Source: Christiangramia lutea (GTDB lineage Bacteria; Bacteroidota; Bacteroidia; Flavobacteriales; Flavobacteriaceae). From it: a stretch of 64,000 nucleotides of DNA. Each line of letters begins with the position of its first letter. Position 1 is the first letter of the stretch. The stretch is from NCBI RefSeq assembly GCF_022489035.1, contig NZ_JAKVTV010000004.1, positions 186,001 through 250,000 on the forward strand, in the 5' to 3' direction. Made by a program: the position numbers and the translations under genes. Under the pieces are notes generated by a model. It did no database searches, was not told the DNA's origin, and worked only from the letters and a program-made list of their open reading frames with translations. This document shows positions 1 to 64,000 of this stretch, in pieces.

Positions 1-134
1 CAGAAAACAAGATCAAAGACCTTACAAAGGCTACTATTAGATGTATTCCGTTCGAAAGAAAAGATGAAGCCGGAGAGTGCGTTTTAACTGGAAAACCATC
101 TGAAGGAAGAGTGCTTTTTGCAAAGGCCTATTAA
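1..134 (+). CDS. proS: prolyl-tRNA synthetase, C-terminal end (partial)
   Basis: Open frame entering from the left edge (codons in phase with position 3) and ending at TAA 132-134. It encodes the last 43 residues of the protein. The tail reads [19 protein letters not shown], which matches the C-terminal zinc-binding-like domain of the archaeal/eukaryotic-type ProS found in Bacteroidota; that domain ends in a conserved aromatic residue. The enzyme charges tRNA-Pro in the cytoplasm. Only the tail is visible, so the identification rests on this motif. A promoter and two tRNA-Glu genes follow directly. Confidence 0.85.
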
Positions 135-159
135 TTTTTTTAATTTTTTTTGCCGAACA

Positions 160-190
160 TTTGCGGCATTATAAAAAAGTTGTATTTTTG
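160..190 (+). promoter_or_regulatory. Bacteroidota-type promoter for the tRNA-Glu pair
   Basis: The -33 box TTTG lies at 160-163 and the -7 box TATTTTTG at 183-190. They are separated by exactly 19 bp, which is the Bacteroidota sigma-ABfr consensus spacing. The predicted transcription start is near 196, about 15 nt before the first tRNA. No other promoter-like pair is seen before rpsT, so both tRNAs and possibly rpsT may depend on it. Confidence 0.7.
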
Positions 191-211
191 CATCCGCATT
201 TGAAACAAAAC

Positions 212-283
212 GGTCCGTTCGTCTAGGGGTTAGGACGCCAGGTTTTCATCCTGGTAACAGGGGTTCGATTCCCCTACGGACTA
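212..283 (+). tRNA. tRNA-Glu (anticodon TTC), copy 1
   Basis: Cloverleaf of 72 nt. The acceptor stem is 212-218 with 276-282 (first pair G-T) and the discriminator is A283. The anticodon stem CCAGG/CCTGG holds the 7-nt loop TTTTCAT, giving anticodon TTC. The T arm is AGGGG-TTCGATT-CCCCT. The 3' CCA is not encoded. It is identical to the second copy 69 nt downstream. The spacer between them contains small hairpins (AAACACT/AGTGTTT and GCAAC/GTTGC) that could be processing signals. Confidence 0.97.
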
Positions 284-352
284 CGAAATAAAACACTGCG
301 AAAGTGTTTAGTTAAAAGCAACAATTTTAAGTTGCAAATTGAAATAAATAAT

Positions 353-424
353 GGTCCGTTCGTCTAGGGGTTAGGACGCCAGGTTTTCATCCTGGTAACA
401 GGGGTTCGATTCCCCTACGGACTA
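353..424 (+). tRNA. tRNA-Glu (anticodon TTC), copy 2
   Basis: Exact 72-nt repeat of the tRNA at 212-283, with the same TTC anticodon and discriminator A at 424. It is probably co-transcribed with copy 1 and perhaps with rpsT, which starts 30 nt later. CCA is not encoded. Confidence 0.97.
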
Positions 425-454
425 CTTTTAAAAAACATTTAAATAGTAATTGAA

Positions 455-703
455 ATGGCAAATCACAAGTCAGCGTTGAAGAGGATTCGTAGCAATGAGA
501 CTAAGCGTCTAAGAAACCGCTACCAGCATAAAACTACAAGAAACGCGATCAAAAAATTGCGTGACGCCGATAAGAAAGAGGCTGAGGCTATGTTGCCTTC
601 TGTAATTTCTATGATCGACAAATTGGCTAAGAATAATATTATTCACGATAATAAAGCTGCTAACCTAAAGTCAAACTTGACTAAGCACGTCGCAGCACTT
701 TAA
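455..703 (+). CDS. rpsT: 30S ribosomal protein S20
   Basis: An 82-residue, very basic protein beginning [18 protein letters not shown]. This is the S20 signature: an N-terminal helix rich in Lys and Arg that threads into 16S rRNA. Length fits the family (about 80-90 aa). The start is the first ATG after the tRNA, with an AAT-rich leader and no strong Shine-Dalgarno, as is usual in this phylum. It is followed by a strong hairpin terminator. No separate promoter is obvious between the second tRNA and the gene, so read-through from the tRNA promoter is possible. Confidence 0.97.
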
Positions 704-727
704 TTTTAGCAGTGTTCAATTTATTAA

Positions 728-761
728 AGAATGCTTTTCGGTTTCCGGAAGGCATTCTTTT
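728..761 (+). terminator. rho-independent terminator, rpsT (probably bidirectional with glsA)
   Basis: A stem of about 14 bp starts AGAATGC at 728-734 and closes GCATTCT at 752-758, with a TTT loop and a T run. The converging glsA gene ends 15 bp further on, so the same hairpin probably serves both strands. Confidence 0.85.
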
Positions 762-772
762 GTTGCTACAAT

Positions 773-1687
773 TTAAAATACCGAAACCCCTGTTAAGGTT
801 GTAAACCTTTCCAATGCTTTCATGCCTAACTCAGAATTTCCTTTTTCATTCAGAATCGGGCTCCATACAGCTACTGAATAATTTTTTGGGTGAATAGCTA
901 CGATTCCACCTCCTACACCACTTTTACCGGGCAAGCCTACCTGAAAACTGAATTCTCCAGCCTCATCATAGAACCCACAGGTTTGCATTAGCGCATTTAT
1001 TCTTTTTACTGTTTTAGGCTTTAGAATCTTTTCATCTGTATCCAGAAGCCTTCCCCGATTGGCGAATATCATAAATGCTTTAGAAAGATCTTCACAAGAC
1101 ATGGCCAGCGAACATTGATGAAAATAGAAGTCTACAATAGGCTCTACATCACACTTGATGTTTCCAAGGGCCTTGATATAATTTACAAGAGCGATATTTC
1201 TATAACCAGTAGCTTTTTCAGAAGCAGCTACGGTTTTGTCATAATCTATATCTGGGTCACCTGTAATATGCCTTACGAATTCCAAAAGCTCTTTTTTAGG
1301 GTCATCCAGTTGGTCTACCAGGATATCTGAAATTACCAAAGCTCCTGCATTAATAAATGGATTTCTGGGAATTCCGCTTTCATATTCTAGCTGGGTAAGA
1401 CTATTAAAAGGATCACCAGAGGGTTCAACATCCACACGGTCCCAAAGATCTTCTCCCATTAACCTCATAGCCATGGCCAGCGTGAATACTTTAGAAATAC
1501 TCTGAATAGAAAAATTCTCCTTACTATCTCCAAAGCAAAAGTGTTGTTTGTCCCCACAATAAACATGCATACCGAATTTTTTTCGGTCTATTTTGGCAAG
1601 TTCCGGAATGTAGGAAGCTACTTTTCCTTTTACATCCCGGTAGCTCATTTCATCATGAATGGTATCTAGGATTTGCTGGTAATCCAT
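773..1687 (-). CDS. glsA: glutaminase A
   Basis: A 304-residue serine-dependent glutaminase (beta-lactamase fold) that hydrolyses glutamine to glutamate and ammonia in the cytoplasm. The SxxK catalytic motif is seen as QSISK (Ser63, Lys66). Family motifs GIPRNPFINAGAL, CSLAMSCEDL and GKSGVGGGI are all intact. Length is typical (about 300 aa). It lies 1 bp downstream of pepE on the same strand and is almost certainly co-transcribed with it. Both enzymes degrade nitrogen compounds, which suggests an amino-acid salvage operon (inference). Confidence 0.95.
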   Translation of the reverse strand: MDYQQILDTIHDEMSYRDVKGKVASYIPELAKIDRKKFGMHVYCGDKQHFCFGDSKENFSIQSISKVFTLAMAMRLMGEDLWDRVDVEPSGDPFNSLTQLEYESGIPRNPFINAGALVISDILVDQLDDPKKELLEFVRHITGDPDIDYDKTVAASEKATGYRNIALVNYIKALGNIKCDVEPIVDFYFHQCSLAMSCEDLSKAFMIFANRGRLLDTDEKILKPKTVKRINALMQTCGFYDEAGEFSFQVGLPGKSGVGGGIVAIHPKNYSVAVWSPILNEKGNSELGMKALERFTTLTGVSVF

Positions 1688-1688
1688 A

Positions 1689-2396
1689 TTAATTTAAATC
1701 GGTTAAATCTGTTCCTGTCTCTATTTCGAAAGGTACTTTATCCTTTTTGAAAACTCTTGCGTTCAGGTCCCCTTTTAACGTAACTTTATTATCCTTCAGT
1801 TCAAGCCAACTTCCCTCTCTTAGTCCAATAACAGGCTGAGAGTTTAACCCATGAAATTCTTTAATTCTCGTTTCTCTGGTTTCACCTTTATGCTCTGAAT
1901 TTGGGTCTGGATCTAGATAATGCGGATTGATGTTAAATGGAACTAATGCAAGAGTTTGAAAAGAAGGAGGATAAACTATGGGCATATCATTAGTAGTCTG
2001 CATGCTTAATCCTCCTATGTTAGTTCCCGCACTAGTACCCAAATAAGGTGTTCCGTTTTTAACAGCTTCCCTTAGTGCGTTCATGACCTTGTTCCTGTAT
2101 AATTCCGAAACCAGTAAAAAAGTGTTTCCGCCACCTGTAAATATTCCTTTGGCCTTCTTGATAGCTTTAGCCGGGTTTTCAAATTCATTGATTCCCTTTA
2201 CCTTAATTCCAGCCTTCAAAAATGCTTCAGCTGCTTTTGAGGTATATTCCTCGTGCGAGATGCCGCCGGGCCTGGCGTAAGGAATAAAAAGAATTTCATC
2301 TATATTTTTATAGAGTTCTGAAAGCTGAGGAATTAAATATTCCAGGTATTCCTGGTTATGTAAGGTTGAAGTACTTGCAAGTATGGCTTTGGTCAT
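1689..2396 (-). CDS. pepE: peptidase E (alpha-aspartyl dipeptidase, S51 family)
   Basis: A 235-residue class I glutamine-amidotransferase-like serine peptidase. The nucleophile elbow GTSAGTN carries Ser122. The oxyanion region GGGNTF lies at about residues 88-93, and the conserved His lies in the NINPHYLDP segment. The family hydrolyses dipeptides with N-terminal Asp. It is the first gene of the pepE-glsA pair, and the start ATG lies about 6 nt after the predicted transcription start, so the leader is very short. Confidence 0.92.
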   Translation of the reverse strand: MTKAILASTSTLHNQEYLEYLIPQLSELYKNIDEILFIPYARPGGISHEEYTSKAAEAFLKAGIKVKGINEFENPAKAIKKAKGIFTGGGNTFLLVSELYRNKVMNALREAVKNGTPYLGTSAGTNIGGLSMQTTNDMPIVYPPSFQTLALVPFNINPHYLDPDPNSEHKGETRETRIKEFHGLNSQPVIGLREGSWLELKDNKVTLKGDLNARVFKKDKVPFEIETGTDLTDLN

Positions 2397-2407
2397 TGTT
2401 TTTATGG

Positions 2408-2437
2408 TAAAATTAGGTAAACAGATGTATTAACAAA
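2408..2437 (-). promoter_or_regulatory. promoter of pepE-glsA
   Basis: On the minus strand, the -33 box TTTG (complement of 2434-2437) and the near-consensus -7 box TAATTTTA (2408-2415) are separated by 18 bp. The predicted start is near 2402, giving an almost leaderless pepE message. Confidence 0.5.
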
Positions 2438-2508
2438 AGTTTACATTCTATTATAAGCGAAATGGAAATATCTGTCGTTATAAATTACCGAATACTAACC
2501 GATTCACC

Positions 2509-3336
2509 TTGATTTTTAAAAATACTTTAAGGCTTTTAACCTTAATTTTTATGCTTCTCCTGTTCGAGACAAATGTGTTTTCGCAGGAGACGAAATTATT
2601 ACTGGGGCAAATTCTTACCGATAGTGTCCCGGCAGAAAATGTTCATGTGGTGAATTTAAATCTCATGAAGGGAACAACCAGTAATCAATCTGGTGCTTTT
2701 ACGATCGAGGTTAAAATGGCAGATACACTATTTTTTTCCTCTGTACAATTTGAAAATAAAGAAGTGGTTGTTGACGAGCTGAACTTTCAATCTGGAAATA
2801 TTATAGTAAAACTATCAGCAGCCAGGAATGAATTACCCGAAATCAGTCTTTCAGATCTCAGGCTTAGTGGGCACCTTGATACAGATCTGCCTAGGATCAA
2901 TTACTTTAAGAGGGAGAAATTTGGAATACCATATCCAGAAAAAAGACTTAGTCAAACCGAAAGGAGGTTGTATACGGCGAATGCCAATATAACAAGTAGA
3001 TGGCAATATATTGGGGTTTTACTTGGCGGGGTTCCTATAGATGTGATAATGAATGACATTAATGGCAGAACAAAATATTTAAAAAACCTGGCAAAAAGGG
3101 AGAAATTACAAGTAGATGTGCAGCGGGGGATAGACCTGCTCGGGAAAAGCTTTTTCATTACGACCCTTAATCTACCAGAATCGGAAATCGAAAATTTCGT
3201 TTTTTACTGCACGATGTATCCTGAATTTTTTGAATATATAGAATCATCAAAAATCCTTGAACTTATTGAATTTTACGAGTCTAAAACCGAAGGATTCATT
3301 AATCTAAGACAAATTAATGACCCTAAAACAGACTAG
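2509..3336 (+). CDS. exported CarboxypepD_reg-like protein, paralog 1 of 3
   Basis: A 275-residue protein with a signal peptide: Lys and Arg in the first 8 residues, a hydrophobic core at about 9-22, and probable cleavage after VFS before QE. Residues about 30-115 resemble the carboxypeptidase-D regulatory-like beta-sandwich found at the N-terminus of Bacteroidota TonB receptors (pattern HVVNLN...G..TN..G.F.I......DTLFFSSVQF). The remainder is family-specific and ends in a conserved FVFYCT segment and an acidic helix. The start is TTG; no in-frame ATG gives a better signal peptide apart from one inside the hydrophobic core. Its stop overlaps the next gene by 20 bp. The role is unknown. The next two genes are paralogs. 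Confidence 0.75.
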   Translation: MIFKNTLRLLTLIFMLLLFETNVFSQETKLLLGQILTDSVPAENVHVVNLNLMKGTTSNQSGAFTIEVKMADTLFFSSVQFENKEVVVDELNFQSGNIIVKLSAARNELPEISLSDLRLSGHLDTDLPRINYFKREKFGIPYPEKRLSQTERRLYTANANITSRWQYIGVLLGGVPIDVIMNDINGRTKYLKNLAKREKLQVDVQRGIDLLGKSFFITTLNLPESEIENFVFYCTMYPEFFEYIESSKILELIEFYESKTEGFINLRQINDPKTD

Positions 3337-4096
3337 CCTAAAATCTTTTTTTTTGATTGTAGTTCTCTTTACCTGCTTTCAGTTCTATGAAAGCCGGGCG
3401 CAGGAGAGGAAACTCCTTGATGGAGTAGTTTTAATTGATAGTACGGGTGTTGCCGGAGGAATTCATGTAGTGAATCTCAGCGCTGAAACGGGAGCCTCTA
3501 CAGATGCAAACGGAAATTTCAGAATAATGGCTAAAACCGGGGATACACTGTTTTTTTCTTCAATACAATTCCAGCATAAAAGAATTATAATAGAGCAATC
3601 TTCTTTTAATAGTGTTCTGAAAGTTAAACTTGTAGAAAAGTTCAATGAGCTTGATGAAGTTCAGCTTGATGACATAAGATTGTCTGGATTTTTATCTGAA
3701 GATCTGGATAAAGTACCAAAATCGATCTACGAAAAATTGGGGATGCCTTTTCCGAAACCAAGAAGGAGCAGCCTGGAACTAGCGGCTCATTCTGCAAGGA
3801 ACGGTGGAAGTATAAGTACGATTATTAATGCTTTAAACGGGAAGCTAAAGCAAATAAAAAAAGCTGAAGAAAATCATAAACGAACTGTCCTGGTGGAAGA
3901 AGGCCTATCTCTTGTAGGAAAATCTTTATTTAAATACCGGTTTGGGTTACCTGAAGAAGAGATCATCAACTTTCTGTACTTCTGCACTGAAGATAACGAA
4001 TATTCTACTTTAGTGGCCTCAGAAAGTATAATGGAACTACTTGAGTTTTTTGAATCTAAGATAGATTCTTTCAAAGCATTACGTGAACTGCATTAA
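3317..4096 (+). CDS. exported CarboxypepD_reg-like protein, paralog 2 of 3
   Basis: A 259-residue paralog of the flanking genes. It has a signal peptide ending near SRAQE, then the beta-sandwich domain (GIHVVNLSAETG...DTLFFSSIQF). A conserved NELDEVQLDDIRLSG linker follows. The C-terminal domain has the shared FLYFCTEDNEYSTLV segment and the final ELLEFFESKIDSF helix. The start ATG is 20 bp inside the upstream gene, indicating translational coupling. No function is known for the family. Location should be the periplasm, or the outer membrane if a partner exists. Confidence 0.75.
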   Translation: MTLKQTSLKSFFLIVVLFTCFQFYESRAQERKLLDGVVLIDSTGVAGGIHVVNLSAETGASTDANGNFRIMAKTGDTLFFSSIQFQHKRIIIEQSSFNSVLKVKLVEKFNELDEVQLDDIRLSGFLSEDLDKVPKSIYEKLGMPFPKPRRSSLELAAHSARNGGSISTIINALNGKLKQIKKAEENHKRTVLVEEGLSLVGKSLFKYRFGLPEEEIINFLYFCTEDNEYSTLVASESIMELLEFFESKIDSFKALRELH

Positions 4097-4117
4097 ATTT
4101 CTTTTGTTTGTAAAATC

Positions 4118-4966
4118 ATGAAAATCATCAATAAAACATATTTTAATTTGAGCATTAATTTTTTCAAAAACTGGTTTAGCCTTTTACTTTTTATCTGCAT
4201 TTTTTCTTTTTCTGCGCAGGCGCAGGAGCCTGTATTAGTTTCCGGAAAGGTAAGTTCTAATAATCCCGATCTTGATAGGATTCATATAATAAACCTCAAT
4301 TTAGAAAAAGGAGTGGTAACTAATGCGAAAGGAGAGTTTCAGATCCCAGTTAGGGAGAATGATAGTTTATATATCTCATCGGTTCAATATGAGAATAGGA
4401 CTATAATAATAACTTCAAAAAATATCAACGACCGCAGAGTAGTTATCGAACTTCAGGACGCCGTAAACGAATTGGCAGAGGTAGTGATAGACGATATAAA
4501 TCTCTCAGGATATCTGGTAAATGACATTAATAAGATTTCTATCGCAGATGTGGAGAGAAAGAATCTGCTACAGGATAACCTGAACACCTTTATTGAAAAG
4601 GACAGAAAACTGAATCCGTACGAGAAACCCAGTCCGGTGGGGAGTATTCCCGTAGGTAAGATAGCAGGTATGGTGATAGATAAACTTTCTAAGAATAAAG
4701 ACAGGTCGGTTAATTATACACCTAAAGAACTTGCCAATAGAAGTATAGCGATAGTTGGCAGGGAATTTTTTAGGGAAGATCTTGAATTAAAAGAAAACGA
4801 GATCTGTAATTTCCTTTATTACTGTACAGAGGACATTAGCTTTAAACATCTGGTTATTAATAATAATAATGCTTTTGTGCTTATAGAATATTTCGAAACC
4901 CGGATCGATGATTTTAGGAATCTGCGTGGATCGATGTTAAACGAATCTCAGGAAATTCCCGGTTAA
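4118..4966 (+). CDS. exported CarboxypepD_reg-like protein, paralog 3 of 3
   Basis: A 282-residue third paralog. Its signal peptide ends near SAQAQE. The sandwich domain (IHIINLNLEKG...DSLYISSVQY) and the NELAEVVIDDINLSGYL linker match the two upstream proteins. The middle of the C-terminal region is longer and diverged. The shared CNFLYYCTED segment and the terminal VLIEYFETRIDDFRNLR helix are kept. It starts 21 bp after paralog 2, so it is in the same transcript. Function unknown; successive duplication within one operon is the likely origin. Confidence 0.75.
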   Translation: MKIINKTYFNLSINFFKNWFSLLLFICIFSFSAQAQEPVLVSGKVSSNNPDLDRIHIINLNLEKGVVTNAKGEFQIPVRENDSLYISSVQYENRTIIITSKNINDRRVVIELQDAVNELAEVVIDDINLSGYLVNDINKISIADVERKNLLQDNLNTFIEKDRKLNPYEKPSPVGSIPVGKIAGMVIDKLSKNKDRSVNYTPKELANRSIAIVGREFFREDLELKENEICNFLYYCTEDISFKHLVINNNNAFVLIEYFETRIDDFRNLRGSMLNESQEIPG

Positions 4967-5040
4967 TTTATTTCTTAATTAAACCTTCTCTTTTTTTAAA
5001 GGTCAAATAACTGCAAAACAGAATTTTCTGAATTTTGGTT

Positions 5041-5049
5041 TAATATTTG
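5041..5049 (+). promoter_or_regulatory. -7 promoter element upstream of the DUF6702 gene
   Basis: TAATATTTG matches the TAnnTTTG -7 consensus (offset by one) 20 bp before the ATG at 5070. A good TTTG -33 box at the right spacing is not evident. Confidence 0.45.
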
Positions 5050-5069
5050 CGACATTATTACAAAAAACT

Positions 5070-5570
5070 ATGAAAAGGATTTTTTTTCTTTTAGCTGTCC
5101 TGGTAACGCTATGCTCTTTTACGATGAAAGCTCACGAAACTTACCTAAGCGTGACAGAGATAGAGTATAAGCAAGATCAAAAAAGTCTTCAAATTATATC
5201 CAGGGTGTTCATCGATGACCTGGAGAATGTCCTTTCTAAGAGGTACCAGAAAAATGTAAGTCTTTCCTATAAAGAGGATCTGGAACAGAACAAAGACCTC
5301 ATTGAAAAATATGTAAATAAAAAATTAGGTATCTCTATTAATGGACAGAGACAGGAACTGAAATTGCTAGGATGCAAATTTGATGCAGGTCAAATTGTAA
5401 TGTTCATCGAAGGCGTGGATATCGAAAATTTTAATGATATCACGGTAGAAAACCTTATCCTCACAGATCTTTTCGATTCTCAGAAAAATATCGTTCATGT
5501 AAAAAAGGGTGAGGAGATAGAAAGTATGTTGCTAGTAAAAGGCAATGGAATAAAAACTGTAAAATTTTAA
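5070..5570 (+). CDS. DUF6702 family exported protein
   Basis: A 166-residue protein with a clear N-terminal signal sequence (MKRIFFLLAVLVTLCSF) and a mature part beginning AHETYLSVTEI. It contains the repeated beta-rich pattern (SRVFIDDLENVL..., KKLGISINGQ, LGCKFDAGQIVMFIEG) that I associate with the flavobacterial DUF6702 family. That family is often encoded next to M1-type peptidases, as here: the next gene starts 64 bp downstream. Biochemical role unknown. It should be periplasmic or secreted. Confidence 0.7.
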   Translation: MKRIFFLLAVLVTLCSFTMKAHETYLSVTEIEYKQDQKSLQIISRVFIDDLENVLSKRYQKNVSLSYKEDLEQNKDLIEKYVNKKLGISINGQRQELKLLGCKFDAGQIVMFIEGVDIENFNDITVENLILTDLFDSQKNIVHVKKGEEIESMLLVKGNGIKTVKF

Positions 5571-5600
5571 AAAGTTCTCGGGAAGGGAATTTTAAATATA

Positions 5601-5608
5601 TATTTTTG
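5601..5608 (+). promoter_or_regulatory. -7 promoter element of the M1 peptidase gene
   Basis: TATTTTTG, a perfect TAnnTTTG match, lies 26 bp before the ATG at 5635. The expected -33 region (about 5578-5581) is poor, so this is a tentative promoter. Confidence 0.45.
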
Positions 5609-5634
5609 GCAATCTTAAAATTAAAACTAAGTAA

Positions 5635-7932
5635 ATGAAGAAATTAAACATGCTATGCTCCGTGTTTTTGATGTTCGTTTTCGCAGGGGTATCTGCTCAG
5701 GAAACAGAACAGAAGGAAACGCGGCAGGAAGGTCACACAAACCAGAACAAATTCAGGCAAATGTATCAGGAGCTTGCCACTCCCAACCAGTATAGAACCG
5801 CTTCGGGTGCCCCTGGGCCGGCCTACTATCAGAACGAAGCTGATTATAAAATGGATATAGTTCTGGACGACGAGAATTCAGTTCTTACCGGTGAAGAAAC
5901 CATCACCTATCATAATAATTCTCCACAGGATCTAGAATATCTGTGGGTTCAGTTAGACCAGAATATCAGAAAAAAAGATGCACCTCAAAAAGATGGTGAC
6001 GGAATGAGTCCGGTAGTTACTCCAGGAAGATTTGCAAATAGTTATATGCAGGAACCTTTTGACGGTGGATTCAATATTAAAGAAGTTTCTACCAGTGGAT
6101 CTCCTTTAAAATATACCATACACCAGACCATGATGCGTATAGATCTTCCAAAGCCTTTAAAGGCTGGAGAGAGTTATACTTTCGATATCAATTGGTCTTA
6201 TAATGTGAATAATCACGTGACCAATCGAGCGCGTTCTGGATACGAGTTTTTCCCTGAAGACGGAAACAAGGCATATGTTATCGCACAGTTCTTTCCAAGA
6301 ATGGCAGTTTACAATGATGTTGAAGGATGGCAGAATTACCAGTTCTGGGGGAATGGAGAATTCGCTCTTCCGTTTGGAGATTATGAAGTAAACATTACTG
6401 TTCCTTCAGATCACGTGATGGAAGCGACCGGAGAACTTCAGAATAGAAAAGAAGTTTACTCTAAAGATATGATGAAACGTTACGAGCAGGCTAAAAAGTC
6501 TTATGACAAGCCGGTGATGATCGTAACGCAGGAAGAGGCTGTAGAAGCTGAAAAAGGTTTTTCTAACAAGACTAAAACCTGGACTTACAAAGCAGATATG
6601 GTTCGTGACTTTGCTTTCTCTACATCTAGAAAGTTCATACTGGATATGATGGCGGTAGATGTTATGGGGAAAGACGTTATGGCTGTTTCTCTTTATCCTA
6701 AAGAAGGTAATCCACTATGGGAAGACTGGTCTACTAAGGTTGTTGCCAGTACTTTAAAGAGTTATTCAGAGCATACTTTCCAGTATCCTTATCATAAAGC
6801 TGTTTCGGTACACGCTAAGAACCAGGGGATGGAATATCCAATGATCTGCTGGAACTATGGCCGTCCTGATGAAAATGGTAATTTCAGTGACCGTACAAAA
6901 TTCGGAATGATGAGTGTGATCATTCACGAGGTAGGGCACAACTTCTTCCCAATGATCGTGAACTCAGATGAGCGTCAGTGGGGATGGATGGATGAAGGTA
7001 TCAATACTTTCGTTCAGTATGTGGCTGAGCAGGAATTTGCCAAAGAATATCCTGAAGCGATCGCACCTTTGGATAAATATCCATCAAGACGTGGGGAGCC
7101 TAGTAAAATAGTGCCTTATATGAAGGGGAATCAGGATTATATCTCTCCTATCATGTCTAACCCAGAGCAGGTGTACCAGTTGGGGAACAATGCCTACGGA
7201 AAGCCAGCGACAGCATTGAACATTCTTCGTGAGACCATTATGGGACGTGAATTGTTCGATCATGCTTTTGAAACTTACTCAAAAAGATGGATGTTCAAAC
7301 ACCCAACTCCAGAAGATTTTTTCAGAACGATGGAAGATGCTTCTTCTATAGATCTTGACTGGTTCTGGAGAGGTTGGTTCTATACTACAGATAACGTAGA
7401 TATCGGAATAAAGGAAGTGAACAAATATTATGTGACGGATAAGCCTACTGAAAAAGGTAGAGAAATGCTTGAGCGTTATGGAACCACTCCAGAAGAGACA
7501 GAAGCCTTATATGTGGTAACTGAAGATGATGCAGAGTTTGAAGAATCTATGAAGGAAAAGTCACTTCTGGAAAGCTCAGAAACACTTCAGGCCTACGTGA
7601 TGGACAATTTCAGCGAAGAAGAAAGAAAGAATCTTAAAGCTCCTAAGTATTTCTATCAGGTGGTTTTTGAAAAACCAGGTGGATTGGTAATGCCAATTAT
7701 CGTAGAATTAACTTATGCTGATGGTACTTCAGAAAAACAAACCTATCCTGTGCAGATCTGGAGAAAGAACGACAAGACAGTTAGCAAAGTGATCCCGACA
7801 AATAAAGAGATCACCAAAATAACACTTGATCCAGACCTTGAAACTGCAGATGTAGATGTGAACAACAATAGTTGGCCTAAGAAAGAGGCGAACAACGAAT
7901 TTGAAGAATTTAAAGAGTCCTCTCAGGAATAA
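5635..7932 (+). CDS. M1 family metallopeptidase, secreted
   Basis: A 765-residue protein with a signal peptide (cleavage near GVSAQE). The zinc site is HEVGH (His431, Glu432, His435), with the third ligand Glu454 in WMDEG exactly 19 residues after His435, the canonical M1 spacing. The N-terminal beta-saddle domain (about 65-290) contains YHNNSPQDLEYLWVQLDQN, typical of Bacteroidota M1 enzymes with a gluzincin core. The C-terminal part (about 600-765) is beta-rich and acidic. It is probably a periplasmic or secreted aminopeptidase. It is monocistronic, with its own -7 element and a downstream terminator. Confidence 0.9.
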   Translation: MKKLNMLCSVFLMFVFAGVSAQETEQKETRQEGHTNQNKFRQMYQELATPNQYRTASGAPGPAYYQNEADYKMDIVLDDENSVLTGEETITYHNNSPQDLEYLWVQLDQNIRKKDAPQKDGDGMSPVVTPGRFANSYMQEPFDGGFNIKEVSTSGSPLKYTIHQTMMRIDLPKPLKAGESYTFDINWSYNVNNHVTNRARSGYEFFPEDGNKAYVIAQFFPRMAVYNDVEGWQNYQFWGNGEFALPFGDYEVNITVPSDHVMEATGELQNRKEVYSKDMMKRYEQAKKSYDKPVMIVTQEEAVEAEKGFSNKTKTWTYKADMVRDFAFSTSRKFILDMMAVDVMGKDVMAVSLYPKEGNPLWEDWSTKVVASTLKSYSEHTFQYPYHKAVSVHAKNQGMEYPMICWNYGRPDENGNFSDRTKFGMMSVIIHEVGHNFFPMIVNSDERQWGWMDEGINTFVQYVAEQEFAKEYPEAIAPLDKYPSRRGEPSKIVPYMKGNQDYISPIMSNPEQVYQLGNNAYGKPATALNILRETIMGRELFDHAFETYSKRWMFKHPTPEDFFRTMEDASSIDLDWFWRGWFYTTDNVDIGIKEVNKYYVTDKPTEKGREMLERYGTTPEETEALYVVTEDDAEFEESMKEKSLLESSETLQAYVMDNFSEEERKNLKAPKYFYQVVFEKPGGLVMPIIVELTYADGTSEKQTYPVQIWRKNDKTVSKVIPTNKEITKITLDPDLETADVDVNNNSWPKKEANNEFEEFKESSQE

Positions 7933-7953
7933 GGATTTAGATCAAGAATATTT

Positions 7954-7982
7954 AAGCCGACTTTAACGAGTCGGCTTTTTTT
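7954..7982 (+). terminator. rho-independent terminator after the M1 peptidase
   Basis: A perfect 9-bp stem AAGCCGACT (7954-7962) with AGTCGGCTT (7969-7977), loop TTAACG, then a run of T. Its T tract lies where the -33 box of the tatA promoter would be expected. Confidence 0.9.
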
Positions 7983-7999
7983 ATGCTTAGCTTTGTATT

Positions 8000-8007
8000 T
8001 ATATTTG
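8000..8007 (+). promoter_or_regulatory. -7 promoter element of tatA
   Basis: TATATTTG at 8000-8007 is a perfect TAnnTTTG match only 8 bp before the tatA ATG, so the transcript would be leaderless or nearly so. The -33 position falls in the T tract of the preceding terminator. Confidence 0.45.
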
Positions 8008-8014
8008 TCCCGTT

Positions 8015-8296
8015 ATGCATACGATACCTTTATTTATTAGTGGAGCTGAAATAGCTTTTATCATGTTCATTCTTGTGATGGTGTTTGGAGCTGATAAAAT
8101 TCCTGATATCGCCCGTGGATTGGGAAAAGGCATGAAGGCCATTAGGAATGCTTCAAATGATATAAAAAGTGAAATTCAGAAAAGTGCCGAAAAACAGGGC
8201 ATTGATACAGATTTCACAAAGGATGTTCGCGGGGAGATAGATAAGGTAAAGGAGGATATAGATGAAATTACCGGTTCTGTAAGAAGGAAACCCTAA
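8015..8296 (+). CDS. tatA: Sec-independent protein translocase TatA/E-like
   Basis: A 93-residue protein with one N-terminal membrane helix (about residues 10-25, EIAFIMFILVMVFGADKIPD). It is followed by the amphipathic ARGLGKGMKAIRNASNDIK helix and a charged C-tail. FGADKIPDIARGLG is the TatA/B/E hallmark (F-G.kklP). In the Tat system TatA forms the pore for export of folded proteins. The helix is preceded by a longer N-region than in E. coli. The PAP2 gene starts 13 bp downstream, so the two are probably co-transcribed. tatC is not in the window. Confidence 0.88.
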   Translation: MHTIPLFISGAEIAFIMFILVMVFGADKIPDIARGLGKGMKAIRNASNDIKSEIQKSAEKQGIDTDFTKDVRGEIDKVKEDIDEITGSVRRKP

Positions 8297-8309
8297 TTGG
8301 ACTTAGTGC

Positions 8310-8870
8310 ATGTGGGAGAAAATTCAGCAGTGGGACAGGGAATTGTTCGTTTATCTCAATAACCTGGGTATTGAAAAATATGATGCTTTCTGGATCTTCG
8401 TAACGAACCCACGGCACTGGATACCACTATATTTACTTTTCTTCCTATTTTTCTTTCTGGCCTTTCACTGGCGAAAAGCAGCATTTACTTCACTTTTTTT
8501 ACTGGCTACGGTTTTTACTACCTGGGGACTTACCAACCTTGTAAAGGGCATTGCCCTTAGATTAAGACCAAACAACACACCAGAACTTACAGAGCTTATA
8601 AGGATCTTGCAGGAACCAACTAACTACAGTTTCTTTTCAGGGCATTCATCAACTTCTTTCGCTGCAACTACATTTATTGTCCTAATTTTATCTCAAAAGA
8701 CAAGATGGATCTATCTTGCTTACCTCTGGCCAATCATCTTTGTAATGAGTAGGATTTATGTAGGTGTGCATTATCCAGGTGATATACTCGTAGGAATGAT
8801 CGTGGGAATAATTATGGCAATCATATTCTACAAACTCTATGATAAATCTGGAAGAAGACTGATATTTTAA
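8310..8870 (+). CDS. PAP2 superfamily membrane phosphatase
   Basis: A 186-residue integral membrane protein with about five hydrophobic segments. The three PAP2 signatures are present: KGIALRLRPNN (C1), FFSGHSSTSFA (C2, catalytic His) and RIYVGVHYPGDILVG (C3, catalytic His and Asp). Family members dephosphorylate undecaprenyl diphosphate, phosphatidic acid or lipid A. The exact substrate cannot be read from the sequence. The last 4 bp overlap the end of the converging methyltransferase gene. Confidence 0.88.
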   Translation: MWEKIQQWDRELFVYLNNLGIEKYDAFWIFVTNPRHWIPLYLLFFLFFFLAFHWRKAAFTSLFLLATVFTTWGLTNLVKGIALRLRPNNTPELTELIRILQEPTNYSFFSGHSSTSFAATTFIVLILSQKTRWIYLAYLWPIIFVMSRIYVGVHYPGDILVGMIVGIIMAIIFYKLYDKSGRRLIF

Positions 8871-9508
8871 AGAACCCTGGTAAGGGTAAGGCCATCCCTT
8901 ATTGGCAGAATAACCGTTTCAACTCTTGGATCTTCGTTCAATAGTTTATTATACTCTAAAAGTGCCTGGGTAGATTCGTCATCCTTTTTGATTTTTTCGA
9001 TCACTTTTCCAGACCACAGGACATTATCAGATAAGATGATTCCTCCAGAATTCATTTTCTCTATAATAAGTTCAAAATATTTCGGATAATTCGGTTTATC
9101 GGCATCAATAAAAACAAGGTCGAAATTTGAATCTATCTCCGGAATTATTTCCGTGGCATCTCCTAAATATTGCTCTATCTGGGAACTGTAATCAGACAGA
9201 TCAAAATACTTCTTTTGAAAGTCAAATAATTCCTCGTTCACATCTATAGTATGCAATTTGCCATTTTTGGTAAGGCCTTCTGCCAGGCACAAGGCAGAAT
9301 ATCCTGTGTAAGTACCAATCTCAAGTATGGTTTCAGGAGATTTAAGCTTGGAAAGCATGCTCAAAACTCTTCCCTGGTAATGTCCGCTAAGCATTCTTGG
9401 CTGCATCACCTTCTGATTAGTTTCCCGGTTAAGTTTTGAAAGTAATTCTGGCTCCTTTTGTGAGTGAGCCACTATATAATCGTCTATATCTTCAGGTAAA
9501 AAATGCAT
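8867..9508 (-). CDS. class I SAM-dependent O-methyltransferase
   Basis: A 213-residue protein of the catechol/caffeoyl-CoA O-methyltransferase type (Methyltransf_3). The SAM-binding glycine motif ILEIGTYTGYSALCLAEGL lies at about residues 61-79. The acidic-loop motif VFIDADKPNYPKYFE and the SDNVLWSGKV segment carry the metal-binding Asp and Asn residues. Its substrate is unknown; family members methylate catechols or other small phenols. It is monocistronic and convergent with the PAP2 gene. Confidence 0.88.
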   Translation of the reverse strand: MHFLPEDIDDYIVAHSQKEPELLSKLNRETNQKVMQPRMLSGHYQGRVLSMLSKLKSPETILEIGTYTGYSALCLAEGLTKNGKLHTIDVNEELFDFQKKYFDLSDYSSQIEQYLGDATEIIPEIDSNFDLVFIDADKPNYPKYFELIIEKMNSGGIILSDNVLWSGKVIEKIKKDDESTQALLEYNKLLNEDPRVETVILPIRDGLTLTRVL

Positions 9509-9603
9509 TTTCGAGATCTTTTTGACAAAATTAAAGATTTTAGGTGGTGTTTCTGGCCTGTCTCATTTAAAACGAAATTGTATTTTTACCGAAAATTGAA
9601 AAT

Positions 9604-10890
9604 ATGCAGTTCGAGAATACCAGGGAATTTGCCAGGCAACTAGATAAAGAAGATAAACTTTCCAGATATAGGCATGAATTTATTTTTCCGAAGGTAAATG
9701 GTAAAGAGGTTATTTATTTTGTTGGAAATTCTCTAGGTCTTCAACCCAGGTCAGCTAAAAAATATGTTGATGAGATTATGAAAGACTGGGCTGAACTTGC
9801 TGTTGAAGGACATTTTTATGCCGATAAACCCTGGTGGGATTATCACGAGCGCTTTTCTGAAAAACTAGCCAAAGTAGTTGGTGCCAATCCCTCTGAAGTT
9901 ACCGTAATGAATACCTTGACGGTTAACCTTCATCTATTGATGGTTTCTTTCTATAGGCCATCAGGAAAAAGATATAAGATTATATGCGAGGAAAAAGCAT
10001 TTCCAAGCGACCAGTATATGATCAATAGCCAGGTGCGATTTCATGGTTATGATCCTGAAGATGCGATCGTCGAAATAAAAAGACGTGAGGGAGAAAATAA
10101 TTTCAGAACAGAGGATATACTTCAGAAAATTCAGGAGGTAGGAGAGGAGTGCGCTCTGTTACTTATTGGGGGAGTAAATTATTATACCGGCCAAGTTTTC
10201 GATATGGAGACTATTACCAAAGCCGGGCATGATGTTGGAGCTTTCGTTGGATGGGATCTGGCCCATGCCGCTGGAAACATAGAGTTGAAATTAAGCGAAT
10301 GGAACGTGGATTTTGCTGCCTGGTGTAGTTACAAATATATGAATTCAGGACCTGGAAATGCTTCCGGGTGTTTTATAAATAAGAAGTATCATAACAAAAA
10401 AGATATTCCGAGATTTGAAGGCTGGTGGGGTCATAATAAAGAAAGAAGGTTTTTGATGGAGCCGGAATTTCATCCAGAACCAACAGCAGATGCCTGGCAG
10501 ATAAGTAACGCACCTATCCTTGCACTTGCTCCATATTTGGCCTCTTTGGAAATGTTCGATGAGGTAGGAATGCCTGCATTAATCCAAAAAAGAAATAAGA
10601 TCGTGGCCTATCTTGAATATGTATTGCAAGAAATAGATAAAGATGTAGAAAGTACCTTCGAGATCATTACTCCGGCTGAACAGGAGGATAGAGGAACTCA
10701 GTTATCTGTATTCCTCCACGGTGAAGGTAGGGAATTATTCAATTATCTCATGGAGCAGGGGGTGATCACCGATTGGCGGGAACCTAATGTGATCAGGCTA
10801 GCGCCCGCACCATTCTATTGCTCTTTTGAAGACATGTATGAATTTGGGCAAATCCTGAAAAAGGGAATTCTTAGCAAACAAAAAGTTTAA
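9604..10890 (+). CDS. kynU: kynureninase
   Basis: A 428-residue PLP-dependent (fold type I) enzyme that cleaves kynurenine or 3-hydroxykynurenine to anthranilate or 3-hydroxyanthranilate plus alanine. The PLP lysine is K244 in WCSYKYMNSGPG. Other family blocks are FVGNSLGLQPRSAKK, NTLTVNLHLLM, WDLAHAAGN and FEGWWGH. Length is normal. Together with kmo at 18109 it gives two steps of tryptophan catabolism towards quinolinate and NAD. A near-consensus -7 box (TATTTTTA, 9581-9588) lies upstream and a strong terminator downstream. Confidence 0.95.
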   Translation: MQFENTREFARQLDKEDKLSRYRHEFIFPKVNGKEVIYFVGNSLGLQPRSAKKYVDEIMKDWAELAVEGHFYADKPWWDYHERFSEKLAKVVGANPSEVTVMNTLTVNLHLLMVSFYRPSGKRYKIICEEKAFPSDQYMINSQVRFHGYDPEDAIVEIKRREGENNFRTEDILQKIQEVGEECALLLIGGVNYYTGQVFDMETITKAGHDVGAFVGWDLAHAAGNIELKLSEWNVDFAAWCSYKYMNSGPGNASGCFINKKYHNKKDIPRFEGWWGHNKERRFLMEPEFHPEPTADAWQISNAPILALAPYLASLEMFDEVGMPALIQKRNKIVAYLEYVLQEIDKDVESTFEIITPAEQEDRGTQLSVFLHGEGRELFNYLMEQGVITDWREPNVIRLAPAPFYCSFEDMYEFGQILKKGILSKQKV

Positions 10891-10892
10891 TT

Positions 10893-10920
10893 AAAAAAGG
10901 AGGCGTTCGCCTCCTTTTTT
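10893..10920 (+). terminator. rho-independent terminator, kynU (bidirectional)
   Basis: Stem GGAGGC (10899-10904) with GCCTCC (10909-10914), flanked by A6 and T6. The symmetric flanks let it work on either strand, so it also serves the lipoprotein gene ending at 10943. Confidence 0.88.
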
Positions 10921-10942
10921 AATTTTATAAAATTTTCAAGAA

Positions 10943-11617
10943 TTATTCTTCTACTGAAATGTCGCTAAAGAATAATTCGAAAGAGCCATCCTTGGATTTA
11001 TGCATTTTGGAGATCATTACTCCATTGAAGTCTTCATAATCTTCCCAGGTAGTGGCCATTTCTCTTCCGCCACCTGAAGCCTTATAAACCCATTCCTGAA
11101 TCATGTAATCCTCATCAAAATATATATCATAGCTATCACCAGGAGTGTAACCTCCTTCTGATGGATAGCTTACGGTAAGCATTTGCATTTCGTCTCCACT
11201 AATTGGTGCTTTGGATTTCTTTGTTTCGCTTATTTCAGCATCAGACCACTTTAACTGGTAAGGGAAAAGTAGCCAGTAAGAATCATTTACAAATCGTTGG
11301 TCTATATATTCCTTATCCTCTTCCAGGCTATCTTTTTTAGTATAGCTCATGGTAGAATCCTTTTCCGTAAGACTTATTTTGTCGCTTTTTACATTCCAAA
11401 CCCATCTTCTTTCAGAACGCAATGTGTCATTTACCTTAACATTGAAAGTGAATTTTATCTGGCTGATACTATCAAATTCTTTGAATCCGTTCGCCATGGC
11501 TATTTTCTCATGAACTTCAAGATTCGGATTTTCGGTCACTACTTCCTTTTCTTTTTTCCTGTTATTACAGGAGATAAGAAAACATCCAATAATACTTAAT
11601 ATTATAAGTTTTTTCAT
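10943..11617 (-). CDS. lipoprotein of unknown function
   Basis: A 224-residue protein with a signal peptide II: MKKLIILSIIGCFLISC with lipobox LISC, lipidated Cys17, followed by an Asn- and Lys-rich tether. The mature part is predicted all-beta and has a SYWLLFPYQLKW segment and a YDIYFDEDYMIQEW segment. These patterns recall LolA-like outer-membrane lipoproteins such as the DUF6503 group; this assignment is tentative. No catalytic motif is visible. Probably monocistronic, 35 bp from the SDR gene on the same strand. Confidence 0.7.
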   Translation of the reverse strand: MKKLIILSIIGCFLISCNNRKKEKEVVTENPNLEVHEKIAMANGFKEFDSISQIKFTFNVKVNDTLRSERRWVWNVKSDKISLTEKDSTMSYTKKDSLEEDKEYIDQRFVNDSYWLLFPYQLKWSDAEISETKKSKAPISGDEMQMLTVSYPSEGGYTPGDSYDIYFDEDYMIQEWVYKASGGGREMATTWEDYEDFNGVMISKMHKSKDGSFELFFSDISVEE

Positions 11618-11652
11618 GTCGTTGGTTTTGTTAAAGGTAATAAATATACTGC

Positions 11653-12411
11653 TTAAAGTGCATTAACACTCATTCCTCCATCTGCCACGATGTTCTGTCC
11701 AGTAATAAAAGATGAATTGTCCATGGCTAAGAATGAAATTATCGAAGACATTTCCTCTGCTTCCGCAACCCGGTTTAGGGGTGTTCGGTTTAAAATCGCC
11801 TGCATTTTTTCTTCATTATGAAGATATCCTTCGGTAAGTGGCGTTTTGGTGAACCAGGGTGATACGGCGTTTACCCTGATACTGTCCTGTGCCCATTCTA
11901 CTGCAAGGCTTCTCGTTTGTTGCAATAAACCTGATTTAGACATGGAATAAGGCGTTCCGGTTCCCACATCCTGCAGCGCTGCTGAGGAAGCTACATTTAT
12001 GATAGACGCGTTTCCAGACTTTTTAAGAAGAGGAAATAATTTCCGGCTAATTTCGAAGGGAGCAACCAGGTTGACCTCAAGTACTTTCCTAAATTCTTCT
12101 TCTGAATAATCATTGGTCTTTTTCCTGATATTGATCCCGGCATTATTCACCAGGATGTCCAGCTTTTTCCAGTTTTTATTTATCCATTTCTTAATTTTAT
12201 CAATATCCTTCGAGTCAGATGAGTCTGCTACAATTCCGGTAGCTTTTAGTCCTTCATTTTTTAGTTTAGATTCAAAAGAATTAATTTCTTTTTCATTTCT
12301 CGCCGTAAAAAGCACCTCTGCTCCAAGGTCCAGAAACATCTTAACTGATGCTCGGCCAATTCCCTTGGTTCCGCCAGTGATGAGCGCTTTTTTGTTTTTT
12401 AGGTTCCACAT
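11653..12411 (-). CDS. short-chain dehydrogenase/reductase (SDR)
   Basis: A 252-residue classical SDR. The Rossmann nucleotide motif GGTKGIG is at 13-19 and NNAG at 89-92. The catalytic Ser lies in NVASSAALQD (about 142-143), with Tyr155 and Lys159 in the YSMSK motif. The C-terminus FITGQNIVADGGMSVNAL is also typical. The overall pattern resembles tropinone reductase-like and glucose/fatty-acyl reductases, so the substrate is left open. It is monocistronic, preceded by a terminator for the small membrane protein upstream. Confidence 0.9.
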   Translation of the reverse strand: MWNLKNKKALITGGTKGIGRASVKMFLDLGAEVLFTARNEKEINSFESKLKNEGLKATGIVADSSDSKDIDKIKKWINKNWKKLDILVNNAGINIRKKTNDYSEEEFRKVLEVNLVAPFEISRKLFPLLKKSGNASIINVASSAALQDVGTGTPYSMSKSGLLQQTRSLAVEWAQDSIRVNAVSPWFTKTPLTEGYLHNEEKMQAILNRTPLNRVAEAEEMSSIISFLAMDNSSFITGQNIVADGGMSVNAL

Positions 12412-12438
12412 ATTGTAGATCTTCAGAAAAGTATTTTA

Positions 12439-12467
12439 TAAAAAAACCCTTTGATCGCTCAAAGGGT
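12439..12467 (-). terminator. terminator of the lmo0937-type gene
   Basis: A perfect 9-bp stem ACCCTTTGA (12446-12454) with TCAAAGGGT (12459-12467), loop TCGC. On the minus strand it runs into seven T residues. It lies between the small membrane protein gene and the SDR gene. Confidence 0.85.
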
Positions 12468-12487
12468 CGTGTTCAAATTTTAGTCGT

Positions 12488-12643
12488 CTATAATCTTCTA
12501 CCGGTTAGTAGTTTGTAAAGAATTAGGATAACGGCTAATACTATTAAGATATGGATAATGCTTCCTAGGTCTGGAAAAGCAAAATATCCAACAAGCCATC
12601 CAATTACCAGTAGAACGATAATAAGCCAAATTAAATCTCTCAT
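12488..12643 (-). CDS. lmo0937 family small membrane protein
   Basis: A 51-residue ORF. It begins MRDLIWLIIVLLVIGWLVGY, then FAFPDLGSIIHILIVLAVIL, and ends KLLTGRRL. It has two hydrophobic helices separated by a short loop, with a basic C-terminus. This is the widespread lmo0937-type small membrane protein family, common in Bacteroidota and often stress-associated. Its function is unknown. It starts at the ATG complementary to 12641-12643 and has its own terminator. The remaining 145 bp up to the photolyase gene show nothing else. Confidence 0.85.
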   Translation of the reverse strand: MRDLIWLIIVLLVIGWLVGYFAFPDLGSIIHILIVLAVILILYKLLTGRRL

Positions 12644-12788
12644 GTCAGGTTGATTTTTAGGCAGGCCTTAAGGCTTGCCGTTGGTTAAAATAAAATATTA
12701 GTTAGTCGGTTTTTTGTTAATTTCAATACTAATTTAGAGAATAGACTCACCCAGTAGTTTTGATTTAACCTTGATTTAACTATACTTC

Positions 12789-14336
12789 CTAAAAGTCCTC
12801 AGGCTTATTAATGATCTCTTTAGCCCTCGTTCTTATTTCTTCTAATTCTTTCGAATCCTTCTTTTCCAGTAGGCTCATCATCATGTTCATTCGTTGATTA
12901 TCCTTGAATTTTTCGCGATTATCATCCAGAAAATTCCAGTATAGACTGTTAAAAGGACAGGCTTTTTCCCCGGTTTTTTTATTTACACTATAATGGCAAT
13001 CTTTACAATAATTACTCATTTTATTGATGTAATTGCCGCTGGAAACGTAGGGTTTGGTTGCAACAATCCCTCCATCTGCGAACTGACTCATCCCACGTGT
13101 ATTGGTGATCTCTACCCATTCTATCGCATCTATATAAATTCCCAGATACCATTTATCCACTTCATCGGGATGTGTTTGACTCAATAGTGCATAATTCCCG
13201 GTGATCATTAATCGTTGGATATGATGAGCGTAGGCATTTTCCAGACTATTTTTTATGGAAAGATGGAGGCAATTCATCTTTGTGTCAGCGTTCCAGTAGA
13301 AGGAAGGAAGATCATTCTGGTTTCTCAGTTTATTTGATCTTTTATATCCGGGCATTTCCTTCCAGTAAATACCCCTCATGTATTCTCTCCAGCCTAATAT
13401 TTGCCGAACGAAGCCCTCTACCTGAGAGATATCTATATCATCTTTATGGTCGTAGTAATAGTCTATTACAGAATCTATCACTTCCTTTGGACTAAGCATT
13501 TTAGTGTTCAGGCTGAAAGATAAGCGTGAGTGGAACAAATAAGCCTCGTCTGAATGCAAGGCATCCTGGTAATCTCCAAAATGTACCAAAAGGTTTTTGC
13601 AGAAATAATTCAGAACCGAAAGTGAATCTTCCCTTGAAGTGGGCCAGTTAAAATTTTTCTCGCTTACAGAGCCCATGGTTTTTACACCAGACTTTTCCAA
13701 CTCTTTCAGAATGCTAGAAACATCTTTTCTAAAGCCTCTTTCGTGTGGTATATCCGGATCGCCATTCCATTTTTTTCGATTGGATTTATCAAAATTCCAT
13801 TTTCCGCCTTCAGGATCAGAGTCTGTAGCCATAAGAATGCCATACTTCTTCCTCATATGGCGATAAAAGTATTCCATGGTGAGCTGCTTCTTACCCTTGT
13901 AGAATTTTTCCAGTTCTTTTCTTTCTGATAAAAAATGTTCTGAGTCGAAAGCCTCAGTTTCTATGTCCAGCTCTTTACAAATTTCCTTCAACTGTTCATC
14001 TAACCTGTATTCATCTGGAAGCTGATATTCGAACTTTTTAAATCCTTCTTTAGAAATCAGATTTTTTATATTCTCATCTAGTTTTTGCCGGTTGTTTTTG
14101 TCATTGATCTTGAAATAAATCACCTTATGATCCCTATCTTTTAGATAATTGGCGAAATTTCGCATGGCGCTGAAGAATCCCAATATCTTCTGAATGTGAT
14201 GCACCACATAATCGGTTTCCTGTCTTATTTCCATGAAAACATAAGTGATATCTTCATAATCATCTTTAAACCAGCTGTGTTGATGGTTTAACTGGTCACC
14301 CAGGATAAGACGTAAGGTTTTTAATCTTTCAGCCAT
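12789..14336 (-). CDS. FeS-cluster (6-4)-type photolyase / cryptochrome (PhrB-like)
   Basis: A 515-residue member of the FeS-BCP branch (deoxyribodipyrimidine photolyase-related). The four Cys that would hold a [4Fe-4S] cluster are Cys356, Cys444, Cys447 and Cys460. Their spacing (88, 3 and 13) is the same as the known Agrobacterium PhrB ligands (350, 438, 441, 454), shifted by 6. The N-terminal antenna domain starts LRLILGDQLNHQHSWF, and the FAD domain includes GFVRQILGWREYMRG and QRLMITGNYALL. It probably repairs (6-4) photoproducts with FAD and light. Its start overlaps the end of the DASH cryptochrome by 16 bp. Confidence 0.9.
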   Translation of the reverse strand: MAERLKTLRLILGDQLNHQHSWFKDDYEDITYVFMEIRQETDYVVHHIQKILGFFSAMRNFANYLKDRDHKVIYFKINDKNNRQKLDENIKNLISKEGFKKFEYQLPDEYRLDEQLKEICKELDIETEAFDSEHFLSERKELEKFYKGKKQLTMEYFYRHMRKKYGILMATDSDPEGGKWNFDKSNRKKWNGDPDIPHERGFRKDVSSILKELEKSGVKTMGSVSEKNFNWPTSREDSLSVLNYFCKNLLVHFGDYQDALHSDEAYLFHSRLSFSLNTKMLSPKEVIDSVIDYYYDHKDDIDISQVEGFVRQILGWREYMRGIYWKEMPGYKRSNKLRNQNDLPSFYWNADTKMNCLHLSIKNSLENAYAHHIQRLMITGNYALLSQTHPDEVDKWYLGIYIDAIEWVEITNTRGMSQFADGGIVATKPYVSSGNYINKMSNYCKDCHYSVNKKTGEKACPFNSLYWNFLDDNREKFKDNQRMNMMMSLLEKKDSKELEEIRTRAKEIINKPEDF

Positions 14337-15607
14337 AAGTTCTGATATTCATTATCCGGATCATAGCGATCTGCCTGACTTTTAATATTGAATTTCCGGT
14401 CTCTGGGATCGTTTCCAACTCCACTATTATACATCCAGTTACCCCAATTGCTATGCACATCATAATCTATAAGCATACTTTCAAAATACGAGGCCCCAAT
14501 TCGCCAGTCCTGTTTTAGTTCTTTCGCCCAGAAACTATTTACATTCTGCCTGCCACGATTGCTCATAAAACCGGTTTTGGCGATCTCCTTCATATTGGCA
14601 TTCACAAAATCATATTTAGTTTCTCCAGATATCCATTGCTCCAATTCTTGTCTATTTTTATTCCAGTCGAGTTCCTTATCCAGGATTCCACCAATCTGGA
14701 ATATTTTACTTCCATGTTTTAGAGAAACATATTTAAAAAAATCACGCCAGATAAGTTCAAATATCAGCCAGTAGGTGCTTTGGTTGCTATTTATCTCCTT
14801 TTCATACTTTTTCACCTCGTGGTAGATCTGTTTTGGAGAGATACTTCCATTAGCTAACCACGCAGATAATTTTGAACTGTAGTCGGGTCCTATCAGGCCA
14901 TTCCTGGTTTCCTTATATTCTGATAATTTCTTGGTTTTCCAGAAATATTCATCCATGCGTTTTCGTGCCTGGTCTTCACCACCCTTAAATGGAAATGCCG
15001 ACCTTTCATCTATTTCAAAATTTTCCAGCCCAAGGTCTTCCAGGGAAGGAATGGAATTGTTGTTGGAAGAGGTGGCTTTCTTTAGAGGTTCCGGAGTTTC
15101 TATAAGCTCACGGATTTCCGTTTTGTTTTCACAAGATTTCCTGAAATGAGTATATACTTTGGGAATTTCTTCAAAGCTTTGAAAAGGGATATCCTCTGGA
15201 TGATATAAGAATTGCTGGTAATAGGAATTAAAATTTATCTTTCCGGAATTGTCCTTTACAGCATTTTCTACTTCTCTTTCATCCCTCGTCCATTCTTTTT
15301 GATAATAAATGGAATCTATCCAATACTCGCTTATAAGGTCTGGAATTACCTTTTCCGGTTTTTCCTGGAAGATGAATAATGGAATATTAAGAGAATCCAG
15401 ATTACTTTGCAGTTCAGAAATCGTTTCAATCAAAAAATTTGCTCTGAATTTCCCTGTTTTTACAAAACCAAATGTACTCTTCGAATAATGCCTGGGATCA
15501 AAACAGTAAAGAGCAATTACTTTATCGTGATTTTCACAAGCTTTTTTTAAAGCTTCATGATCTGAAATCCTTAAATCGTTTCTATACCAAACAAGGCCTG
15601 TACTCAT
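14321..15607 (-). CDS. DASH family cryptochrome / photolyase
   Basis: A 428-residue protein. It has an N-terminal photolyase alpha/beta domain ([16 protein letters not shown]) and the DASH-type [13 protein letters not shown] segment. The FAD-binding C-terminal domain includes [14 protein letters not shown] and [17 protein letters not shown], then a terminal YQNLW. Cry-DASH enzymes bind FAD and often MTHF and repair pyrimidine dimers in single-stranded DNA; some act as photoreceptors. The start ATG overlaps the stop of the DUF2256 gene (ATGA). It is therefore translationally coupled to both neighbours. Confidence 0.93.
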
Positions 15608-15735
15608 TCTTTATTTTTTCGGCATTTTTCACTACAATATTTTACGTTTTCCCAGTCCTTTTTCCATTTTTTTCTCCACTTGAAAGGGCGTTGGCATACC
15701 GGACAGATTTTTTCCGGCAAATGTTCTTTTTTCAT
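15604..15735 (-). CDS. DUF2256 small zinc-finger protein
   Basis: A 43-residue ORF containing [16 protein letters not shown] and VKYCSEKCR. That is two CxxC-type pairs of cysteines with the conserved RPFxWRKKW core of DUF2256. The family is nearly always encoded next to photolyases or cryptochromes, and its role is unknown. Both ends overlap neighbours by 4 nt (ATGA): the flavin reductase stop upstream and the cry-DASH start downstream. This confirms the reading frame and indicates coupled translation. Confidence 0.9.
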
Positions 15736-16385
15736 GAATTCACTTTCTTGCTAAAAAAGGATTTCACCTCCTGGTTAGGTCTGGCGTAGTGAAACCTGTC
15801 CAGTAAGGTAGGGAGGGAATATCCATCCAGACCATTTATCGCAACCGTACCGGCATCATCAAGACGAAGCCAGCCGTCTGGCATTTGTATTCCATCATCA
15901 AAATATATATGTTCGATGGAAGCTACTACAAGCAGAGTATCGTTTTCTTTGATCTCGTATTCGTTGAGGTATTTACAACCCATTTTTATTTCAGACTGTT
16001 GCACATAAGGAGCATGGAAATCATCAAGGTATTCTTCAGTAAGCCCGGTTTTATGAAATTCTGATATTTCTTCATCATATTTCGCGGCTGTATGATGTGC
16101 CTGCTCTATCATTTTTTCGTGAATATGATTCACCGTGAAATATGAAGTTTCCTTGATATTGTTATAGGTATTTCTGGAAACACTCAGTGGCCTTGTAACA
16201 AACCCTAGCATAGCAGGATTGCTACCCATATGGGTCACCGAACTGAAAACCGCAACATTTGGATTGCCGCTTTCAGATTTTGTTGCGATAAGATTAGCAG
16301 ATTTATAGCCTGTGGAGCTGTTTATCAAATTTAAACGGAAGATCTTTTCCATTTTTTCGATATCCTTGGAGCTGATATGTTTCAT
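15732..16385 (-). CDS. flavin reductase family protein (FMN-binding split barrel)
   Basis: A 217-residue protein of the flavin reductase-like split-barrel family. Signatures include [20 protein letters not shown], a segment with [19 protein letters not shown] that lines the FMN pocket, and [16 protein letters not shown]. It probably binds FMN and reduces flavin or a flavin-linked substrate. As first gene of the cluster leading to two light-dependent flavoproteins, it may help supply or reduce flavin (inference). A hairpin with T tract ends exactly at its ATG. Confidence 0.88.
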
Positions 16386-16414
16386 AAAAAAAGGCCAGTT
16401 TATTTGACTGACCT
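16385..16414 (-). terminator. hairpin with T tract directly before the flavin reductase ATG
   Basis: On the minus strand AGGTCAGT (16407-16414) pairs with ACTGGCCT (16392-16399) with one G-T pair, loop of 7. It is followed by seven T and immediately by the ATG of the flavin reductase gene. It looks like the terminator of the 80-residue gene but sits where the downstream operon needs its leader. It may be an attenuator or an RNA element. Confidence 0.7.
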
Positions 16415-16463
16415 CAATTTATTGATTGCTCGTTTAAAAGCCTGTTAATGTACTTTTAAATTA

Positions 16464-16706
16464 TTACTGATTCTCCATTTTGTTAATGGCCATTTCATAT
16501 TCTTCCATAGCTTCCCTTACCTGGTCTATATTATCTGAAGCTTTTTGATGGGCGTCTTCCATCACTTTTTCCAGATTTTTGTCTGGATGCTGGAATAAGT
16601 CGGTGATCACATGGTTAATTTTATCAATTAAACTGCTTTGGGTATTCTTGATATCCTCCAGTTTGTTTAACGTAGACCTCATGTGGTCAAGTTTCTCCTG
16701 ATCCAT
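16464..16706 (-). CDS. small alpha-helical protein of unknown function
   Basis: An 80-residue, highly charged protein with heptad-like spacing of Leu, Ile and Met (LDHMRSTLNKLEDIKN, EDAHQKASDNIDQVREAMEEYE). It is predicted to be almost entirely helical and probably forms a coiled coil. It has no Cys and no signal peptide. I do not recognise a family. It lies 90 bp downstream of the OYE gene and upstream of the photolyase cluster, with a hairpin after it. Confidence 0.65.
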   Translation of the reverse strand: MDQEKLDHMRSTLNKLEDIKNTQSSLIDKINHVITDLFQHPDKNLEKVMEDAHQKASDNIDQVREAMEEYEMAINKMENQ

Positions 16707-16795
16707 AATTTTAAGTTTTTAGTTACTCTAATTTACCTTAACATTTACCAGGTCCAAAAGGTCTTAACAGGTTTTAAAATAGCTTTATAAAAATA

Positions 16796-17908
16796 TTATG
16801 ATACTTTTTCTTCTTCATAAGCCGGATAATCTATGTATCCATCTGTTCCAGGGGTATAAAAAGTGTCTTCATCATAAGAAGCCAGAGGCCAGTTATTCTG
16901 AAAACGTTCAGGAAGATCGGGATTTGAAATGAATAATTTCCCAAATGCCACCAGGTCTGCATTGCCATTCTCTATTACTTTGTTTCCAGACTTTTTATCA
17001 AAGCCATTATTGATCATCAAGGTACCTTTATAGATCTTTCGGTATCTCTTGGCGATCTCAGTTTCCAGGAATGAAACATCGCTAACATCGGTGAATGGTT
17101 CCGATAAATGTACATAAGCCAGGTCATACGCATTCAGCTTTTCGATGATATAATCGAAGGTAGCTATACTATCTTCTGTAGCTTCTATTCCGAATGATTT
17201 GTGTAGAGAAGGATTGAATCTGCAACCTATCCTGTTCTCTGGCCATATTTCTGCAATTGCCTCTAGTACTTCGAAAAAGAAGCGAGCCCTGTTTGGGATA
17301 TTTCCTCCGTATTCGTCCTCCCTCTGGTTGGCATTTTTATTAAAGAACTGGTGAAATAAATATCCGTTGGAAGAGTGAATTTCAATTCCATCGAATCCAG
17401 CAACTTTGGCTAATTTTGCCGCATTCTTGAATTCCTGAACGGTTTCTTGGATTTCCTGAACGCTCATTTCCTTTGGTTCTGTGGTTTGCTCAAAACCCTC
17501 AGGAGTATATACCTTGGCATTAGGGTTCACCGCACTGGGTGCAAGGGGTTTATCTCCATTATGGAATTTTGGATGGGAAATTCTTCCTACATGCCATAAC
17601 TGTATAAAGATCTTTCCATCCTTTTCATGGACAGCCTCGGTAACTTTTTTCCATCCTTCCACCTGTTCGGTAGTATGAATTCCAGGCGTGTTAACATACC
17701 CAACTGCTCGTGTGGAGACCTGGGAGCCTTCGGTAATAATTAAGCCTGCCCCAGCTCTTTGGGTATAATACTTAACATGAATATCTGTTGGGGCATTTTC
17801 AGAGTTATCGGCCCGGCTCCGCGTCATAGGTGCCATAACTACCCGGTTTTTAAGAGTTATATCTCCAAGTTTAAAACTTTGTAAAAGTGCTTGTGTTTGT
17901 TTGCTCAT
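16796..17908 (-). CDS. alkene reductase, Old Yellow Enzyme family (NemA-like)
   Basis: A 370-residue FMN-dependent TIM-barrel oxidoreductase. The OYE signatures are KNRVVMAPMTRSRA at the N-terminus, AGAGLIITEGSQVS, HVGRISHP, and IEIHSSNGYLFHQFF with the substrate-activating His...Asn pair. The C-terminal phosphate-binding region contains NGNADLVAFGKLFISNPDLP. It reduces activated C=C bonds, N-ethylmaleimide or nitroesters with NADPH. Length is usual for NemA. It is followed by the 80-residue gene. Its upstream region has a near-consensus -7 box (TAATTTTA, complement of 17922-17929). Confidence 0.93.
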   Translation of the reverse strand: MSKQTQALLQSFKLGDITLKNRVVMAPMTRSRADNSENAPTDIHVKYYTQRAGAGLIITEGSQVSTRAVGYVNTPGIHTTEQVEGWKKVTEAVHEKDGKIFIQLWHVGRISHPKFHNGDKPLAPSAVNPNAKVYTPEGFEQTTEPKEMSVQEIQETVQEFKNAAKLAKVAGFDGIEIHSSNGYLFHQFFNKNANQREDEYGGNIPNRARFFFEVLEAIAEIWPENRIGCRFNPSLHKSFGIEATEDSIATFDYIIEKLNAYDLAYVHLSEPFTDVSDVSFLETEIAKRYRKIYKGTLMINNGFDKKSGNKVIENGNADLVAFGKLFISNPDLPERFQNNWPLASYDEDTFYTPGTDGYIDYPAYEEEKVS

Positions 17909-18108
17909 AGCGATTTTTCTTTAAAATTACCGGTTATGTTCGTGCTGTGCTGTTAATGAATTGATAAATGAGGTTTATTAGATTCCTGAATTGAAAATCT
18001 GGTGCATAAAGTCTGTTTCATAATAATTGAGTAATTTCGTAATCAGAATAACTACAATATTTCGGCGCTAACGTACCTCTGCCGGGATTAAACTTTTCAA
18101 ATCAATAC

Positions 18109-19452
18109 ATGCAAGAACAAAAAGATGTAGCAATAGTAGGATCGGGACTTGTAGGATCATTACTAGCTATTTTCCTAAGAAAGCAAGGCCATAAAGTCAC
18201 AGTGTTCGATAGACGGCCAGATGTGCGTAAAGTGCAGTTCTCTGGGAGATCGATAAATCTGGCCATGTCGAACAGGGGATGGAAAGCTCTTCGTGAAGCA
18301 GGTATTGAGGATGAAATCAGGAAACTGGCCCTTCCACTGGATAAACGAGCTATGCATGTAGAAGGGAAGCCGGTATATTTTCAGAATTATGGAGAAGATG
18401 GGGAGGCTATTTATTCTATTTCCAGGGGTGTGCTAAATCGAAAAATGATCGATCTTGCAGAATCTGCCGGAGCTAAATTCCGCTTTGAGGAAAAGATCTG
18501 GGATGTAGATATGAAAGAAGCCAGGCTTTATACCGGCGATTCTGAGAAAAGTCCATGGAAAGAATATAAGTTCGATCTAATCTTTGGGGCTGACGGTGCT
18601 TTTTCAAGAGTTCGTCATAAAATGCAGAGGCAAAGCAGGTTCAATTATTCCCAGCACTTCATTGATGTAGGTTACAAGGAGCTAACAATTCTGGCAAATG
18701 AAGATGGTTCTCACAAGCTTGATAATTCGTCATTCCATATCTGGCCCCGGGGTAATTTTATGCTCATTGCCATGCCTAATCTTGATGGAACCTTTACTTG
18801 TACGCTTTTTATGCCTTTTGAAGGTGAAACTTCTTTCGAAACCATAAATACAGTGAAGGAAGCCGATACTTTTTTTGAGAATTATTTTCCAGATATCAAG
18901 GATGAGATCTCAAATTTAAAGAAGGATTTCTTCAGAAATCCAACCAGCGCCATGGTGACCATTAAATGTTTTCCTTGGTCTTATTATGATAAAATAACTC
19001 TCGTAGGTGATTCAGCGCATGCCATTGTTCCATTCTACGGTCAGGGGATGAATGCTGGTTTTGAAGATATTTCTGTATTAAATGAAAAGATGAATAAATA
19101 TGGGAATGACTGGGAACAGATATTTGAAGAATATCAAACCGAGCGAAAACCAAATGCAGATGCTATTGCTGAATTGAGTTATAGGAATTTCATCGAAATG
19201 AGCAGTAAGACGGCAGATCCTATGTTCTTACTCAGGAAAAAGATCGAAAAGAAATTTACCCAGGATCATCCAGACCTTTGGGTACCTTTATACTCACGAG
19301 TAACTTTTTCAGACAAGGCGTATGCTGAAGCTCTGAAAATTGGAGATTACCAAAGGGGAATAATGGATGAGGTAATGAATACACCGGAAATTGAGGAGAA
19401 GTGGGATAGTAAAGAAATTGAAAATAAGATCATTGATCTTATCAGAAAATGA
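18109..19452 (+). CDS. kmo: kynurenine 3-monooxygenase
   Basis: A 447-residue FAD-dependent aromatic hydroxylase that converts kynurenine to 3-hydroxykynurenine with NADPH and O2. It has the FAD-binding Rossmann motif VGSGLVGSLLAIFLRKQG (about residues 10-27) and the second FAD motif GDSAHAIVPFYGQGMNAGFED. A FGADGAFSRVRHKM stretch also fits. The family's NLAMSNRGWKALREAG segment places it in KMO rather than generic hydroxylases. It pairs functionally with kynU at 9604. A long 200-bp region precedes it, with no clear promoter. Confidence 0.95.
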   Translation: MQEQKDVAIVGSGLVGSLLAIFLRKQGHKVTVFDRRPDVRKVQFSGRSINLAMSNRGWKALREAGIEDEIRKLALPLDKRAMHVEGKPVYFQNYGEDGEAIYSISRGVLNRKMIDLAESAGAKFRFEEKIWDVDMKEARLYTGDSEKSPWKEYKFDLIFGADGAFSRVRHKMQRQSRFNYSQHFIDVGYKELTILANEDGSHKLDNSSFHIWPRGNFMLIAMPNLDGTFTCTLFMPFEGETSFETINTVKEADTFFENYFPDIKDEISNLKKDFFRNPTSAMVTIKCFPWSYYDKITLVGDSAHAIVPFYGQGMNAGFEDISVLNEKMNKYGNDWEQIFEEYQTERKPNADAIAELSYRNFIEMSSKTADPMFLLRKKIEKKFTQDHPDLWVPLYSRVTFSDKAYAEALKIGDYQRGIMDEVMNTPEIEEKWDSKEIENKIIDLIRK

Positions 19453-19455
19453 AAT

Positions 19456-19484
19456 AAAAAAAGCTGCTAGATGGCAGCTTTTTT
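19456..19484 (+). terminator. rho-independent terminator between kmo and msrA (bidirectional)
   Basis: Stem AAGCTGC (19461-19467) with GCAGCTT (19474-19480), flanked by A and T runs, in the gap between the two converging genes. Confidence 0.88.
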
Positions 19485-19487
19485 GTT

Positions 19488-20150
19488 TTAATGTTTGTCC
19501 TCTTTTAGAATATCAGGAAACTTGGATTTAAACCTGTTCAATCTTGGTATAGAAACATTCCTGATATAAGGATTATTCGGATTGTTCTTTTCGTAATCCT
19601 GGTGATAATCTTCAGCTTTCCAGAATTTTTGAAAAGGCATAACTTCAGCGGCAATCGGTTCTTTATAGTCTTTAGCTACTTCAGCTTTTACTTTTTCAAT
19701 AATTTGCTTTTGCTGAACATTTTGATAGAAAATTATGGATCTATATTGAGAGCCTTTGTCTGGTCCCTGACCATTTACCTGGGTAGGATCCTGCGAACCA
19801 AAATAAACCTGAACGAGAGTTTCAAAACTAACTGTCTCCGGATCATAGATCACTTCCACCGCTTCGGCATGACCGGTTCTTCCGGTATTACTTGACTCAT
19901 AAGTAGGGTTTTTAGTATGACCACCGGAATAGCCAGAAATGGCTTCTTCAACGCCTTCAACGCTCTCATAGATTGCTTCGACACACCAGAAACACCCGCT
20001 GGCAAAATATGCTCTTTCCATTCCTTCCTGGGAAGAGACTTCCACCGGTTCTGCATTTGCGATTTTGTCATTTACAGCCTGCTTATCTTCTGTTTGATTT
20101 CCACATGCTAGAAGTATTAGACTAATAAAATTTATCAATAATAATTTCAT
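19488..20150 (-). CDS. msrA: peptide-methionine (S)-S-oxide reductase, lipoprotein form
   Basis: A 220-residue MsrA. The catalytic motif GCFWC carries the nucleophile Cys53, with Cys56 two residues on. It also has the SGYSGGHTKNPTYE, GHAEAVEV and SIIFYQN segments. The N-terminus MKLLLINFISLILLAC is a signal peptide with lipobox LLAC, so the mature enzyme should be anchored by Cys16 in the periplasm. That is unlike the cytosolic E. coli enzyme. It reduces methionine sulfoxide in exported proteins. The upstream lipoprotein gene ends 2 bp before it, so they are an operon. Confidence 0.92.
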   Translation of the reverse strand: MKLLLINFISLILLACGNQTEDKQAVNDKIANAEPVEVSSQEGMERAYFASGCFWCVEAIYESVEGVEEAISGYSGGHTKNPTYESSNTGRTGHAEAVEVIYDPETVSFETLVQVYFGSQDPTQVNGQGPDKGSQYRSIIFYQNVQQKQIIEKVKAEVAKDYKEPIAAEVMPFQKFWKAEDYHQDYEKNNPNNPYIRNVSIPRLNRFKSKFPDILKEDKH

Positions 20151-20152
20151 TG

Positions 20153-20746
20153 TTATTTCTTTTTATAAGTTCCTTCAAGGGTTTTTTTACCTAATAATGC
20201 ATAATCCACGGCGATCTTTCCATCTTCAGAAAAGCCTTTCCAGTCTAATTTCAGGCGGTTATTGCCTTCATGGCTTAAAACTGCAATAGGTGTACCAGTT
20301 TCAAAATTATCCCATGGAATTTCCTCATTAGAAGAGGAGGAGGCCAGATTCACAAAGTATACATTTACATTATTGCCATTTTCTTCAAAACGGGCGTTGA
20401 TATATAATTCATCTTTTTTCAGACATAATTCAGAAGTGCTGGAAAAATTGATGTCCACACAATTACAATTGCAGGGAAGGTCCTGTTGCTCACCACTGTT
20501 TAAGTATAATCCTGGTGTAATTCTGGAAGTTTCAGAAGTTACATTTTCTGATGGACCAGTGTCATTTTTAGTTTGATCTTCAATATAGTCTGATTTTTTT
20601 ATATCATCATCTGAAGAAGGTGAGTTGTCTTTTGAATCCTGTACAACTTCCTGATAATTTTCCTGATCGGGGTCGCCATCATTTTTATTTTCCTTGCAGG
20701 AATAAAAACAAAGAATTAACAGCAGGAGGAAGGTAGTAACTCGCAT
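20153..20746 (-). CDS. Cys-rich lipoprotein of unknown function
   Basis: A 197-residue lipoprotein (MRVTTFLLLLILCFYSC, lipidated Cys17). A long acidic low-complexity tether follows (residues about 20-70, rich in Asp, Asn and Ser). The folded part contains CNCNCVDINF, three cysteines alternating with Asn, plus a further Cys in SELCLKKDE. That could be a disulfide or metal site. No family is recognised. Co-transcription with msrA suggests an envelope redox or repair role (inference). Confidence 0.7.
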   Translation of the reverse strand: MRVTTFLLLLILCFYSCKENKNDGDPDQENYQEVVQDSKDNSPSSDDDIKKSDYIEDQTKNDTGPSENVTSETSRITPGLYLNSGEQQDLPCNCNCVDINFSSTSELCLKKDELYINARFEENGNNVNVYFVNLASSSSNEEIPWDNFETGTPIAVLSHEGNNRLKLDWKGFSEDGKIAVDYALLGKKTLEGTYKKK

Positions 20747-20848
20747 ATCATGTGATTTAAGGTGGGTTAAAGTTAGTTTTAAATCATTCAGTATATGTGA
20801 AATACTTGTTAATCTAGGTAAGTGTATGAATCTTTAAATTTTGAGCAT

Positions 20849-20912
20849 AAAAAAACTGCCTGAAAAACTTTTGCTTCAGATCTTAAGATCTTACTGTTAT
20901 TTTCCAGGCAGT
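20849..20912 (-). terminator. long hairpin terminator after the coiled-coil gene
   Basis: On the minus strand ACTGCCTG (20905-20912) closes with CAGGCAGT (20855-20862), with seven T residues following. The loop contains a second palindrome AAGATCTTAAGATCTT. The long loop makes it an unusual terminator for the gene ending at 20935. Confidence 0.75.
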
Positions 20913-20934
20913 CTATATTAAAAATTCAAGAAGT

Positions 20935-21714
20935 TTAGAACTTCTTAAACATGCTCTCCATTTTTTCCTGCTCTTCTTTCGCAAGTTCTTCATCAACAAG
21001 AATTCGTCCACTGTGCTCATCGGTAATGATCTTTTTACGACCAGCGATCTCCATGATTACCTGTGGAGGAATAGTAAAGAAAGAACCTCCAGAAGCACCA
21101 CGTTCTACAGGAACTACCGCGAGACCATTCTTTACATTGCTTCTAATTCTTTTATAAGCGCTAACAAGTCTGTCTTCGATATTTTTCTCGTACTCTTTAG
21201 ACTTCTCAATAAGTGCCTTCTCTTCCTTTTCGGTTTCTTTCAGTATCTCATCCAGCTCACCTTTTTTGTGCTTAAGGTGTTCTTCGCGCTCAGAAAGTTT
21301 CTCTTTAGTTTGAGTAATTACTTCTTTCTTCTGCTCGATCTTTGCTTTGTATTCTTTGATGTGCTTTTCAGCAAGTTCGATCTCCAGTTCCTGGAATTCA
21401 ACTTCTTTGCTTAATGCGTTAAATTCTCTATTGTTACGAACGTTTTTCTGCTGTTCAGAATATTTTTTGATCGTAGATTTAGACTCCTCAATCTGGTTCT
21501 TCTTGTTCTTGATGTCATTATCAATGACTTCTATATCTGCATCCAGTTTTTCCAGGCGTCTGTTTAAACCTGCTACTTCGTCTTCCAGATCTTCAACTTC
21601 CAGAGGTAATTCACCACGTACGTTTCTAATTTCATCAATTCGCGAATCCACCAACTGAAGATCGTACAGTGATCTTAACTTCTCTTCTACAGTAACATCG
21701 TTTTTTTTCGCCAT
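20935..21714 (-). CDS. coiled-coil protein of the zf-RING_7 / DUF164 family with degenerate zinc ribbon
   Basis: A 259-residue protein. Residues 1-190 form a long antiparallel coiled-coil hairpin rich in Glu, Lys and Leu. The C-terminal 70 residues align in layout with the C4 zinc ribbon of the family (normally CxGC ... CxxCGRIL). Here they read GASGGSFFTIPPQV and TDEHSGRILVDEE, with no cysteines, so zinc cannot be bound this way. Family members act in flagellar, tRNA or nucleic-acid-associated roles in other bacteria; none can be assigned here. The upstream Nif3-like gene is 1 bp away. Confidence 0.85.
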   Translation of the reverse strand: MAKKNDVTVEEKLRSLYDLQLVDSRIDEIRNVRGELPLEVEDLEDEVAGLNRRLEKLDADIEVIDNDIKNKKNQIEESKSTIKKYSEQQKNVRNNREFNALSKEVEFQELEIELAEKHIKEYKAKIEQKKEVITQTKEKLSEREEHLKHKKGELDEILKETEKEEKALIEKSKEYEKNIEDRLVSAYKRIRSNVKNGLAVVPVERGASGGSFFTIPPQVIMEIAGRKKIITDEHSGRILVDEELAKEEQEKMESMFKKF

Positions 21715-21715
21715 A

Positions 21716-22810
21716 TTATAAATAATGTATTGGATTGGTATTTGTATCTGCTAAAATAAGTGCAAAACTACTAATTTTTTTGCTAAGAAAAGAATATAGT
21801 AAATTTTTTGTAAACTGTTCACTTTCATAGTGTCCAATATCTGCTAGTACCAGCTTTTCCTCGGCTTTATAGAAGTCGTGGTATTTGAAATCTGCTGAGA
21901 CAAAGATATCGGCTCCGGCTGATTTGGCATTATTGATGGCAAATGCCCCACTTCCACCTAAAACAGCTACTTTTTTAATGGGTTTGTCCAGAAGTTTGGA
22001 ATGTCTAACACATCCTGTATTAAATGTGCTTTTCAACTGTTCTAAAAAAGATTTTTCGTCAACTACTTTTTCCAGTTCACCTATCATTCCCATCCCTAAA
22101 TGCTGGTTCTTGTTTTCCAGGCTATGTATTTCATAGGCAACCTCTTCATAAGGATGAGCTTTAAAAAGCATTTTCAGGATTGGGCTTTCTAAATGTGCCG
22201 GGTAAGTGATCCCGATTTGGGTTTCCTCCTCATAATGAACCTTTCCCTTTTCGCCAACAACAGGATTTGAATCTTCATTACCCATAAAACTACCCTTTCC
22301 AGTGATGTTGAAGCTGCAGTTGTCATAATTCCCTATGCTTCCAGCTCCGGCAGAAAACAACGCCTCGCGGACTTTTTCAGCTTCTTCGGTTGGAATAAAA
22401 GTGGTTAGTTTTTTAATTGAATCTTTCCTAGGAATAAGTATTTGTCTGTTTTTAAGGCCAATTTTTTCACAGATCATATCATTTACGCCTTTGTGCTGGT
22501 TGTCTAAAGCGGTGTGAATAGCATAAATAGCAATATCATTTTTGATTGCCTTTAAAACAGTTCGTTCTACATAATCCCTTCCCGTTAATTTCTTAAGACC
22601 GGAAAAAATTATGGGATGAAAGCTAATGATTAAATTACAGTTTTTGTCGATGGCTTCATCTACGGTGGCCTCTAATGTGTCAAGTGTGATCAACGCCCCT
22701 GAGACTTTAGTAGAATTGTCACCAACCAGCAAACCCACATTATCGAATCCTTCAGCATAATTTAAAGGAGCAAATTCTTCAATTAGGTCTATTACTTCCT
22801 GAATGATCAT
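21716..22810 (-). CDS. Nif3-like dinuclear metal center protein (GTP cyclohydrolase 1 type 2 homolog)
   Basis: A 364-residue protein of the NIF3/DUF34 family. It carries the metal-binding motifs EGFDNVGLLVGD, SFHPIIF (His) and YAIHTALDNQHKGVND. A middle insertion domain (about residues 125-235, YqfO type) carries AHPYEEVAYEI. The C-terminal block contains VAVLGGSGAFAINNAKSAGAD and LADIGHYESEQF. The function is debated. The 1-bp gap to the coiled-coil gene suggests co-transcription, an arrangement widely seen in Bacteroidota (established knowledge). Confidence 0.9.
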   Translation of the reverse strand: MIIQEVIDLIEEFAPLNYAEGFDNVGLLVGDNSTKVSGALITLDTLEATVDEAIDKNCNLIISFHPIIFSGLKKLTGRDYVERTVLKAIKNDIAIYAIHTALDNQHKGVNDMICEKIGLKNRQILIPRKDSIKKLTTFIPTEEAEKVREALFSAGAGSIGNYDNCSFNITGKGSFMGNEDSNPVVGEKGKVHYEEETQIGITYPAHLESPILKMLFKAHPYEEVAYEIHSLENKNQHLGMGMIGELEKVVDEKSFLEQLKSTFNTGCVRHSKLLDKPIKKVAVLGGSGAFAINNAKSAGADIFVSADFKYHDFYKAEEKLVLADIGHYESEQFTKNLLYSFLSKKISSFALILADTNTNPIHYL

Positions 22811-22919
22811 ATTTTAATATTTTAGCCCTTAGATTTGAAACTATGGGATCACGGTTTGTAGATTCAGTGTTGAAATTCCTCAACAGCTTTTCAAATATAA
22901 ATATTATACCAAGCCTTTC

Positions 22920-23930
22920 ATGTCGAATCTAAGAAAATTACTTTTTCCCTTTTCATTAATATATCACGGTATTACCGAGGTTCGTAACAGGTTTTATGAT
23001 CTGGATATTCTTAGGTCTAAGTCATTTGAAGTACCAGTGATCGCTGTGGGAAACCTTAACATGGGCGGGACAGGAAAATCTCCCATGATCGAATATCTTA
23101 TTGGTGAGTTGTCTAAAAAATATAAGGTGGCAACGCTAAGCCGTGGTTACAGGCGAGATAGTAAAGGTTTTCAGCTTGTAGAAGAAACCGATCCGGTAGA
23201 GAGATCGGGAGATGAGCCGCTGCAGTTCAAGAGTAAATTTACTGATACTATAGTGGCTGTTGATGTTAACAGGAAGGAAGGAATTGCAAAATTAATGAAG
23301 TTCTCACCTGATGTTATTTTACTGGATGATGCATTCCAGCATCGTAAAGTTAAGGCAGGATTTTACATACTTCTAACAGCATATAATGACCTCTATGTTG
23401 ATGATCTAATTCTGCCAGCAGGGAATCTTAGAGAATCTCATACAGGAGCAAGTAGAGCCAAACTAATTGTGGTTACGAAATGTCCTCAAGATCTTAGTAA
23501 AGAGGAAATGAGGATAATTCGAAAGAAACTTCAACCGGAAGTTCATCAGGAAGTGTTCTTTACTTTTATAAAATATTCTGAAAAAATCATTTCTGAAAAT
23601 GAGGAAATAAAGGTGGAGAGAATAACTTCAGATTTCGTTCTGGTCACGGGTATCGCAAATCCAGATCCATTAATCGGTTTTCTGAATTCCCATGATATCA
23701 GATTAAAGCATTTTAAATTTTCAGACCATCATAAATTCTCAGAAAAGGAGATCGAAGAGTTAAGTAAGGAAAACCGAATTCTTACCACAGAAAAAGACTA
23801 TATGCGCTTAAGAAACAGAATATCTTCCGAAAAACTCTATTACCTGCCTATTGAAGTTGGATTTTTAAATAATAAAAGCAGGGAATTTGATAAAAAGATC
23901 CTTGATTATATAAACAAAAATGAGGTGTAA
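22920..23930 (+). CDS. lpxK: tetraacyldisaccharide 4'-kinase
   Basis: A 336-residue LpxK, which phosphorylates the 4' position of the lipid A precursor disaccharide at the inner membrane. The P-loop GNLNMGGTGKSPM (Gly49 to Ser54) is intact. The following SRGYRRDSKGF, SGDEPLQFKS and DDAFQHRK blocks are the family signature. An N-terminal hydrophobic stretch (about 7-18) anchors it. Length fits (about 330-340 aa). The stop codon lies inside the terminator hairpin. It is monocistronic. Confidence 0.95.
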   Translation: MSNLRKLLFPFSLIYHGITEVRNRFYDLDILRSKSFEVPVIAVGNLNMGGTGKSPMIEYLIGELSKKYKVATLSRGYRRDSKGFQLVEETDPVERSGDEPLQFKSKFTDTIVAVDVNRKEGIAKLMKFSPDVILLDDAFQHRKVKAGFYILLTAYNDLYVDDLILPAGNLRESHTGASRAKLIVVTKCPQDLSKEEMRIIRKKLQPEVHQEVFFTFIKYSEKIISENEEIKVERITSDFVLVTGIANPDPLIGFLNSHDIRLKHFKFSDHHKFSEKEIEELSKENRILTTEKDYMRLRNRISSEKLYYLPIEVGFLNNKSREFDKKILDYINKNEV

Positions 23931-23946
23931 AAACACCTCATTTTTT
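23916..23946 (+). terminator. terminator overlapping the lpxK stop codon
   Basis: Stem TGAGGTGT (23921-23928) with ACACCTCA (23933-23940), loop AAAA, T6 tail. The TAA stop (23928-23930) lies in the stem and loop, so the terminator begins before translation ends. Confidence 0.85.
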
Positions 23947-24028
23947 CTTTTGGCTAATTCAAATTATATGAAAGTCTTTTCTATATAATTCAATCTGCCT
24001 GTATTTTACAAAGCCTGTGCCAAAAAGG

Positions 24029-26257
24029 TCATACAGTAGTTTCTTTTGCCGCAAGATATTTATTGATCTTATGGAAAAATTCTTCCGTTTTATAAGGTTT
24101 TGGAATGATATCGTTAAATCCGTTTAGATAAAATTCATCCAGGTTATCATCCAAAGTTACCGCAGTAAGTGCTATGATCGGTATGGAATCATCAAACTTC
24201 CTGATCTCGATTGTTGCTTCTATACCGCTAATTCCCGGCATGTGAATATCCATTAGGATCAAGTCAAATTCGTTATTCTTTACTTTTTCTATGGCAATGG
24301 TTCCATCATCTGCAACATCACAAAGTACCTTATTCTTTTCAAGGATCTTACGGGTAATCATCTGGTTGATCTTATTATCCTCTACTACTAGAATACGCTT
24401 ATCCTCCATGATCTCGTTGGAGAGTTTGGTCTCATCAACTGGAGTAGTGGCCACCGCTTTTCTTATTTCAGATTCCGGAGTTTCAAAATCCAGTTCAAAG
24501 GTGAATTTCGAACCTTTACCTAATTCGCTTTCCAAGTTAATCTCACTTCCTAGAAGGCTAAGCAGGTTCTTAACGATGGAAAGTCCTAGACCTGTTCCAC
24601 CAAACTTACGGTTGATTTGAGTAGATCCCTGGGTGAAATTATCGAAAATAGCTTTCTGTTTTTCTTTCCCAATTCCTTCGCCATTATCCTTAATTTCAAA
24701 TAGTAAGGTAATGTCTTTTTCTAGTTGTTTGGTCTTCTTTACAGAGATCCAGATATCACCGTCTTCAGTAAATTTTATGGAATTTCCTATAAGGTTAATT
24801 AAGATCTGGGAGATTTTCAAAGGATCTCCGTTCAATCTACCTGGTATTTCATCGTCGAAATCGAAATGCAGCTTGGTATTTCTTTCGTTAGCCGAATTTT
24901 TCAAAGCAATAAGTACGTCTGAGATCCTCTTTTTCAAGTCGAAATCAGATTTTACTATTTCTACCTTGTTCGCCTCGAGTTTATTGAGATCCAGGATGTT
25001 GTTTATAAGTGACAATAAATACTCTCCCGAAAATTTAAGCGAATTAAGATGTTCTCTCTGGCTTTCCGTAGGGCTTTCTTCCAGTAGGAGGTGGGTAAGG
25101 CCGGTAACTGCATAGAGCGGAGTTCTTAATTCGTGGGTAATCGTTGTTAAAAATTGTGCTTTGGCCAGGGATGCTTTTTCAGCATTTTCCTTTGCGAGGA
25201 TCAATTCTGAGTTTTTCTTTTGAAGAAGTTCGTTGGCTCTGGCTCTAAGATTGTTGTTCTTATATAGAGAAAGGGTTAAAAGTGAAAGTATGGTGATTAG
25301 AGCAACACTAAGAATAGTGGTGAGTTTATTAACTTTTAAAGTCTTTTCCTGTTCGGCATTCTGAAGAGTCAACTCATCCAGAGTGGTTTTCAGGGCATCA
25401 ACCCCCGCACGTTCGTTCAATTCCTTGGCAAGGGCTTCCTTATTGGCATCAAATACCGCATCCCTTACCTCATTTCTTTGCTTGAGATATGCCAGTGCAC
25501 CAGCAGAATTATTTCTTATTTCCTCAATTTCACTCAGGATTCCATAGGTGTACATGGTCATACCTGTAAAATTTCCATCTTTAGCGATGGATAGGGACTT
25601 CTTTGCAGCTTCTTCGGCCATTTTGAAATTGCCTTCAATTAGATGGCCTCGAGCCAGAAAATAATGTAACCTGGTAAGTTCATAGCCATTAGTGCTATCC
25701 TCAAGATACGTCTCAGCTGTCTTGAGTTCAGTCATGGCTTTTTTCACCTGACTTTTATCATTCAGGTGAAAAATAGCCTTATTAAGTGCTATAATACCTA
25801 ATTGTTCCAGGTTGCCTTCTTCTTTATAATATCCTTCAGCCAGATCCAGATATTTAAAAGCTCTGTTTACTTCTTTTTTTGAATTTAGAATTTTTCCATA
25901 CATGATATAGGAATAGTGTAAACCAGCCTGATCATCTATTTTTCTTTGTATGGAAATTGCTCGATCTAGCTGGGTGATACCTTTGTCATACTCATGACGA
26001 ACATGGTACATTCTGGCAAGAATACTGCTGGAAAGCGCTATATATCTCTCATGATTTATTCTTTTGGCTAATTCCAGGGATTTGTTCAATTGACTTTGAG
26101 CTTTATCGAATAACATCATGTCAACAGAATTCTCTGCCTGGGATAGAAGTTGTTTTATCTGTTCAGGTTTCGGCTCTGTCTCACTGATCGGTGATTTCTG
26201 GAAACTTAAAATGACAAAGCTACAGGTTAGTAATAGGAAAAGCTTTAAGTTCTTCAT
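24029..26257 (-). CDS. TPR-containing hybrid sensor histidine kinase / response regulator
   Basis: A 742-residue hybrid kinase. It has a signal sequence (1-20) and TPR-like helical repeats in the periplasm (about 35-290). A membrane helix (about 311-332) and a short coiled linker follow. HisKA carries the phospho-acceptor His375 (FLTTITHELRTPL). HATPase_c has its N box at 486-497 (INLIGNSIKFTE), with DNGEGIG and GGTGLGLSIV. The C-terminal REC domain (about 621-735) has Glu626, Asp627 and acceptor Asp670 in LILMDIHMP. The signal is unknown. No partner DNA-binding regulator is adjacent. Confidence 0.93.
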   Translation of the reverse strand: MKNLKLFLLLTCSFVILSFQKSPISETEPKPEQIKQLLSQAENSVDMMLFDKAQSQLNKSLELAKRINHERYIALSSSILARMYHVRHEYDKGITQLDRAISIQRKIDDQAGLHYSYIMYGKILNSKKEVNRAFKYLDLAEGYYKEEGNLEQLGIIALNKAIFHLNDKSQVKKAMTELKTAETYLEDSTNGYELTRLHYFLARGHLIEGNFKMAEEAAKKSLSIAKDGNFTGMTMYTYGILSEIEEIRNNSAGALAYLKQRNEVRDAVFDANKEALAKELNERAGVDALKTTLDELTLQNAEQEKTLKVNKLTTILSVALITILSLLTLSLYKNNNLRARANELLQKKNSELILAKENAEKASLAKAQFLTTITHELRTPLYAVTGLTHLLLEESPTESQREHLNSLKFSGEYLLSLINNILDLNKLEANKVEIVKSDFDLKKRISDVLIALKNSANERNTKLHFDFDDEIPGRLNGDPLKISQILINLIGNSIKFTEDGDIWISVKKTKQLEKDITLLFEIKDNGEGIGKEKQKAIFDNFTQGSTQINRKFGGTGLGLSIVKNLLSLLGSEINLESELGKGSKFTFELDFETPESEIRKAVATTPVDETKLSNEIMEDKRILVVEDNKINQMITRKILEKNKVLCDVADDGTIAIEKVKNNEFDLILMDIHMPGISGIEATIEIRKFDDSIPIIALTAVTLDDNLDEFYLNGFNDIIPKPYKTEEFFHKINKYLAAKETTV

Positions 26258-26298
26258 TCGGGAAAATAGCTAGAAGCTGTTAATATTGTTAAATATAG

Positions 26299-27306
26299 CT
26301 ATTTATCGTTAATGAGTAAAATTAAATCGACAAGACGACTGGAGTAGCCAATTTCATTATCATACCAACCAATTAATTTAACCAGTTTTCCTCCAATTAC
26401 CGAAGTCATTTGAGCATCAAAAATACAGCTGTATTTGCTATCAAGAATATCTACTGAAACTATGGGGTCTTCAGTATACTGCAGGATATCCTTGAGCTCA
26501 TTTTCAGAGGCTTTATGGAAAAGAGCATTTACCTCCTCGATGCTGGTCTCTTTTTTCACATTCAGCGTCATATCGGTTAGAGAGCCATTAGGAACAGGAA
26601 CTCTAATACCACAACCACCAATAACTTCACTAAGGTCTGGGAAAATACTTGTTAAAGCTTTTGCAGCTCCGGTTGTTGTTGGAATAATAGACTGTGCAGC
26701 AGCCCTGCTTCTCCTTAGGTCCTTATGTGGCTTGTCATGTAAACTCTGGTCTGAAGTGTAGGAGTGTACAGTGGTTATATATGCCTGAGTGACTTCCAAT
26801 TGGTCATGAATCACCTTCAGCATTGGAGCAGCGTTGTTGGTGGTGCAGGAAGCATTTGAGATTATTCTCTCAGAGCCGTCCAGGATTTCTTCATTAACGC
26901 CTAGAACTACCATTTTGATGTTTTCATCTTGGGGTGGAACAGATAGAATAACCTTTTTCACACCTTCTTTCAGGTGGCCGTTCAGAACTTCTTCTGTTTT
27001 GAATTTTCCTGAGGATTCTACTACATAATCCACTTGATAATCATTCCACGGAATATCACGCGGTTCATTGAAATTTAATAGGGGGATCTTTTTGCCATCT
27101 ACGATAATTTCAGAATCTGAAGAACTTACCTCGGTCTTCAAAGTTCTGTGAATACTATCATATTTTAAAAGATGAGCTAGGCTTCTAGCATCATGAATAT
27201 CATTAATGGCAACAACATTAATGTCTGGATTCCCAAGGAGTACTCTAAAAAGATTCCTGCCTATTCTGCCAAAACCATTAATGGCAATATTAATTGTTTC
27301 AGCCAT
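26299..27306 (-). CDS. gap: glyceraldehyde-3-phosphate dehydrogenase
   Basis: A 335-residue GAPDH. The NAD-binding motif INGFGRIGRNLFR is at about 9-21. The active-site SNASCTTN carries Cys154, and the partner His is in TTVHSYTSDQ at about 181. Conserved blocks RAAAQSIIPTTTGAAKA and WYDNEIGYSSRLVD are seen. It catalyses the NAD-dependent oxidative phosphorylation of G3P in glycolysis, or the reverse in gluconeogenesis. It may be one of two gap copies in such genomes (inference). lipA starts upstream on the same strand with a 7-bp gap, so they may share a transcript. Confidence 0.95.
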   Translation of the reverse strand: MAETINIAINGFGRIGRNLFRVLLGNPDINVVAINDIHDARSLAHLLKYDSIHRTLKTEVSSSDSEIIVDGKKIPLLNFNEPRDIPWNDYQVDYVVESSGKFKTEEVLNGHLKEGVKKVILSVPPQDENIKMVVLGVNEEILDGSERIISNASCTTNNAAPMLKVIHDQLEVTQAYITTVHSYTSDQSLHDKPHKDLRRSRAAAQSIIPTTTGAAKALTSIFPDLSEVIGGCGIRVPVPNGSLTDMTLNVKKETSIEEVNALFHKASENELKDILQYTEDPIVSVDILDSKYSCIFDAQMTSVIGGKLVKLIGWYDNEIGYSSRLVDLILLINDK

Positions 27307-27313
27307 TCAAAGA

Positions 27314-28195
27314 CTAGTTAATATGTTTCTGTGCTTTGTATGAAGATCTTACCAAGGCACTACTTTCAACGTGTCTGAATCCAAGCTCCAGGCCAACTTC
27401 TTCGTATTTCTTGAACTGGTCTGGTGTAATGAATTGTTTTACAGGAAGGTGTTTTTTACTCGGCTGAAGATATTGCCCAATAGTAACTACATCTACCCCG
27501 GCTTCTCTTAGATCCTTTAAAGTCTGGATAACCTCTCCTTCCTGTTCTCCAAGACCAAGCATAATACCAGACTTGGTTCTACGAACTCCATTGTCTTTTA
27601 AATATTTTAAAACAGCAAGGCTTCGATCATATTTAGCCTGAATTCTTACTTCACGAGTAAGCCTTTTTACAGTTTCCATGTTGTGAGATACAACTTCAGG
27701 CATTACCTCAATGATACGATCAATATTTCGTTCGTTACCCTGGAAGTCTGGAATAAGCGTTTCCAGTGTAGTTTCAGGATTCATTCGACGAATAGCTTTT
27801 ACAGTTTCAGCCCAAATGATAGAACCCATATCCTTAAGATCATCACGGTCTACACTAGTCACCACCGCATGTTTAATCTTCATAATTTTAATAGATCTGG
27901 CTACTTTTTCTGGTTCGTCCCAATCTACAGTTTCAGGCCTTCCGGTTTTTACTCCGCAAAATCCGCAGGATCTGGTGCAAATATTACCAAGAATCATAAA
28001 TGTAGCGGTACCTTCACTCCAGCATTCCCCCATATTAGGGCAACTTCCTGAAGTACAAATAGTATGAAGGTCGTATCTGTCTACAAGGCTCCTTAATTCG
28101 GTGTATTTTTTACCGGTAGGAAGTTTAACTCGAAGCCATTTTGGTTTTGGCTTTCTTTCTGTTTTGGATTTTATTGGCGCAACGTCTGTATTCAT
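27314..28195 (-). CDS. lipA: lipoyl synthase
   Basis: A 293-residue radical SAM enzyme that inserts two sulfurs into octanoyl groups. Both [4Fe-4S] ligand sets are visible: Cys47, Cys52, Cys58 (CTSGSCPNMGEC) and the SAM-cluster Cys73, Cys77, Cys80 (CTRSCGFC). The start is the ATG complementary to 28193-28195. A longer frame opens at TTG 28216, but that codon lies in the -7 promoter box, so it is rejected. It is followed closely by gap. Confidence 0.95.
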   Translation of the reverse strand: MNTDVAPIKSKTERKPKPKWLRVKLPTGKKYTELRSLVDRYDLHTICTSGSCPNMGECWSEGTATFMILGNICTRSCGFCGVKTGRPETVDWDEPEKVARSIKIMKIKHAVVTSVDRDDLKDMGSIIWAETVKAIRRMNPETTLETLIPDFQGNERNIDRIIEVMPEVVSHNMETVKRLTREVRIQAKYDRSLAVLKYLKDNGVRRTKSGIMLGLGEQEGEVIQTLKDLREAGVDVVTIGQYLQPSKKHLPVKQFITPDQFKKYEEVGLELGFRHVESSALVRSSYKAQKHIN

Positions 28196-28213
28196 AGCAA
28201 AAATCTGAGGATT

Positions 28214-28221
28214 CAAAGATA
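28214..28221 (-). promoter_or_regulatory. -7 promoter element of lipA
   Basis: On the minus strand TATCTTTG, a perfect TAnnTTTG match, lies about 19 bp before the lipA ATG. A weak -33 candidate (TTTA, complement of 28242-28245) sits 20 bp upstream. It overlaps the alternative TTG start. Confidence 0.55.
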
Positions 28222-28273
28222 CAATAATAAGCTGAACTGCATAAAATAGACTCCCCAGGATTTAATTCCTTAC

Positions 28274-28843
28274 TTAACTGTTACGGGTTTCTATAATTTC
28301 AGCTAGTAATTTCTTTGCCCTAAGTAATTTAACCTTAATATTATTCATGGGTTCGTCTAATTCCCCGGCAATTTCTTTGTATGATTTTTCCTGGAAAAAT
28401 CTGAGATTGATTACCTGCTGATAATGCGGTTTTAACTGTTTGATGTCGGCTAGTAATTGTTCGAGATTTTGCTCTTTAATCAGTTTATCTTCAACTCCAG
28501 GTGTTTCGTCTGCAATTTCGTAAACCCTTTCTTCATCCTGCATGGAGGTACGCGATCTAATCGAAGCTTTTTTCTTACGTATCTGGTCTATGTGAATGTT
28601 TTTCGAAATAGCGATCAACCAGGTAGTAAAAGAATGTTTTTCGTTGAAAGTATCTAATTTGTTAAAGGCCTTGGAGAAAGTTTGAATGGTGATGTCTTCA
28701 GACTCATATTCATTTCGAGTCTTTTTCAGCTGAAATCCATAAACGTCATTCCAGTACCTGTCCAGAAGATAATTGAAAGCCGACTGACTGCCATTTTTTG
28801 CCTCCCTGATCTTTTCAAGAAGATGCTCTGGATTTATTTCCAA
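28274..28843 (-). CDS. ECF-type RNA polymerase sigma-70 factor
   Basis: A 189-residue sigma factor. Region 2 spans about residues 15-85 (AFNYLLDRYWNDVYGF; TFSKAFNKLDTF, FTTWLIAISKNIHIDQIRK). Region 4 is a helix-turn-helix at about 130-185 (LPHYQQ-like stretch, FFQEKSYKEIAGELDEPMNN, VKLLRAKKLL). It has no anti-sigma gene next to it. The start is TTG at 28841-28843, overlapping the end of the glycosyltransferase gene by 10 bp; no in-frame ATG gives an intact region 2. It is translationally coupled to the glycosyltransferase. Confidence 0.88.
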   Translation of the reverse strand: MEINPEHLLEKIREAKNGSQSAFNYLLDRYWNDVYGFQLKKTRNEYESEDITIQTFSKAFNKLDTFNEKHSFTTWLIAISKNIHIDQIRKKKASIRSRTSMQDEERVYEIADETPGVEDKLIKEQNLEQLLADIKQLKPHYQQVINLRFFQEKSYKEIAGELDEPMNNIKVKLLRAKKLLAEIIETRNS

Positions 28844-29937
28844 TGCTTAGGTTTTGAGATGAGGTTAGAGATAAAGATAGCTAATTGCATTAATATTAAA
28901 AAAATATCGAAAAAAGGAAATAGCCATACAACATCTGTCTCTTGTAACTTTTTACCGGCCTTTATATAGACAATTGCCTCAATGATCAGCTTTAAAAATA
29001 ATATTCCTAGGACGATCTTTGGAAAAACCTGCAGGCTAAGTAAGCCGGCAAAAAAGAGCCAGAAAAGTACTCTGAAAATGAAAAAAGTTCCCAGAAGTAA
29101 TTTGTGTTTTGATTTATAATGGTTCGCTACAGATACATGTCTTCTTTTTTGATGGAACCAGTCTGAAAAGCTTGTCTTGGGAACACTTCTGGTGATCGCA
29201 TCGGGGTGAAAACAAATAGAGGTATTTTCAGGAGTAGAAGCTTCGTTCACGAAAAGATCGTCATCTCCAGACCTTAAATGAAGGTGGCTGGCAAATCCTT
29301 TCATTTCATAAAATTTTGTGGAGGTGTAAGCCAGATTTCGCCCAACGCCCATATAAGGAGATCCTAATTTTGCATAGGAAAAATACTGAATGGCCGTTAG
29401 CAGGGTTTCAAACCGAATCAGTTTATTCAAAATGGATTTTGAATTCGGGAAGTATCCGCCATATCCCAATACGATGGAGTTCCCAGGCTGGAAATTTCGA
29501 GACATTTCCTGGATCCATTTTTTAGATTGCGGAGCACAATCTGCATCTGTAAATAACAAATGGTCATTTTTGGCCTTCTTTATACCCAGAGTAAGAGCAT
29601 ATTTTTTATTGGCCCAGAATGCCTCGTTGTTCTGGACGTTTACAATTTTGATTCGTGGATCTGTCTTCTGAAATTCCTCAATTACTTCGAGGGTGCTATC
29701 TGAAGAAGCATCGTTGATAACGATCACCTCATAATCTGGGTATTCCTGGTCAAGAATAGCAGGGAGAAAATTGCGAAGATTTTCCTCCTCATTTTTTGCA
29801 CAAATAATTACAGAAACTGGAACTTCCGGGTGAATTTTGTTTTTTATTCCAGATGTGGCGAAAGAGAAAAATGAGAAAAAATAAAGGAGATTAACCAGGC
29901 TAACAAGGATAAAAAGAACCAGTAAAATTGTTTCCAT
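28834..29937 (-). CDS. family 2 glycosyltransferase, membrane-bound
   Basis: A 367-residue GT2 protein. An N-terminal membrane helix (residues 1-28) is followed by the GT-A domain: VSVIICAKNEEENLRNFL, VIVINDASSDSTLEVI and the metal-binding LLFTDADCAPQSK (DxD-like). The acceptor region is RSGDDDLFVNE and the catalytic-end motif is SDWFHQKRRHVSV (QxxRW-like). Two or three C-terminal membrane helices (about 275-360) anchor it. It resembles polymer- or lipid-linked sugar transferases; the product is unknown. The sigma-factor gene overlaps its end. Confidence 0.88.
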   Translation of the reverse strand: METILLVLFILVSLVNLLYFFSFFSFATSGIKNKIHPEVPVSVIICAKNEEENLRNFLPAILDQEYPDYEVIVINDASSDSTLEVIEEFQKTDPRIKIVNVQNNEAFWANKKYALTLGIKKAKNDHLLFTDADCAPQSKKWIQEMSRNFQPGNSIVLGYGGYFPNSKSILNKLIRFETLLTAIQYFSYAKLGSPYMGVGRNLAYTSTKFYEMKGFASHLHLRSGDDDLFVNEASTPENTSICFHPDAITRSVPKTSFSDWFHQKRRHVSVANHYKSKHKLLLGTFFIFRVLFWLFFAGLLSLQVFPKIVLGILFLKLIIEAIVYIKAGKKLQETDVVWLFPFFDIFLILMQLAIFISNLISKPKHWK

Positions 29938-29942
29938 TCAGC

Positions 29943-30149
29943 CTAGGTAGTCTTAGGTGAATCTGAACAATTTTCAATTTCGTCTGGTAATTTTCCGCAA
30001 AAACTACATGGTTCTCCAGACTTATTCAGATAAGGATTCTGGCTGGCGCAGGTTCCGGCGAATTTACCGTCCTTTTTTCCCCAGATCTTGATTGCTATTC
30101 CGGCAAAAGCCAGTCCTAGTAAAATGATGCTAATAATTAATAATTTCAT
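29943..30149 (-). CDS. small membrane-anchored Cys-containing protein
   Basis: A 68-residue protein. The N-terminal hydrophobic helix MKLLIISIILLGLAFAGIA is followed by a KKDGKFAGTCASQNPYLN segment. Four cysteines are present (GTCASQ, EPCSFCGK, ENCSD), of which CSFC could bind metal. It matches a small family annotated only as membrane or secreted protein in Flavobacteriaceae. It lies 5 bp upstream of the glycosyltransferase gene, same strand, so it is probably the first gene of that operon. Confidence 0.75.
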   Translation of the reverse strand: MKLLIISIILLGLAFAGIAIKIWGKKDGKFAGTCASQNPYLNKSGEPCSFCGKLPDEIENCSDSPKTT

Positions 30150-30316
30150 GCTTCAATTCTTCTGATGCAAAAATAATAATAAAATACTCAACTGAAAACA
30201 GCCAGTTTGATTAATAAAGTCTTTACACTATTTAACTAAACTTTAATCGATTATTCAGTGTTAACTGTCTTTTGCACAATATCTTGTGCTATTAATCACG
30301 AAAAAAAACTACAATT

Positions 30317-30940
30317 ATGAAATTTAAAATGTTATTTATGCTACTTGCTCTTTCAGGGGTAATGCTCACATCATGTGAGGATGCCAAGAAAAAGGAGCAA
30401 GAAAAGGCTGAGAAAGAAAGAATGGAACAAATGGAAGCAGAAAAGCAGGCTGAAATGGAAGCCGAAAAGAAAAAGAAGGAAATGGAATCCAATAGTATTG
30501 CTGCAAAGGCTATGGAGACCGATACTTTAAGTACTTTAGTAAGTGCCTTGAAATCTGCAGAGCTTGCGGGAATGTTTAAAACTGAAGAAGGGCCATTTAC
30601 TGTTTTTGCTCCACATAACGGCGCTTTTAGTAATGTAGACAAGGCTACACTTGAATCTTTAATGAAGGAAGAAAATAAAGATCAACTGGCTGATGTTCTT
30701 AAATATCACGTGGTGGCCGATGAGGTTACTTCTTCTGAACTGGTTCAGGCGATAAATGACAATGATGGTAAATATGAGATCAATACTGTTGGTGGTGGAA
30801 CTATCGTAGCTTCTCTGAATGGAGATAGCGTAATTCTTACCGATGAAAACGGGAACAAGGCTAAAGTTGTTATGGCCGATGTGGATGCTTCAAACGGAGT
30901 AGTTCACGTTATAGATGCTGTAGTAATGAAGAAGGCCTAA
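30317..30940 (+). CDS. fasciclin domain lipoprotein
   Basis: A 207-residue protein. The signal peptide with lipobox LTSC gives lipidated Cys20. A Lys/Glu-rich coiled-coil spacer (about 22-65) is followed by one FAS1 domain (about 66-207). FAS1 landmarks are DTLSTLVSALKSAELAGMF, FTVFAPHNGAF, LADVLKYHVV and GVVHVIDAVVM. Fasciclin domains mediate adhesion or protein contact at the surface. It is monocistronic with a strong downstream terminator. Confidence 0.92.
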   Translation: MKFKMLFMLLALSGVMLTSCEDAKKKEQEKAEKERMEQMEAEKQAEMEAEKKKKEMESNSIAAKAMETDTLSTLVSALKSAELAGMFKTEEGPFTVFAPHNGAFSNVDKATLESLMKEENKDQLADVLKYHVVADEVTSSELVQAINDNDGKYEINTVGGGTIVASLNGDSVILTDENGNKAKVVMADVDASNGVVHVIDAVVMKKA

Positions 30941-30963
30941 ATTTTTTTTGAAGAATAAAATTG

Positions 30964-30997
30964 AAAAGGGAAATGATTTATCATTTCCCTTTTTTTA
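30964..30997 (+). terminator. terminator after the fasciclin gene (bidirectional with murB)
   Basis: A 13-bp stem AAAAGGGAAATGA (30964-30976) with TCATTTCCCTTTT (30981-30993), loop TTTA, followed by T. murB ends at 30999 on the other strand. Confidence 0.9.
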
Positions 30998-30998
30998 T

Positions 30999-32012
30999 TT
31001 AGATGATGTTGACTTCTGCCTCGAGCTCGATATTGAACTGTGATTTTATCTTTTCCTGGATCATTCTGGCAAGTGAAAGTATTTCACTTCCTGTGGCTTC
31101 ACCATAATTAACAAGAACCAGAGCCTGATTTTTATGTACCCCGGCATCACCATTTCTGAATCCTTTCAATCCGGCTTTATCAATCAACCACCCTGCAGGT
31201 ACTTTTATCTCGTTTTCAGAAACCGTATATGAAGGGATTTCTGGAAATTTCTCTTCTAATTTATGAAAATGATTTTTGGAAATTATGGGGTTTTTAAAAA
31301 AACTTCCGCTGTTACCAATCTCCTTAGGGTCTGGCAATTTTGAATTCCTTATTTTGATTACTGCATTGGAGATATCCTGTATCGAAGGTTCTTTAATTCC
31401 CTCATTTTCAAGTTCAGACTTAATCGATCCATAATCCATATGGATTTTATGGCCTTTTTTAGTCAATTTGAATCTTACTGAAGTGATGATAAATTGACCT
31501 TTTAATCTATGTTTAAAAACTGAATTTCGATATTCGAATTCGCAGTCTTGAAGGTTAAAAGTTTCTTCCTCCAGGGTTTGAATATTCATTGCCCTGCAGC
31601 TTACAAAATTATCTTTGAGCTCAACCCCGTAGGCACCTATATTTTGAATGGGTGCTGTACCTACATTACCCGGAATGAGGGATAGATTCTCTAGTCCACC
31701 AAAATTTTGTTTCAGGGTCCAGAGAACGAACTGATGCCAGTTTTCTCCTGCAGCTACTTCAATGATAACTTCAGAATCGGTTTCAGAAATGATCTTTTTT
31801 CCTTTTAGAGCTATGTGTAAAACCGTTTTACTTAGATCCCCGGTGAGAAGCATATTGCTGCCACCCCCAAGTATGAAAAGTTCTGAAGCATAACTTTTTC
31901 TAAGAATATTCCGCAGATCATCCAGATCCTGAATAGATACGAATTTTCCTGCCTTAACGTCAATGCCAAAGCTGTTATAGTTCTTTAAAGAAAAATTCTG
32001 CAGTAGCTGCAT
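30999..32012 (-). CDS. murB: UDP-N-acetylenolpyruvoylglucosamine reductase
   Basis: A 337-residue FAD-dependent MurB, which reduces the enolpyruvyl group of UDP-GlcNAc in peptidoglycan synthesis. The FAD-binding region has LFILGGGSNMLLTG and LSLIPGNVGTAPIQNIGAYG. The catalytic Ser block is NSGSFFKNP, and a Glu near the C-terminus (GEATGSEIL) is conserved. Length fits type I MurB. Its start overlaps the aminotransferase stop by 1 bp, so the two are coupled. Confidence 0.95.
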   Translation of the reverse strand: MQLLQNFSLKNYNSFGIDVKAGKFVSIQDLDDLRNILRKSYASELFILGGGSNMLLTGDLSKTVLHIALKGKKIISETDSEVIIEVAAGENWHQFVLWTLKQNFGGLENLSLIPGNVGTAPIQNIGAYGVELKDNFVSCRAMNIQTLEEETFNLQDCEFEYRNSVFKHRLKGQFIITSVRFKLTKKGHKIHMDYGSIKSELENEGIKEPSIQDISNAVIKIRNSKLPDPKEIGNSGSFFKNPIISKNHFHKLEEKFPEIPSYTVSENEIKVPAGWLIDKAGLKGFRNGDAGVHKNQALVLVNYGEATGSEILSLARMIQEKIKSQFNIELEAEVNII

Positions 32013-33208
32013 TAATTTTGCTGCTTATATTGCTTAAGTGCTTTGTCTAAAATTTTGATCGCTCTCTCCAGGTTTTCTTTCTTTAATACATAAGCAATCC
32101 TCACCTGGTTTTTACCTGTATTTGGTGTAGAGTAGAATCCTGCTGCGGGAGCCACCATGATAGTTTCGTTATTGTCTTCAAAACTTTCCAGAAGCCAGCG
32201 TGCGAAATCATCGGCATCTTCAACCGGAAGTTCTGCGATACAATAAAAAGCTCCCTTAGGCTTGGCAACCTTAACACCTTCAATTTTTTCCAGTCCGTCA
32301 ACAAGCAAGTCCCTGCGGTAAGTGTATTGCTCAATAACTTCGTCGAAATATTCCTGCGGAGTTTCCAAAGCAGCTTCACTAGCGATTTGGGCAAAGGTTG
32401 GAGGACTTAACCTTGCCTGCGCAAATTTCATTGCCGTGGCCATCACCTCTTTATTCTTGGAAACAAGGCATCCTACACGAGCACCACACATGCTGTAACG
32501 TTTGGATACAGAATCTACCATAATCGCATTTTCAGCAAGCTCAGGAATGCTCATTATAGAATGATGTTTTACCCCATCATATGCAAACTCTCTATAAACT
32601 TCATCTGAAACTATGAAAAGATCATGCTTCAAGGCAAGATCGGCCAATTGCTGAACTTCCTCTTTGGTATACAGGTAACCTGTTGGGTTTCCTGGGTTGC
32701 AAATAAGAATTGCTTTCGTTTTTTCTGTGATCAGTTTTTCGAATTCTGCGATAGGAGGCAGCGCAAAACCATCATCAATACTAGCCTGAATTGGTTTAAT
32801 AGAAACTCCGGAAGCTGTAGCGAAACCATTGTAGTTTGCATAAAATGGCTCCGGAATAATTACCTCGTCACCAGGATCGGTAATGCTACCCATTGTAAAT
32901 AACAATGCTTCTGAACCACCTGTAGTAATTATTATATCTTCCTTGTTTACCGGTAATGATGATTTCTGGTAATATCCGGCTAGTTTCTCTCGATAGCTTT
33001 CAAATCCGGCAGAATGACTGTAAGATAAAACCTCGATATCATGATTCTTTACGGCATCTAATGCACCCTGAGGAGTTTTAATATCGGGTTGACCAATGTT
33101 GAGTTGATATATTTTACGACCTTTCCTTGTTGCTTCTTCAGCGAAAGGCACCAATTTTCTGATAGGGGATTCAGGCATTTCAAGCCCTTTATTTGAAATT
33201 TTAGGCAT
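32012..33208 (-). CDS. PLP-dependent aminotransferase (aspartate aminotransferase-like)
   Basis: A 398-residue class I aminotransferase. It has the PLP phosphate-binding ITTGGSEALLFTMG, the substrate region IPEPFYANYNGF and CNPGNPTGYLYTKEE. The lysine motif is VDSVSKRYSMCGARVG (Schiff-base Lys in SKRYS). It probably interconverts aspartate, oxaloacetate and 2-oxoglutarate; related enzymes have broad range. It is the first gene of the pair with murB and precedes it without gap. Confidence 0.9.
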   Translation of the reverse strand: MPKISNKGLEMPESPIRKLVPFAEEATRKGRKIYQLNIGQPDIKTPQGALDAVKNHDIEVLSYSHSAGFESYREKLAGYYQKSSLPVNKEDIIITTGGSEALLFTMGSITDPGDEVIIPEPFYANYNGFATASGVSIKPIQASIDDGFALPPIAEFEKLITEKTKAILICNPGNPTGYLYTKEEVQQLADLALKHDLFIVSDEVYREFAYDGVKHHSIMSIPELAENAIMVDSVSKRYSMCGARVGCLVSKNKEVMATAMKFAQARLSPPTFAQIASEAALETPQEYFDEVIEQYTYRRDLLVDGLEKIEGVKVAKPKGAFYCIAELPVEDADDFARWLLESFEDNNETIMVAPAAGFYSTPNTGKNQVRIAYVLKKENLERAIKILDKALKQYKQQN

Positions 33209-33321
33209 AGCTGTTTATTTGTGGTGCAAAATTGCAAAATTAAACTATGAATCTATAATTTGGATGTTAATAATAAGGAACTTTTTTCTGTTGAGAGTAT
33301 GGAGGTTTTAATATAGGTTCA

Positions 33322-33350
33322 TAAAAAAGCCTTCCATTTAGGAAGGCTTT
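33322..33350 (-). terminator. terminator after the DUF1573 gene
   Basis: A perfect 10-bp stem AAAGCCTTCC (33326-33335) with GGAAGGCTTT (33341-33350), loop of 5. On the minus strand it is followed by T residues. Confidence 0.85.
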
Positions 33351-33373
33351 CAATATTTAAAATTGTTCAGAGT

Positions 33374-33775
33374 TTAACTATCGTCTTCAGCACTGTTACT
33401 GTCAATCACCGTCCCTTTAATTTTAAGGGCTTTAATCGATTGCTCAGCATTGGAATAAACCGTAACCGTTTTTCTGATAGGTCCAACTCTTTTGGTATCG
33501 TACTTTACTTCGATCTGCCCTGTTTTACCAGGTAGAATTGGTTCTTCAGGTTTTTTAGGGACGGTACATCCACAACTGGATTTCACGTCTTCAATTACCA
33601 ATGGAGCATCGCCAGTATTTGTGAATTCAAATACACGAACTCCATCACTACCTTTTTTTATTTCGCCATAGTCTATGGTTTCAGACTTGAATTCCATTTT
33701 AGCGGTCTTCTGTGCCTGGGCTGCAGTAACTCCTGCAACAAGAAATATAGCGATTGCAATTAGTTTTTTCATCAT
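33374..33775 (-). CDS. DUF1573 domain exported protein
   Basis: A 133-residue protein with a signal peptide (cleavage near AAQAQ). The DUF1573 immunoglobulin-like fold has DYGEIKKGSDGVRVFEFTN, then DAPLVIEDVKSSCGCTVPKKP, then GKTGQIEVKYDTKRVGP. The SSCGCT pair of cysteines is the family hallmark. Such proteins are common in Bacteroidota, and their function is uncharacterised. A start 3 bp further in (second Met) is equally possible. It is monocistronic. Confidence 0.9.
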   Translation of the reverse strand: MMKKLIAIAIFLVAGVTAAQAQKTAKMEFKSETIDYGEIKKGSDGVRVFEFTNTGDAPLVIEDVKSSCGCTVPKKPEEPILPGKTGQIEVKYDTKRVGPIRKTVTVYSNAEQSIKALKIKGTVIDSNSAEDDS

Positions 33776-33796
33776 TTTTTAAATTTAGCGGAATTA

Positions 33797-33828
33797 TAAA
33801 GATAAGTTGAAATATTTCAATTCTCAAA
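33797..33828 (-). promoter_or_regulatory. candidate promoter of the DUF1573 gene
   Basis: On the minus strand, TTTG (complement of 33825-33828) and TATCTTTA (33797-33804, one mismatch to TAnnTTTG) are separated by 20 bp, about 22 bp before the gene. Confidence 0.45.
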
Positions 33829-33848
33829 ATTTATATCATTTCAGCAGC

Positions 33849-33879
33849 TTTCATAATCCTCTATTAATAATTACTTTTG
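33849..33879 (+). promoter_or_regulatory. promoter of valS
   Basis: The -33-like TTTC is at 33849-33852 and the -7 box TACTTTTG at 33872-33879, spaced 19 bp. The predicted start is about 33885, before the ATG at 33907. It rules out the TTG at 33877 as the start codon. Confidence 0.6.
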
Positions 33880-33906
33880 CCATTATTTCAAAAACTAGAC
33901 CAAGAA

Positions 33907-36537
33907 ATGGCAATTGCTTCACAATATAATGCGAAAAAAGTAGAGGAAAAGTGGTATGACTACTGGATGAAAAACAACTATTTTCATTCTGAAGTAGATG
34001 AAAGGGAGCCATATACCATCGTAATTCCGCCACCTAACGTGACCGGTGTTTTACACATGGGGCATATGTTGAATAATACCATTCAGGATGTTTTGGTTAG
34101 ACGTGCCCGTCTTAAAGGTTATAACGCCTGCTGGGTTCCTGGTACAGACCATGCCTCTATAGCAACCGAAGCAAAAGTAGTGGCAAAGCTGAAAGCAGAA
34201 GGTATTGATAAAAACAAAATTGGGCGTGAGGAATTTCTACAACATGCCTGGGACTGGACTCATAAACATGGTGGTATAATCCTTCAGCAATTAAAGAATC
34301 TGGGAGCCTCCTGCGATTGGGAAAGGACAAAATTCACCATGGATGACGATATGTCTGAATCTGTGATAAAAGTTTTTGTGGATCTATATAATAAAGGGCT
34401 TGTGTATCGAGGTTACCGTATGGTAAATTGGGATCCCCAGGCGAAGACAACCTTATCTGATGAGGAGGTAAATTATGAGGAAAGAAACGGAAAGCTGTTC
34501 TATTTAAATTATAAGATAGATGGTAGTGACGAAGTACTCACTATTGCTACCACAAGGCCTGAAACCATACTGGGAGATACGGCCATATGTATTAATCCTA
34601 ATGATGAACGGTTTGAACACCTAAAAGGGAAGAAGGCCATTGTCCCAATTTGTAACAGAACCATCCCTATTATCGAAGATGAATATGTAGATATGGAATT
34701 TGGAACGGGTTGTCTTAAGGTTACACCTGCCCATGATGAAAATGATAAAAATCTTGGTGATAAGCACAAGCTGGATGTGATCGATATTTTTAATGATGAT
34801 GCAACTTTAAATCAATATGGATTGCATTATGAAGGGAAGGATCGATTTGTAGTTAGGGCCGAAATAGTTGAGGAACTGGAATTAAAAGGATTCCTTTCCA
34901 AAGTTGAAGATTACGTTAATAAGGTTGGAACCAGTGAGCGTACAGGAGCGGTAATTGAACCTAAGTTAAGTGACCAGTGGTTCCTGAAAATGAAAGAAAT
35001 GGCCGAGCCTGCTCTCAAAGCGGTTATTGGAGATGATATAAACCTGGTGCCAGAAAAATTTCTGAATACCTACCGTCACTGGATGGAAAACGTGAGAGAT
35101 TGGAATATTTCTCGTCAGCTTTGGTGGGGGCATCAGATTCCGGCTTTTTTTTATGGTAACGGTAAGAGCGATTTTGTAGTTGCAGAGTCTGTAGATGAAG
35201 CTCTGGAGAAAGCTCGAGAAGCTTCCGGAAATGCAGAGCTGGAAATAAAAGATCTAGTTCAGGATAAGGATGTTCTGGATACCTGGTTCTCTTCCTGGTT
35301 ATGGCCAATGAGCGTTTTCAACGGTATTCTTGAGCCTGAAAATGAAGAAATAAAATATTACTATCCTACGAATGACCTCGTAACTGCACCGGAAATCCTA
35401 TTCTTCTGGGTAGCCAGGATGATCATGGCTGGATATGAATATAGAGGTGAAAGGCCTTTCAAAAATGTTTATTTAACCGGGATCGTTCGGGATAAGCAAA
35501 GACGAAAAATGTCTAAATCCCTAGGAAACTCACCAGATCCGCTTGAACTTATTGGGCAATATGGTGCAGATGGAGTTAGGGTTGGAATGTTGTTAAGTTC
35601 ACCCGCTGGTAACGACCTGATGTTCGATGAAGATCTTTGTAAGCAGGGTAGCGCCTTCACTAATAAGATATGGAATGCTTTTAGGCTTGTGAAAGGTTGG
35701 GAAGTTTCTGAAGATATCGAACAGCCAGAAACTGCCAGAATGGCTATAGACTGGTATAAGTCGAAGTTCCAGAAGACTCTAAAAGAAATAGAGGACCATT
35801 ATTCAAAATACAGGATAAGTGATGCTTTAATGGCAACTTATAAACTGGTTTGGGACGATTACTGTAGCTGGTTCCTGGAAATGGTAAAACCGGCGTATGG
35901 AGAGCCGATGGATAGTAAAACTTACAGTGAAGTAATTTCTATTCTGGAATATAATCTTAAAATTCTCCATCCGTTCATGCCTTTTGTAACAGAGGAGATC
36001 TGGCAGGAAATTACCACTCGTACATCAGAAGAAGCCCTGATTATAGCAAAATGGCCGGAACAAACTGATTTTGACCAGAAAATTATAAAGGAATTTTCCC
36101 ATGCTGCAGAGGTTATTGCAGGGGTTAGAAAAATTAGAAAGGAAAAGAATATTTCCTTTAAAAATGAAATAGATCTTAGCATTCTAAATAACGAGGATAC
36201 TTCCAAGACCTTTGATTCTGTGATTGCGAAAATGGGGAATATTGGTAAAATGGAATATGTGAATGGTTCTGTTGATGGAGCTCTTTCATTTAGGGTAAGG
36301 TCTAATGAATATTTTATCCCAATTGTTGGAGCTATTGATGTTGAGGCCGAAAAGAAAAAAATTCAGGAGGAGCTGGATTATACTGAAGGTTTTTTAAAAT
36401 CTGTAGATAAAAAGCTTTCAAACGAAAGATTCGTGAACAATGCGCCCGAAAAGGTAGTAGCGATTGAAAAGACTAAAAAAGCTGATGCCGAAGCAAAAAT
36501 TGAAGCGCTTAAGGCCAGTCTAAAGAGTTTAGGTTAA
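33907..36537 (+). CDS. valS: valyl-tRNA synthetase
   Basis: An 876-residue class I tRNA synthetase. The HIGH-like motif [13 protein letters not shown] lies at about residues 38-50. The CP1 editing domain contains [13 protein letters not shown]. The KMSKS motif is [14 protein letters not shown] at about 536-549. An anticodon-binding region follows, then a C-terminal coiled coil (about 806-876, rich in Lys and Glu). The frame could open at TTG 33877, but that TTG lies in the -7 promoter box. The first ATG at 33907 gives the usual [20 protein letters not shown] start. It is monocistronic. Confidence 0.97.
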
Positions 36538-36558
36538 AAAATTATAAGCTTTATAAAT

Positions 36559-36589
36559 AAAAAAGAGGACTTTTCGAGTCCTCTTTTTT
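36559..36589 (+). terminator. valS terminator (bidirectional)
   Basis: Stem AAAAGAGGACT (36561-36571) with AGTCCTCTTTT (36577-36587), loop TTTCG. The A- and T-rich flanks also suit the gene ending at 36606 on the other strand. Confidence 0.88.
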
Positions 36590-36605
36590 ATTTTTTTAGG
36601 TAGAA

Positions 36606-36881
36606 TCACTCAGGTATTTTGCCAATATGCTCTTCAACCATTTCAATATATCTTTTCTTAGCTTCGTCCTTGCTTAGGCTTTTCACCTGTACAAGGGCGT
36701 TTATCTTAAAAGCACTCCTAAGGTCTCCTTTATTGGTAGGGGGGATGTAGAAACCATTTTGCTCTGTAGCCCGCTTATAGAGGGCATAGAAATGTAAAAG
36801 CACGTCTGGCGGAAATTGCTGCGTAGTGCTACTCGCCATGTCATATGCCTTTAGAAATTTTGAATTTTCAGGTGCCATCAT
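36606..36881 (-). CDS. acyl-CoA-binding protein
   Basis: A 91-residue ACBP-fold protein. FLKAYDMASSTTQQFPPDVLLHFYALYKRATEQ matches helices 1 to 3 of ACBP in order, with the conserved LYKRAT segment. The last helix carries SLSKDEAKKRYIEMVEEH. The KWDAW motif typical of eukaryotic ACBPs has diverged. It probably buffers acyl-CoA in the cytoplasm. It is the last gene of a lipid-synthesis cluster (cdsA-psd-ACBP), 4 bp after psd. Confidence 0.85.
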   Translation of the reverse strand: MMAPENSKFLKAYDMASSTTQQFPPDVLLHFYALYKRATEQNGFYIPPTNKGDLRSAFKINALVQVKSLSKDEAKKRYIEMVEEHIGKIPE

Positions 36882-36885
36882 AACT

Positions 36886-37542
36886 TTAAGAAGTTACATC
36901 AGCGATAACACTAACGCCTCCTTTTACTTTTTGATTAATTTCCACATTCACTTTTGTTCCAATTGGAACAAACACATCCACACGACTACCAAATTTAATA
37001 AAACCGCTGTCACTTCCCTGAACTACTTCAGAGCCTTCTTCAGCATAATTTACGATTCTTTTTGCAAGAGCACCAGCAATTTGGCGATACAAAATCTCAC
37101 CTGCAACTTCATTTTTTACCACCACAGTTGTTCTTTCGTTCTCTTCACTTGACTTTGGGTGCCATGCAACAAGAAACTTTCCTGGGTGATATTTGCTGTA
37201 AGTTACTTTTCCGCCTACAGGATGTCTGGTGACATGCACGTTTATTGGTGACATGAAAATAGAGATCTGTAGTCTTTTATCTTTAAAATATTCTTTTTCC
37301 TCAACTTCTTCAATCGCCACTACTTTTCCATCTACAGGAGCGATAATATGCTCATTATTATGATTTGTAGTTCTCGTCGGATTTCTGAAAAATTGAATTA
37401 TCAGAAGAAAGAATAATATAGATACTACCAGAATGGCAAATTTTATCCAGTATGTATCAATAAAACTGTATGAAATGATATTTATTGCGATCAGTATGAT
37501 CGCAGTGAGGGTCATTATTTTGTATCCTTCCTTATGAAACAT
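36886..37542 (-). CDS. psd: phosphatidylserine decarboxylase
   Basis: A 218-residue Psd of the short (PSD-B) type. Two N-terminal membrane helices (about 10-50) precede the decarboxylase domain with APVDGKVVAIEEV and ISIFMSPINVHVTRHP. The self-processing site is the Gly-Ser in GFIKFGSRVDVF, where cleavage makes a pyruvoyl group. It makes phosphatidylethanolamine from phosphatidylserine. Its start overlaps the cdsA end by 11 bp, so translation is coupled. Confidence 0.93.
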   Translation of the reverse strand: MFHKEGYKIMTLTAIILIAINIISYSFIDTYWIKFAILVVSILFFLLIIQFFRNPTRTTNHNNEHIIAPVDGKVVAIEEVEEKEYFKDKRLQISIFMSPINVHVTRHPVGGKVTYSKYHPGKFLVAWHPKSSEENERTTVVVKNEVAGEILYRQIAGALAKRIVNYAEEGSEVVQGSDSGFIKFGSRVDVFVPIGTKVNVEINQKVKGGVSVIADVTS

Positions 37543-38335
37543 AGTTTAAAATATATAAATAGGCATAGATAAAAGGGCTTGCAAAGATAATACTATCAAG
37601 TCTGTCAAACAATCCACCGTGTCCCGGCATCAATTTACCACTGTCCTTTACTCCAGCCTGTCTTTTGAATTTTGATTGAATTAGATCTCCCAGGGTTCCA
37701 AATATGCTTAGAATTATAGCCATTCCAAGCCAGGTCCACATTGTAAGGAAATCTGTGTAATACCAAATGGCGTAGCTCATTAAAACGCTAAAGATCAGTC
37801 CGCCAAGAAATCCTTCAATCGTTTTATTTGGGGAGATCTTTTCATAAAGTTTACGTTTTCCAAAATTCTTCCCTATAAGATAGGCAAATGTATCGTTAGT
37901 CCAAATAAGGAAGAATATTCCTATTACCAGCTTCGGAATAAAAACCCCTTCTATTGTTGGGATAAGGGTGAGAAATATAGTTGAGGAAATAAGATAAAAG
38001 ATGATGATTATATACTTCTTCTTCTCAAATACAGGTATTTTCTTGATCACTATCAGATCCTTTACCAGGAAAAGATTAACGAAGATCGTTATGAGTAATA
38101 GTAGGATAGTGGCGTCCTGGTTGAATTTTAAAAAACTGAATAAATAAAAAAGTACTGCTTGCAGAATATAGAGCGCATAGCTTTTTAAGCGAAGCAACTT
38201 CTGCATCTCAATTAAACAAACCAGACTTAACAGATAAAAGAGTATTATGAATATAACCTCGGATGATAGAATTGATGCAACCAAAATGGATATATACAGC
38301 AATCCTGAAACAGCACGAATTATGGTTTCCTTCAT
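37532..38335 (-). CDS. cdsA: phosphatidate cytidylyltransferase
   Basis: A 267-residue membrane protein with about eight hydrophobic segments. The CdsA signature appears near the C-terminal end as SKFKRQAGVKDSGKLMPGHG followed by GLFDRLDSI. Other conserved parts are TNDTFAYLIGKNFGKRKL and SPNKTIEGFLGG. It makes CDP-diacylglycerol from phosphatidic acid and CTP. Together with psd it supplies phosphatidylethanolamine. The LUD gene ends 3 bp before its start, so all belong to one transcript. Confidence 0.95.
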   Translation of the reverse strand: MKETIIRAVSGLLYISILVASILSSEVIFIILFYLLSLVCLIEMQKLLRLKSYALYILQAVLFYLFSFLKFNQDATILLLLITIFVNLFLVKDLIVIKKIPVFEKKKYIIIIFYLISSTIFLTLIPTIEGVFIPKLVIGIFFLIWTNDTFAYLIGKNFGKRKLYEKISPNKTIEGFLGGLIFSVLMSYAIWYYTDFLTMWTWLGMAIILSIFGTLGDLIQSKFKRQAGVKDSGKLMPGHGGLFDRLDSIIFASPFIYAYLYILNYVS

Positions 38336-38338
38336 ATA

Positions 38339-38950
38339 TTAAAGATCTTCCAGAAGCAGCAAATATAGGTTTTTTGTACTACTTCCGTAGCTCATAAAAT
38401 CACCTTCTTTTTGCGTTTCAAAATTCTTAATGGTTGTAATATTAGAAGGGATTTGCTGTTTGTTTTTGAATTTTATTCCTCTCAATCCTTCGCCAATGGT
38501 GTCTATAAGCTGACTTGTAGAGGAAATTATTATAAAATTTGCAGGAAGATCATGCAGTTTTCTTTCCTTGATCTGGTTAGATGAGATTAATATTGAGCCG
38601 TCATTGGCAACCAGGAATTCACACGTGGATAAAAAGAATTCGGCATTAGCTGATTTATTGAAATCCAGGTTAAAACCTTGAAATTTGCTCTTTAGATTTT
38701 CGTCGAAGCAGCAGCATTGCCTTTCATACCAGTCATTCTCCATCAGAATATTGTCGAATGCTTCCTGGATTTCTGAATCATCAACACAATATAAGAACTT
38801 GCCGCCGTTGTTTTTGAAATTGAGCATAAAACGCTCATCGGTAGGTAATTTCACCTCCGGCATATACTTCCCTCTGTCAGCATTCTCAGGGATATCCTGA
38901 TCCTGGTCTGATTTCGACTTGGGATTAAGAAACCTTTTGAATAGATTCAT
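38339..38950 (-). CDS. LUD (LutC-like) domain protein
   Basis: A 203-residue protein with the LUD domain layout. ENDWYERQCCCFDE (three adjacent Cys) and ISTC-like FFLSTCEFLVANDGSILISS lie in the core, then SQLIDTIGEGLRGIKF and KNLYLLLLEDL at the end. LUD proteins (LutB/LutC) act in lactate utilisation elsewhere. In Bacteroidota a copy between ftsH and cdsA is a conserved neighbour of unknown role. No Fe-S motif is visible. It precedes cdsA by 3 bp. Confidence 0.8.
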   Translation of the reverse strand: MNLFKRFLNPKSKSDQDQDIPENADRGKYMPEVKLPTDERFMLNFKNNGGKFLYCVDDSEIQEAFDNILMENDWYERQCCCFDENLKSKFQGFNLDFNKSANAEFFLSTCEFLVANDGSILISSNQIKERKLHDLPANFIIISSTSQLIDTIGEGLRGIKFKNKQQIPSNITTIKNFETQKEGDFMSYGSSTKNLYLLLLEDL

Positions 38951-39047
38951 AGAGTTTTGGGTATGATTCCTACAGTCATTTTATCAAAGTTAAAAAATCT
39001 GAAAATAACTATTGTTGAATTTCAGATTTTTTACTTTAACTTCTACA

Positions 39048-41108
39048 CTACTTATTAACCGAATCGTTTTCGGTTAATTCTCCTTCTTCATCTGTATCTT
39101 TCCCTTCTGAAGCCTCTGATTTAGGGCTTTTAGAAGTATCCTCAGGGAGAGTGTTCTTTTCAGAAAGTGGTTTGCCTTCTTCTTTCTCTTTATCGAAAGG
39201 CCGTTTCCCAAAGATCTTTTCTAGGTCATCTTTAAAGATTACCTCCTTATCTAAAAGTATCTCTGCCAACTGGGTAAGTTTATCCTTATTATGTTCTAAA
39301 AGGTCTACCGCTCGCTGGTATTGAGCCTCGATTAGATTAGAAATTTCTTTGTCTATAAGTTCGGAAGTTTTCTCACTGTAAGGCTTTGTGAAATTATATT
39401 CGCTCTGGCCTGAAGAATCGTAATAGGTAAGGTTTCCAACAGCTTCGTTAAGTCCATAGATAGTTACCATGGCTCTTGCCTGTTTAGTGACTTTTTCAAG
39501 GTCGCTTAAGGCGCCTGTGGAAATCTTATTGAATATCACTTTTTCAGCAGCACGGCCACCTAAGGCGGCGCACATCTCGTCAAGCATTTGTTCTGGTCTA
39601 ACAATCAATCTCTCTTCTGGGAGATACCAGGCAGCACCTAATGATTGTCCCCTTGGAACAATGGTCACCTTAACTAGTGGAGCAGCGTGTTCTAGCATCC
39701 AACTAGTAGTAGCATGCCCTGCTTCGTGAAAAGCGATCGCCTTTTTCTCTTCCGGAGTAATGATTTTATTTTTCTTCTCAAGACCTCCTACGATTCTATC
39801 AACTGCATCAAGGAAGTCCTGTTTACCAACGGCTTTATTGCCTTTTCTGGCAGCGATAAGCGCAGCTTCATTACAAACGTTGGCGATATCTGCACCAGAG
39901 AATCCAGGCGTTTGCTTGGCAAGGAATTCGATATCCAGTTCGTCAGAGATCTTCTTCAACGGTTTCAGATGTACCTCAAAGATTTCTCTTCTTTCTCTTA
40001 GGTCTGGAAGGTCTACATAGATCTGCCTGTCAAATCGACCGGCACGCATTAATGCTTTATCCAGAACATCAGCTCTGTTGGTGGCAGCAATAACAATTAC
40101 ATTGGTATTGGTTCCAAAACCGTCCATTTCAGTTAGAAGCTGGTTCAGCGTATTCTCCCGCTCATCGTTGGAACCAGAGAAATTACTTTTTCCTCTTGCT
40201 CTACCAATGGCATCGATCTCATCAATAAAAATGATCGAAGGAGATTTTTCTTTAGCCTGTTTGAATAGGTCACGAACCCGGGAAGCTCCAACCCCAACAA
40301 ACATCTCTACGAAATCTGAACCAGATAAAGAGAAGAATGGTACTTTGGCTTCACCTGCGACGGCTTTTGCTAATAAAGTTTTCCCAGTTCCCGGAGGTCC
40401 TACAAGTAATGCTCCTTTCGGGATTTTACCACCAAGAGCGGTATATTTTTCAGGTTGTTTAAGGAAATCAACGATCTCCTGAACTTCCTCTTTCGCACCT
40501 TCGAGGCCAGCAACATCTTTAAAAGATGTTTTTACATCAGTATTCTGATCAAAAAGTTTTGCCTTGGATTTACCAATATTGAAGATCTGGCCTCCTGCGC
40601 CACCACCGGCTCCGGAACTCATTTTTCTCATAATAAAGATCCATACACCAATAATTAGGATAAATGGAAGTAAAGCCCAGAATAACTCTCCAAGGACATC
40701 GCTGGAGGTGTCAAAGGTGACAACTGTATTCAGGTTGTTCTCCTTTTTGATCTCGTTTATATCGTTCTCAAAATTCTGAAGGTCCCCGAATTGGAATGTA
40801 TAAGTTGGTGACTCACCAGTAGGGAAGAAATCAGGATCAATATTTTTTTTGTGGATCTCTTTTTCCTTAGCCTCTTTGGTAAGATAAACCCTTGCCTGGT
40901 TACGGTTAATGATCTCTACCTTTTCTATATCACCATTTCTAAGGTAATCCTTGAATTCAGCCGGATTTGTTTTTGCAGGTTCAGAGAATCCCCCGTCACC
41001 AAACAAATTCAGGCCTAAAAATATGATAATGATCGCCGCATAAATCCAGTAAGCACTAAATTTAGGTTTTTTGGGATCTAATTTTTTCTTCGGTTTTTGA
41101 TTCGCCAT
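39048..41108 (-). CDS. ftsH: ATP-dependent zinc metalloprotease FtsH
   Basis: A 686-residue membrane-bound AAA+ protease. Two membrane helices (about 20-36 and 142-160) flank a periplasmic domain. The ATPase has Walker A GPPGTGKT (237-244), Walker B FIDEIDAIG, and the second region of homology AATNRADVLDKALMRAGRFD. The protease motif is HEAGH (461-465). The C-terminal tail is acidic. FtsH degrades membrane and soluble proteins and controls LpxC in other bacteria. It lies 24 bp after rsfS. Confidence 0.97.
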   Translation of the reverse strand: MANQKPKKKLDPKKPKFSAYWIYAAIIIIFLGLNLFGDGGFSEPAKTNPAEFKDYLRNGDIEKVEIINRNQARVYLTKEAKEKEIHKKNIDPDFFPTGESPTYTFQFGDLQNFENDINEIKKENNLNTVVTFDTSSDVLGELFWALLPFILIIGVWIFIMRKMSSGAGGGAGGQIFNIGKSKAKLFDQNTDVKTSFKDVAGLEGAKEEVQEIVDFLKQPEKYTALGGKIPKGALLVGPPGTGKTLLAKAVAGEAKVPFFSLSGSDFVEMFVGVGASRVRDLFKQAKEKSPSIIFIDEIDAIGRARGKSNFSGSNDERENTLNQLLTEMDGFGTNTNVIVIAATNRADVLDKALMRAGRFDRQIYVDLPDLRERREIFEVHLKPLKKISDELDIEFLAKQTPGFSGADIANVCNEAALIAARKGNKAVGKQDFLDAVDRIVGGLEKKNKIITPEEKKAIAFHEAGHATTSWMLEHAAPLVKVTIVPRGQSLGAAWYLPEERLIVRPEQMLDEMCAALGGRAAEKVIFNKISTGALSDLEKVTKQARAMVTIYGLNEAVGNLTYYDSSGQSEYNFTKPYSEKTSELIDKEISNLIEAQYQRAVDLLEHNKDKLTQLAEILLDKEVIFKDDLEKIFGKRPFDKEKEEGKPLSEKNTLPEDTSKSPKSEASEGKDTDEEGELTENDSVNK

Positions 41109-41132
41109 TATGTCGTTCTAAATGATTTGGAT

Positions 41133-41504
41133 TTAATAACTTGTTTCTATGGATGTGATCTTAGCATCTCCCCATAGGCTTTCAATATCGTAAAATTCCC
41201 TAATATGCTTCTGAAATACGTGAACAACTACATTTACGTAATCCATAAGCACCCACTCGGCATTCTCGCTTCCTTCAATATGCCAGGGTTTGTCTTTCAG
41301 GTTTTTACTAACTGTTTTTTGTATGGAATTGACTATGGCGTTAACCTGTGTGTTGGAAGTACCGTTACAAATAATGAAATAATCACAAACGGTGTTTTCG
41401 ATCTCTCTTAAGTCCAGGATATCAATATCATTACCCTTAACTTCCTCTATCCCTTTTATAATATGTGCAATAAGTTGATCGCTGTTTTTTTCCTTTTCTG
41501 ACAT
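41133..41504 (-). CDS. rsfS: ribosome silencing factor RsfS
   Basis: A 123-residue RsfS/Iojap family protein. The core matches DILDLREIENTVCDYFIICNGTSNTQVNAI, followed by GSENAEWVLMDYVNVVVHVF. It binds ribosomal protein L14 and blocks 50S-30S joining under starvation. It is the first gene of the rsfS-ftsH-LUD-cdsA-psd-ACBP series. Its gene is divergent from birA. Confidence 0.93.
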   Translation of the reverse strand: MSEKEKNSDQLIAHIIKGIEEVKGNDIDILDLREIENTVCDYFIICNGTSNTQVNAIVNSIQKTVSKNLKDKPWHIEGSENAEWVLMDYVNVVVHVFQKHIREFYDIESLWGDAKITSIETSY

Positions 41505-41522
41505 TAAATTAATTTATTTACG

Positions 41523-41530
41523 CAAATTTA
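41523..41530 (-). promoter_or_regulatory. -7 promoter element of the rsfS-ftsH cluster
   Basis: TAAATTTG on the minus strand fits TAnnTTTG exactly, 18 bp before the rsfS ATG. A -33 TTTG is not found at the right spacing, so this is tentative. birA starts on the other strand 67 bp away. Confidence 0.45.
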
Positions 41531-41596
41531 TCATTTTTTGCTCTTTTAAAGAGATTGTTTGCAGAAGATTTAACGCCTTATCTCTTATACTTTTAT

Positions 41597-42328
41597 ATGC
41601 GTATAATCAAAGTTGATGCCATTGATTCCACTAATACCTTTGTTCGTAAATTTTACGAGGGTAATAAGGGTTTTGAACCTGTTTGTGTAAGAGCCATTAC
41701 TCAAACTGCCGGGAGGGGGCAAAGAGGGGCGAATTGGTTTTCAAAAGCAGGGAAGAACCTTACATTCAGTATTCTCTATCCTCAGCAAAAACTTAATATT
41801 TCAAAACATTTCCTGCTAAGTGCCTCGGTTTCTTTAGCGGTTTTGGAGGCATTAGAAGGATTGAATATTCCAGATCTTAAAGTGAAATGGCCTAACGACA
41901 TTCTGTCAGCAAAACTAAAGTTAGGCGGTATTTTAATTGAAAACATTGTGAAAACCGAAGGGATTGTGGCGAGTGTGATTGGAATTGGACTGAATATAAA
42001 TCAGGTTGATTTCAAAGATTTGCCTCAGGCCTCATCGCTAAAAAATATCACTGGAAAAAATTATGATCTTGATGAGATACTTTATAAAGTGGCATTGGCA
42101 GTAGAAGAAAAACTGAAGGAGTTGCCATTTTTAAAAAATAATTCCGTTCTGGAGGAATATGTTAGCAGGATGTTCCGGCTAAACCAGGTTTCGTCATTTT
42201 CCACTCCAGATGATGAGAAATTCAATGGAATTATACGTGGAGTCACTACCGAAGGAAAACTGAACCTTGAAATAGAAGATGGGGTTTTTAAAACCTATGA
42301 CCTTAAAGAGATCAGGTTGTTGTATTAA
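41597..42328 (+). CDS. birA: biotin--[acetyl-CoA-carboxylase] ligase
   Basis: A 243-residue biotin protein ligase without the N-terminal DNA-binding domain of E. coli BirA. Family motifs are DAIDSTNTF at the start, TAGRGQRGANWFSKAGKNL (biotinoyl-AMP binding), KVKWPNDILSAKLKLGGIL and GIGLNINQ. It attaches biotin to carboxylase carrier proteins. The frame opens at TTG 41555, but ATG 41597 yields the usual MRIIKVDAIDST start. It is monocistronic and divergent from rsfS. Confidence 0.93.
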   Translation: MRIIKVDAIDSTNTFVRKFYEGNKGFEPVCVRAITQTAGRGQRGANWFSKAGKNLTFSILYPQQKLNISKHFLLSASVSLAVLEALEGLNIPDLKVKWPNDILSAKLKLGGILIENIVKTEGIVASVIGIGLNINQVDFKDLPQASSLKNITGKNYDLDEILYKVALAVEEKLKELPFLKNNSVLEEYVSRMFRLNQVSSFSTPDDEKFNGIIRGVTTEGKLNLEIEDGVFKTYDLKEIRLLY

Positions 42329-42330
42329 AT

Positions 42331-42353
42331 AAAAAAAGCCGGAAAATTCCGGC
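42331..42353 (-). terminator. terminator after the SRPBCC gene
   Basis: Stem GCCGGAA (42338-42344) with TTCCGGC (42347-42353). Seven T residues follow on the minus strand, while the plus side has no T run. Confidence 0.8.
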
Positions 42354-42376
42354 CTCTAGTACAAATTGAAAATTTT

Positions 42377-42769
42377 TTACAGCTTCCCGATATTCTCGGT
42401 TAGAGCGGTGATGAATTTCTTTAAAGGGCCTTTGATCATCATGCTCATCATAGGATTGAAATTTCCTTCAAAATCCATGTTCACTTCACTCTGTTCAGCT
42501 CCGGCAGGGGCAATGTGAGTTCTTAGTTGAAAGGGGAATTTATCTGAAGTAGATCCGAGAACCACCAATTCAGGTTCTAAGGTTTCTACTATTTTTAATT
42601 TTATTTCCGGCATGCCTTTCAATTGGAAAAGGAAAGTGTCATCTGCGGTTACTTCAAACTTTTCCTTACTTTCTGGCATGATCTGTTCGTAATTCTCAAC
42701 GTCGGTCAAAAAGTTGAACATATCCTGCTGGCTTTTGCCGGCAGTTACTTTTGGGCTTTCTAATTTCAT
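42377..42769 (-). CDS. SRPBCC family protein
   Basis: A 130-residue START/Bet v1-like protein with a predicted helix-grip fold. The N-terminus MKLESPKVTAGKSQQDMFNF is followed by DVENYEQIMPESKEKFEV, then FQLKGMPEIKLKI. A long C-terminal helix includes MMSMMIKGPLKKFITAL. No ligand can be named. It follows pyrE with a 1-bp gap and has its own terminator, so it is the end of a pyrE operon. A conserved pyrE-SRPBCC pair suggests linkage, but no biochemical reason is known. Confidence 0.8.
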   Translation of the reverse strand: MKLESPKVTAGKSQQDMFNFLTDVENYEQIMPESKEKFEVTADDTFLFQLKGMPEIKLKIVETLEPELVVLGSTSDKFPFQLRTHIAPAGAEQSEVNMDFEGNFNPMMSMMIKGPLKKFITALTENIGKL

Positions 42770-42770
42770 T

Positions 42771-43412
42771 TTATGATTTCCAGTTGGCAGGGTCTTCTCT
42801 CCATTTACGGAGTACTCCTGCTTCTTTAATGTTAATATAATTAGTCTTTTGAGCGGTTTCGATGAGATTTTCGTAATCGCTTAGCGTATGAAGCTCTATT
42901 TCCTGATTTTTAAAGTTCTCTACAGCTGTATCGAATCCATAAGTGAAGATGGCAAACATGCCTTTTACATTTGCACCTGCCTCTTTTAAAGCCTTAACAG
43001 CATTCAAACTACTGTTGCCTGTACTTATAAGATCTTCAATCACCACAACGGTCTGGCCTTCTTCAAGATTACCTTCTATCTGGTTCTGCCTTCCGTGTCC
43101 TTTTGGTTCAGGCCTAACATAGGCAAATGGCAGACTTAGATATTCTGCTACCAGCATACCAATTCCAATTGCTCCAGTGGCTACTGCTGCAATCACGTCG
43201 GGTTTTCCATACTTTTCTTCGATCTGTTTGGCAAAGTTCTCCCGAACATAGTTTCTAATCACCGGATAGGAAAGGATAATCCTGTTATCACAGTATATTG
43301 GAGACTTCCATCCGCTTGCCCAGGTAAAGGGTTGTTGCGGTTCTAATTTTATTGCCTTAATTTGCAACAAAAGCTCAGCAGTCTTTTTTGCTGTTTCTTT
43401 ATTCAAAATCAT
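42771..43412 (-). CDS. pyrE: orotate phosphoribosyltransferase
   Basis: A 213-residue enzyme that makes OMP from orotate and PRPP. It has the family start MILNKETAKKTAELLLQI, then PFTWASGWKSPIYCDNR and the PRPP-binding loop VVVIEDLISTGNSSLNAV. The longest frame (start 43493) would give 27 extra residues and run into the divergent NUDIX gene. The inner ATG is the conserved start and lies just downstream of a -7 box. It is co-transcribed with the SRPBCC gene. Confidence 0.95.
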   Translation of the reverse strand: MILNKETAKKTAELLLQIKAIKLEPQQPFTWASGWKSPIYCDNRIILSYPVIRNYVRENFAKQIEEKYGKPDVIAAVATGAIGIGMLVAEYLSLPFAYVRPEPKGHGRQNQIEGNLEEGQTVVVIEDLISTGNSSLNAVKALKEAGANVKGMFAIFTYGFDTAVENFKNQEIELHTLSDYENLIETAQKTNYINIKEAGVLRKWREDPANWKS

Positions 43413-43417
43413 AGCTG

Positions 43418-43425
43418 CAAATGTA
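43418..43425 (-). promoter_or_regulatory. -7 promoter element of pyrE overlapping the NUDIX start
   Basis: TACATTTG on the minus strand matches TAnnTTTG exactly, ending 6 bp before the pyrE ATG. The transcript would begin at or near the start codon. It overlaps the ATG of the divergent NUDIX gene. No good -33 box is seen at the right spacing. Confidence 0.45.
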
Positions 43426-44044
43426 TAAAGTTTTTGTGAATGATATTCCCATAATCGTTTCAACACAGAAAGAAATTGGGGAAAAATATACATCTTTCCC
43501 TTTAAAGACTGTTCGTCTAAAAAAAGTTGTTAGAAAAATCATGAAGGGGAAGTTATTATACGTGAACCTTTATCACCCGGATGAAACCAAGCTTTTAAAA
43601 CTTCTTTTGAAAAAAATGAAGGTTGTTAAGGCAGCAGGTGGAATGGTGGTTAATCAGAAAAAAGAAATTCTTTTTATTTACAGGAACCGTCGTTGGGATC
43701 TACCTAAGGGTAAGACTGAGAAAAAGGAAAGTATTCAGGATGCAGCGATAAGAGAGGTAGAAGAGGAAACGGGAGTAGAAGGCTTACAAATCACTAAATT
43801 CATTACCCGAACTTATCATGTTTTTAAGCGAAAAGGTAAACTTAGGTTGAAAGAGACCCACTGGTTCGAAATGTATACCGAATATGATGGCGAACTTATC
43901 CCAGAGCTGAGCGAAGGGATCAAAAAGGCTAAATGGAAGGATTTTGAAAAAAGCCGTAAAGCCCTTCAAAAATCCTACGCCAATATAAAAATGTTGTTTC
44001 CGGAGAAATATTTAGCGAGGAAGTCTGAAGATAGGGTAGCGTAA
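43421..44044 (+). CDS. NUDIX hydrolase
   Basis: A 207-residue protein. An N-terminal region specific to Bacteroidota (about 1-65, MYKVFVNDIPIIVST start) is followed by a NUDIX domain. The Nudix box GX5EX7REUXEEXGU is complete: GKTEKKESIQDAAIREVEEE followed by TGV. The substrate, some nucleoside diphosphate linked to another group, is not predictable. The ATG is 8 bp from the divergent pyrE start. Its end overlaps the M14 peptidase gene by 33 bp, tail to tail. Confidence 0.9.
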   Translation: MYKVFVNDIPIIVSTQKEIGEKYTSFPLKTVRLKKVVRKIMKGKLLYVNLYHPDETKLLKLLLKKMKVVKAAGGMVVNQKKEILFIYRNRRWDLPKGKTEKKESIQDAAIREVEEETGVEGLQITKFITRTYHVFKRKGKLRLKETHWFEMYTEYDGELIPELSEGIKKAKWKDFEKSRKALQKSYANIKMLFPEKYLARKSEDRVA

Positions 44045-45763
44045 GTGCGCCTCTTCATAATTCTCAGATCTTTTTTGTAGCCAGTCCAACTGTGCATACC
44101 AGTTATTTCTGAATTCAGAATCATTTCTCTTTTTCTTTTCAAACTCATTGCGAAGAGCTTCATTGCTATCCAGCATGTCTTTGGCGATATCCTCGAAAAC
44201 ATAAGGTGAAAAGCCTTCTTTTTGTTGTAACACTGTATCGAAGAAATTCCAGTTGAAGAAAGAATCTGTCGCCTCTGGTTCTAAAGTTTCAATCAAATAC
44301 CTTGCTCCATCCTGGAAAGTAGTGATTAGATAATCTCCTTTTCTGAATCTCACTTCCTCAGACGTTTTAGTAACAGTTGTTTCCTTATGCAGGTAATGAC
44401 CTTCGAAGGCAGTTTCTGAAGTTTCAAAATCATCTATTTTATAAACTTCTACGTTTATGATCGTGTCCCGTTCTAAAGCCTCCATTTTTATGTTGTTCAT
44501 CTTCAGGCGATCAATAACCTGCCACCATCCTTGAGGAACTATATAAGCTCTTGGAATATCAATTTCCTTGGTAACTGCAAAATTGTCATAATAATCTATT
44601 TCCTTAGTGAAGGTTTTCTCGCGGTCGTATTTCAATCTCTTCTGTCCCGTTACCTCGCTGTTCGTATTCGCTGCCTCGAATCCTTTAAAGTTTCGTTTCG
44701 ACGGATTTTCCTTATCTACCTCGAATTTCAAATTGTAGCTACGATCTGTTAGATATTTGCGGCGTGCCTGATTTCTGAGATCTTTGATAACAGTGCTTTC
44801 GGCATCGGTTATCTTGATCATAGATCTCATCAACTCGTAGGTTCCGCGCACTCTTTTATCGTATGGTTTCAGCATATGGGTTTCAACCATCATACCCAGG
44901 GTATTCCAAAGAGTGGTGTATCCCGTTGAGTATCTGGGTGAATCCATGAATTGAGTAAATCCTTTCTCAGGAACTTCATTAAATACATTTACATATGGAG
45001 TGATGTCCCAATCTTTTGCTTTTAAAGAGTCTTCCAGGGCTGGCATCATTTTCTTGTTCAGGTAACTTCCAAGATTGCCGCCCAATTTATCATGCTGAGT
45101 AAATAAGTGGGTTAGGGTATATTGATAATCTGCACCATTGCTTACGTGATTATCTATGAATACGTCTGGATTCAAGTAATGGAATATTTCGTAAAAAGTC
45201 TGGGCATTCTTTGTATCTGCCTTGATAAAATCTCTATTCAGGTCATAATTTCTAGCGTTTCCACGAAAACCGTATTCTTTGGGTCCATTTTGATTGGTTC
45301 TGCTGGTCGAATTCCTGTTTAATGCTCCACCAACATTATAAATCGGAATCGTGGCGATAATTGTATTTTTGGGAGAACTTATGGAATCTCCCGCCATGTC
45401 CCTGAAAAGCATCATCGTCGCGTCTATCCCATCACTTTCTCCGGGATGTATACCGTTGTTGATGAGCATGAAACTATGAGATTTTCGTAATTTTTCCAGG
45501 TCCTGTTCTCCAGAACTATTGTAAATAGCCAGATGTAGAGGTAGACCGCTGTCTGTTTCTCCAAATTCCTGAAGAGTTATACTTGGATAGGCATCAGCAA
45601 GATTTTCATAGAATTTTATGACCTCTGCGTAAGTGCTAGTTTCGGTACCTCCAGATTTTTCGAATCTAGTTTCGAAATCATAATCTTTAATAAGTCTGTA
45701 TTTTGAGAAATCACAGGATGTAAGGCTGATCATTATCCCCAATACCAACCATAATTTTTTCAT
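44012..45763 (-). CDS. M14 family zinc carboxypeptidase, lipoprotein
   Basis: A 583-residue peptidase. The signal peptide with lipobox LTSC gives lipidated Cys17. The M14 zinc motif HPGESDG is followed by the second His in FIDNHVSNGADYQ. Conserved parts GNARNYDLNRDF and GMMVETHMLKPYDKRV also fit. The C-terminal 300 residues form a beta-rich accessory region. It probably trims peptides at the outer membrane. It ends convergently with the NUDIX gene. Confidence 0.9.
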   Translation of the reverse strand: MKKLWLVLGIMISLTSCDFSKYRLIKDYDFETRFEKSGGTETSTYAEVIKFYENLADAYPSITLQEFGETDSGLPLHLAIYNSSGEQDLEKLRKSHSFMLINNGIHPGESDGIDATMMLFRDMAGDSISSPKNTIIATIPIYNVGGALNRNSTSRTNQNGPKEYGFRGNARNYDLNRDFIKADTKNAQTFYEIFHYLNPDVFIDNHVSNGADYQYTLTHLFTQHDKLGGNLGSYLNKKMMPALEDSLKAKDWDITPYVNVFNEVPEKGFTQFMDSPRYSTGYTTLWNTLGMMVETHMLKPYDKRVRGTYELMRSMIKITDAESTVIKDLRNQARRKYLTDRSYNLKFEVDKENPSKRNFKGFEAANTNSEVTGQKRLKYDREKTFTKEIDYYDNFAVTKEIDIPRAYIVPQGWWQVIDRLKMNNIKMEALERDTIINVEVYKIDDFETSETAFEGHYLHKETTVTKTSEEVRFRKGDYLITTFQDGARYLIETLEPEATDSFFNWNFFDTVLQQKEGFSPYVFEDIAKDMLDSNEALRNEFEKKKRNDSEFRNNWYAQLDWLQKRSENYEEAHLRYPIFRLPR

Positions 45764-45906
45764 CTGGTTCTGTTTATTATGTTTTTTGTCAGATGCAATT
45801 CGCCAATTTAAACGAAAGGCTCATTTCATAATTTTTCCTAAAAAATATAGCGGTAAACTTAATTAAAAACTCAGAGAGTAGCTAAAAAACCGGCTGTTTC
45901 TGTGCA

Positions 45907-45996
45907 ATGAACCTTTCTGTTAAAGTATATCTAATCTTATTTATATCTTTTTTCTTATCCCTTTTTACCGCTATTTTTATAAAAAATGCCAAATGA
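45907..45996 (+). CDS. possible 29-residue hydrophobic membrane peptide
   Basis: The small ORF begins MNLSVKVYLILFISFFLSLF and ends TAIFIKNAK. It has one hydrophobic helix flanked by Lys residues. Its stop TGA overlaps the ATG of the next gene (ATGA), which is a common sign of coupled translation. No family is recognised, and an ORF this short can arise by chance, so confidence is low. Confidence 0.3.
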   Translation: MNLSVKVYLILFISFFLSLFTAIFIKNAK

Positions 45997-47267
45997 AAAG
46001 GACTATAGCGATGCTTCTGTTTTCTGGGATTGTCTACGGGCAGGCCAATGAAAACTTGAGTGAAGAAAAGAAAAATGAACTTGCACAAGGAGGACCAGAT
46101 TATGCCGAAACAGCATTAGGGAAAATTGAACTACCCGCCCCATTTGCTTCAGAATCTGTTAGAAAAGAAAGTAAGATTGTGGCCTGGCTAGAGGGTGAAA
46201 TGCCCAAAGCACCTGCTGGATTTAAAGTATCTGTATTTGCAGATGGACTTGATCATCCACGGTGGACCTATGTGGCCCCTAATAATGATATTTTCGTGGT
46301 AGAATCTGATGACGCTAAAAAAAGCGCCAATAAGATAACCATGTTTAGAGATAAAGATCAGGATGGAGTACCAGACGAAAAGTTTTCTTTTCTGAAAAAT
46401 CTTAATCAGCCATTTGGTATGCTTATACTAGGTGATTATTTCTATGTTGCTAATGTGGATGCCTTAATAAGATTTCCATATAAAGAAGGTCAAAATACAA
46501 TTGAAGGAAAACCTGAAAAAGTTATAGACTTACCTGCTGGTGGATACAATCATCACTGGACCAGGAATATTTTAGCTGGGCCAAATGAAGAGAAAATCTA
46601 TATTACAGTAGGAAGTTCAAGCAATGTTGGAGAACATGGAATGGAAAAAGAAGAAAGAAGAGCCAATATTATTGAAATAAATCCTGACGGAACCGGGGAA
46701 AAGATCTATGCCGCAGGGCTTAGAAATCCTGTAGGAATAGACTGGAATCCAGTTACTGGCGAATTATGGACCGCCGTGAATGAACGCGATAAGATTGGAA
46801 ACAACCTTGTACCAGATTATGTAACCAGTGTAAAAGAAGGCGGATGGTATGGGTGGCCTTATTCTTATTTTGGGGATATCAAAGATCCAAGATGGGCTTC
46901 AGACCCACACAACGAAATGGCTGAAAAGGCAATAGTTCCGGATGTTGCAGTTGGTGCTCATACAGCTTCCTTAGGATTAAAGTTTTATACGCATAAATCT
47001 TTCCCGGAAAAATATCATAACGGCGCTTTTGTAGGTCAGCATGGCTCGTGGAACCGGGCTGAATTTGCAGGCTATAAAGTATTATTTATACCTTTCGATG
47101 AAAATGGTGATCCGCAGGAACCTGAAGATTTCCTTACTGGATTTATTGCCGATGATGACGCCAGTCAGGTTTATGGTAGGCCGGTAGGAGTGACCACCCT
47201 TTCTGACGGTTCCCTGCTAGTAAATGATGATGATGGTAATGTCATCTGGAGAATCTCTGCTGAATAA
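45993..47267 (+). CDS. PQQ-dependent sugar dehydrogenase-like protein (L-sorbosone dehydrogenase family)
   Basis: A 424-residue, six-bladed beta-propeller-type protein with a signal peptide (cleavage near VYGQA). Conserved parts are FADGLDHPRWTYVAPNNDIF, NHHWTRNILAGPNEEKIYIT, YAAGLRNPVGIDWNPVTGEL and GQHGSWNRAEFAGYKVLF. The last of these is a strong signature of the soluble glucose/sorbosone dehydrogenase group. The mature enzyme would be periplasmic and would need PQQ. No PQQ biosynthesis genes are seen. The TonB receptor gene starts inside its last codons. Confidence 0.88.
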   Translation: MKRTIAMLLFSGIVYGQANENLSEEKKNELAQGGPDYAETALGKIELPAPFASESVRKESKIVAWLEGEMPKAPAGFKVSVFADGLDHPRWTYVAPNNDIFVVESDDAKKSANKITMFRDKDQDGVPDEKFSFLKNLNQPFGMLILGDYFYVANVDALIRFPYKEGQNTIEGKPEKVIDLPAGGYNHHWTRNILAGPNEEKIYITVGSSSNVGEHGMEKEERRANIIEINPDGTGEKIYAAGLRNPVGIDWNPVTGELWTAVNERDKIGNNLVPDYVTSVKEGGWYGWPYSYFGDIKDPRWASDPHNEMAEKAIVPDVAVGAHTASLGLKFYTHKSFPEKYHNGAFVGQHGSWNRAEFAGYKVLFIPFDENGDPQEPEDFLTGFIADDDASQVYGRPVGVTTLSDGSLLVNDDDGNVIWRISAE

Positions 47268-49563
47268 GATCAATTTGAAGATAAAAATTTGCTTACTTCT
47301 GCTTTTAACTTTTAATGGGATTGCTAAATCTCAGGTTATTAGCGGAAGTGTTACCGATATAGATTCTGGTAATTCCCTGGAAAATGTAACCGTTCGTAAT
47401 ATAAAATCAGGAGAAACTCAGATCACTAATGAATTGGGGACTTTTAAATTTGAAAAGGTTGATTTCCCGGCTAAATTTCAATTCTCTCTTCGGGGTTATT
47501 CAGATTCAATAATTGAATTTAATAGTGAGCAGGACTCGGTAAAAGTTTTTCTGAAAAAGGAAATTGATCAACTTTCAGAGGTTTTGTTACGCAGTTCAAA
47601 TATTCCGAATGAGCTGAGAAAAACACCTGCCTCGGTAAGCTTAATTTCCGAAAATGATCTTAAACGCACAGATAATTTTAATCTTGTTCAGAATTTCAAT
47701 TATGTGCCTGGAGTTTTTGTGAGTCAGGGCGCTTTGAATACTAATAAGATCAATATTCGTGGAATTGGGGCCAGGTCACAATATTCCACTAACCGAATAA
47801 AAGCTTATATAAATGGTATCCCTTTAACCACTGCTGAGGGCGAATTGACTTTAGATGATTTTGATTCAGATTACCTGGATAGGGTCGAAATTTTTAAAGG
47901 ACCGGTTTCTTCCAGTTTTGGTGCCGGCCTGGGTGGAGCTATTAATTTCTACACAAAACAAAATCGATCAGATCAAAGATCGGTAAATGCTGAATTTTCT
48001 TACGGAAGTTTTAATACTCGTAAGACCATGGCAAATATTACTTATTCAAAAGACAGTTTAGATATTTCCCTTAACTATAATCAGTTGCATAGCGACGGAT
48101 TCAGACAGAATGGAGAGTATGATCGTATTTCATTTCTGGGTTCTGGAAGTCTCATTAATAATTCTGGAAACCGATGGAATTTCTTTTATAACTATACCAA
48201 TCTCAAAGCCTATATTCCAAGTTCATTAAATGAAGAAGATTTTAGGAATGATCCTGAAAAAGCGGCATTTACCTGGTACGAGGCCGCCGGATATGAGTCT
48301 TACGATAAAAACATAATAGGTGTTTCATACGAGCATAATTTTTCCAGAAAATTTATAAATCAAACCTCGGTTTTTTACAACTCGAGGGATGGTTACGAGC
48401 CGAGACCTTTTAATATCCTGGATGAAGAAAGCAATTCAGTTGGTATTCGCACTAAATTCAATTATCAGTCTACTGTTTTTAGTAGAGTTTCGGAATTTAG
48501 CATTGGAGCGGAAACTATGTATGAATTTTATGAAACCGGAACTTTCGAAAATCTCTATGAAAATGCTTTAGAAAGGCAGAGTGTTCAGGGTGGTCGATTA
48601 AGCTTAAATGAGCAAAAACGAAAATACATTAACTTATTTGCTCAAATGAATATGGAGCTTAGCTCTAAGTTATCATTCGAAGCCGGGCTTAACTTTAATT
48701 CTACAGCTTACGATTTGGAAGATAAATTTAACGAGGAAGAATTGAATCAGTCTGGAGAATACAGCTTCGATCCTATATTTTCACCCAGGATTGGTTTAAG
48801 TTACGAGGCATTTGAAGACAAGAACTTTTATGTTTCGGCTAGCCACGGTTTTTCCACACCTACCGTAGCTGAAACTTTAACCCCGGAAGGTTTAATTAAT
48901 ACCGATCTTAAAACTGAAACCGGTTGGAATTATGAAATTGGTTTTAAAGGGAACTGGTTGAATAACCGGCTGTATACCGAGCTAAATCTGTATTCCATCC
49001 AGATAAGGAATTTACTTGTAGCCAGAAGGATAGGACAAGATCAATACGTAGGGGTGAATGCGGGAAAAGCAGATCACAACGGGATCGAATTTACTTCAAC
49101 TTTCCAGGCAAAATTAAATTCTGATGTCAACCTCAAATTCTTTCTGAATTCTAATTTCAACTTTTTTACATTTGATCGTTTTGTTGATCTCGGAGAGAAT
49201 TATTCAGGAAATACCATTCCCGGAGTGCCCGAATATATGGTTTCACCGGGAACAGAACTTTCTGTGAATGATTTTTCAGCTAATCTTAATTTCCAGGCCT
49301 TTGGAAGAATGGCACTGAATGATGGGAATTCTGGATATACAGATCCTTATCAATTATTGAATCTAAAATTGAATTATGATTGGGAGCTTGGTAGGAGAAT
49401 AGGGGTTAGGTTCAATTTCGGGATCAATAATATTTTTGATGAAGCCTATGCTGCAAGTATTGTAACTAACGCAGTAGGTTTTGGAGGTTCAGCTCCACGT
49501 TATTATTATCCGGGAAATCCAAGAAATTTCTTCGGTGGAATATCTTTTGATCTCAATTTATAG
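47239..49563 (+). CDS. TonB-dependent outer membrane receptor (candidate PQQ importer)
   Basis: About 774 residues. It has a signal peptide (cleavage near AKSQV), a CarboxypepD_reg domain (about 40-115) and a plug domain (about 120-230). The beta barrel runs to the C-terminus and ends with a Phe-rich strand. The plug contains INIRGIGARSQYSTNRIKAY and INGIPLTTAEG. This resembles the E. coli YncD/PqqU plug (RGFGSRSTYGVRGLRIYVDG), the known PQQ receptor (comparison from memory). The gene overlaps the upstream sugar dehydrogenase by about 29 bp. The start is uncertain: a run of ATG codons begins at 47224. Confidence 0.85.
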   Translation: MSSGESLLNKINLKIKICLLLLLTFNGIAKSQVISGSVTDIDSGNSLENVTVRNIKSGETQITNELGTFKFEKVDFPAKFQFSLRGYSDSIIEFNSEQDSVKVFLKKEIDQLSEVLLRSSNIPNELRKTPASVSLISENDLKRTDNFNLVQNFNYVPGVFVSQGALNTNKINIRGIGARSQYSTNRIKAYINGIPLTTAEGELTLDDFDSDYLDRVEIFKGPVSSSFGAGLGGAINFYTKQNRSDQRSVNAEFSYGSFNTRKTMANITYSKDSLDISLNYNQLHSDGFRQNGEYDRISFLGSGSLINNSGNRWNFFYNYTNLKAYIPSSLNEEDFRNDPEKAAFTWYEAAGYESYDKNIIGVSYEHNFSRKFINQTSVFYNSRDGYEPRPFNILDEESNSVGIRTKFNYQSTVFSRVSEFSIGAETMYEFYETGTFENLYENALERQSVQGGRLSLNEQKRKYINLFAQMNMELSSKLSFEAGLNFNSTAYDLEDKFNEEELNQSGEYSFDPIFSPRIGLSYEAFEDKNFYVSASHGFSTPTVAETLTPEGLINTDLKTETGWNYEIGFKGNWLNNRLYTELNLYSIQIRNLLVARRIGQDQYVGVNAGKADHNGIEFTSTFQAKLNSDVNLKFFLNSNFNFFTFDRFVDLGENYSGNTIPGVPEYMVSPGTELSVNDFSANLNFQAFGRMALNDGNSGYTDPYQLLNLKLNYDWELGRRIGVRFNFGINNIFDEAYAASIVTNAVGFGGSAPRYYYPGNPRNFFGGISFDLNL

Positions 49564-49574
49564 TTCATTCCCAT

Positions 49575-49690
49575 TGAAATGCAAAATCTTGAGAGATGCT
49601 GAATCAAGTTCAGCATGACTACGACAATATCGTTACCCTGAATTTATTTAACTTCGTTGAATCTTCGATTTCAGGGTCTATTTCTGTAAA
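49575..49690. repeat. intergenic palindromic repeat, copy 1
   Basis: Contains two hairpins: TGCTGAA (49597-49603) with TTCAGCA (49609-49615), and ACCCTGAA (49635-49642) with TTCAGGGT (49670-49677). It is a degenerate member of the CTGAA/TTCAG type repeat also found at 53903 and 59614. It lies between the TonB receptor and coaD, in a 211-bp gap. Confidence 0.6.
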
Positions 49691-49774
49691 CAAAATGTCA
49701 ATTATAAATTAATGAAAATTAAAAATTTAGGGCAAAGCAATTTTTTAAATTCATTGCAGAATGAGATTGAAAGC

Positions 49775-50230
49775 CTACTTTTTCCTGACAACATCTGGAA
49801 CCATAAATTCATAATCTCCTCCGTGACGCATCACATCTCGAACAACGGTTGAAGAAATATGGGATTTTCCGGAACTTGAGAGGAGGAAGATACTTTCAAT
49901 ACCAGACATCTTATAATTGGTCTGTCCAATGGCCTTTTCAAACTCAAGATCCTGCCCGTTTCTTAATCCGCGAAGAATAAAACCTGCATCTTTAGATTTG
50001 CAATAATCTACCGTAAGTCCTTTGTAGGTTTCAACAGTTATTTTTGGTTCATTTTTGTAAGTTTCTTTGAGAAAATGTACCCGCTCCTCCAGGCTGAACA
50101 TATATTTTTTACTGGAATTGGTGCCAATGGCGAGGATGATCTCGTCAAATAATGGCAAAGCCCGGTCAATAATATCGGTATGTCCTAAAGTAAGCGGATC
50201 GAATGATCCGGGAAAAACTGCTTTTTTCAT
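49775..50230 (-). CDS. coaD: phosphopantetheine adenylyltransferase
   Basis: A 151-residue nucleotidyltransferase. It has the (H/T)xGH motif in FPGSFDPLTLGHTDII, a GLRNGQDLEFE segment, and the ISSTVVRD (ISSTxxR) motif near the C-terminus. It adds AMP to 4'-phosphopantetheine in coenzyme A synthesis. Length is normal. It lies 47 bp downstream of ddl on the same strand. Confidence 0.95.
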   Translation of the reverse strand: MKKAVFPGSFDPLTLGHTDIIDRALPLFDEIILAIGTNSSKKYMFSLEERVHFLKETYKNEPKITVETYKGLTVDYCKSKDAGFILRGLRNGQDLEFEKAIGQTNYKMSGIESIFLLSSSGKSHISSTVVRDVMRHGGDYEFMVPDVVRKK

Positions 50231-50277
50231 CAGGCGGTTTTTGGTCGTTTATGAATGTAAAAGATACTTAGAAATTA

Positions 50278-51258
50278 TTACTTCTGGTGAAGGGCAGCTT
50301 CAATAGCACTTCCGAATAGATCTTTTAAGCTGATTCCGGCTTTTTCCGCCTGTTGAGGTAAAATACTGGCCTGACTAATTCCCGGGGTTGTGTTCATCTC
50401 GATAAAATGCGGCTCCCCATCGTGAAAGATGAATTCAGATCGCGTAAAACCTTTCATCTTTAATTTTTTATAGATCATTATCGCGATATCCTGAACTGTT
50501 TTAGTGTCTTCTTCAGAAATTCTTGCCGGAGTGATCTCCTGTGATTTCCCGAGATATTTGGCTTCATAATCGAAGAATTCTCCATCAGGAATAATTTCAG
50601 TAACCGGCAATGCCATCACTTCTCCTTTATAGGTGATCACACCCACTGAAACTTCAGTTCCATCAAGGAAAGATTCAATAATGGCCTCGTTATCTTCTGT
50701 AAAGGCTGTCTTCACGGCATCGATAATTTCATCTTCAGTCTTCACTTTGGTTACTCCAAAACTGCTTCCTGCCCGGTTTGCTTTTACAAAGCAAGGCAAT
50801 CCCACTTTATTCACAATTTCAGTGGTATCAATTTCATCTTCTTTATTCAGGAAATAATTTGTTGCAGCTTTCACGCCATAAGGCTGTAAAACACTAATTA
50901 GGTCTCGCTTATTAAAGGTTAAGGCAGATTGATAATAATCGCAGCTGGTCTGCGGAATACCAATTAATTCCAGGTAAGCCTGCAAAAGTCCATTTTCGCC
51001 GGGAGTACCGTGAATAGTATTGAAAACACAATCGAATTTAATTACTTTATCATTGAATTTGACTGTAAAATTGCTCTTGTTAATAGGGTAGGGAGTATCA
51101 TCTTCTGCCACTACAAACCATTCACCTTTTAAAATATGAACACGGTATGGTTCATAGCGATCACGGTCAAGGTGTTTATATACGATATTTCCGCTGTTAA
51201 TGGAAATGCGGTATTCGCTGGAATACCCGCCCATGGCAATGGCAATTTTTTTCTTCAT
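50278..51258 (-). CDS. ddl: D-alanine--D-alanine ligase
   Basis: A 326-residue ATP-grasp ligase. It starts MKKKIAIAMGGYSSEYRIS (glycine-rich loop), with the ATP-grasp region NRAGSSFGVTKVKTEDE and the C-terminal EMNTTPGISQAS. It joins two D-Ala for peptidoglycan. A longer frame begins with a TTG two codons upstream, but the ATG complementary to 51256-51258 is preferred. A good promoter lies 30 bp upstream. Confidence 0.95.
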   Translation of the reverse strand: MKKKIAIAMGGYSSEYRISINSGNIVYKHLDRDRYEPYRVHILKGEWFVVAEDDTPYPINKSNFTVKFNDKVIKFDCVFNTIHGTPGENGLLQAYLELIGIPQTSCDYYQSALTFNKRDLISVLQPYGVKAATNYFLNKEDEIDTTEIVNKVGLPCFVKANRAGSSFGVTKVKTEDEIIDAVKTAFTEDNEAIIESFLDGTEVSVGVITYKGEVMALPVTEIIPDGEFFDYEAKYLGKSQEITPARISEEDTKTVQDIAIMIYKKLKMKGFTRSEFIFHDGEPHFIEMNTTPGISQASILPQQAEKAGISLKDLFGSAIEAALHQK

Positions 51259-51288
51259 ATTCAATATATCCGGTTAGATGTCGTTAAA

Positions 51289-51320
51289 CAAAAATATCAC
51301 TTAAAAGGGCAGTCACCAAA
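51289..51320 (-). promoter_or_regulatory. promoter of ddl
   Basis: On the minus strand, the -33 box TTTG (complement of 51317-51320) and the -7 box TATTTTTG (51289-51296) are separated by 20 bp. The predicted start is near 51283, about 25 nt before the gene. Confidence 0.65.
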
Positions 51321-51334
51321 ACCAATGGGTTTTA

Positions 51335-51342
51335 TATCTTTG
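51335..51342 (+). promoter_or_regulatory. -7 promoter element of the PASTA gene
   Basis: TATCTTTG fits TAnnTTTG, 17 bp before the ATG at 51360. It has no obvious -33 box. It stands back to back with the ddl promoter, leaving a very short divergent control region. Confidence 0.5.
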
Positions 51343-51359
51343 CCCATTATTTATAAACT

Positions 51360-51986
51360 ATGGGATTATTTCGATTTATATTCAGCAAGACCTTTTTAAT
51401 TCAACTGGTGCTGGCAGGTATTGTATTGGTTATCATATCATTTTTAACGATGCAATGGCTTGATTATTCTACCAACCAGGATCAGAGGATCGAGGTTCCA
51501 GATTTGGCAAAAATGAATCTGGATAATGTTGAAGGCAGATTGGAAGAGTTGAATCTTGATTATGAAATCTTGGATTCTGCTAATTTTAATCCTGATTTTC
51601 CAAGGTATTCGGTGATAGACCAGGTTCCTGCTCCCGGAAAACTGGTTAAGGAAGACCGAAAAATTTATTTGACGCTGAATCCTTCAGGATACAGAAAGAT
51701 ACAGGTTCCGAATAATCTTATTCGAAAGACGAGAAGACAGGTGGAGCCAACCTTAAGATCTTTAGGATTTGAAATTGGAGAGGTGTCTTATAAGCCAGAC
51801 ATTGCTGAAGATGCTGTTCTTGAGCTTAGACATAAAGGCAAACTTGTAGAGCCCGGAGATGAGCTTATGAAAACTTCAGTTATAGATCTTGTGCTGGGGG
51901 ATGGAAGTGGAAGATATCGAGGAAATGATTTGGATACTCTAGATACAGAACCCGAAACAGAAGAAAGCGAAATAGATGAATTCTAA
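51360..51986 (+). CDS. PASTA domain membrane protein
   Basis: A 208-residue protein with one N-terminal membrane helix (about 11-31). Two PASTA repeats follow (about 44-110 and 113-178), each with a VP start motif (IEVPDL, IQVPNN) and a hydrophobic beta-alpha-beta pattern. The C-terminus is acidic (TEPETEESEIDEF). PASTA domains bind peptidoglycan stem peptides in Gram-positives. Here it may sense or bind cell wall, in keeping with ddl next door (inference). Its end overlaps the RluD gene by 11 bp. Confidence 0.85.
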   Translation: MGLFRFIFSKTFLIQLVLAGIVLVIISFLTMQWLDYSTNQDQRIEVPDLAKMNLDNVEGRLEELNLDYEILDSANFNPDFPRYSVIDQVPAPGKLVKEDRKIYLTLNPSGYRKIQVPNNLIRKTRRQVEPTLRSLGFEIGEVSYKPDIAEDAVLELRHKGKLVEPGDELMKTSVIDLVLGDGSGRYRGNDLDTLDTEPETEESEIDEF

Positions 51987-53034
51987 TAAAGACCTGAGAG
52001 AGGAAATTGAAGATGAAGAAGAGGACGAAAGTCTTTATGAACATCATAAATTCATCGCTGAGGTTGGCCAGAAACCACTTCGAGTTGATAAATATTTGAT
52101 GAATTTTATAGAGAATGCTACTCGAAATAAAATTCAGAAGGCTGCCAAAAGCGGAAATATTTACGTTAATGGAGAAACCGTAAAGCAGAATTACAAAGTA
52201 AAGGGTGGTGATACCGTGCAGGTGATGTTTGAGCATCCTCCATATGAATATTTGCTGGTTCCCGAAGATATTCCATTGGATATAGTTTTTGAAGACGACA
52301 CACTGCTGGTAGTAAACAAACCTGCCGGAATGGTAGTGCATCCTGGCCACGGAAACTACAGTGGAACTCTTATCAATGCCTTAGTTCATCATTTCGACAA
52401 TCTACCAAACAATAGCAGCGATCGTCCTGGCCTAGTACACAGGATAGATAAAGATACCAGCGGACTTCTTGTTATTGCCAAGACCGAAGAGGCTATGGCG
52501 CATCTGTCCAAACAGTTTTTCGATAAAACCAGCGAGCGAGAATATGTTGCGATCGTTTGGGGAAATATGGAGGAAGATGAAGGCACTATTGAAGGGAATA
52601 TTGGTCGAAACCCTAAAAACCGACTTCAGAATATAGTTTACATAGGCGATGATGCCGATAATGGTAAACCTGCGGTTACGCACTTCAAAGTTATAGAACG
52701 TCTCGGTTACGTGACATTGGTCTCCTGTAAACTGGAAACCGGAAGAACACACCAGATACGTGTGCATATGAAACATATTGGCCACACTCTTTTTAACGAT
52801 GAGCGTTATGGTGGTGACAGGATACTCAAGGGCACAACATTTACTAAGTATAAGCAGTTTGTGGATAATTGCTTTAAGATACTTCCCAGACAGGCACTTC
52901 ATGCCAAAACTTTAGGTTTTGAACACCCGGTGAGTGGCGAATGGATGAGCTTTAATTCTGATATCCCGGAAGACATGGTGAACTGCATTGAGAAGTGGCG
53001 CGGATACGCTAAAAATCAGTTGGAAGAGCTTTAG
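51976..53034 (+). CDS. 23S rRNA pseudouridine synthase, RluD-like
   Basis: A 352-residue RluA-family enzyme. The S4 RNA-binding domain is at about 33-80 (PLRVDKYLMNFIENATRNKI). The catalytic domain carries the GLVHRIDKDTSGLLV motif, with catalytic Asp158, and KLETGRTHQIRVHMKHIGH. It makes pseudouridines in 23S rRNA, probably in the RluD positions. An acidic N-terminal extension (about residues 6-20) precedes the S4 domain. It is coupled to the PASTA gene by an 11-bp overlap, a conserved pair in this group. Confidence 0.92.
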   Translation: MNSNKDLREEIEDEEEDESLYEHHKFIAEVGQKPLRVDKYLMNFIENATRNKIQKAAKSGNIYVNGETVKQNYKVKGGDTVQVMFEHPPYEYLLVPEDIPLDIVFEDDTLLVVNKPAGMVVHPGHGNYSGTLINALVHHFDNLPNNSSDRPGLVHRIDKDTSGLLVIAKTEEAMAHLSKQFFDKTSEREYVAIVWGNMEEDEGTIEGNIGRNPKNRLQNIVYIGDDADNGKPAVTHFKVIERLGYVTLVSCKLETGRTHQIRVHMKHIGHTLFNDERYGGDRILKGTTFTKYKQFVDNCFKILPRQALHAKTLGFEHPVSGEWMSFNSDIPEDMVNCIEKWRGYAKNQLEEL

Positions 53035-53102
53035 GATAAAAGGCATCTATAGATTCATAAGAAACTAATTTCAGGGATTTTTCGGTTTTTGAGATGATAA
53101 CT

Positions 53103-53110
53103 TATCTTTG
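53103..53110 (+). promoter_or_regulatory. -7 promoter element of yaaA
   Basis: TATCTTTG fits TAnnTTTG, 23 bp before the ATG at 53134. A -33 box is unclear. Confidence 0.45.
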
Positions 53111-53133
53111 GTAGAAAATTAACCGAAAAAGAA

Positions 53134-53895
53134 ATGAAAATTGTTGTTTCGCCGGCGAAAACGCTGGATTATGAATCAAAATTACCAACTTTAAGAGGGA
53201 CTCAACCCGAATTTCTGGAAACAGCTACCAAGCTGAACCGAAAACTTTCCAGGCAAAGCAAAAAGAAGATCTCAGAATTGATGAGCATCAGCGATAAGCT
53301 GGCCGATCTCAATTATACTCGCTACCAGGAATTCGAGGAAGATCATGATAAGAAGAATTCCAGACCTGCGATGTATGCTTTCAATGGGGATGTTTATACC
53401 GGGCTTGACGCCTATTCTATTCCTACTGATAAATTGGATAAGATCCAGGATACTTTGAGGATACTTTCCGGGATGTACGGGATACTTCGTCCCTTAGATC
53501 TTATTCAACCCTACCGACTTGAAATGGGTACTTCCATTGGCATCGAGAGAAAAAATAACCTTTATGAGGTATGGCAGAAGAAAGTGACAGATTACCTGAA
53601 TAATGAACTTCAAGAAGGTGAGCTCTTCGTAAATCTTGCAAGTAACGAATATTTCAAGGCTGTAAATACAAAAAAATTGAAGGCTGAGGTCATTTCTCCT
53701 GTTTTTAAGGATTTCAAAAACGGGAAGTTGAAGATCATCAGCTTCTTCGCTAAAAAAGCGCGTGGTTCCATGGCGCGGTATATTATCGATAACGATTGCC
53801 AGACCCTTGATGATTTAAAAGGCTTCGATTATGATGATTATCGTTATAGTGAGGAGCATACGGAGAATGAGAACGAACCCACGTTTATAAGATAA
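53134..53895 (+). CDS. yaaA: peroxide stress protein YaaA
   Basis: A 253-residue YaaA/DUF328 protein. The start [19 protein letters not shown] and the blocks [37 protein letters not shown] and [15 protein letters not shown] are the family signatures. In E. coli YaaA protects DNA and proteins from iron-driven oxidation during peroxide stress. Length is normal. It is monocistronic and followed by an intergenic repeat. Confidence 0.93.
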
Positions 53896-53902
53896 AAATT
53901 AT

Positions 53903-53980
53903 CGTCATATTGAGTTATTACCTCGAGCGGAGTCGAGAGGTCAGCTTCTCAGAGATCCTGAAACTAGTTCAGGATGACAT
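53903..53980. repeat. intergenic palindromic repeat, copy 2
   Basis: Begins CGTCATATTGAG and contains ATCCTGAA (53955-53962) with TTCAGGAT (53968-53975), then GATGACAT. It also contains a GC-rich CTCGA...TCGAG block. It has the same layout as copies 1 and 4: a GTCA-like end, a CTGAA hairpin and a TGAC-like end. It lies between yaaA and the UDG-like gene. Confidence 0.65.
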
Positions 53981-54004
53981 TAATTAAATCAAAATTAGAT
54001 TTAT

Positions 54005-54670
54005 TTGAAACTCTTTCACCATAAACATCCCTATCCACCATTCATCCCTGAAACAGCCACGAAGTTAATTGTGGGCACATTGCCGCCACCGCGGTTCACA
54101 CAGGGAAAATTTAAGGATGATGATGTGGACTTTTGTTATGGAAGTCGGGATGGGCAATTATGGATTATTTTGAATAGAATTTTTGACCTTGATTTAAAAT
54201 TTGAGAATACCCAGGAAGCTATTCAGCAACGGAAGGAATTTTTGGTAGAAAGAGGAATTGGAATTTGTGACGTTGTTGAAAGTAGCAGGAGAGAAAAGAT
54301 CGATGCTTCAGATCTGGGAATGCAGAAAGTAGAATTACGCGATATGGTTGCTATTCTTCGTAAAAATTCTAAGATTAAGACTTTGTTATTTACAGGTGGA
54401 AATTCTAAAAATGGACCCGAATTTTTCTTTAGGCGATATTTAAAAGAGAATCATCCGGATATCAAAATGAAGATTATTTCAAATAAATCGCCAAAGATTC
54501 ATCAATTTGTACTGGATGGCAGACTGATCAACACGGTTTCTTTAATAGCTCCGTCAGGTGCGGCGAATATTGCAGTGGGTAGCAATCCTTTTTATAAAGA
54601 ACTAAAAAAGAAAAACCCTGAATTCAATACTCTTGATTTCAGGGTTCTTCAATATCGGGAATTCTTCTAG
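54005..54670 (+). CDS. uracil-DNA glycosylase superfamily protein
   Basis: A 221-residue protein with the UDG-fold motifs IVGTLPPPRF at about residues 22-31 (glycosylase motif 1 position) and NTVSLIAPSGAANIAVG at about 176-192 (motif 2-like). The blocks RGIGICDVVESSRREKIDASD and LLFTGGNSKNGPEFF lie between them. It probably removes damaged bases, but whether it is catalytic cannot be judged. The start is TTG at 54005; no in-frame ATG occurs upstream of the conserved motif. Monocistronic. Confidence 0.75.
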   Translation: MKLFHHKHPYPPFIPETATKLIVGTLPPPRFTQGKFKDDDVDFCYGSRDGQLWIILNRIFDLDLKFENTQEAIQQRKEFLVERGIGICDVVESSRREKIDASDLGMQKVELRDMVAILRKNSKIKTLLFTGGNSKNGPEFFFRRYLKENHPDIKMKIISNKSPKIHQFVLDGRLINTVSLIAPSGAANIAVGSNPFYKELKKKNPEFNTLDFRVLQYREFF

Positions 54671-54671
54671 T

Positions 54672-54806
54672 TTATTGCAATTCTTTTTTATCCTGATCGG
54701 CTAAAGTGGTTGGCTTAATCTTGAATTTTTTCCTTTTCGGCCTCAATTTTCCACTAGTGCCAATGGCAATTTTTCCTCTTTTAGTCTTTTTATCGCCTTT
54801 TCCCAT
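54672..54806 (-). CDS. 30S ribosomal protein THX
   Basis: A 44-residue, Lys-rich ORF starting MGKGDKKTKRGKIAIGTSGK, then [13 protein letters not shown], ending KELQ. This matches the small ribosomal protein THX, which binds 16S rRNA and begins MGKGDKK...RGKI..G..GK.RP. It is followed by the end of the glycosylase gene on the opposite strand. A second small gene lies 3 bp upstream. Confidence 0.85.
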   Translation of the reverse strand: MGKGDKKTKRGKIAIGTSGKLRPKRKKFKIKPTTLADQDKKELQ

Positions 54807-54809
54807 TAA

Positions 54810-54965
54810 TTATTTTTTGTTTTGCTGATCCTTGATAGTTTTTTCATCGATATCAACCTTGTTCGTTTGTTTCTTGCGATCTCCCAATCCGCCAGTTAGC
54901 GGATCGTCTTCACTTTTTCTACGATCTTTTTTTCCTTTGTGCTTATCTTCAATTGGTCCTCCCAT
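54810..54965 (-). CDS. small basic hydrophilic protein of unknown function
   Basis: A 51-residue ORF that begins MGGPIEDKHKGKKDRRKSED, continues DPLTGGLGDRKKQTNKVDID and ends EKTIKDQQNKK. It is very hydrophilic, with no Cys and no aromatic residues, and is probably disordered. No family recognised. It lies 3 bp upstream of the THX gene on the same strand, so they are probably co-transcribed. The codon pattern is like its neighbours. Confidence 0.6.
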   Translation of the reverse strand: MGGPIEDKHKGKKDRRKSEDDPLTGGLGDRKKQTNKVDIDEKTIKDQQNKK

Positions 54966-55036
54966 AACTTTAAATTTTATGATTTATTCTAAGATAGGCA
55001 GAAGAAGGATGAAAAGCTGCTAAAAGCCTGTTACAA

Positions 55037-55807
55037 TTAGGTTAAAGCTTTAACATTTTCAACAAAAGAAGCGATTTTTGAGCTTCCATGCTCATTCAGA
55101 TGTTTAATAAAAGCACTTCCTATGATGGCTCCCTTGGCATATTGCGTAGCCTGGTTAAAAGTTTCTTTATCTTTTATTCCAAAACCTACGATCTGAGGAT
55201 TTTTAAGCTGAAGATCACTGATCCTTTTAAAATAAGACTTTGTCTCCTCACCAAAACCACTGGTAGAGCCGGTAACACTCGCGCTACTTACCATATAAAT
55301 AAATCCGTCTGAAACTGAATCGATATATTTTATCCTTTCTTCTGAAGTTTGCGGAGTGATAAGAAATATATTTCTCAATCCATATTTCTCAAACAGTTCT
55401 TTATATTCTTCATGATAAACATCAACCGGAAGATCTGGGATTATAAGTCCGTCAATCCCAATTTCCTGGCATTCCTGGCAGAATTTCTCGACACCGTATT
55501 GCAGCATCGGGTTAAAATAACCCATAATGATCAAAGGTATTTCCACTTTATCTCTGATACCTTTTAATTGCTGGAACAACTTTGATGTGGTCATCCCATT
55601 CTTTAAGGCCTTGGTAGAACTTTCCTGGATGGTTGGACCGTCAGCTAAAGGATCACTAAAAGGAAGCCCGATTTCAATAAAATCGACTCCACTTTTTTCC
55701 AGGTCTACGATAATCTTTACAGTATCCTCAAAATCCGGGTAACCGGCAGTGAAATATATGGAAAGCAGTTTATGGTCTTCCTGCAGTTTTTTATTAATTC
55801 TGTTCAT
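55037..55807 (-). CDS. trpA: tryptophan synthase alpha subunit
   Basis: A 256-residue TIM-barrel enzyme. The catalytic Glu45 and Asp56 lie in FIEIGLPFSDPLADGPTIQ. Family blocks GYFNPMLQYG, GLIIPDLPVD and SSASVTGSTSGF are intact. It splits indole-3-glycerol phosphate to indole and G3P and channels indole to TrpB. It is the last gene of the trp operon. A palindromic repeat separates it from trpB. Confidence 0.96.
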   Translation of the reverse strand: MNRINKKLQEDHKLLSIYFTAGYPDFEDTVKIIVDLEKSGVDFIEIGLPFSDPLADGPTIQESSTKALKNGMTTSKLFQQLKGIRDKVEIPLIIMGYFNPMLQYGVEKFCQECQEIGIDGLIIPDLPVDVYHEEYKELFEKYGLRNIFLITPQTSEERIKYIDSVSDGFIYMVSSASVTGSTSGFGEETKSYFKRISDLQLKNPQIVGFGIKDKETFNQATQYAKGAIIGSAFIKHLNEHGSSKIASFVENVKALT

Positions 55808-55821
55808 ATTTTCTTTTTTCA

Positions 55822-55900
55822 GTCATTGCGAGGGCGAAGCCCGAAGCAATCTTTTTATATAAACTTGAGATTGCTTCGCTATTTCATAGCTCGCAATGAC
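55822..55900. repeat. palindromic repeat inside the trp operon, copy 3
   Basis: A nested palindrome. GTCATTGCGAG (55822-55832) pairs with CTCGCAATGAC (55890-55900), and GAAGCAATCT (55843-55852) with AGATTGCTTC (55868-55877). It fills the only large gap between trpB and trpA. The GTCATTGCGAG ends are those of a repeat widespread in bacterial genomes. Confidence 0.85.
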
Positions 55901-55906
55901 TGTAAA

Positions 55907-57088
55907 TTATAAATTAAAATATTCGATATACGTATTCAGGTCTTTATCCCCGCGTCCAGAAAGGTTTACCACTACAATATCATCTTCCTTGAATTTCCTC
56001 GTTTCGAAAATTGCCAGGGCATGTGAGGTTTCAATTGCTGGAATAATTCCTTCCAGTTTTGCCAATTCCAGACCAGCTTTCATGGCATCTTCATCGGTAA
56101 CACTAATGAATTCTCCTCTACCGCTGGTAAAAAGATTTGCATGCATCGGGCCAACTCCGGGATAATCGAGCCCGGCGGAAATAGAATAGGGCTCTGTTAT
56201 TTGTCCGTCGCCGGTTTGCATCAGCAAAGTTTTACTTCCATGAATAATTCCTGCTTTTCCAAGTGCTGAAGTGGCAGCACTTTCTCCAGAATCAATTCCT
56301 TTTCCGGCAGCTTCCACGGCGATAATTCCAACTTCCGGATTGTCCAGGTAATGATAATAAGCCCCGGCAGCATTGCTTCCGCCGCCAACACAGGCCACTA
56401 TAAAATCTGGGTCTTCTTTTCCTTCTTTTTCGGTTAACTGGTTTTTGATCTCTTCAGAGATCACCGCCTGAAATCTCGCCACCATATCTGGGTAAGGATG
56501 AGGTCCCACCACAGAACCAATGATATAATGCGTATCCACCGGATTATTGATCCAGTCACGAATGGCTTCGTTGGTTGCATCTTTTAGTGTCTTACTTCCA
56601 GATTTTGCAGGAACTACTCTCGCTCCAAGCATTTTCATACGGGCAACATTAGGCGCCTGTCGTTCAATATCGATCTCTCCCATATAAACGATGCATTCCA
56701 TGCCCATCAATGCACAAACAGTTGCCGTAGCAACTCCATGCTGGCCCGCACCGGTTTCGGCGATGATCCGTTTTTTACCAAGCTTCTGAGCCATAAGGAT
56801 CTGCCCGATGGTATTATTCACCTTGTGTGCACCGGTATGACAAAGATCCTCCCTTTTCAGGTAAACCTTCGTTCTGTATTTCTCGCTAAAGCGTTTTGCA
56901 TAATAGAGTGGAGTAGGGCGTCCTACATATTCTTTAAGAAGTTCCTTGAATTCCTTCTGAAAGGACTCTTCTTTCATGATGTCTAAATAGCGAGAACGCA
57001 ATTCTTCTACATTTGGGTAGAGCATTTCGGGAATGTAAGCCCCACCGAACTCTCCATAATATCCTTTTTCGTTAACCTGATAGCTCAT
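55907..57088 (-). CDS. trpB: tryptophan synthase beta subunit
   Basis: A 393-residue PLP-dependent enzyme. The PLP lysine is Lys89 in the [12 protein letters not shown] motif. [14 protein letters not shown] is the phosphate-binding loop and [19 protein letters not shown] the substrate region. It condenses indole with serine to make tryptophan. Length fits the usual 390-400 aa. trpF lies 1 bp upstream. The operon order is E G D C F B A. Confidence 0.97.
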
Positions 57089-57089
57089 T

Positions 57090-57806
57090 CTATGAATTTA
57101 TCTGAGTTTTGAAATCTTTCAATTCCTTTAATTTTTTTAATCCTGGTTTCAATTCGAACTTACTATTCACATCTACAGCATAAAGAAGATCTGGTTTTCC
57201 TTTTCTGTAAAAATGACTTTTTAATTCAGCAATTGCCTTCCCATGTTCCGGCCCTATACCACCGCTTAAGAAAAATGGGGTATTCGAAGGATAATTTTTC
57301 AGGATCTTCCAGTCGAATTCAGTTCCGTTTCCGCCACGATGTTTACCTTTTGTATCAAACAGAAAATAATCTACGATTCCTTCAAATGGTTTAATTTCCT
57401 GAAAATCGAAATCATCACCCACAGAAAATACTTTTATAATTTCTGGGGTGTTTCCCAGTTTCTGAAGTTTCTTTTTCAGATCAATGGCAAATCCTCCAGA
57501 TTCATCTCCGTGTAGCTGGACGGCATTCAACCTGTAATTTATAACCTTCTCCTTAATTTCTTCAATTTCGGAATTTACAAAAACACCTGCTTTTTTGATT
57601 TCCGGAGAAATCTCAGGGAGTTCCCCCTCAAAATATCTCGGTGATTTGCTATAGAAAATAAAGCCTAAATAATCCGGCTGCAATTCGGCAATCTGAATAA
57701 TATTTCCGGTTTGTTTCATTCCACAAATTTTAAGACTCAATCCTGAACTTTGTCCCGATGCCGGAGTAATCAGGGATTTTTCTTTCATGTTCTTTTGATC
57801 CATCAT
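57090..57806 (-). CDS. trpF: phosphoribosylanthranilate isomerase
   Basis: A 238-residue TIM-barrel enzyme. [20 protein letters not shown] is the conserved first strand with the catalytic Cys. [31 protein letters not shown] (catalytic Asp) and [14 protein letters not shown] follow. An N-terminal extension of about 25 residues precedes the fold, so an inner start near residue 7 is possible. It makes CdRP from PRA. It abuts trpC at both ends of the junction. Confidence 0.94.
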
Positions 57807-58595
57807 TTACGCAATAGATTTTAGTTCTTTAATAAATTCTTTTGCTGCAGCTCCCGGATCATCGGTTTTCATGAAATTTTCACCAATGAGAAAACCCTGG
57901 TAGCCGTAATTTTTAAGATCTGCAATGGCTTGTGTATTGCTGATTCCACTTTCGGAAACTTTCACAATTTCATTTGGAATCAATTCTGCCAGTTCTTTTG
58001 AATTCTCGATACTAACCTCGAAAGTCTTCAGGTTTCTGTTATTAACGCCGATCATATCTGCATTCACCTTCAATGATTTCTGTAGTTCTTCTTTATTATG
58101 GATTTCGAGAAGGACATCCATTCCCAGATCTTTTGCGGAATCTGCAAGGTGTATCAACTGCTTTTCGGAAAGAACCGCGGCAATCAAAAGGATCGCATCG
58201 GCACCGTAGGCTTTTGCTTCCTTGACCTGGTAATCATCGATCATAAATTCCTTCCTCAAGATAGGGATATTAACTGAAGCTCTGGCATAAAGCAAGTCTT
58301 CCAGGGAACCTCCAAAATACTTTCCGTCAGTTAAAACTGAAATCCCCGAAGCATCTGCCGATTCATATCCTGTTACAACATCCTGAACATTCAGGCTTTG
58401 GTTGATCACAGATTTTGAAGGGGACCTTCGTTTATGCTCAGCGATAATTCCTGATCCGGATTTTAAATTTTCGGCTAGAGAAAAGCATTTTCTGTCGAAT
58501 AGAACGGAATTCTCCAGTTGAGAAACCGGGATTAGAGATTTCTTTAGTTCAACCTCTTTAAATTTATCTGCTATGATCTTATCAAGGATATTCAT
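57807..58595 (-). CDS. trpC: indole-3-glycerol phosphate synthase
   Basis: A 262-residue TIM-barrel enzyme. IIAEHKRRSPSKSVI, SVLTDGKYFGGSLEDL, RKEFMIDDYQVKEA and IGVNNRNLKTFEV are the classic blocks with the catalytic Lys and Glu residues. It closes the indole ring by decarboxylating CdRP. It has no fused TrpF, unlike E. coli. It abuts trpF, and trpD lies immediately upstream. Confidence 0.96.
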   Translation of the reverse strand: MNILDKIIADKFKEVELKKSLIPVSQLENSVLFDRKCFSLAENLKSGSGIIAEHKRRSPSKSVINQSLNVQDVVTGYESADASGISVLTDGKYFGGSLEDLLYARASVNIPILRKEFMIDDYQVKEAKAYGADAILLIAAVLSEKQLIHLADSAKDLGMDVLLEIHNKEELQKSLKVNADMIGVNNRNLKTFEVSIENSKELAELIPNEIVKVSESGISNTQAIADLKNYGYQGFLIGENFMKTDDPGAAAKEFIKELKSIA

Positions 58596-59591
58596 TTATA
58601 TCTGACTTAATTCCTGTAATTTTTTAAAACTTTCAAATGCTTTGCCAGATTCAAGAGATTCTCTGGCAGCAGCAAAACCGTCCTGTGGACTCAGGCTTCT
58701 TGAAGTTGCAATAGCCATACCAGCATTGGCACAAACTACATTGTTTTGAGCTTGTGTTCCCTTGCCTTTTAAAATATTGGTAAGGATTTCTGCGGAACTT
58801 TCGATGGAACCACCACCGGCAATTTCAGCCTGTTTTAACTCTGAAACTCCAAAATCAGTCGCTTTTAATACTCTTTCAGAATTATTACTGATGCTTTTAG
58901 TTTCTCCAGTAAGGGAAATTTCATCATAACCATCAAGGGCATGCAGGATGGTATAATTTTTATTAGTATTCTGATATAAATAGGCGTACATACGTGCCAG
59001 TTCAAGACTGAAAACACCTACCAGTTGGTTCTTCGGAAACGCCGGATTCACCATTGGTCCAAGCATATTGAAAAAAGTTTTAACCGCAAGACTCTTTCTA
59101 ACGGGAGCAACATTTTTCATAGCTGGGTGAAATAAGGGAGCATGCAGAATGCAAATATTAGCCTCATCAATACATTTTTCAAGAAAACCTGCATCATTGC
59201 TGAATTTGATTCCAAGATATTCCATCACGTTCGAGCTTCCGCTAACCGATGACACACCGTAATTCCCATGCTTGGCCACTTTTACTCCGGCTCCAGCAGT
59301 TACAAAAGATGAGGTTGTTGAAATATTAAAAGTATCTTTTCCATCACCACCTGAACCGCAAAGATCTACAGCTTCATATCCTGAAAGATCAACCTTTATG
59401 CATAATTCGAGTAAAGCATCCCGAAAACCTTCCAGCTCTTCGATGGTGATACTTCTCATCATATAAACGGTTAGAAAAGCAGCGATCTGGGTTTCGTTAT
59501 ATTTTCCTTCAGAAATATTGAAAATAACCTGTTTAGCCTCTTCTGTGCTGATGGTTTCGTGGCTAATTAGCCTGTTTAAAAGTTCTTTCAT
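58596..59591 (-). CDS. trpD: anthranilate phosphoribosyltransferase
   Basis: A 331-residue enzyme of the type III PRTase fold. CGSGGDGKDTFNISTTSSFV is the PRPP-binding loop, and KHGNYGVSSVSGSSNVMEYL and RKSLAVKTFFNMLGPMVNP follow. It transfers phosphoribose from PRPP to anthranilate. It is a separate gene, not fused to trpG. An 88-bp gap with a palindromic repeat precedes it. Confidence 0.96.
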   Translation of the reverse strand: MKELLNRLISHETISTEEAKQVIFNISEGKYNETQIAAFLTVYMMRSITIEELEGFRDALLELCIKVDLSGYEAVDLCGSGGDGKDTFNISTTSSFVTAGAGVKVAKHGNYGVSSVSGSSNVMEYLGIKFSNDAGFLEKCIDEANICILHAPLFHPAMKNVAPVRKSLAVKTFFNMLGPMVNPAFPKNQLVGVFSLELARMYAYLYQNTNKNYTILHALDGYDEISLTGETKSISNNSERVLKATDFGVSELKQAEIAGGGSIESSAEILTNILKGKGTQAQNNVVCANAGMAIATSRSLSPQDGFAAARESLESGKAFESFKKLQELSQI

Positions 59592-59613
59592 TATTTATAA
59601 TTTCTTCTGATCT

Positions 59614-59668
59614 GTCATCCTGAACTTGTTTCAGGGCTTTTGAGAAGCTGAAACAAGTTCAGCTTGAC
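59614..59668. repeat. palindromic repeat inside the trp operon, copy 4
   Basis: GTCA at 59614-59617 precedes CTGAACTTGTTTCAG (59620-59634), which pairs perfectly over 15 bp with CTGAAACAAGTTCAG (59648-59662), then TTGAC. It lies in the trpG-trpD gap. It is the same type as copies 1 and 2. Confidence 0.8.
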
Positions 59669-59679
59669 GCTGTGTTGAA

Positions 59680-60303
59680 CTAATGTGATGGTTTCTCAGA
59701 TTTTGATACTTCTACTTTTTGCCTATTATCTAAATCTGGCCCGTGCGCCCAGTTTTTGATCATTTTCTTTCCTTCAGGAGTTAGTACAGATTCAGGATGA
59801 AACTGGACTCCGCGTACATCAAATTCTGTGTGTCTTAGGGACATTATCTCTCCCTTTTCATCATAGCTGGTTGCCTGTAGCATTGGAGGAAGGTCTTTTT
59901 TTACTACCCAGGAGTGATATCTGCCCACCTGTAATTCCTTTTCCAGACCGTTAAAGATATATTCATCATCAACAAAAAGTTCAATTTTAGTGGCAACGCC
60001 GTGATATACCTCATCGAGGTTAAGTAATTTTCCGCCAAAAACTTCCCCTATTGCCTGCATTCCCAGGCAAACTCCCAGGATGCTTTTAGTAGCGGCATAT
60101 TTTTTAATAATGGGTTTTAAGAGGCCGGCTTCATCTGGAATTCCGGGACCTGGGGAAAGTAAAATTTTATCATACTCTTCAACATCGTCAATGTGTAGTT
60201 GATCATTACGCCTTACTACCACTTCGCAATCCAGTTCTTCCAGGTAATGCACCAGATTATACACGAAAGAATCGTAATTGTCTATTACCAGTATTTTCTT
60301 CAT
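59680..60303 (-). CDS. trpG: anthranilate synthase component II (glutamine amidotransferase)
   Basis: A 207-residue class I amidotransferase. It starts KKILVIDNYDSFVYNLV, with LLSPGPGIPDEAG, the nucleophile Cys in LGVCLGMQAIGEV, and the His-Glu pair in GVQFHPESVLTPEG. It supplies ammonia to TrpE to make anthranilate from chorismate. An ATG three codons further upstream (60312) is nearly as good and would abut the trpE stop. The longer frame to 60336 is not supported. Confidence 0.95.
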   Translation of the reverse strand: MKKILVIDNYDSFVYNLVHYLEELDCEVVVRRNDQLHIDDVEEYDKILLSPGPGIPDEAGLLKPIIKKYAATKSILGVCLGMQAIGEVFGGKLLNLDEVYHGVATKIELFVDDEYIFNGLEKELQVGRYHSWVVKKDLPPMLQATSYDEKGEIMSLRHTEFDVRGVQFHPESVLTPEGKKMIKNWAHGPDLDNRQKVEVSKSEKPSH

Positions 60304-60313
60304 CTTTTTCATT

Positions 60314-61708
60314 CTAAATTTCTTCAGCAATTTCAAGGGCTTTGGTTAAAGCTCCCAGTTTATTATAAACTTCCTGTAATTCATTTTCAGGTTTTGATTC
60401 TGAAACTATACCTGCTCCAGCCTGGTAGTGTAATTCATGATTCTTGCTTACAAATGACCTAATGATGATCGCATGGTTAAAATTTCCCTCAAAATCCATA
60501 AATCCAATTGCTCCACCGTAGGCACTCCTATTCACGTTTTCGAACTTTTCGATCAGTTTTAAAGCCATTGGTTTTGGCGCCCCGCTTAGGGTTCCTGCCG
60601 GAAAAGTGTCGGCCACGATCTGAGGTGTCGCTACATCACTGGAAATCTTACCGGTAACCTTGCTTACCAGGTGGATCACATGAGAGAAAAACTGAATTTC
60701 GCGGTAAGTTTCTACCTTTACCTCGCTCCCGTTACGGCTAAGATCATTCCGGGCAAGATCTACCAACATTACATGTTCAGAATTCTCTTTTTCATCTGCG
60801 GCAAGTTTCTTCGCGATCTCAGCATCTTCTTGATCATTTCCGGTCCTTTTAAATGTACCGGCAATGGGATGAATTTCTGCCCTTCCTTTATTAACTACCA
60901 ATTGCGCTTCAGGGGAACTACCAAAAATTTTAAAATTCCCATAATCGAAATAGAACAGGTAAGGGGAGGGGTTCACATTTCGAAGTGCACGATAAACATT
61001 AAATTCATCACCCTTGAATTTTTGCGAGAACCTTCTAGAGAGGACTAGCTGAAATACATCACCTCTGTGGCAATGGTCTTTAGCTGATTTTACCATGGAT
61101 TTGTACTCCTCATCGCTTAAATTAGAAACCGGATCTTCACTTCTGCTGAAATTGTAAGAGGCAAAATTCTTTACTCTTAATAATTGCTCAATTTCATCCA
61201 GATTATCCTCAGAATTGTAGGAGTGATCAAAAATATATGCCTCATTTTTGAAGTGATTAATGGCAATGATATTTTGATAAACTGCGTAATATATATCAGG
61301 GATCTGTAAATCCTCTTGTTTTCTTTTAATTTCAACATTTTCAAAGTATCGTACCGAGTCGTAGGCGATATAACCAAAAAGTCCATTATTAATGAACTTG
61401 AATTCGGAAGAATCTGCTTTAAAAGCTTTGGAAAACGTCTGAATTTGCTCTGGTACAGAAACAAACTCATCAATATTCAAAGTTTTGGAACTACCGTTAG
61501 GGAATGTGGTAGTGATCACTTCATTTTCCAGTTTGAAACTGGCAATAGGATTACAGCAGATATATGAAAAACTATTATCACTAGCATGATAATCGCTACT
61601 TTCCAAAAGTAAACTATTGGGATATCTATCTCTTAATTTAAGGTAGATACTCACCGGAGTTATAGTATCGGCAAGGATCTTCTTGTATTTTGTATTTAAT
61701 TCAAACAT
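60314..61708 (-). CDS. trpE: anthranilate synthase component I
   Basis: A 464-residue chorismate-binding enzyme. The feedback region near the N-terminus contains LLLESSDYH (Leu-Leu-Glu-Ser, the usual tryptophan-sensing site). The catalytic part has SPSPYLF-like NPSPYLFYFDYGN, HPIAGTFKRTG, ADEKENSEHVMLVDLARNDL, TFPAGTLSGAPKPMALKLIE and QAGAGIVSESKPENE. It is the first structural gene of the trp operon, preceded by the leader and attenuator. Start at the ATG complementary to 61706-61708. Confidence 0.96.
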   Translation of the reverse strand: MFELNTKYKKILADTITPVSIYLKLRDRYPNSLLLESSDYHASDNSFSYICCNPIASFKLENEVITTTFPNGSSKTLNIDEFVSVPEQIQTFSKAFKADSSEFKFINNGLFGYIAYDSVRYFENVEIKRKQEDLQIPDIYYAVYQNIIAINHFKNEAYIFDHSYNSEDNLDEIEQLLRVKNFASYNFSRSEDPVSNLSDEEYKSMVKSAKDHCHRGDVFQLVLSRRFSQKFKGDEFNVYRALRNVNPSPYLFYFDYGNFKIFGSSPEAQLVVNKGRAEIHPIAGTFKRTGNDQEDAEIAKKLAADEKENSEHVMLVDLARNDLSRNGSEVKVETYREIQFFSHVIHLVSKVTGKISSDVATPQIVADTFPAGTLSGAPKPMALKLIEKFENVNRSAYGGAIGFMDFEGNFNHAIIIRSFVSKNHELHYQAGAGIVSESKPENELQEVYNKLGALTKALEIAEEI

Positions 61709-61729
61709 GAAATGTTGATTTTAAGCAAT

Positions 61730-61758
61730 AAAAAAAGGCCTGTCGTGAGACAAGCCTT
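61730..61758 (-). terminator. trp attenuator terminator
   Basis: On the minus strand AAGGC (54-58) with GCCTT (35-39) and a 4-bp TGTC/GACA inner stem form a hairpin with a GTGA loop (one C-A mismatch), followed by seven T. It lies 22 nt upstream of trpE. The segment CTCACGA in its loop side (61743-61749) is complementary to the sequence at the leader stop codon. Confidence 0.85.
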
Positions 61759-61796
61759 GGTAATTTCTATATTGGAAATAGCAGTTTAGCTCACGA
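61743..61796 (-). promoter_or_regulatory. predicted antiterminator pairing of the trp leader
   Basis: TCGTGAG spanning the leader stop codon (complement of 61790-61796) pairs over 7 nt with CTCACGA in the terminator (complement of 61743-61749). Between the two segments is a small ATTTC/GAAAT hairpin that brings them together. Pairing would exclude the terminator stem. Confidence 0.7.
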
Positions 61797-61847
61797 ATTT
61801 TGACGTAAGTAATTCCACCACCAGTTATTTCTTTTCATTAAAAACAT
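61791..61847 (-). CDS. trpL: trp operon leader peptide
   Basis: An 18-residue ORF, MFLMKRNNWWWNYLRQNS, with three consecutive Trp codons and a TGA stop. An inner ATG (61836-61838) gives a 15-residue form that is more likely if transcription starts near 61847. It lies between a strong promoter and an intrinsic terminator upstream of trpE. This is the layout of a Trp-sensing leader in trp attenuation. Confidence 0.85.
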   Translation of the reverse strand: MFLMKRNNWWWNYLRQNS

Positions 61848-61852
61848 GACTT

Positions 61853-61883
61853 CAAATATAAAGATGAAATTTTTCTAAACAAA
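61853..61883 (-). promoter_or_regulatory. trp operon promoter
   Basis: On the minus strand, the -33 box TTTG (complement of 61880-61883) and the -7 box TATATTTG (61853-61860) are separated by exactly 19 bp. This is the best promoter in the window. The predicted start is about 61847, at the leader ATG. Confidence 0.8.
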
Positions 61884-61893
61884 TATTTTTCCA

Positions 61894-61924
61894 AAAATAA
61901 ATCCCGGAATTAATTATCCGGGAT
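61894..61924 (-). terminator. terminator of the MarR-nitroreductase-YceI operon
   Basis: A 7-bp stem ATCCCGG (61901-61907) with CCGGGAT (61918-61924), loop of 10. On the minus strand a T-rich tail follows. It lies 10 bp past the YceI gene and directly upstream of the trp promoter. Confidence 0.75.
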
Positions 61925-61932
61925 CTAACATG

Positions 61933-62502
61933 CTAGAATTTGAGGTTTACTGCAAGTTCAAAGTTGTCATAAATGGTCTTGTCTCCTAGATTGTCAAAGA
62001 AACTTCCTGAACCATATCTCACGTTATATTTTGAACGGTCTATTGTTAGTTCTGTAGATGCAGAATTACCATTCATTTCCAGGTCGAAGGTAATTGGATG
62101 AGTTTCATTTTTGATGGTAAGGTCTCCAACGATACCATATTTACCGTTTCCTTTTTCAGCTGCACTGGTAATTACCAGTTTAGCGGTTGGGTGCTTTTCA
62201 ACTCCGAAGAAATCTTCCGATTTTAGGTGTCCCTCCAGCTTTCCTTTGTTTTCGCCGGTAAGGTCTGTAACTGCAATTGTACTCATGTCCATTACGAATT
62301 CCCCGCCAACAATCTTATCATCTTCCATCATGAAGTATCCGCTCTCCAGATCTATAGTACCATTATGTGATCCGGTTACTTTTTCACCAGTCCATTTTAC
62401 AGTACTGGCTTCAACGTCCACCTCTTTTTTTGTATTGGTGAATGCAAGAGTAGTCAATACTATTACTGCGGCAATTCCGCCTTTTAAAATTCCAGTTTTC
62501 AT
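61933..62502 (-). CDS. YceI family exported protein
   Basis: A 189-residue protein with a signal peptide (first about 20 residues, ILKGGIAAVIVLTTLAFTN). The YceI lipocalin-like beta barrel has VKWTGEKVTGSHNGTI, FVMDMSTIAVTDL, LKSEDFFGVEKHPTAKLVI and YNVRYGSGSFFDNLGDK. Family members bind isoprenoid quinones or similar lipids. It is the last gene of the operon, 19 bp after the nitroreductase gene. Confidence 0.92.
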   Translation of the reverse strand: MKTGILKGGIAAVIVLTTLAFTNTKKEVDVEASTVKWTGEKVTGSHNGTIDLESGYFMMEDDKIVGGEFVMDMSTIAVTDLTGENKGKLEGHLKSEDFFGVEKHPTAKLVITSAAEKGNGKYGIVGDLTIKNETHPITFDLEMNGNSASTELTIDRSKYNVRYGSGSFFDNLGDKTIYDNFELAVNLKF

Positions 62503-62521
62503 AATTATTGATTTTTGTTTG

Positions 62522-63175
62522 TTAAATTATTTCTATTAATTCCGATTTTGATTTTCTTACTTTGGTTAAGTGCTGATAATGATCCTCTTCACTTCTATAT
62601 CCTACTGGTGCTATAACTGCAGTAGTAAGATTTTTCTCTTCAAGTCCAAGGATTTCATCGAATTTTTGCGCATCAAAACCTTCCATAGGACAAGTGTCGA
62701 TCTTTATACTAGCCGCTGCAGATAATAAATTACCCAAAGCAATATAAGCCTGTTTAGCAGCCCAGATTTCTTGTTGTTCGGGAGAAAGTTGAAGCGTAGT
62801 ATTCGTAATCATATCTTCCATTCCCTTTAAATTTTCCCTGGACAAATCTCTTGTATCTGCAATGTTATCCAGGTAGGAATCTAAATAGGCCTTATTTACC
62901 GATTTCAAATTAGCAAATACCAATAAATAAGAAGCATCTGTGATTTGCGTCTGATTCCAGGCAGCTGCTTTCAATTTTTCTCTTGTTTCCTGGTCTTTCA
63001 CTACGATTACCTGGTAGGGCTGAAGGCCATAAGAAGAAGCAGATAACTGAATACTTTCAAGTAAAGAGTTTAGATCTTCCTGGCTAATTTCCCTTTCTGA
63101 ATCGAATTTTTTAGTAGCGTAACGCCAGTTCAAATCTTCGATATAGGTGTTTTTTTCTTTAATTTCTAAGTTCAT
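62522..63175 (-). CDS. NAD(P)H-dependent oxidoreductase, nitroreductase family
   Basis: A 217-residue FMN-dependent enzyme of the NfsB/DrgA type. It starts DLNWRYATKKFDSEREISQE (FMN phosphate-binding Arg and Lys). It has IQLSASSYGLQPYQVIVVKD, KQAYIALGNLLSAAASIKID and TAVIAPVGYRSEEDHY near the end. It reduces nitroaromatics or quinones. The MarR gene overlaps its start by 17 bp. Confidence 0.92.
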   Translation of the reverse strand: MNLEIKEKNTYIEDLNWRYATKKFDSEREISQEDLNSLLESIQLSASSYGLQPYQVIVVKDQETREKLKAAAWNQTQITDASYLLVFANLKSVNKAYLDSYLDNIADTRDLSRENLKGMEDMITNTTLQLSPEQQEIWAAKQAYIALGNLLSAAASIKIDTCPMEGFDAQKFDEILGLEEKNLTTAVIAPVGYRSEEDHYQHLTKVRKSKSELIEII

Positions 63176-63608
63176 TTAATTGAGTGTTTAGGAGTAATAT
63201 TTCTTTTTCATTTATTTTACTGGCTATACCTTGCTCGTGATCTTCCACCAGCGGATCCAACTTTCTTAAAAGTTCAAGTCCTTTGAAAGTTATTCTTATC
63301 TCAACCTTTCTTCGGTTGGATGGACAAACAATTCTTTCGCAAAGGTTCTTTTCCACTAATTTATCTACGAGTCTTGTGGTATTGCTCATTTTCGTAACCA
63401 TTCTTTCCTGAATTGTGGAAAGATTTGCAGGTTTTCCTTTCTGACCACGAAGAATTCTTAAAACATTGAATTGCTGACTACTTATTTCGAAAGGTTTGAG
63501 TATTTCAGCCAGCTTCTCACTGAGGTAATTCGCAGTAACAATGATGTTCAATACCAGCTTCTTGGCTTCCGGCATTTCTTTAGTTTTAAGTAATTCTTCT
63601 ATTTTCAT
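63159..63608 (-). CDS. MarR family transcriptional regulator
   Basis: A 149-residue winged-helix protein. The dimerisation helices lie at the ends and the winged helix at about 45-110. The sequence LRILRGQKGKPANLSTIQER (helices) is followed by KNLCERIVCPSNRRKVEIRI (wing). Two cysteines in the wing region (Cys92 and Cys97 approximately) could sense oxidants (inference). It is the first gene of the MarR-nitroreductase-YceI operon. A palindrome lies over its promoter. Confidence 0.92.
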   Translation of the reverse strand: MKIEELLKTKEMPEAKKLVLNIIVTANYLSEKLAEILKPFEISSQQFNVLRILRGQKGKPANLSTIQERMVTKMSNTTRLVDKLVEKNLCERIVCPSNRRKVEIRITFKGLELLRKLDPLVEDHEQGIASKINEKEILLLNTQLNELRN

Positions 63609-63640
63609 TTGTATCTACAACAATTGTATGTACAAATATA
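63607..63640 (-). promoter_or_regulatory. MarR promoter with nested palindromic operator
   Basis: An outer inverted repeat ATTTGTA (63607-63613)/TACAAAT (63631-63637) encloses an inner TACAA (63616-63620)/TTGTA (63624-63628). The minus-strand -7 box TATATTTG (complement of 63633-63640) overlaps the outer arm. The start of transcription falls inside the palindrome. It is consistent with autorepression by MarR. Confidence 0.7.
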
Positions 63641-63760
63641 AAGCAAGTTGAGGTTGATAAAATTAATTTTCTGTTAAAATTAGTACTCATTCTTTGATGG
63701 ATGCTTCAAAAAAAAAAATGGACTTATATTTACCATACCAATAAATTTAATGTTACCAAT

Positions 63761-64000
63761 ATGAAAGAATTAAATCAGGAAGAATGGCAGGATAAGCTTA
63801 AAAATGATAAAGATGCAGTAATTCTGGATGTCCGTACAGAAGAAGAAGTAGACGAAGGATATATTCCAAACTCAAAGAATATAGACATCTATAAAGGGCA
63901 GGGTTTTATCAATGAGGTAGAGAAACTCGACAAGTCAAAACACTATTATATATATTGCAGATCTGGTAAAAGAAGTTCTCAGGCCTGTACTTTACTTGAT
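63761..64000 (+). CDS. rhodanese-like protein (5' part, runs off the window)
   Basis: An open frame of 80 codons up to the window edge, starting MKELNQEEWQDKLKND. The rhodanese core is seen as VILDVRTEEEVDEGYIPNS and YIYCRSGKRSSQAC, where the Cys of CRSGKRS is the active-site residue. It handles persulfides or acts as a small sulfur transferase. The C-terminus is outside the window. Upstream lies a near-consensus -7 box (TATATTTA, 63725-63732). Confidence 0.88.
   Translation, partial: MKELNQEEWQDKLKNDKDAVILDVRTEEEVDEGYIPNSKNIDIYKGQGFINEVEKLDKSKHYYIYCRSGKRSSQACTLLD

Follow-up and report, generated by a model that had tools for sequence, protein, structure and literature searches.

In the trp attenuator of Escherichia coli, the antiterminator uses the 5′ arm of the terminator. 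The closest catalogued element in Bacteroidota is the Rfam family RF01692, "Bacteroid-trp", which is described as "Bacteroidete tryptophan peptide leader RNA" and has Weinberg et al. 2010 as its published source (PMC2864571). Its model contains one long hairpin and ends at the terminator 5′ arm, with neither the 3′ arm nor an antiterminator. A Bacteroid-Trp RNA has been named upstream of the Flavobacterium psychrophilum trp operon in a 2019 paper that also describes the E. coli attenuator (PMC6414381), and a 2021 transcriptome of that species reports hints of attenuation by leader peptides ahead of amino-acid operons (PMC9723704). These attenuators belong to the same family of bacteria as the locus discussed here; the accessible text of both papers gives no pairing scheme, and a literature search, with most subscription journals outside its coverage, recognised none for Bacteroid-trp or for attenuation and leaderless leaders in the group.

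The window is the whole stretch of DNA that was analysed, 64,000 nucleotides from Christiangramia lutea (Flavobacteriaceae). Upstream of trpE it scores 52 bits with the RF01692 model, against a cut-off of 49, and the match precedes the trp biosynthesis genes trpE-G-D-C-F-B in a member of Bacteroidota, as in that family; the same UGG run and the same AAGGCUUGUC end are found, and the first ~20 positions of the model fall over the promoter −7 region. The trp attenuator of the window is therefore a member of an already catalogued RNA family, which answers the doubt expressed in an earlier, sequence-only reading as to whether it had been described in this lineage. The element is, with high confidence, read as a transcription attenuator that controls the trp operon through a translating ribosome, and its antiterminator would take up the terminator loop and 3′ arm. 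The features of the locus are as follows.

61880 to 61883, minus strand: −33 promoter element TTTG, read from the sequence
Between TTTG and the −7 box, minus strand: spacer of 19 bp, read from the sequence
61853 to 61860, minus strand: −7 promoter element TATATTTG, from the sequence and the consensus in the accessible text of PMC6847099; 5 nt follow, then the leader ATG
61791 to 61847, minus strand: trp leader ORF MFLMKRNNWWWNYLRQNS and its stop, 18 codons, predicted leaderless, from the sequence and kept in relatives
61847 to 61845, minus strand: leader start ATG, from the sequence
61815 to 61823, minus strand: three consecutive TGG (Trp) codons, region 1a, from the sequence
61804 to 61809, minus strand: CUUACG, region 1b, partner of CGUGAG in region 2, from the minimum free energy (MFE) fold of 61823–61771
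61793 to 61791, minus strand: leader stop TGA, from the sequence
61790 to 61796, minus strand: UCGUGAG (TCGTGAG), region 2, across the leader stop codon, from duplex search and alignment
61743 to 61749, minus strand: CUCACGA (CTCACGA), region 3, from duplex search and alignment
61730 to 61758, minus strand: intrinsic terminator with a 10-bp stem, a 4-nt loop and seven T, from sequence and folding
61708, minus strand: trpE ATG, from the ORF list
55907 to 61708, minus strand: structural genes trpE, G, D, C, F and B, downstream, from ORFs and Pfam families
61749 to 61867, minus strand: RF01692 Bacteroid-trp match, 52 bits, from the Rfam covariance model

All parts of the promoter claimed by the sequence-only reading (TTTG, 19 bp, box) are present on the minus strand at 61883–61853, as are the short ORF with its three consecutive Trp codons (TGG three times at 61823–61815) and, at 61758–61730, the terminator with seven T ahead of the ATG at 61708. 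The terminator hairpin, AAGGCTTGTC-TCAC-GACAGGCCTT, occupies 61758–61735 with the seven T at 61736–61730, and its folding energy in the window is −14.4 kcal/mol. Both strands of the TCGTGAG/CTCACGA pairing were also found, but CTCACGA, which had been placed in the terminator loop, is not purely loop: besides all four loop bases it takes in the final base of the 5′ arm and two from the 3′ arm. The plus strand of the window carries two tRNA-Glu (UUC) genes in tandem, at 212–284 and 353–425, whose Rfam scores are equal; apart from these two tRNAs and RF01692, no Rfam family reached its cut-off in the window.

RF01692 was matched (Rfam, E 0.01) in 22 of 24 genomes of the same genus, in 231 of 299 of the same family and in 22 of 295 drawn from the class, the last two scans having been run with stricter filters by which weak matches are lost. 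The two same-genus genomes without a match (G303, locus L155, and G305, locus L154) nevertheless carry the leader, which is thus present in 24/24, 22 by Rfam and two by sequence. Besides these, trpE was sought in 20 genomes of the family and two of the order that lack an Rfam match; for G023 and G041 neither an RF01692 match nor trpE was found, and L161, which begins at a contig end, was left out. A WWW leader is present at L156, whereas at L157, L159, L160 and L162–L165 the leader is shortened and has two Trp codons side by side. At several of these shortened-leader loci the stop region and terminator are altered, with pairing still possible. At L158 and L166–L171 the adjacent-Trp pattern found no leader, and a looser pattern accepted L158, L169 and L170. 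Judged by these searches, the RF01692-type leader would be either not universal in Flavobacteriaceae or divergent beyond the search patterns.

The comparison of Trp codons among relatives that the sequence-only reading had suggested gave a positive outcome. The best 80 of 585 loci were taken from a trpE protein scan of named genomes in which the leader was not consulted; the nearest named relative among these best 80 of 585 is Christiangramia aestuarii, with 91% trpE identity, in a listing that may omit the window's own record. A leader ORF with adjacent Trp codons lies within 400 bases of trpE in 66 of the 80, and in 12 more the leader is further upstream or has a GTG or TTG start, giving 78/80 in total; at L235 and L260, the remaining two, only 38 and 168 bases are available ahead of trpE. 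Of the 66 loci with the leader near trpE, 65 yielded a terminator; the helix between leader and terminator has at least 6 bp in 61 and 5 bp in four, and in the last one no terminator was found; at L223 the best helix differs from the usual core. All of the Rfam-fetched loci (132/132) hold at least TGGTGG, at a place where the Rfam model itself favours UGG. The score above the RF01692 cut-off and the leader in 78/80 trpE-anchored loci indicate that the arrangement in the window is more than chance. Outside WWW the leader peptide varies among relatives, and within the genus it is the first AUG that is conserved as the start, rather than the fourth codon in the same frame.

In 10 of the 80 trpE-anchored loci (L196–L198, L205, L215, L221, L224, L230, L247 and L248, where trpE starts at 1501), a small ORF stands between the attenuator terminator and trpE, so that the leader lies further away, at about −470 to −560. 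At L215, 70 residues of this ORF match Pfam GIY-YIG, and the other nine were judged similar by eye only.

The promoter of this leader is placed very close to its start codon. TTTG is found at 19 bp in 21/21 same-genus loci with a box, and in 22 of the 23 readable Christiangramia loci (21 same-genus loci and L155) exactly 5 nt separate the −7 box from the leader AUG, the other one (L154) having 4 nt and L131 being cut off. In the 125 other loci with a box, some genomes being counted twice, the spacing is at most 6 in 25, 7 to 12 in 26 and more than 12 in 74, and in the 66 trpE-anchored leaders it is 5 in 30 and 6 in two; the trpE tree calls for at least 7 changes in the short spacing. According to the accessible text of two papers, many start sites of Flavobacterium johnsoniae lie 4 or 5 bases after a −7 element, these being taken as probable promoters (PMC6847099), and the −7 element of F. 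psychrophilum spans −12 to −5 (PMC9723704). With a box 5 bases ahead of the AUG, the 5′ end is thus predicted to be either the A of the AUG or the base preceding it, and the Christiangramia trp leader mRNA is probably leaderless, as judged from the box spacing and the published start-site distance. This predicted start goes beyond both the earlier reading and the Rfam model. Leaderless mRNAs are an exception in the group, amounting to 5.5% in F. psychrophilum (PMC9723704, accessible text). The pattern of −7 box, 5 nt and ATG is not enriched genome-wide in this genome (31 sites, compared with 41 when the pattern is reversed), so that nothing points to short spacing as its general habit.

The pairing of region 2 with region 3 was followed in 153 loci, corresponding to 146 unique leaders, by the best helix between leader and terminator, with the T-run rule relaxed for nine. 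The best helix joins the stop region to the terminator loop and 3′ arm in 133/146, the window included, whereas it falls on the 5′ arm in 11 (seven of them with the loop) and elsewhere in two; in a wider set, loop and 3′ arm were best in 192 of 218 leaders. Over the 146 leaders the duplex averages −14.3 kcal/mol, compared with −8.8 kcal/mol for dinucleotide shuffles, and the share of shuffles that do as well is at most 5% for 100 leaders and above 5% for 46. In the window the TCGTGAG/CTCACGA pairing is marginal, its duplex energy being equalled by 7/100 shuffles and its longest helix by 1/30, and the case for it is carried by the comparison of relatives.

In that comparison, 974 of 1162 cells pair in the aligned 8-pair block, against a mean of 955.7 and a maximum of 962 in 500 shuffles that ignore the relatedness of the leaders, and sliding the partner strand by 1 to 3 columns lowers the paired share every time. 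In this alignment the outermost pair fails to form in 90/144 and the innermost in 72/146, so that the antiterminator core consists of six pairs. Changes on both sides affect 17 cells of the block, compared with 2 to 11 in the slid versions, and further pair types number 13, compared with 5 to 12. This covariation is thin because the region 2/3 motif is nearly invariant; compensated pairs are clear mainly in divergent members, such as UCGCAA/UUGCGA (L095), GUCGUAAG/CUUGCGGC (L133) and UCGCGA/UCGCGA (L162). Of the conservation that the earlier reading expected for this pairing, the pairing itself is kept in relatives, whereas the covariation is limited to these few compensatory changes. RNAalifold on gapped leader alignments returned nothing useful. 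In some other families of Bacteroidia (f7, f17, f41 and f42) the leader pairs with the terminator 5′ arm, as in GAACAGCA/UGCUGUUC and GGCAGCC/GGUUGCC. The probable use of the terminator loop and 3′ arm by the antiterminator is a second detail, drawn from sequence comparison, that neither the earlier reading nor the Rfam model contains.

Duplex predictions had also suggested an extra helix joining the bases that follow UCGUGAG to the terminator 5′ arm, which was dropped because shuffled segments do equally well (at least 4 bp in 87/192; on average a share of 0.57 of the shuffles matches it). An apparent trade-off of an outer G-C against an inner pair, which would hold the antiterminator at 7 bp (n = 184: both pairs in 9, only the outer in 63, only the inner in 89, neither in 23), is not claimed as length selection, since a trpE tree with 131 rows shows just ~2/9 independent pairs in which outer and inner are both swapped (median p 0.5). 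An association of A:T and G:C at the inner pair gave p 7e-9 with all sequences and only p 0.19 in L001–L111 alone, and it was likewise set aside.

A third helix, between the Trp-codon segment and the stop segment, was absent from the sequence-only reading and is supported by folding models. In the window, 61823–61771 folds at −12.6 kcal/mol, and CUUACG is paired with CGUGAG in the MFE structure. Among 133 family leaders folded from the Trp codons to just past region 2, the region 2 core has 4 or more bases paired upstream in 130, and 4 or more Trp-codon bases pair with region 2 or beyond in 117; the fold from Trp codons to region 2 has a mean z-score of −1.6. The RF01692 model alignment contains many non-standard pairs in the window, and the free fold puts the Trp-codon/stop-region hairpin at the same place. 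The folds lend no support to a conserved inner hairpin located between region 2 and region 3 (mean z −0.16).

The LR codons after WWW are conserved in many leaders, as would follow from the third helix, and this bears on whether the same attenuator might also supply a leader RNA or peptide acting in trans, like rnTrpL/peTrpL of Sinorhizobium meliloti. A short terminated RNA is indeed to be expected, and the predicted leaderless start resembles that of S. meliloti, whose trpL/rnTrpL leader RNA begins at the trpL AUG (PMC7298713, accessible text, which also describes the E. coli attenuator). Such a role is nevertheless improbable here, given that the peptide varies outside WWW and that its conserved LR part is encoded in the segment pairing with region 2.

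The cis-acting attenuator was modelled further by folding growing transcripts with their 5′ part hidden by a ribosome, which was assumed to hide 14 bases counted from the first codon base. When the ribosome sits on a Trp codon, whichever of the three, 143/146 leaders form the antiterminator (at least 5 bp) once region 3 is just complete, whereas with the ribosome at the stop codon none does (0/146) and all 146 end in the terminator. Without a ribosome, 38/146 form the antiterminator once region 3 is just complete, and the window still folds it at the first two 3′ ends examined. In the full-length transcripts the terminator is the favoured fold in 141 to 146 of the 146 across nearly all states, and in 141–145 when stalled. 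As the terminator wins at full length even in the stalled states, the switch must act by timing. Terminator and antiterminator are mutually exclusive in silico, and the 146 unique leaders support a scheme of three alternative helices, namely Trp-codon/stop region, TCGTGAG/CTCACGA and terminator.

T-boxes, protein-bound leaders such as TRAP and riboswitches are known for trp operons in other bacteria, and one of these could sense tryptophan here with the ORF as a bystander. This is very improbable, because only the two tRNAs and RF01692 reached an Rfam cut-off in the window and because the antiterminator strand starts −10 to +13 bases from the leader stop codon (in the 134 leaders with a best helix ending within the 3′ arm), a position that fits a translating ribosome. 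The idea that the terminator simply ends an upstream transcript and that the short ORF next to it has its TGG codons by chance, as can happen, is the least credible: a gene does lie upstream on the same strand (61933–62502), but it probably has its own terminator in the inverted repeat ATCCCGGATAATTAATTCCGGGAT (61924–61901, minus strand), which is followed by a T-rich stretch and ends 17 bases before the trp −33 box, and the Trp-codon leader is kept in 78/80 trpE-anchored loci and the terminator in 65/66.

The conserved codons and the kept pairing between stop region and terminator thus favour, as the best reading, the classical attenuation by a Trp-codon leader that had been proposed. RNA polymerase would start at the leader AUG or one base before it. 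When charged tRNA-Trp is present, the ribosome would reach the UGA inside UCGUGAG and cover region 2, allowing the terminator to form. When it is short, the ribosome would stall on UGGUGGUGG and open the helix that otherwise hides UCGUGAG. The freed UCGUGAG would then capture the emerging CUCACGA, a pairing suggested by comparison and folding, and so take the loop and 3′ arm of the terminator. With the terminator pre-empted, the polymerase would continue into trpE, provided that the antiterminator persists while the U run is crossed. Folding suggests that, with no ribosome, the Trp-codon segment would pair with region 2 and favour termination in most relatives.

The outcome is that a catalogue entry with a partial structure becomes a model of three helices, open to testing, for a trp control element that is common in Flavobacteriaceae. 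It also suggests a natural case in which regulation would need a ribosome that starts on a 5′-terminal AUG, in a phylum making little use of Shine-Dalgarno pairing. It is somewhat more probable than its opposite that Flavobacteriaceae in large part combine a leaderless trp leader, ribosomes working without Shine-Dalgarno pairing and an antiterminator on loop and 3′ arm, as opposed to the 5′ arm in f7, f17, f41 and f42.

Compared with known systems, the attenuator is ordinary and largely known, the new elements being its refined wiring and the probable leaderless start. Like that of E. coli, it has tandem Trp codons, alternative helices and a U-run terminator ahead of trpE; the E. coli-like architecture proposed by the sequence-only reading holds for the codons and, in silico, for the exclusive helices, but not for the antiterminator, since region 2 pairs with loop and 3′ arm instead of the 5′ arm. 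It also differs in having three adjacent Trp codons and in being predicted leaderless. With S. meliloti trpL, which belongs to a different phylum and whose leader RNA and peptide act in trans, it shares an RNA start at the leader AUG, predicted here from sequence; because S. meliloti trpL starts at its AUG, a leaderless trp leader is not new in itself.
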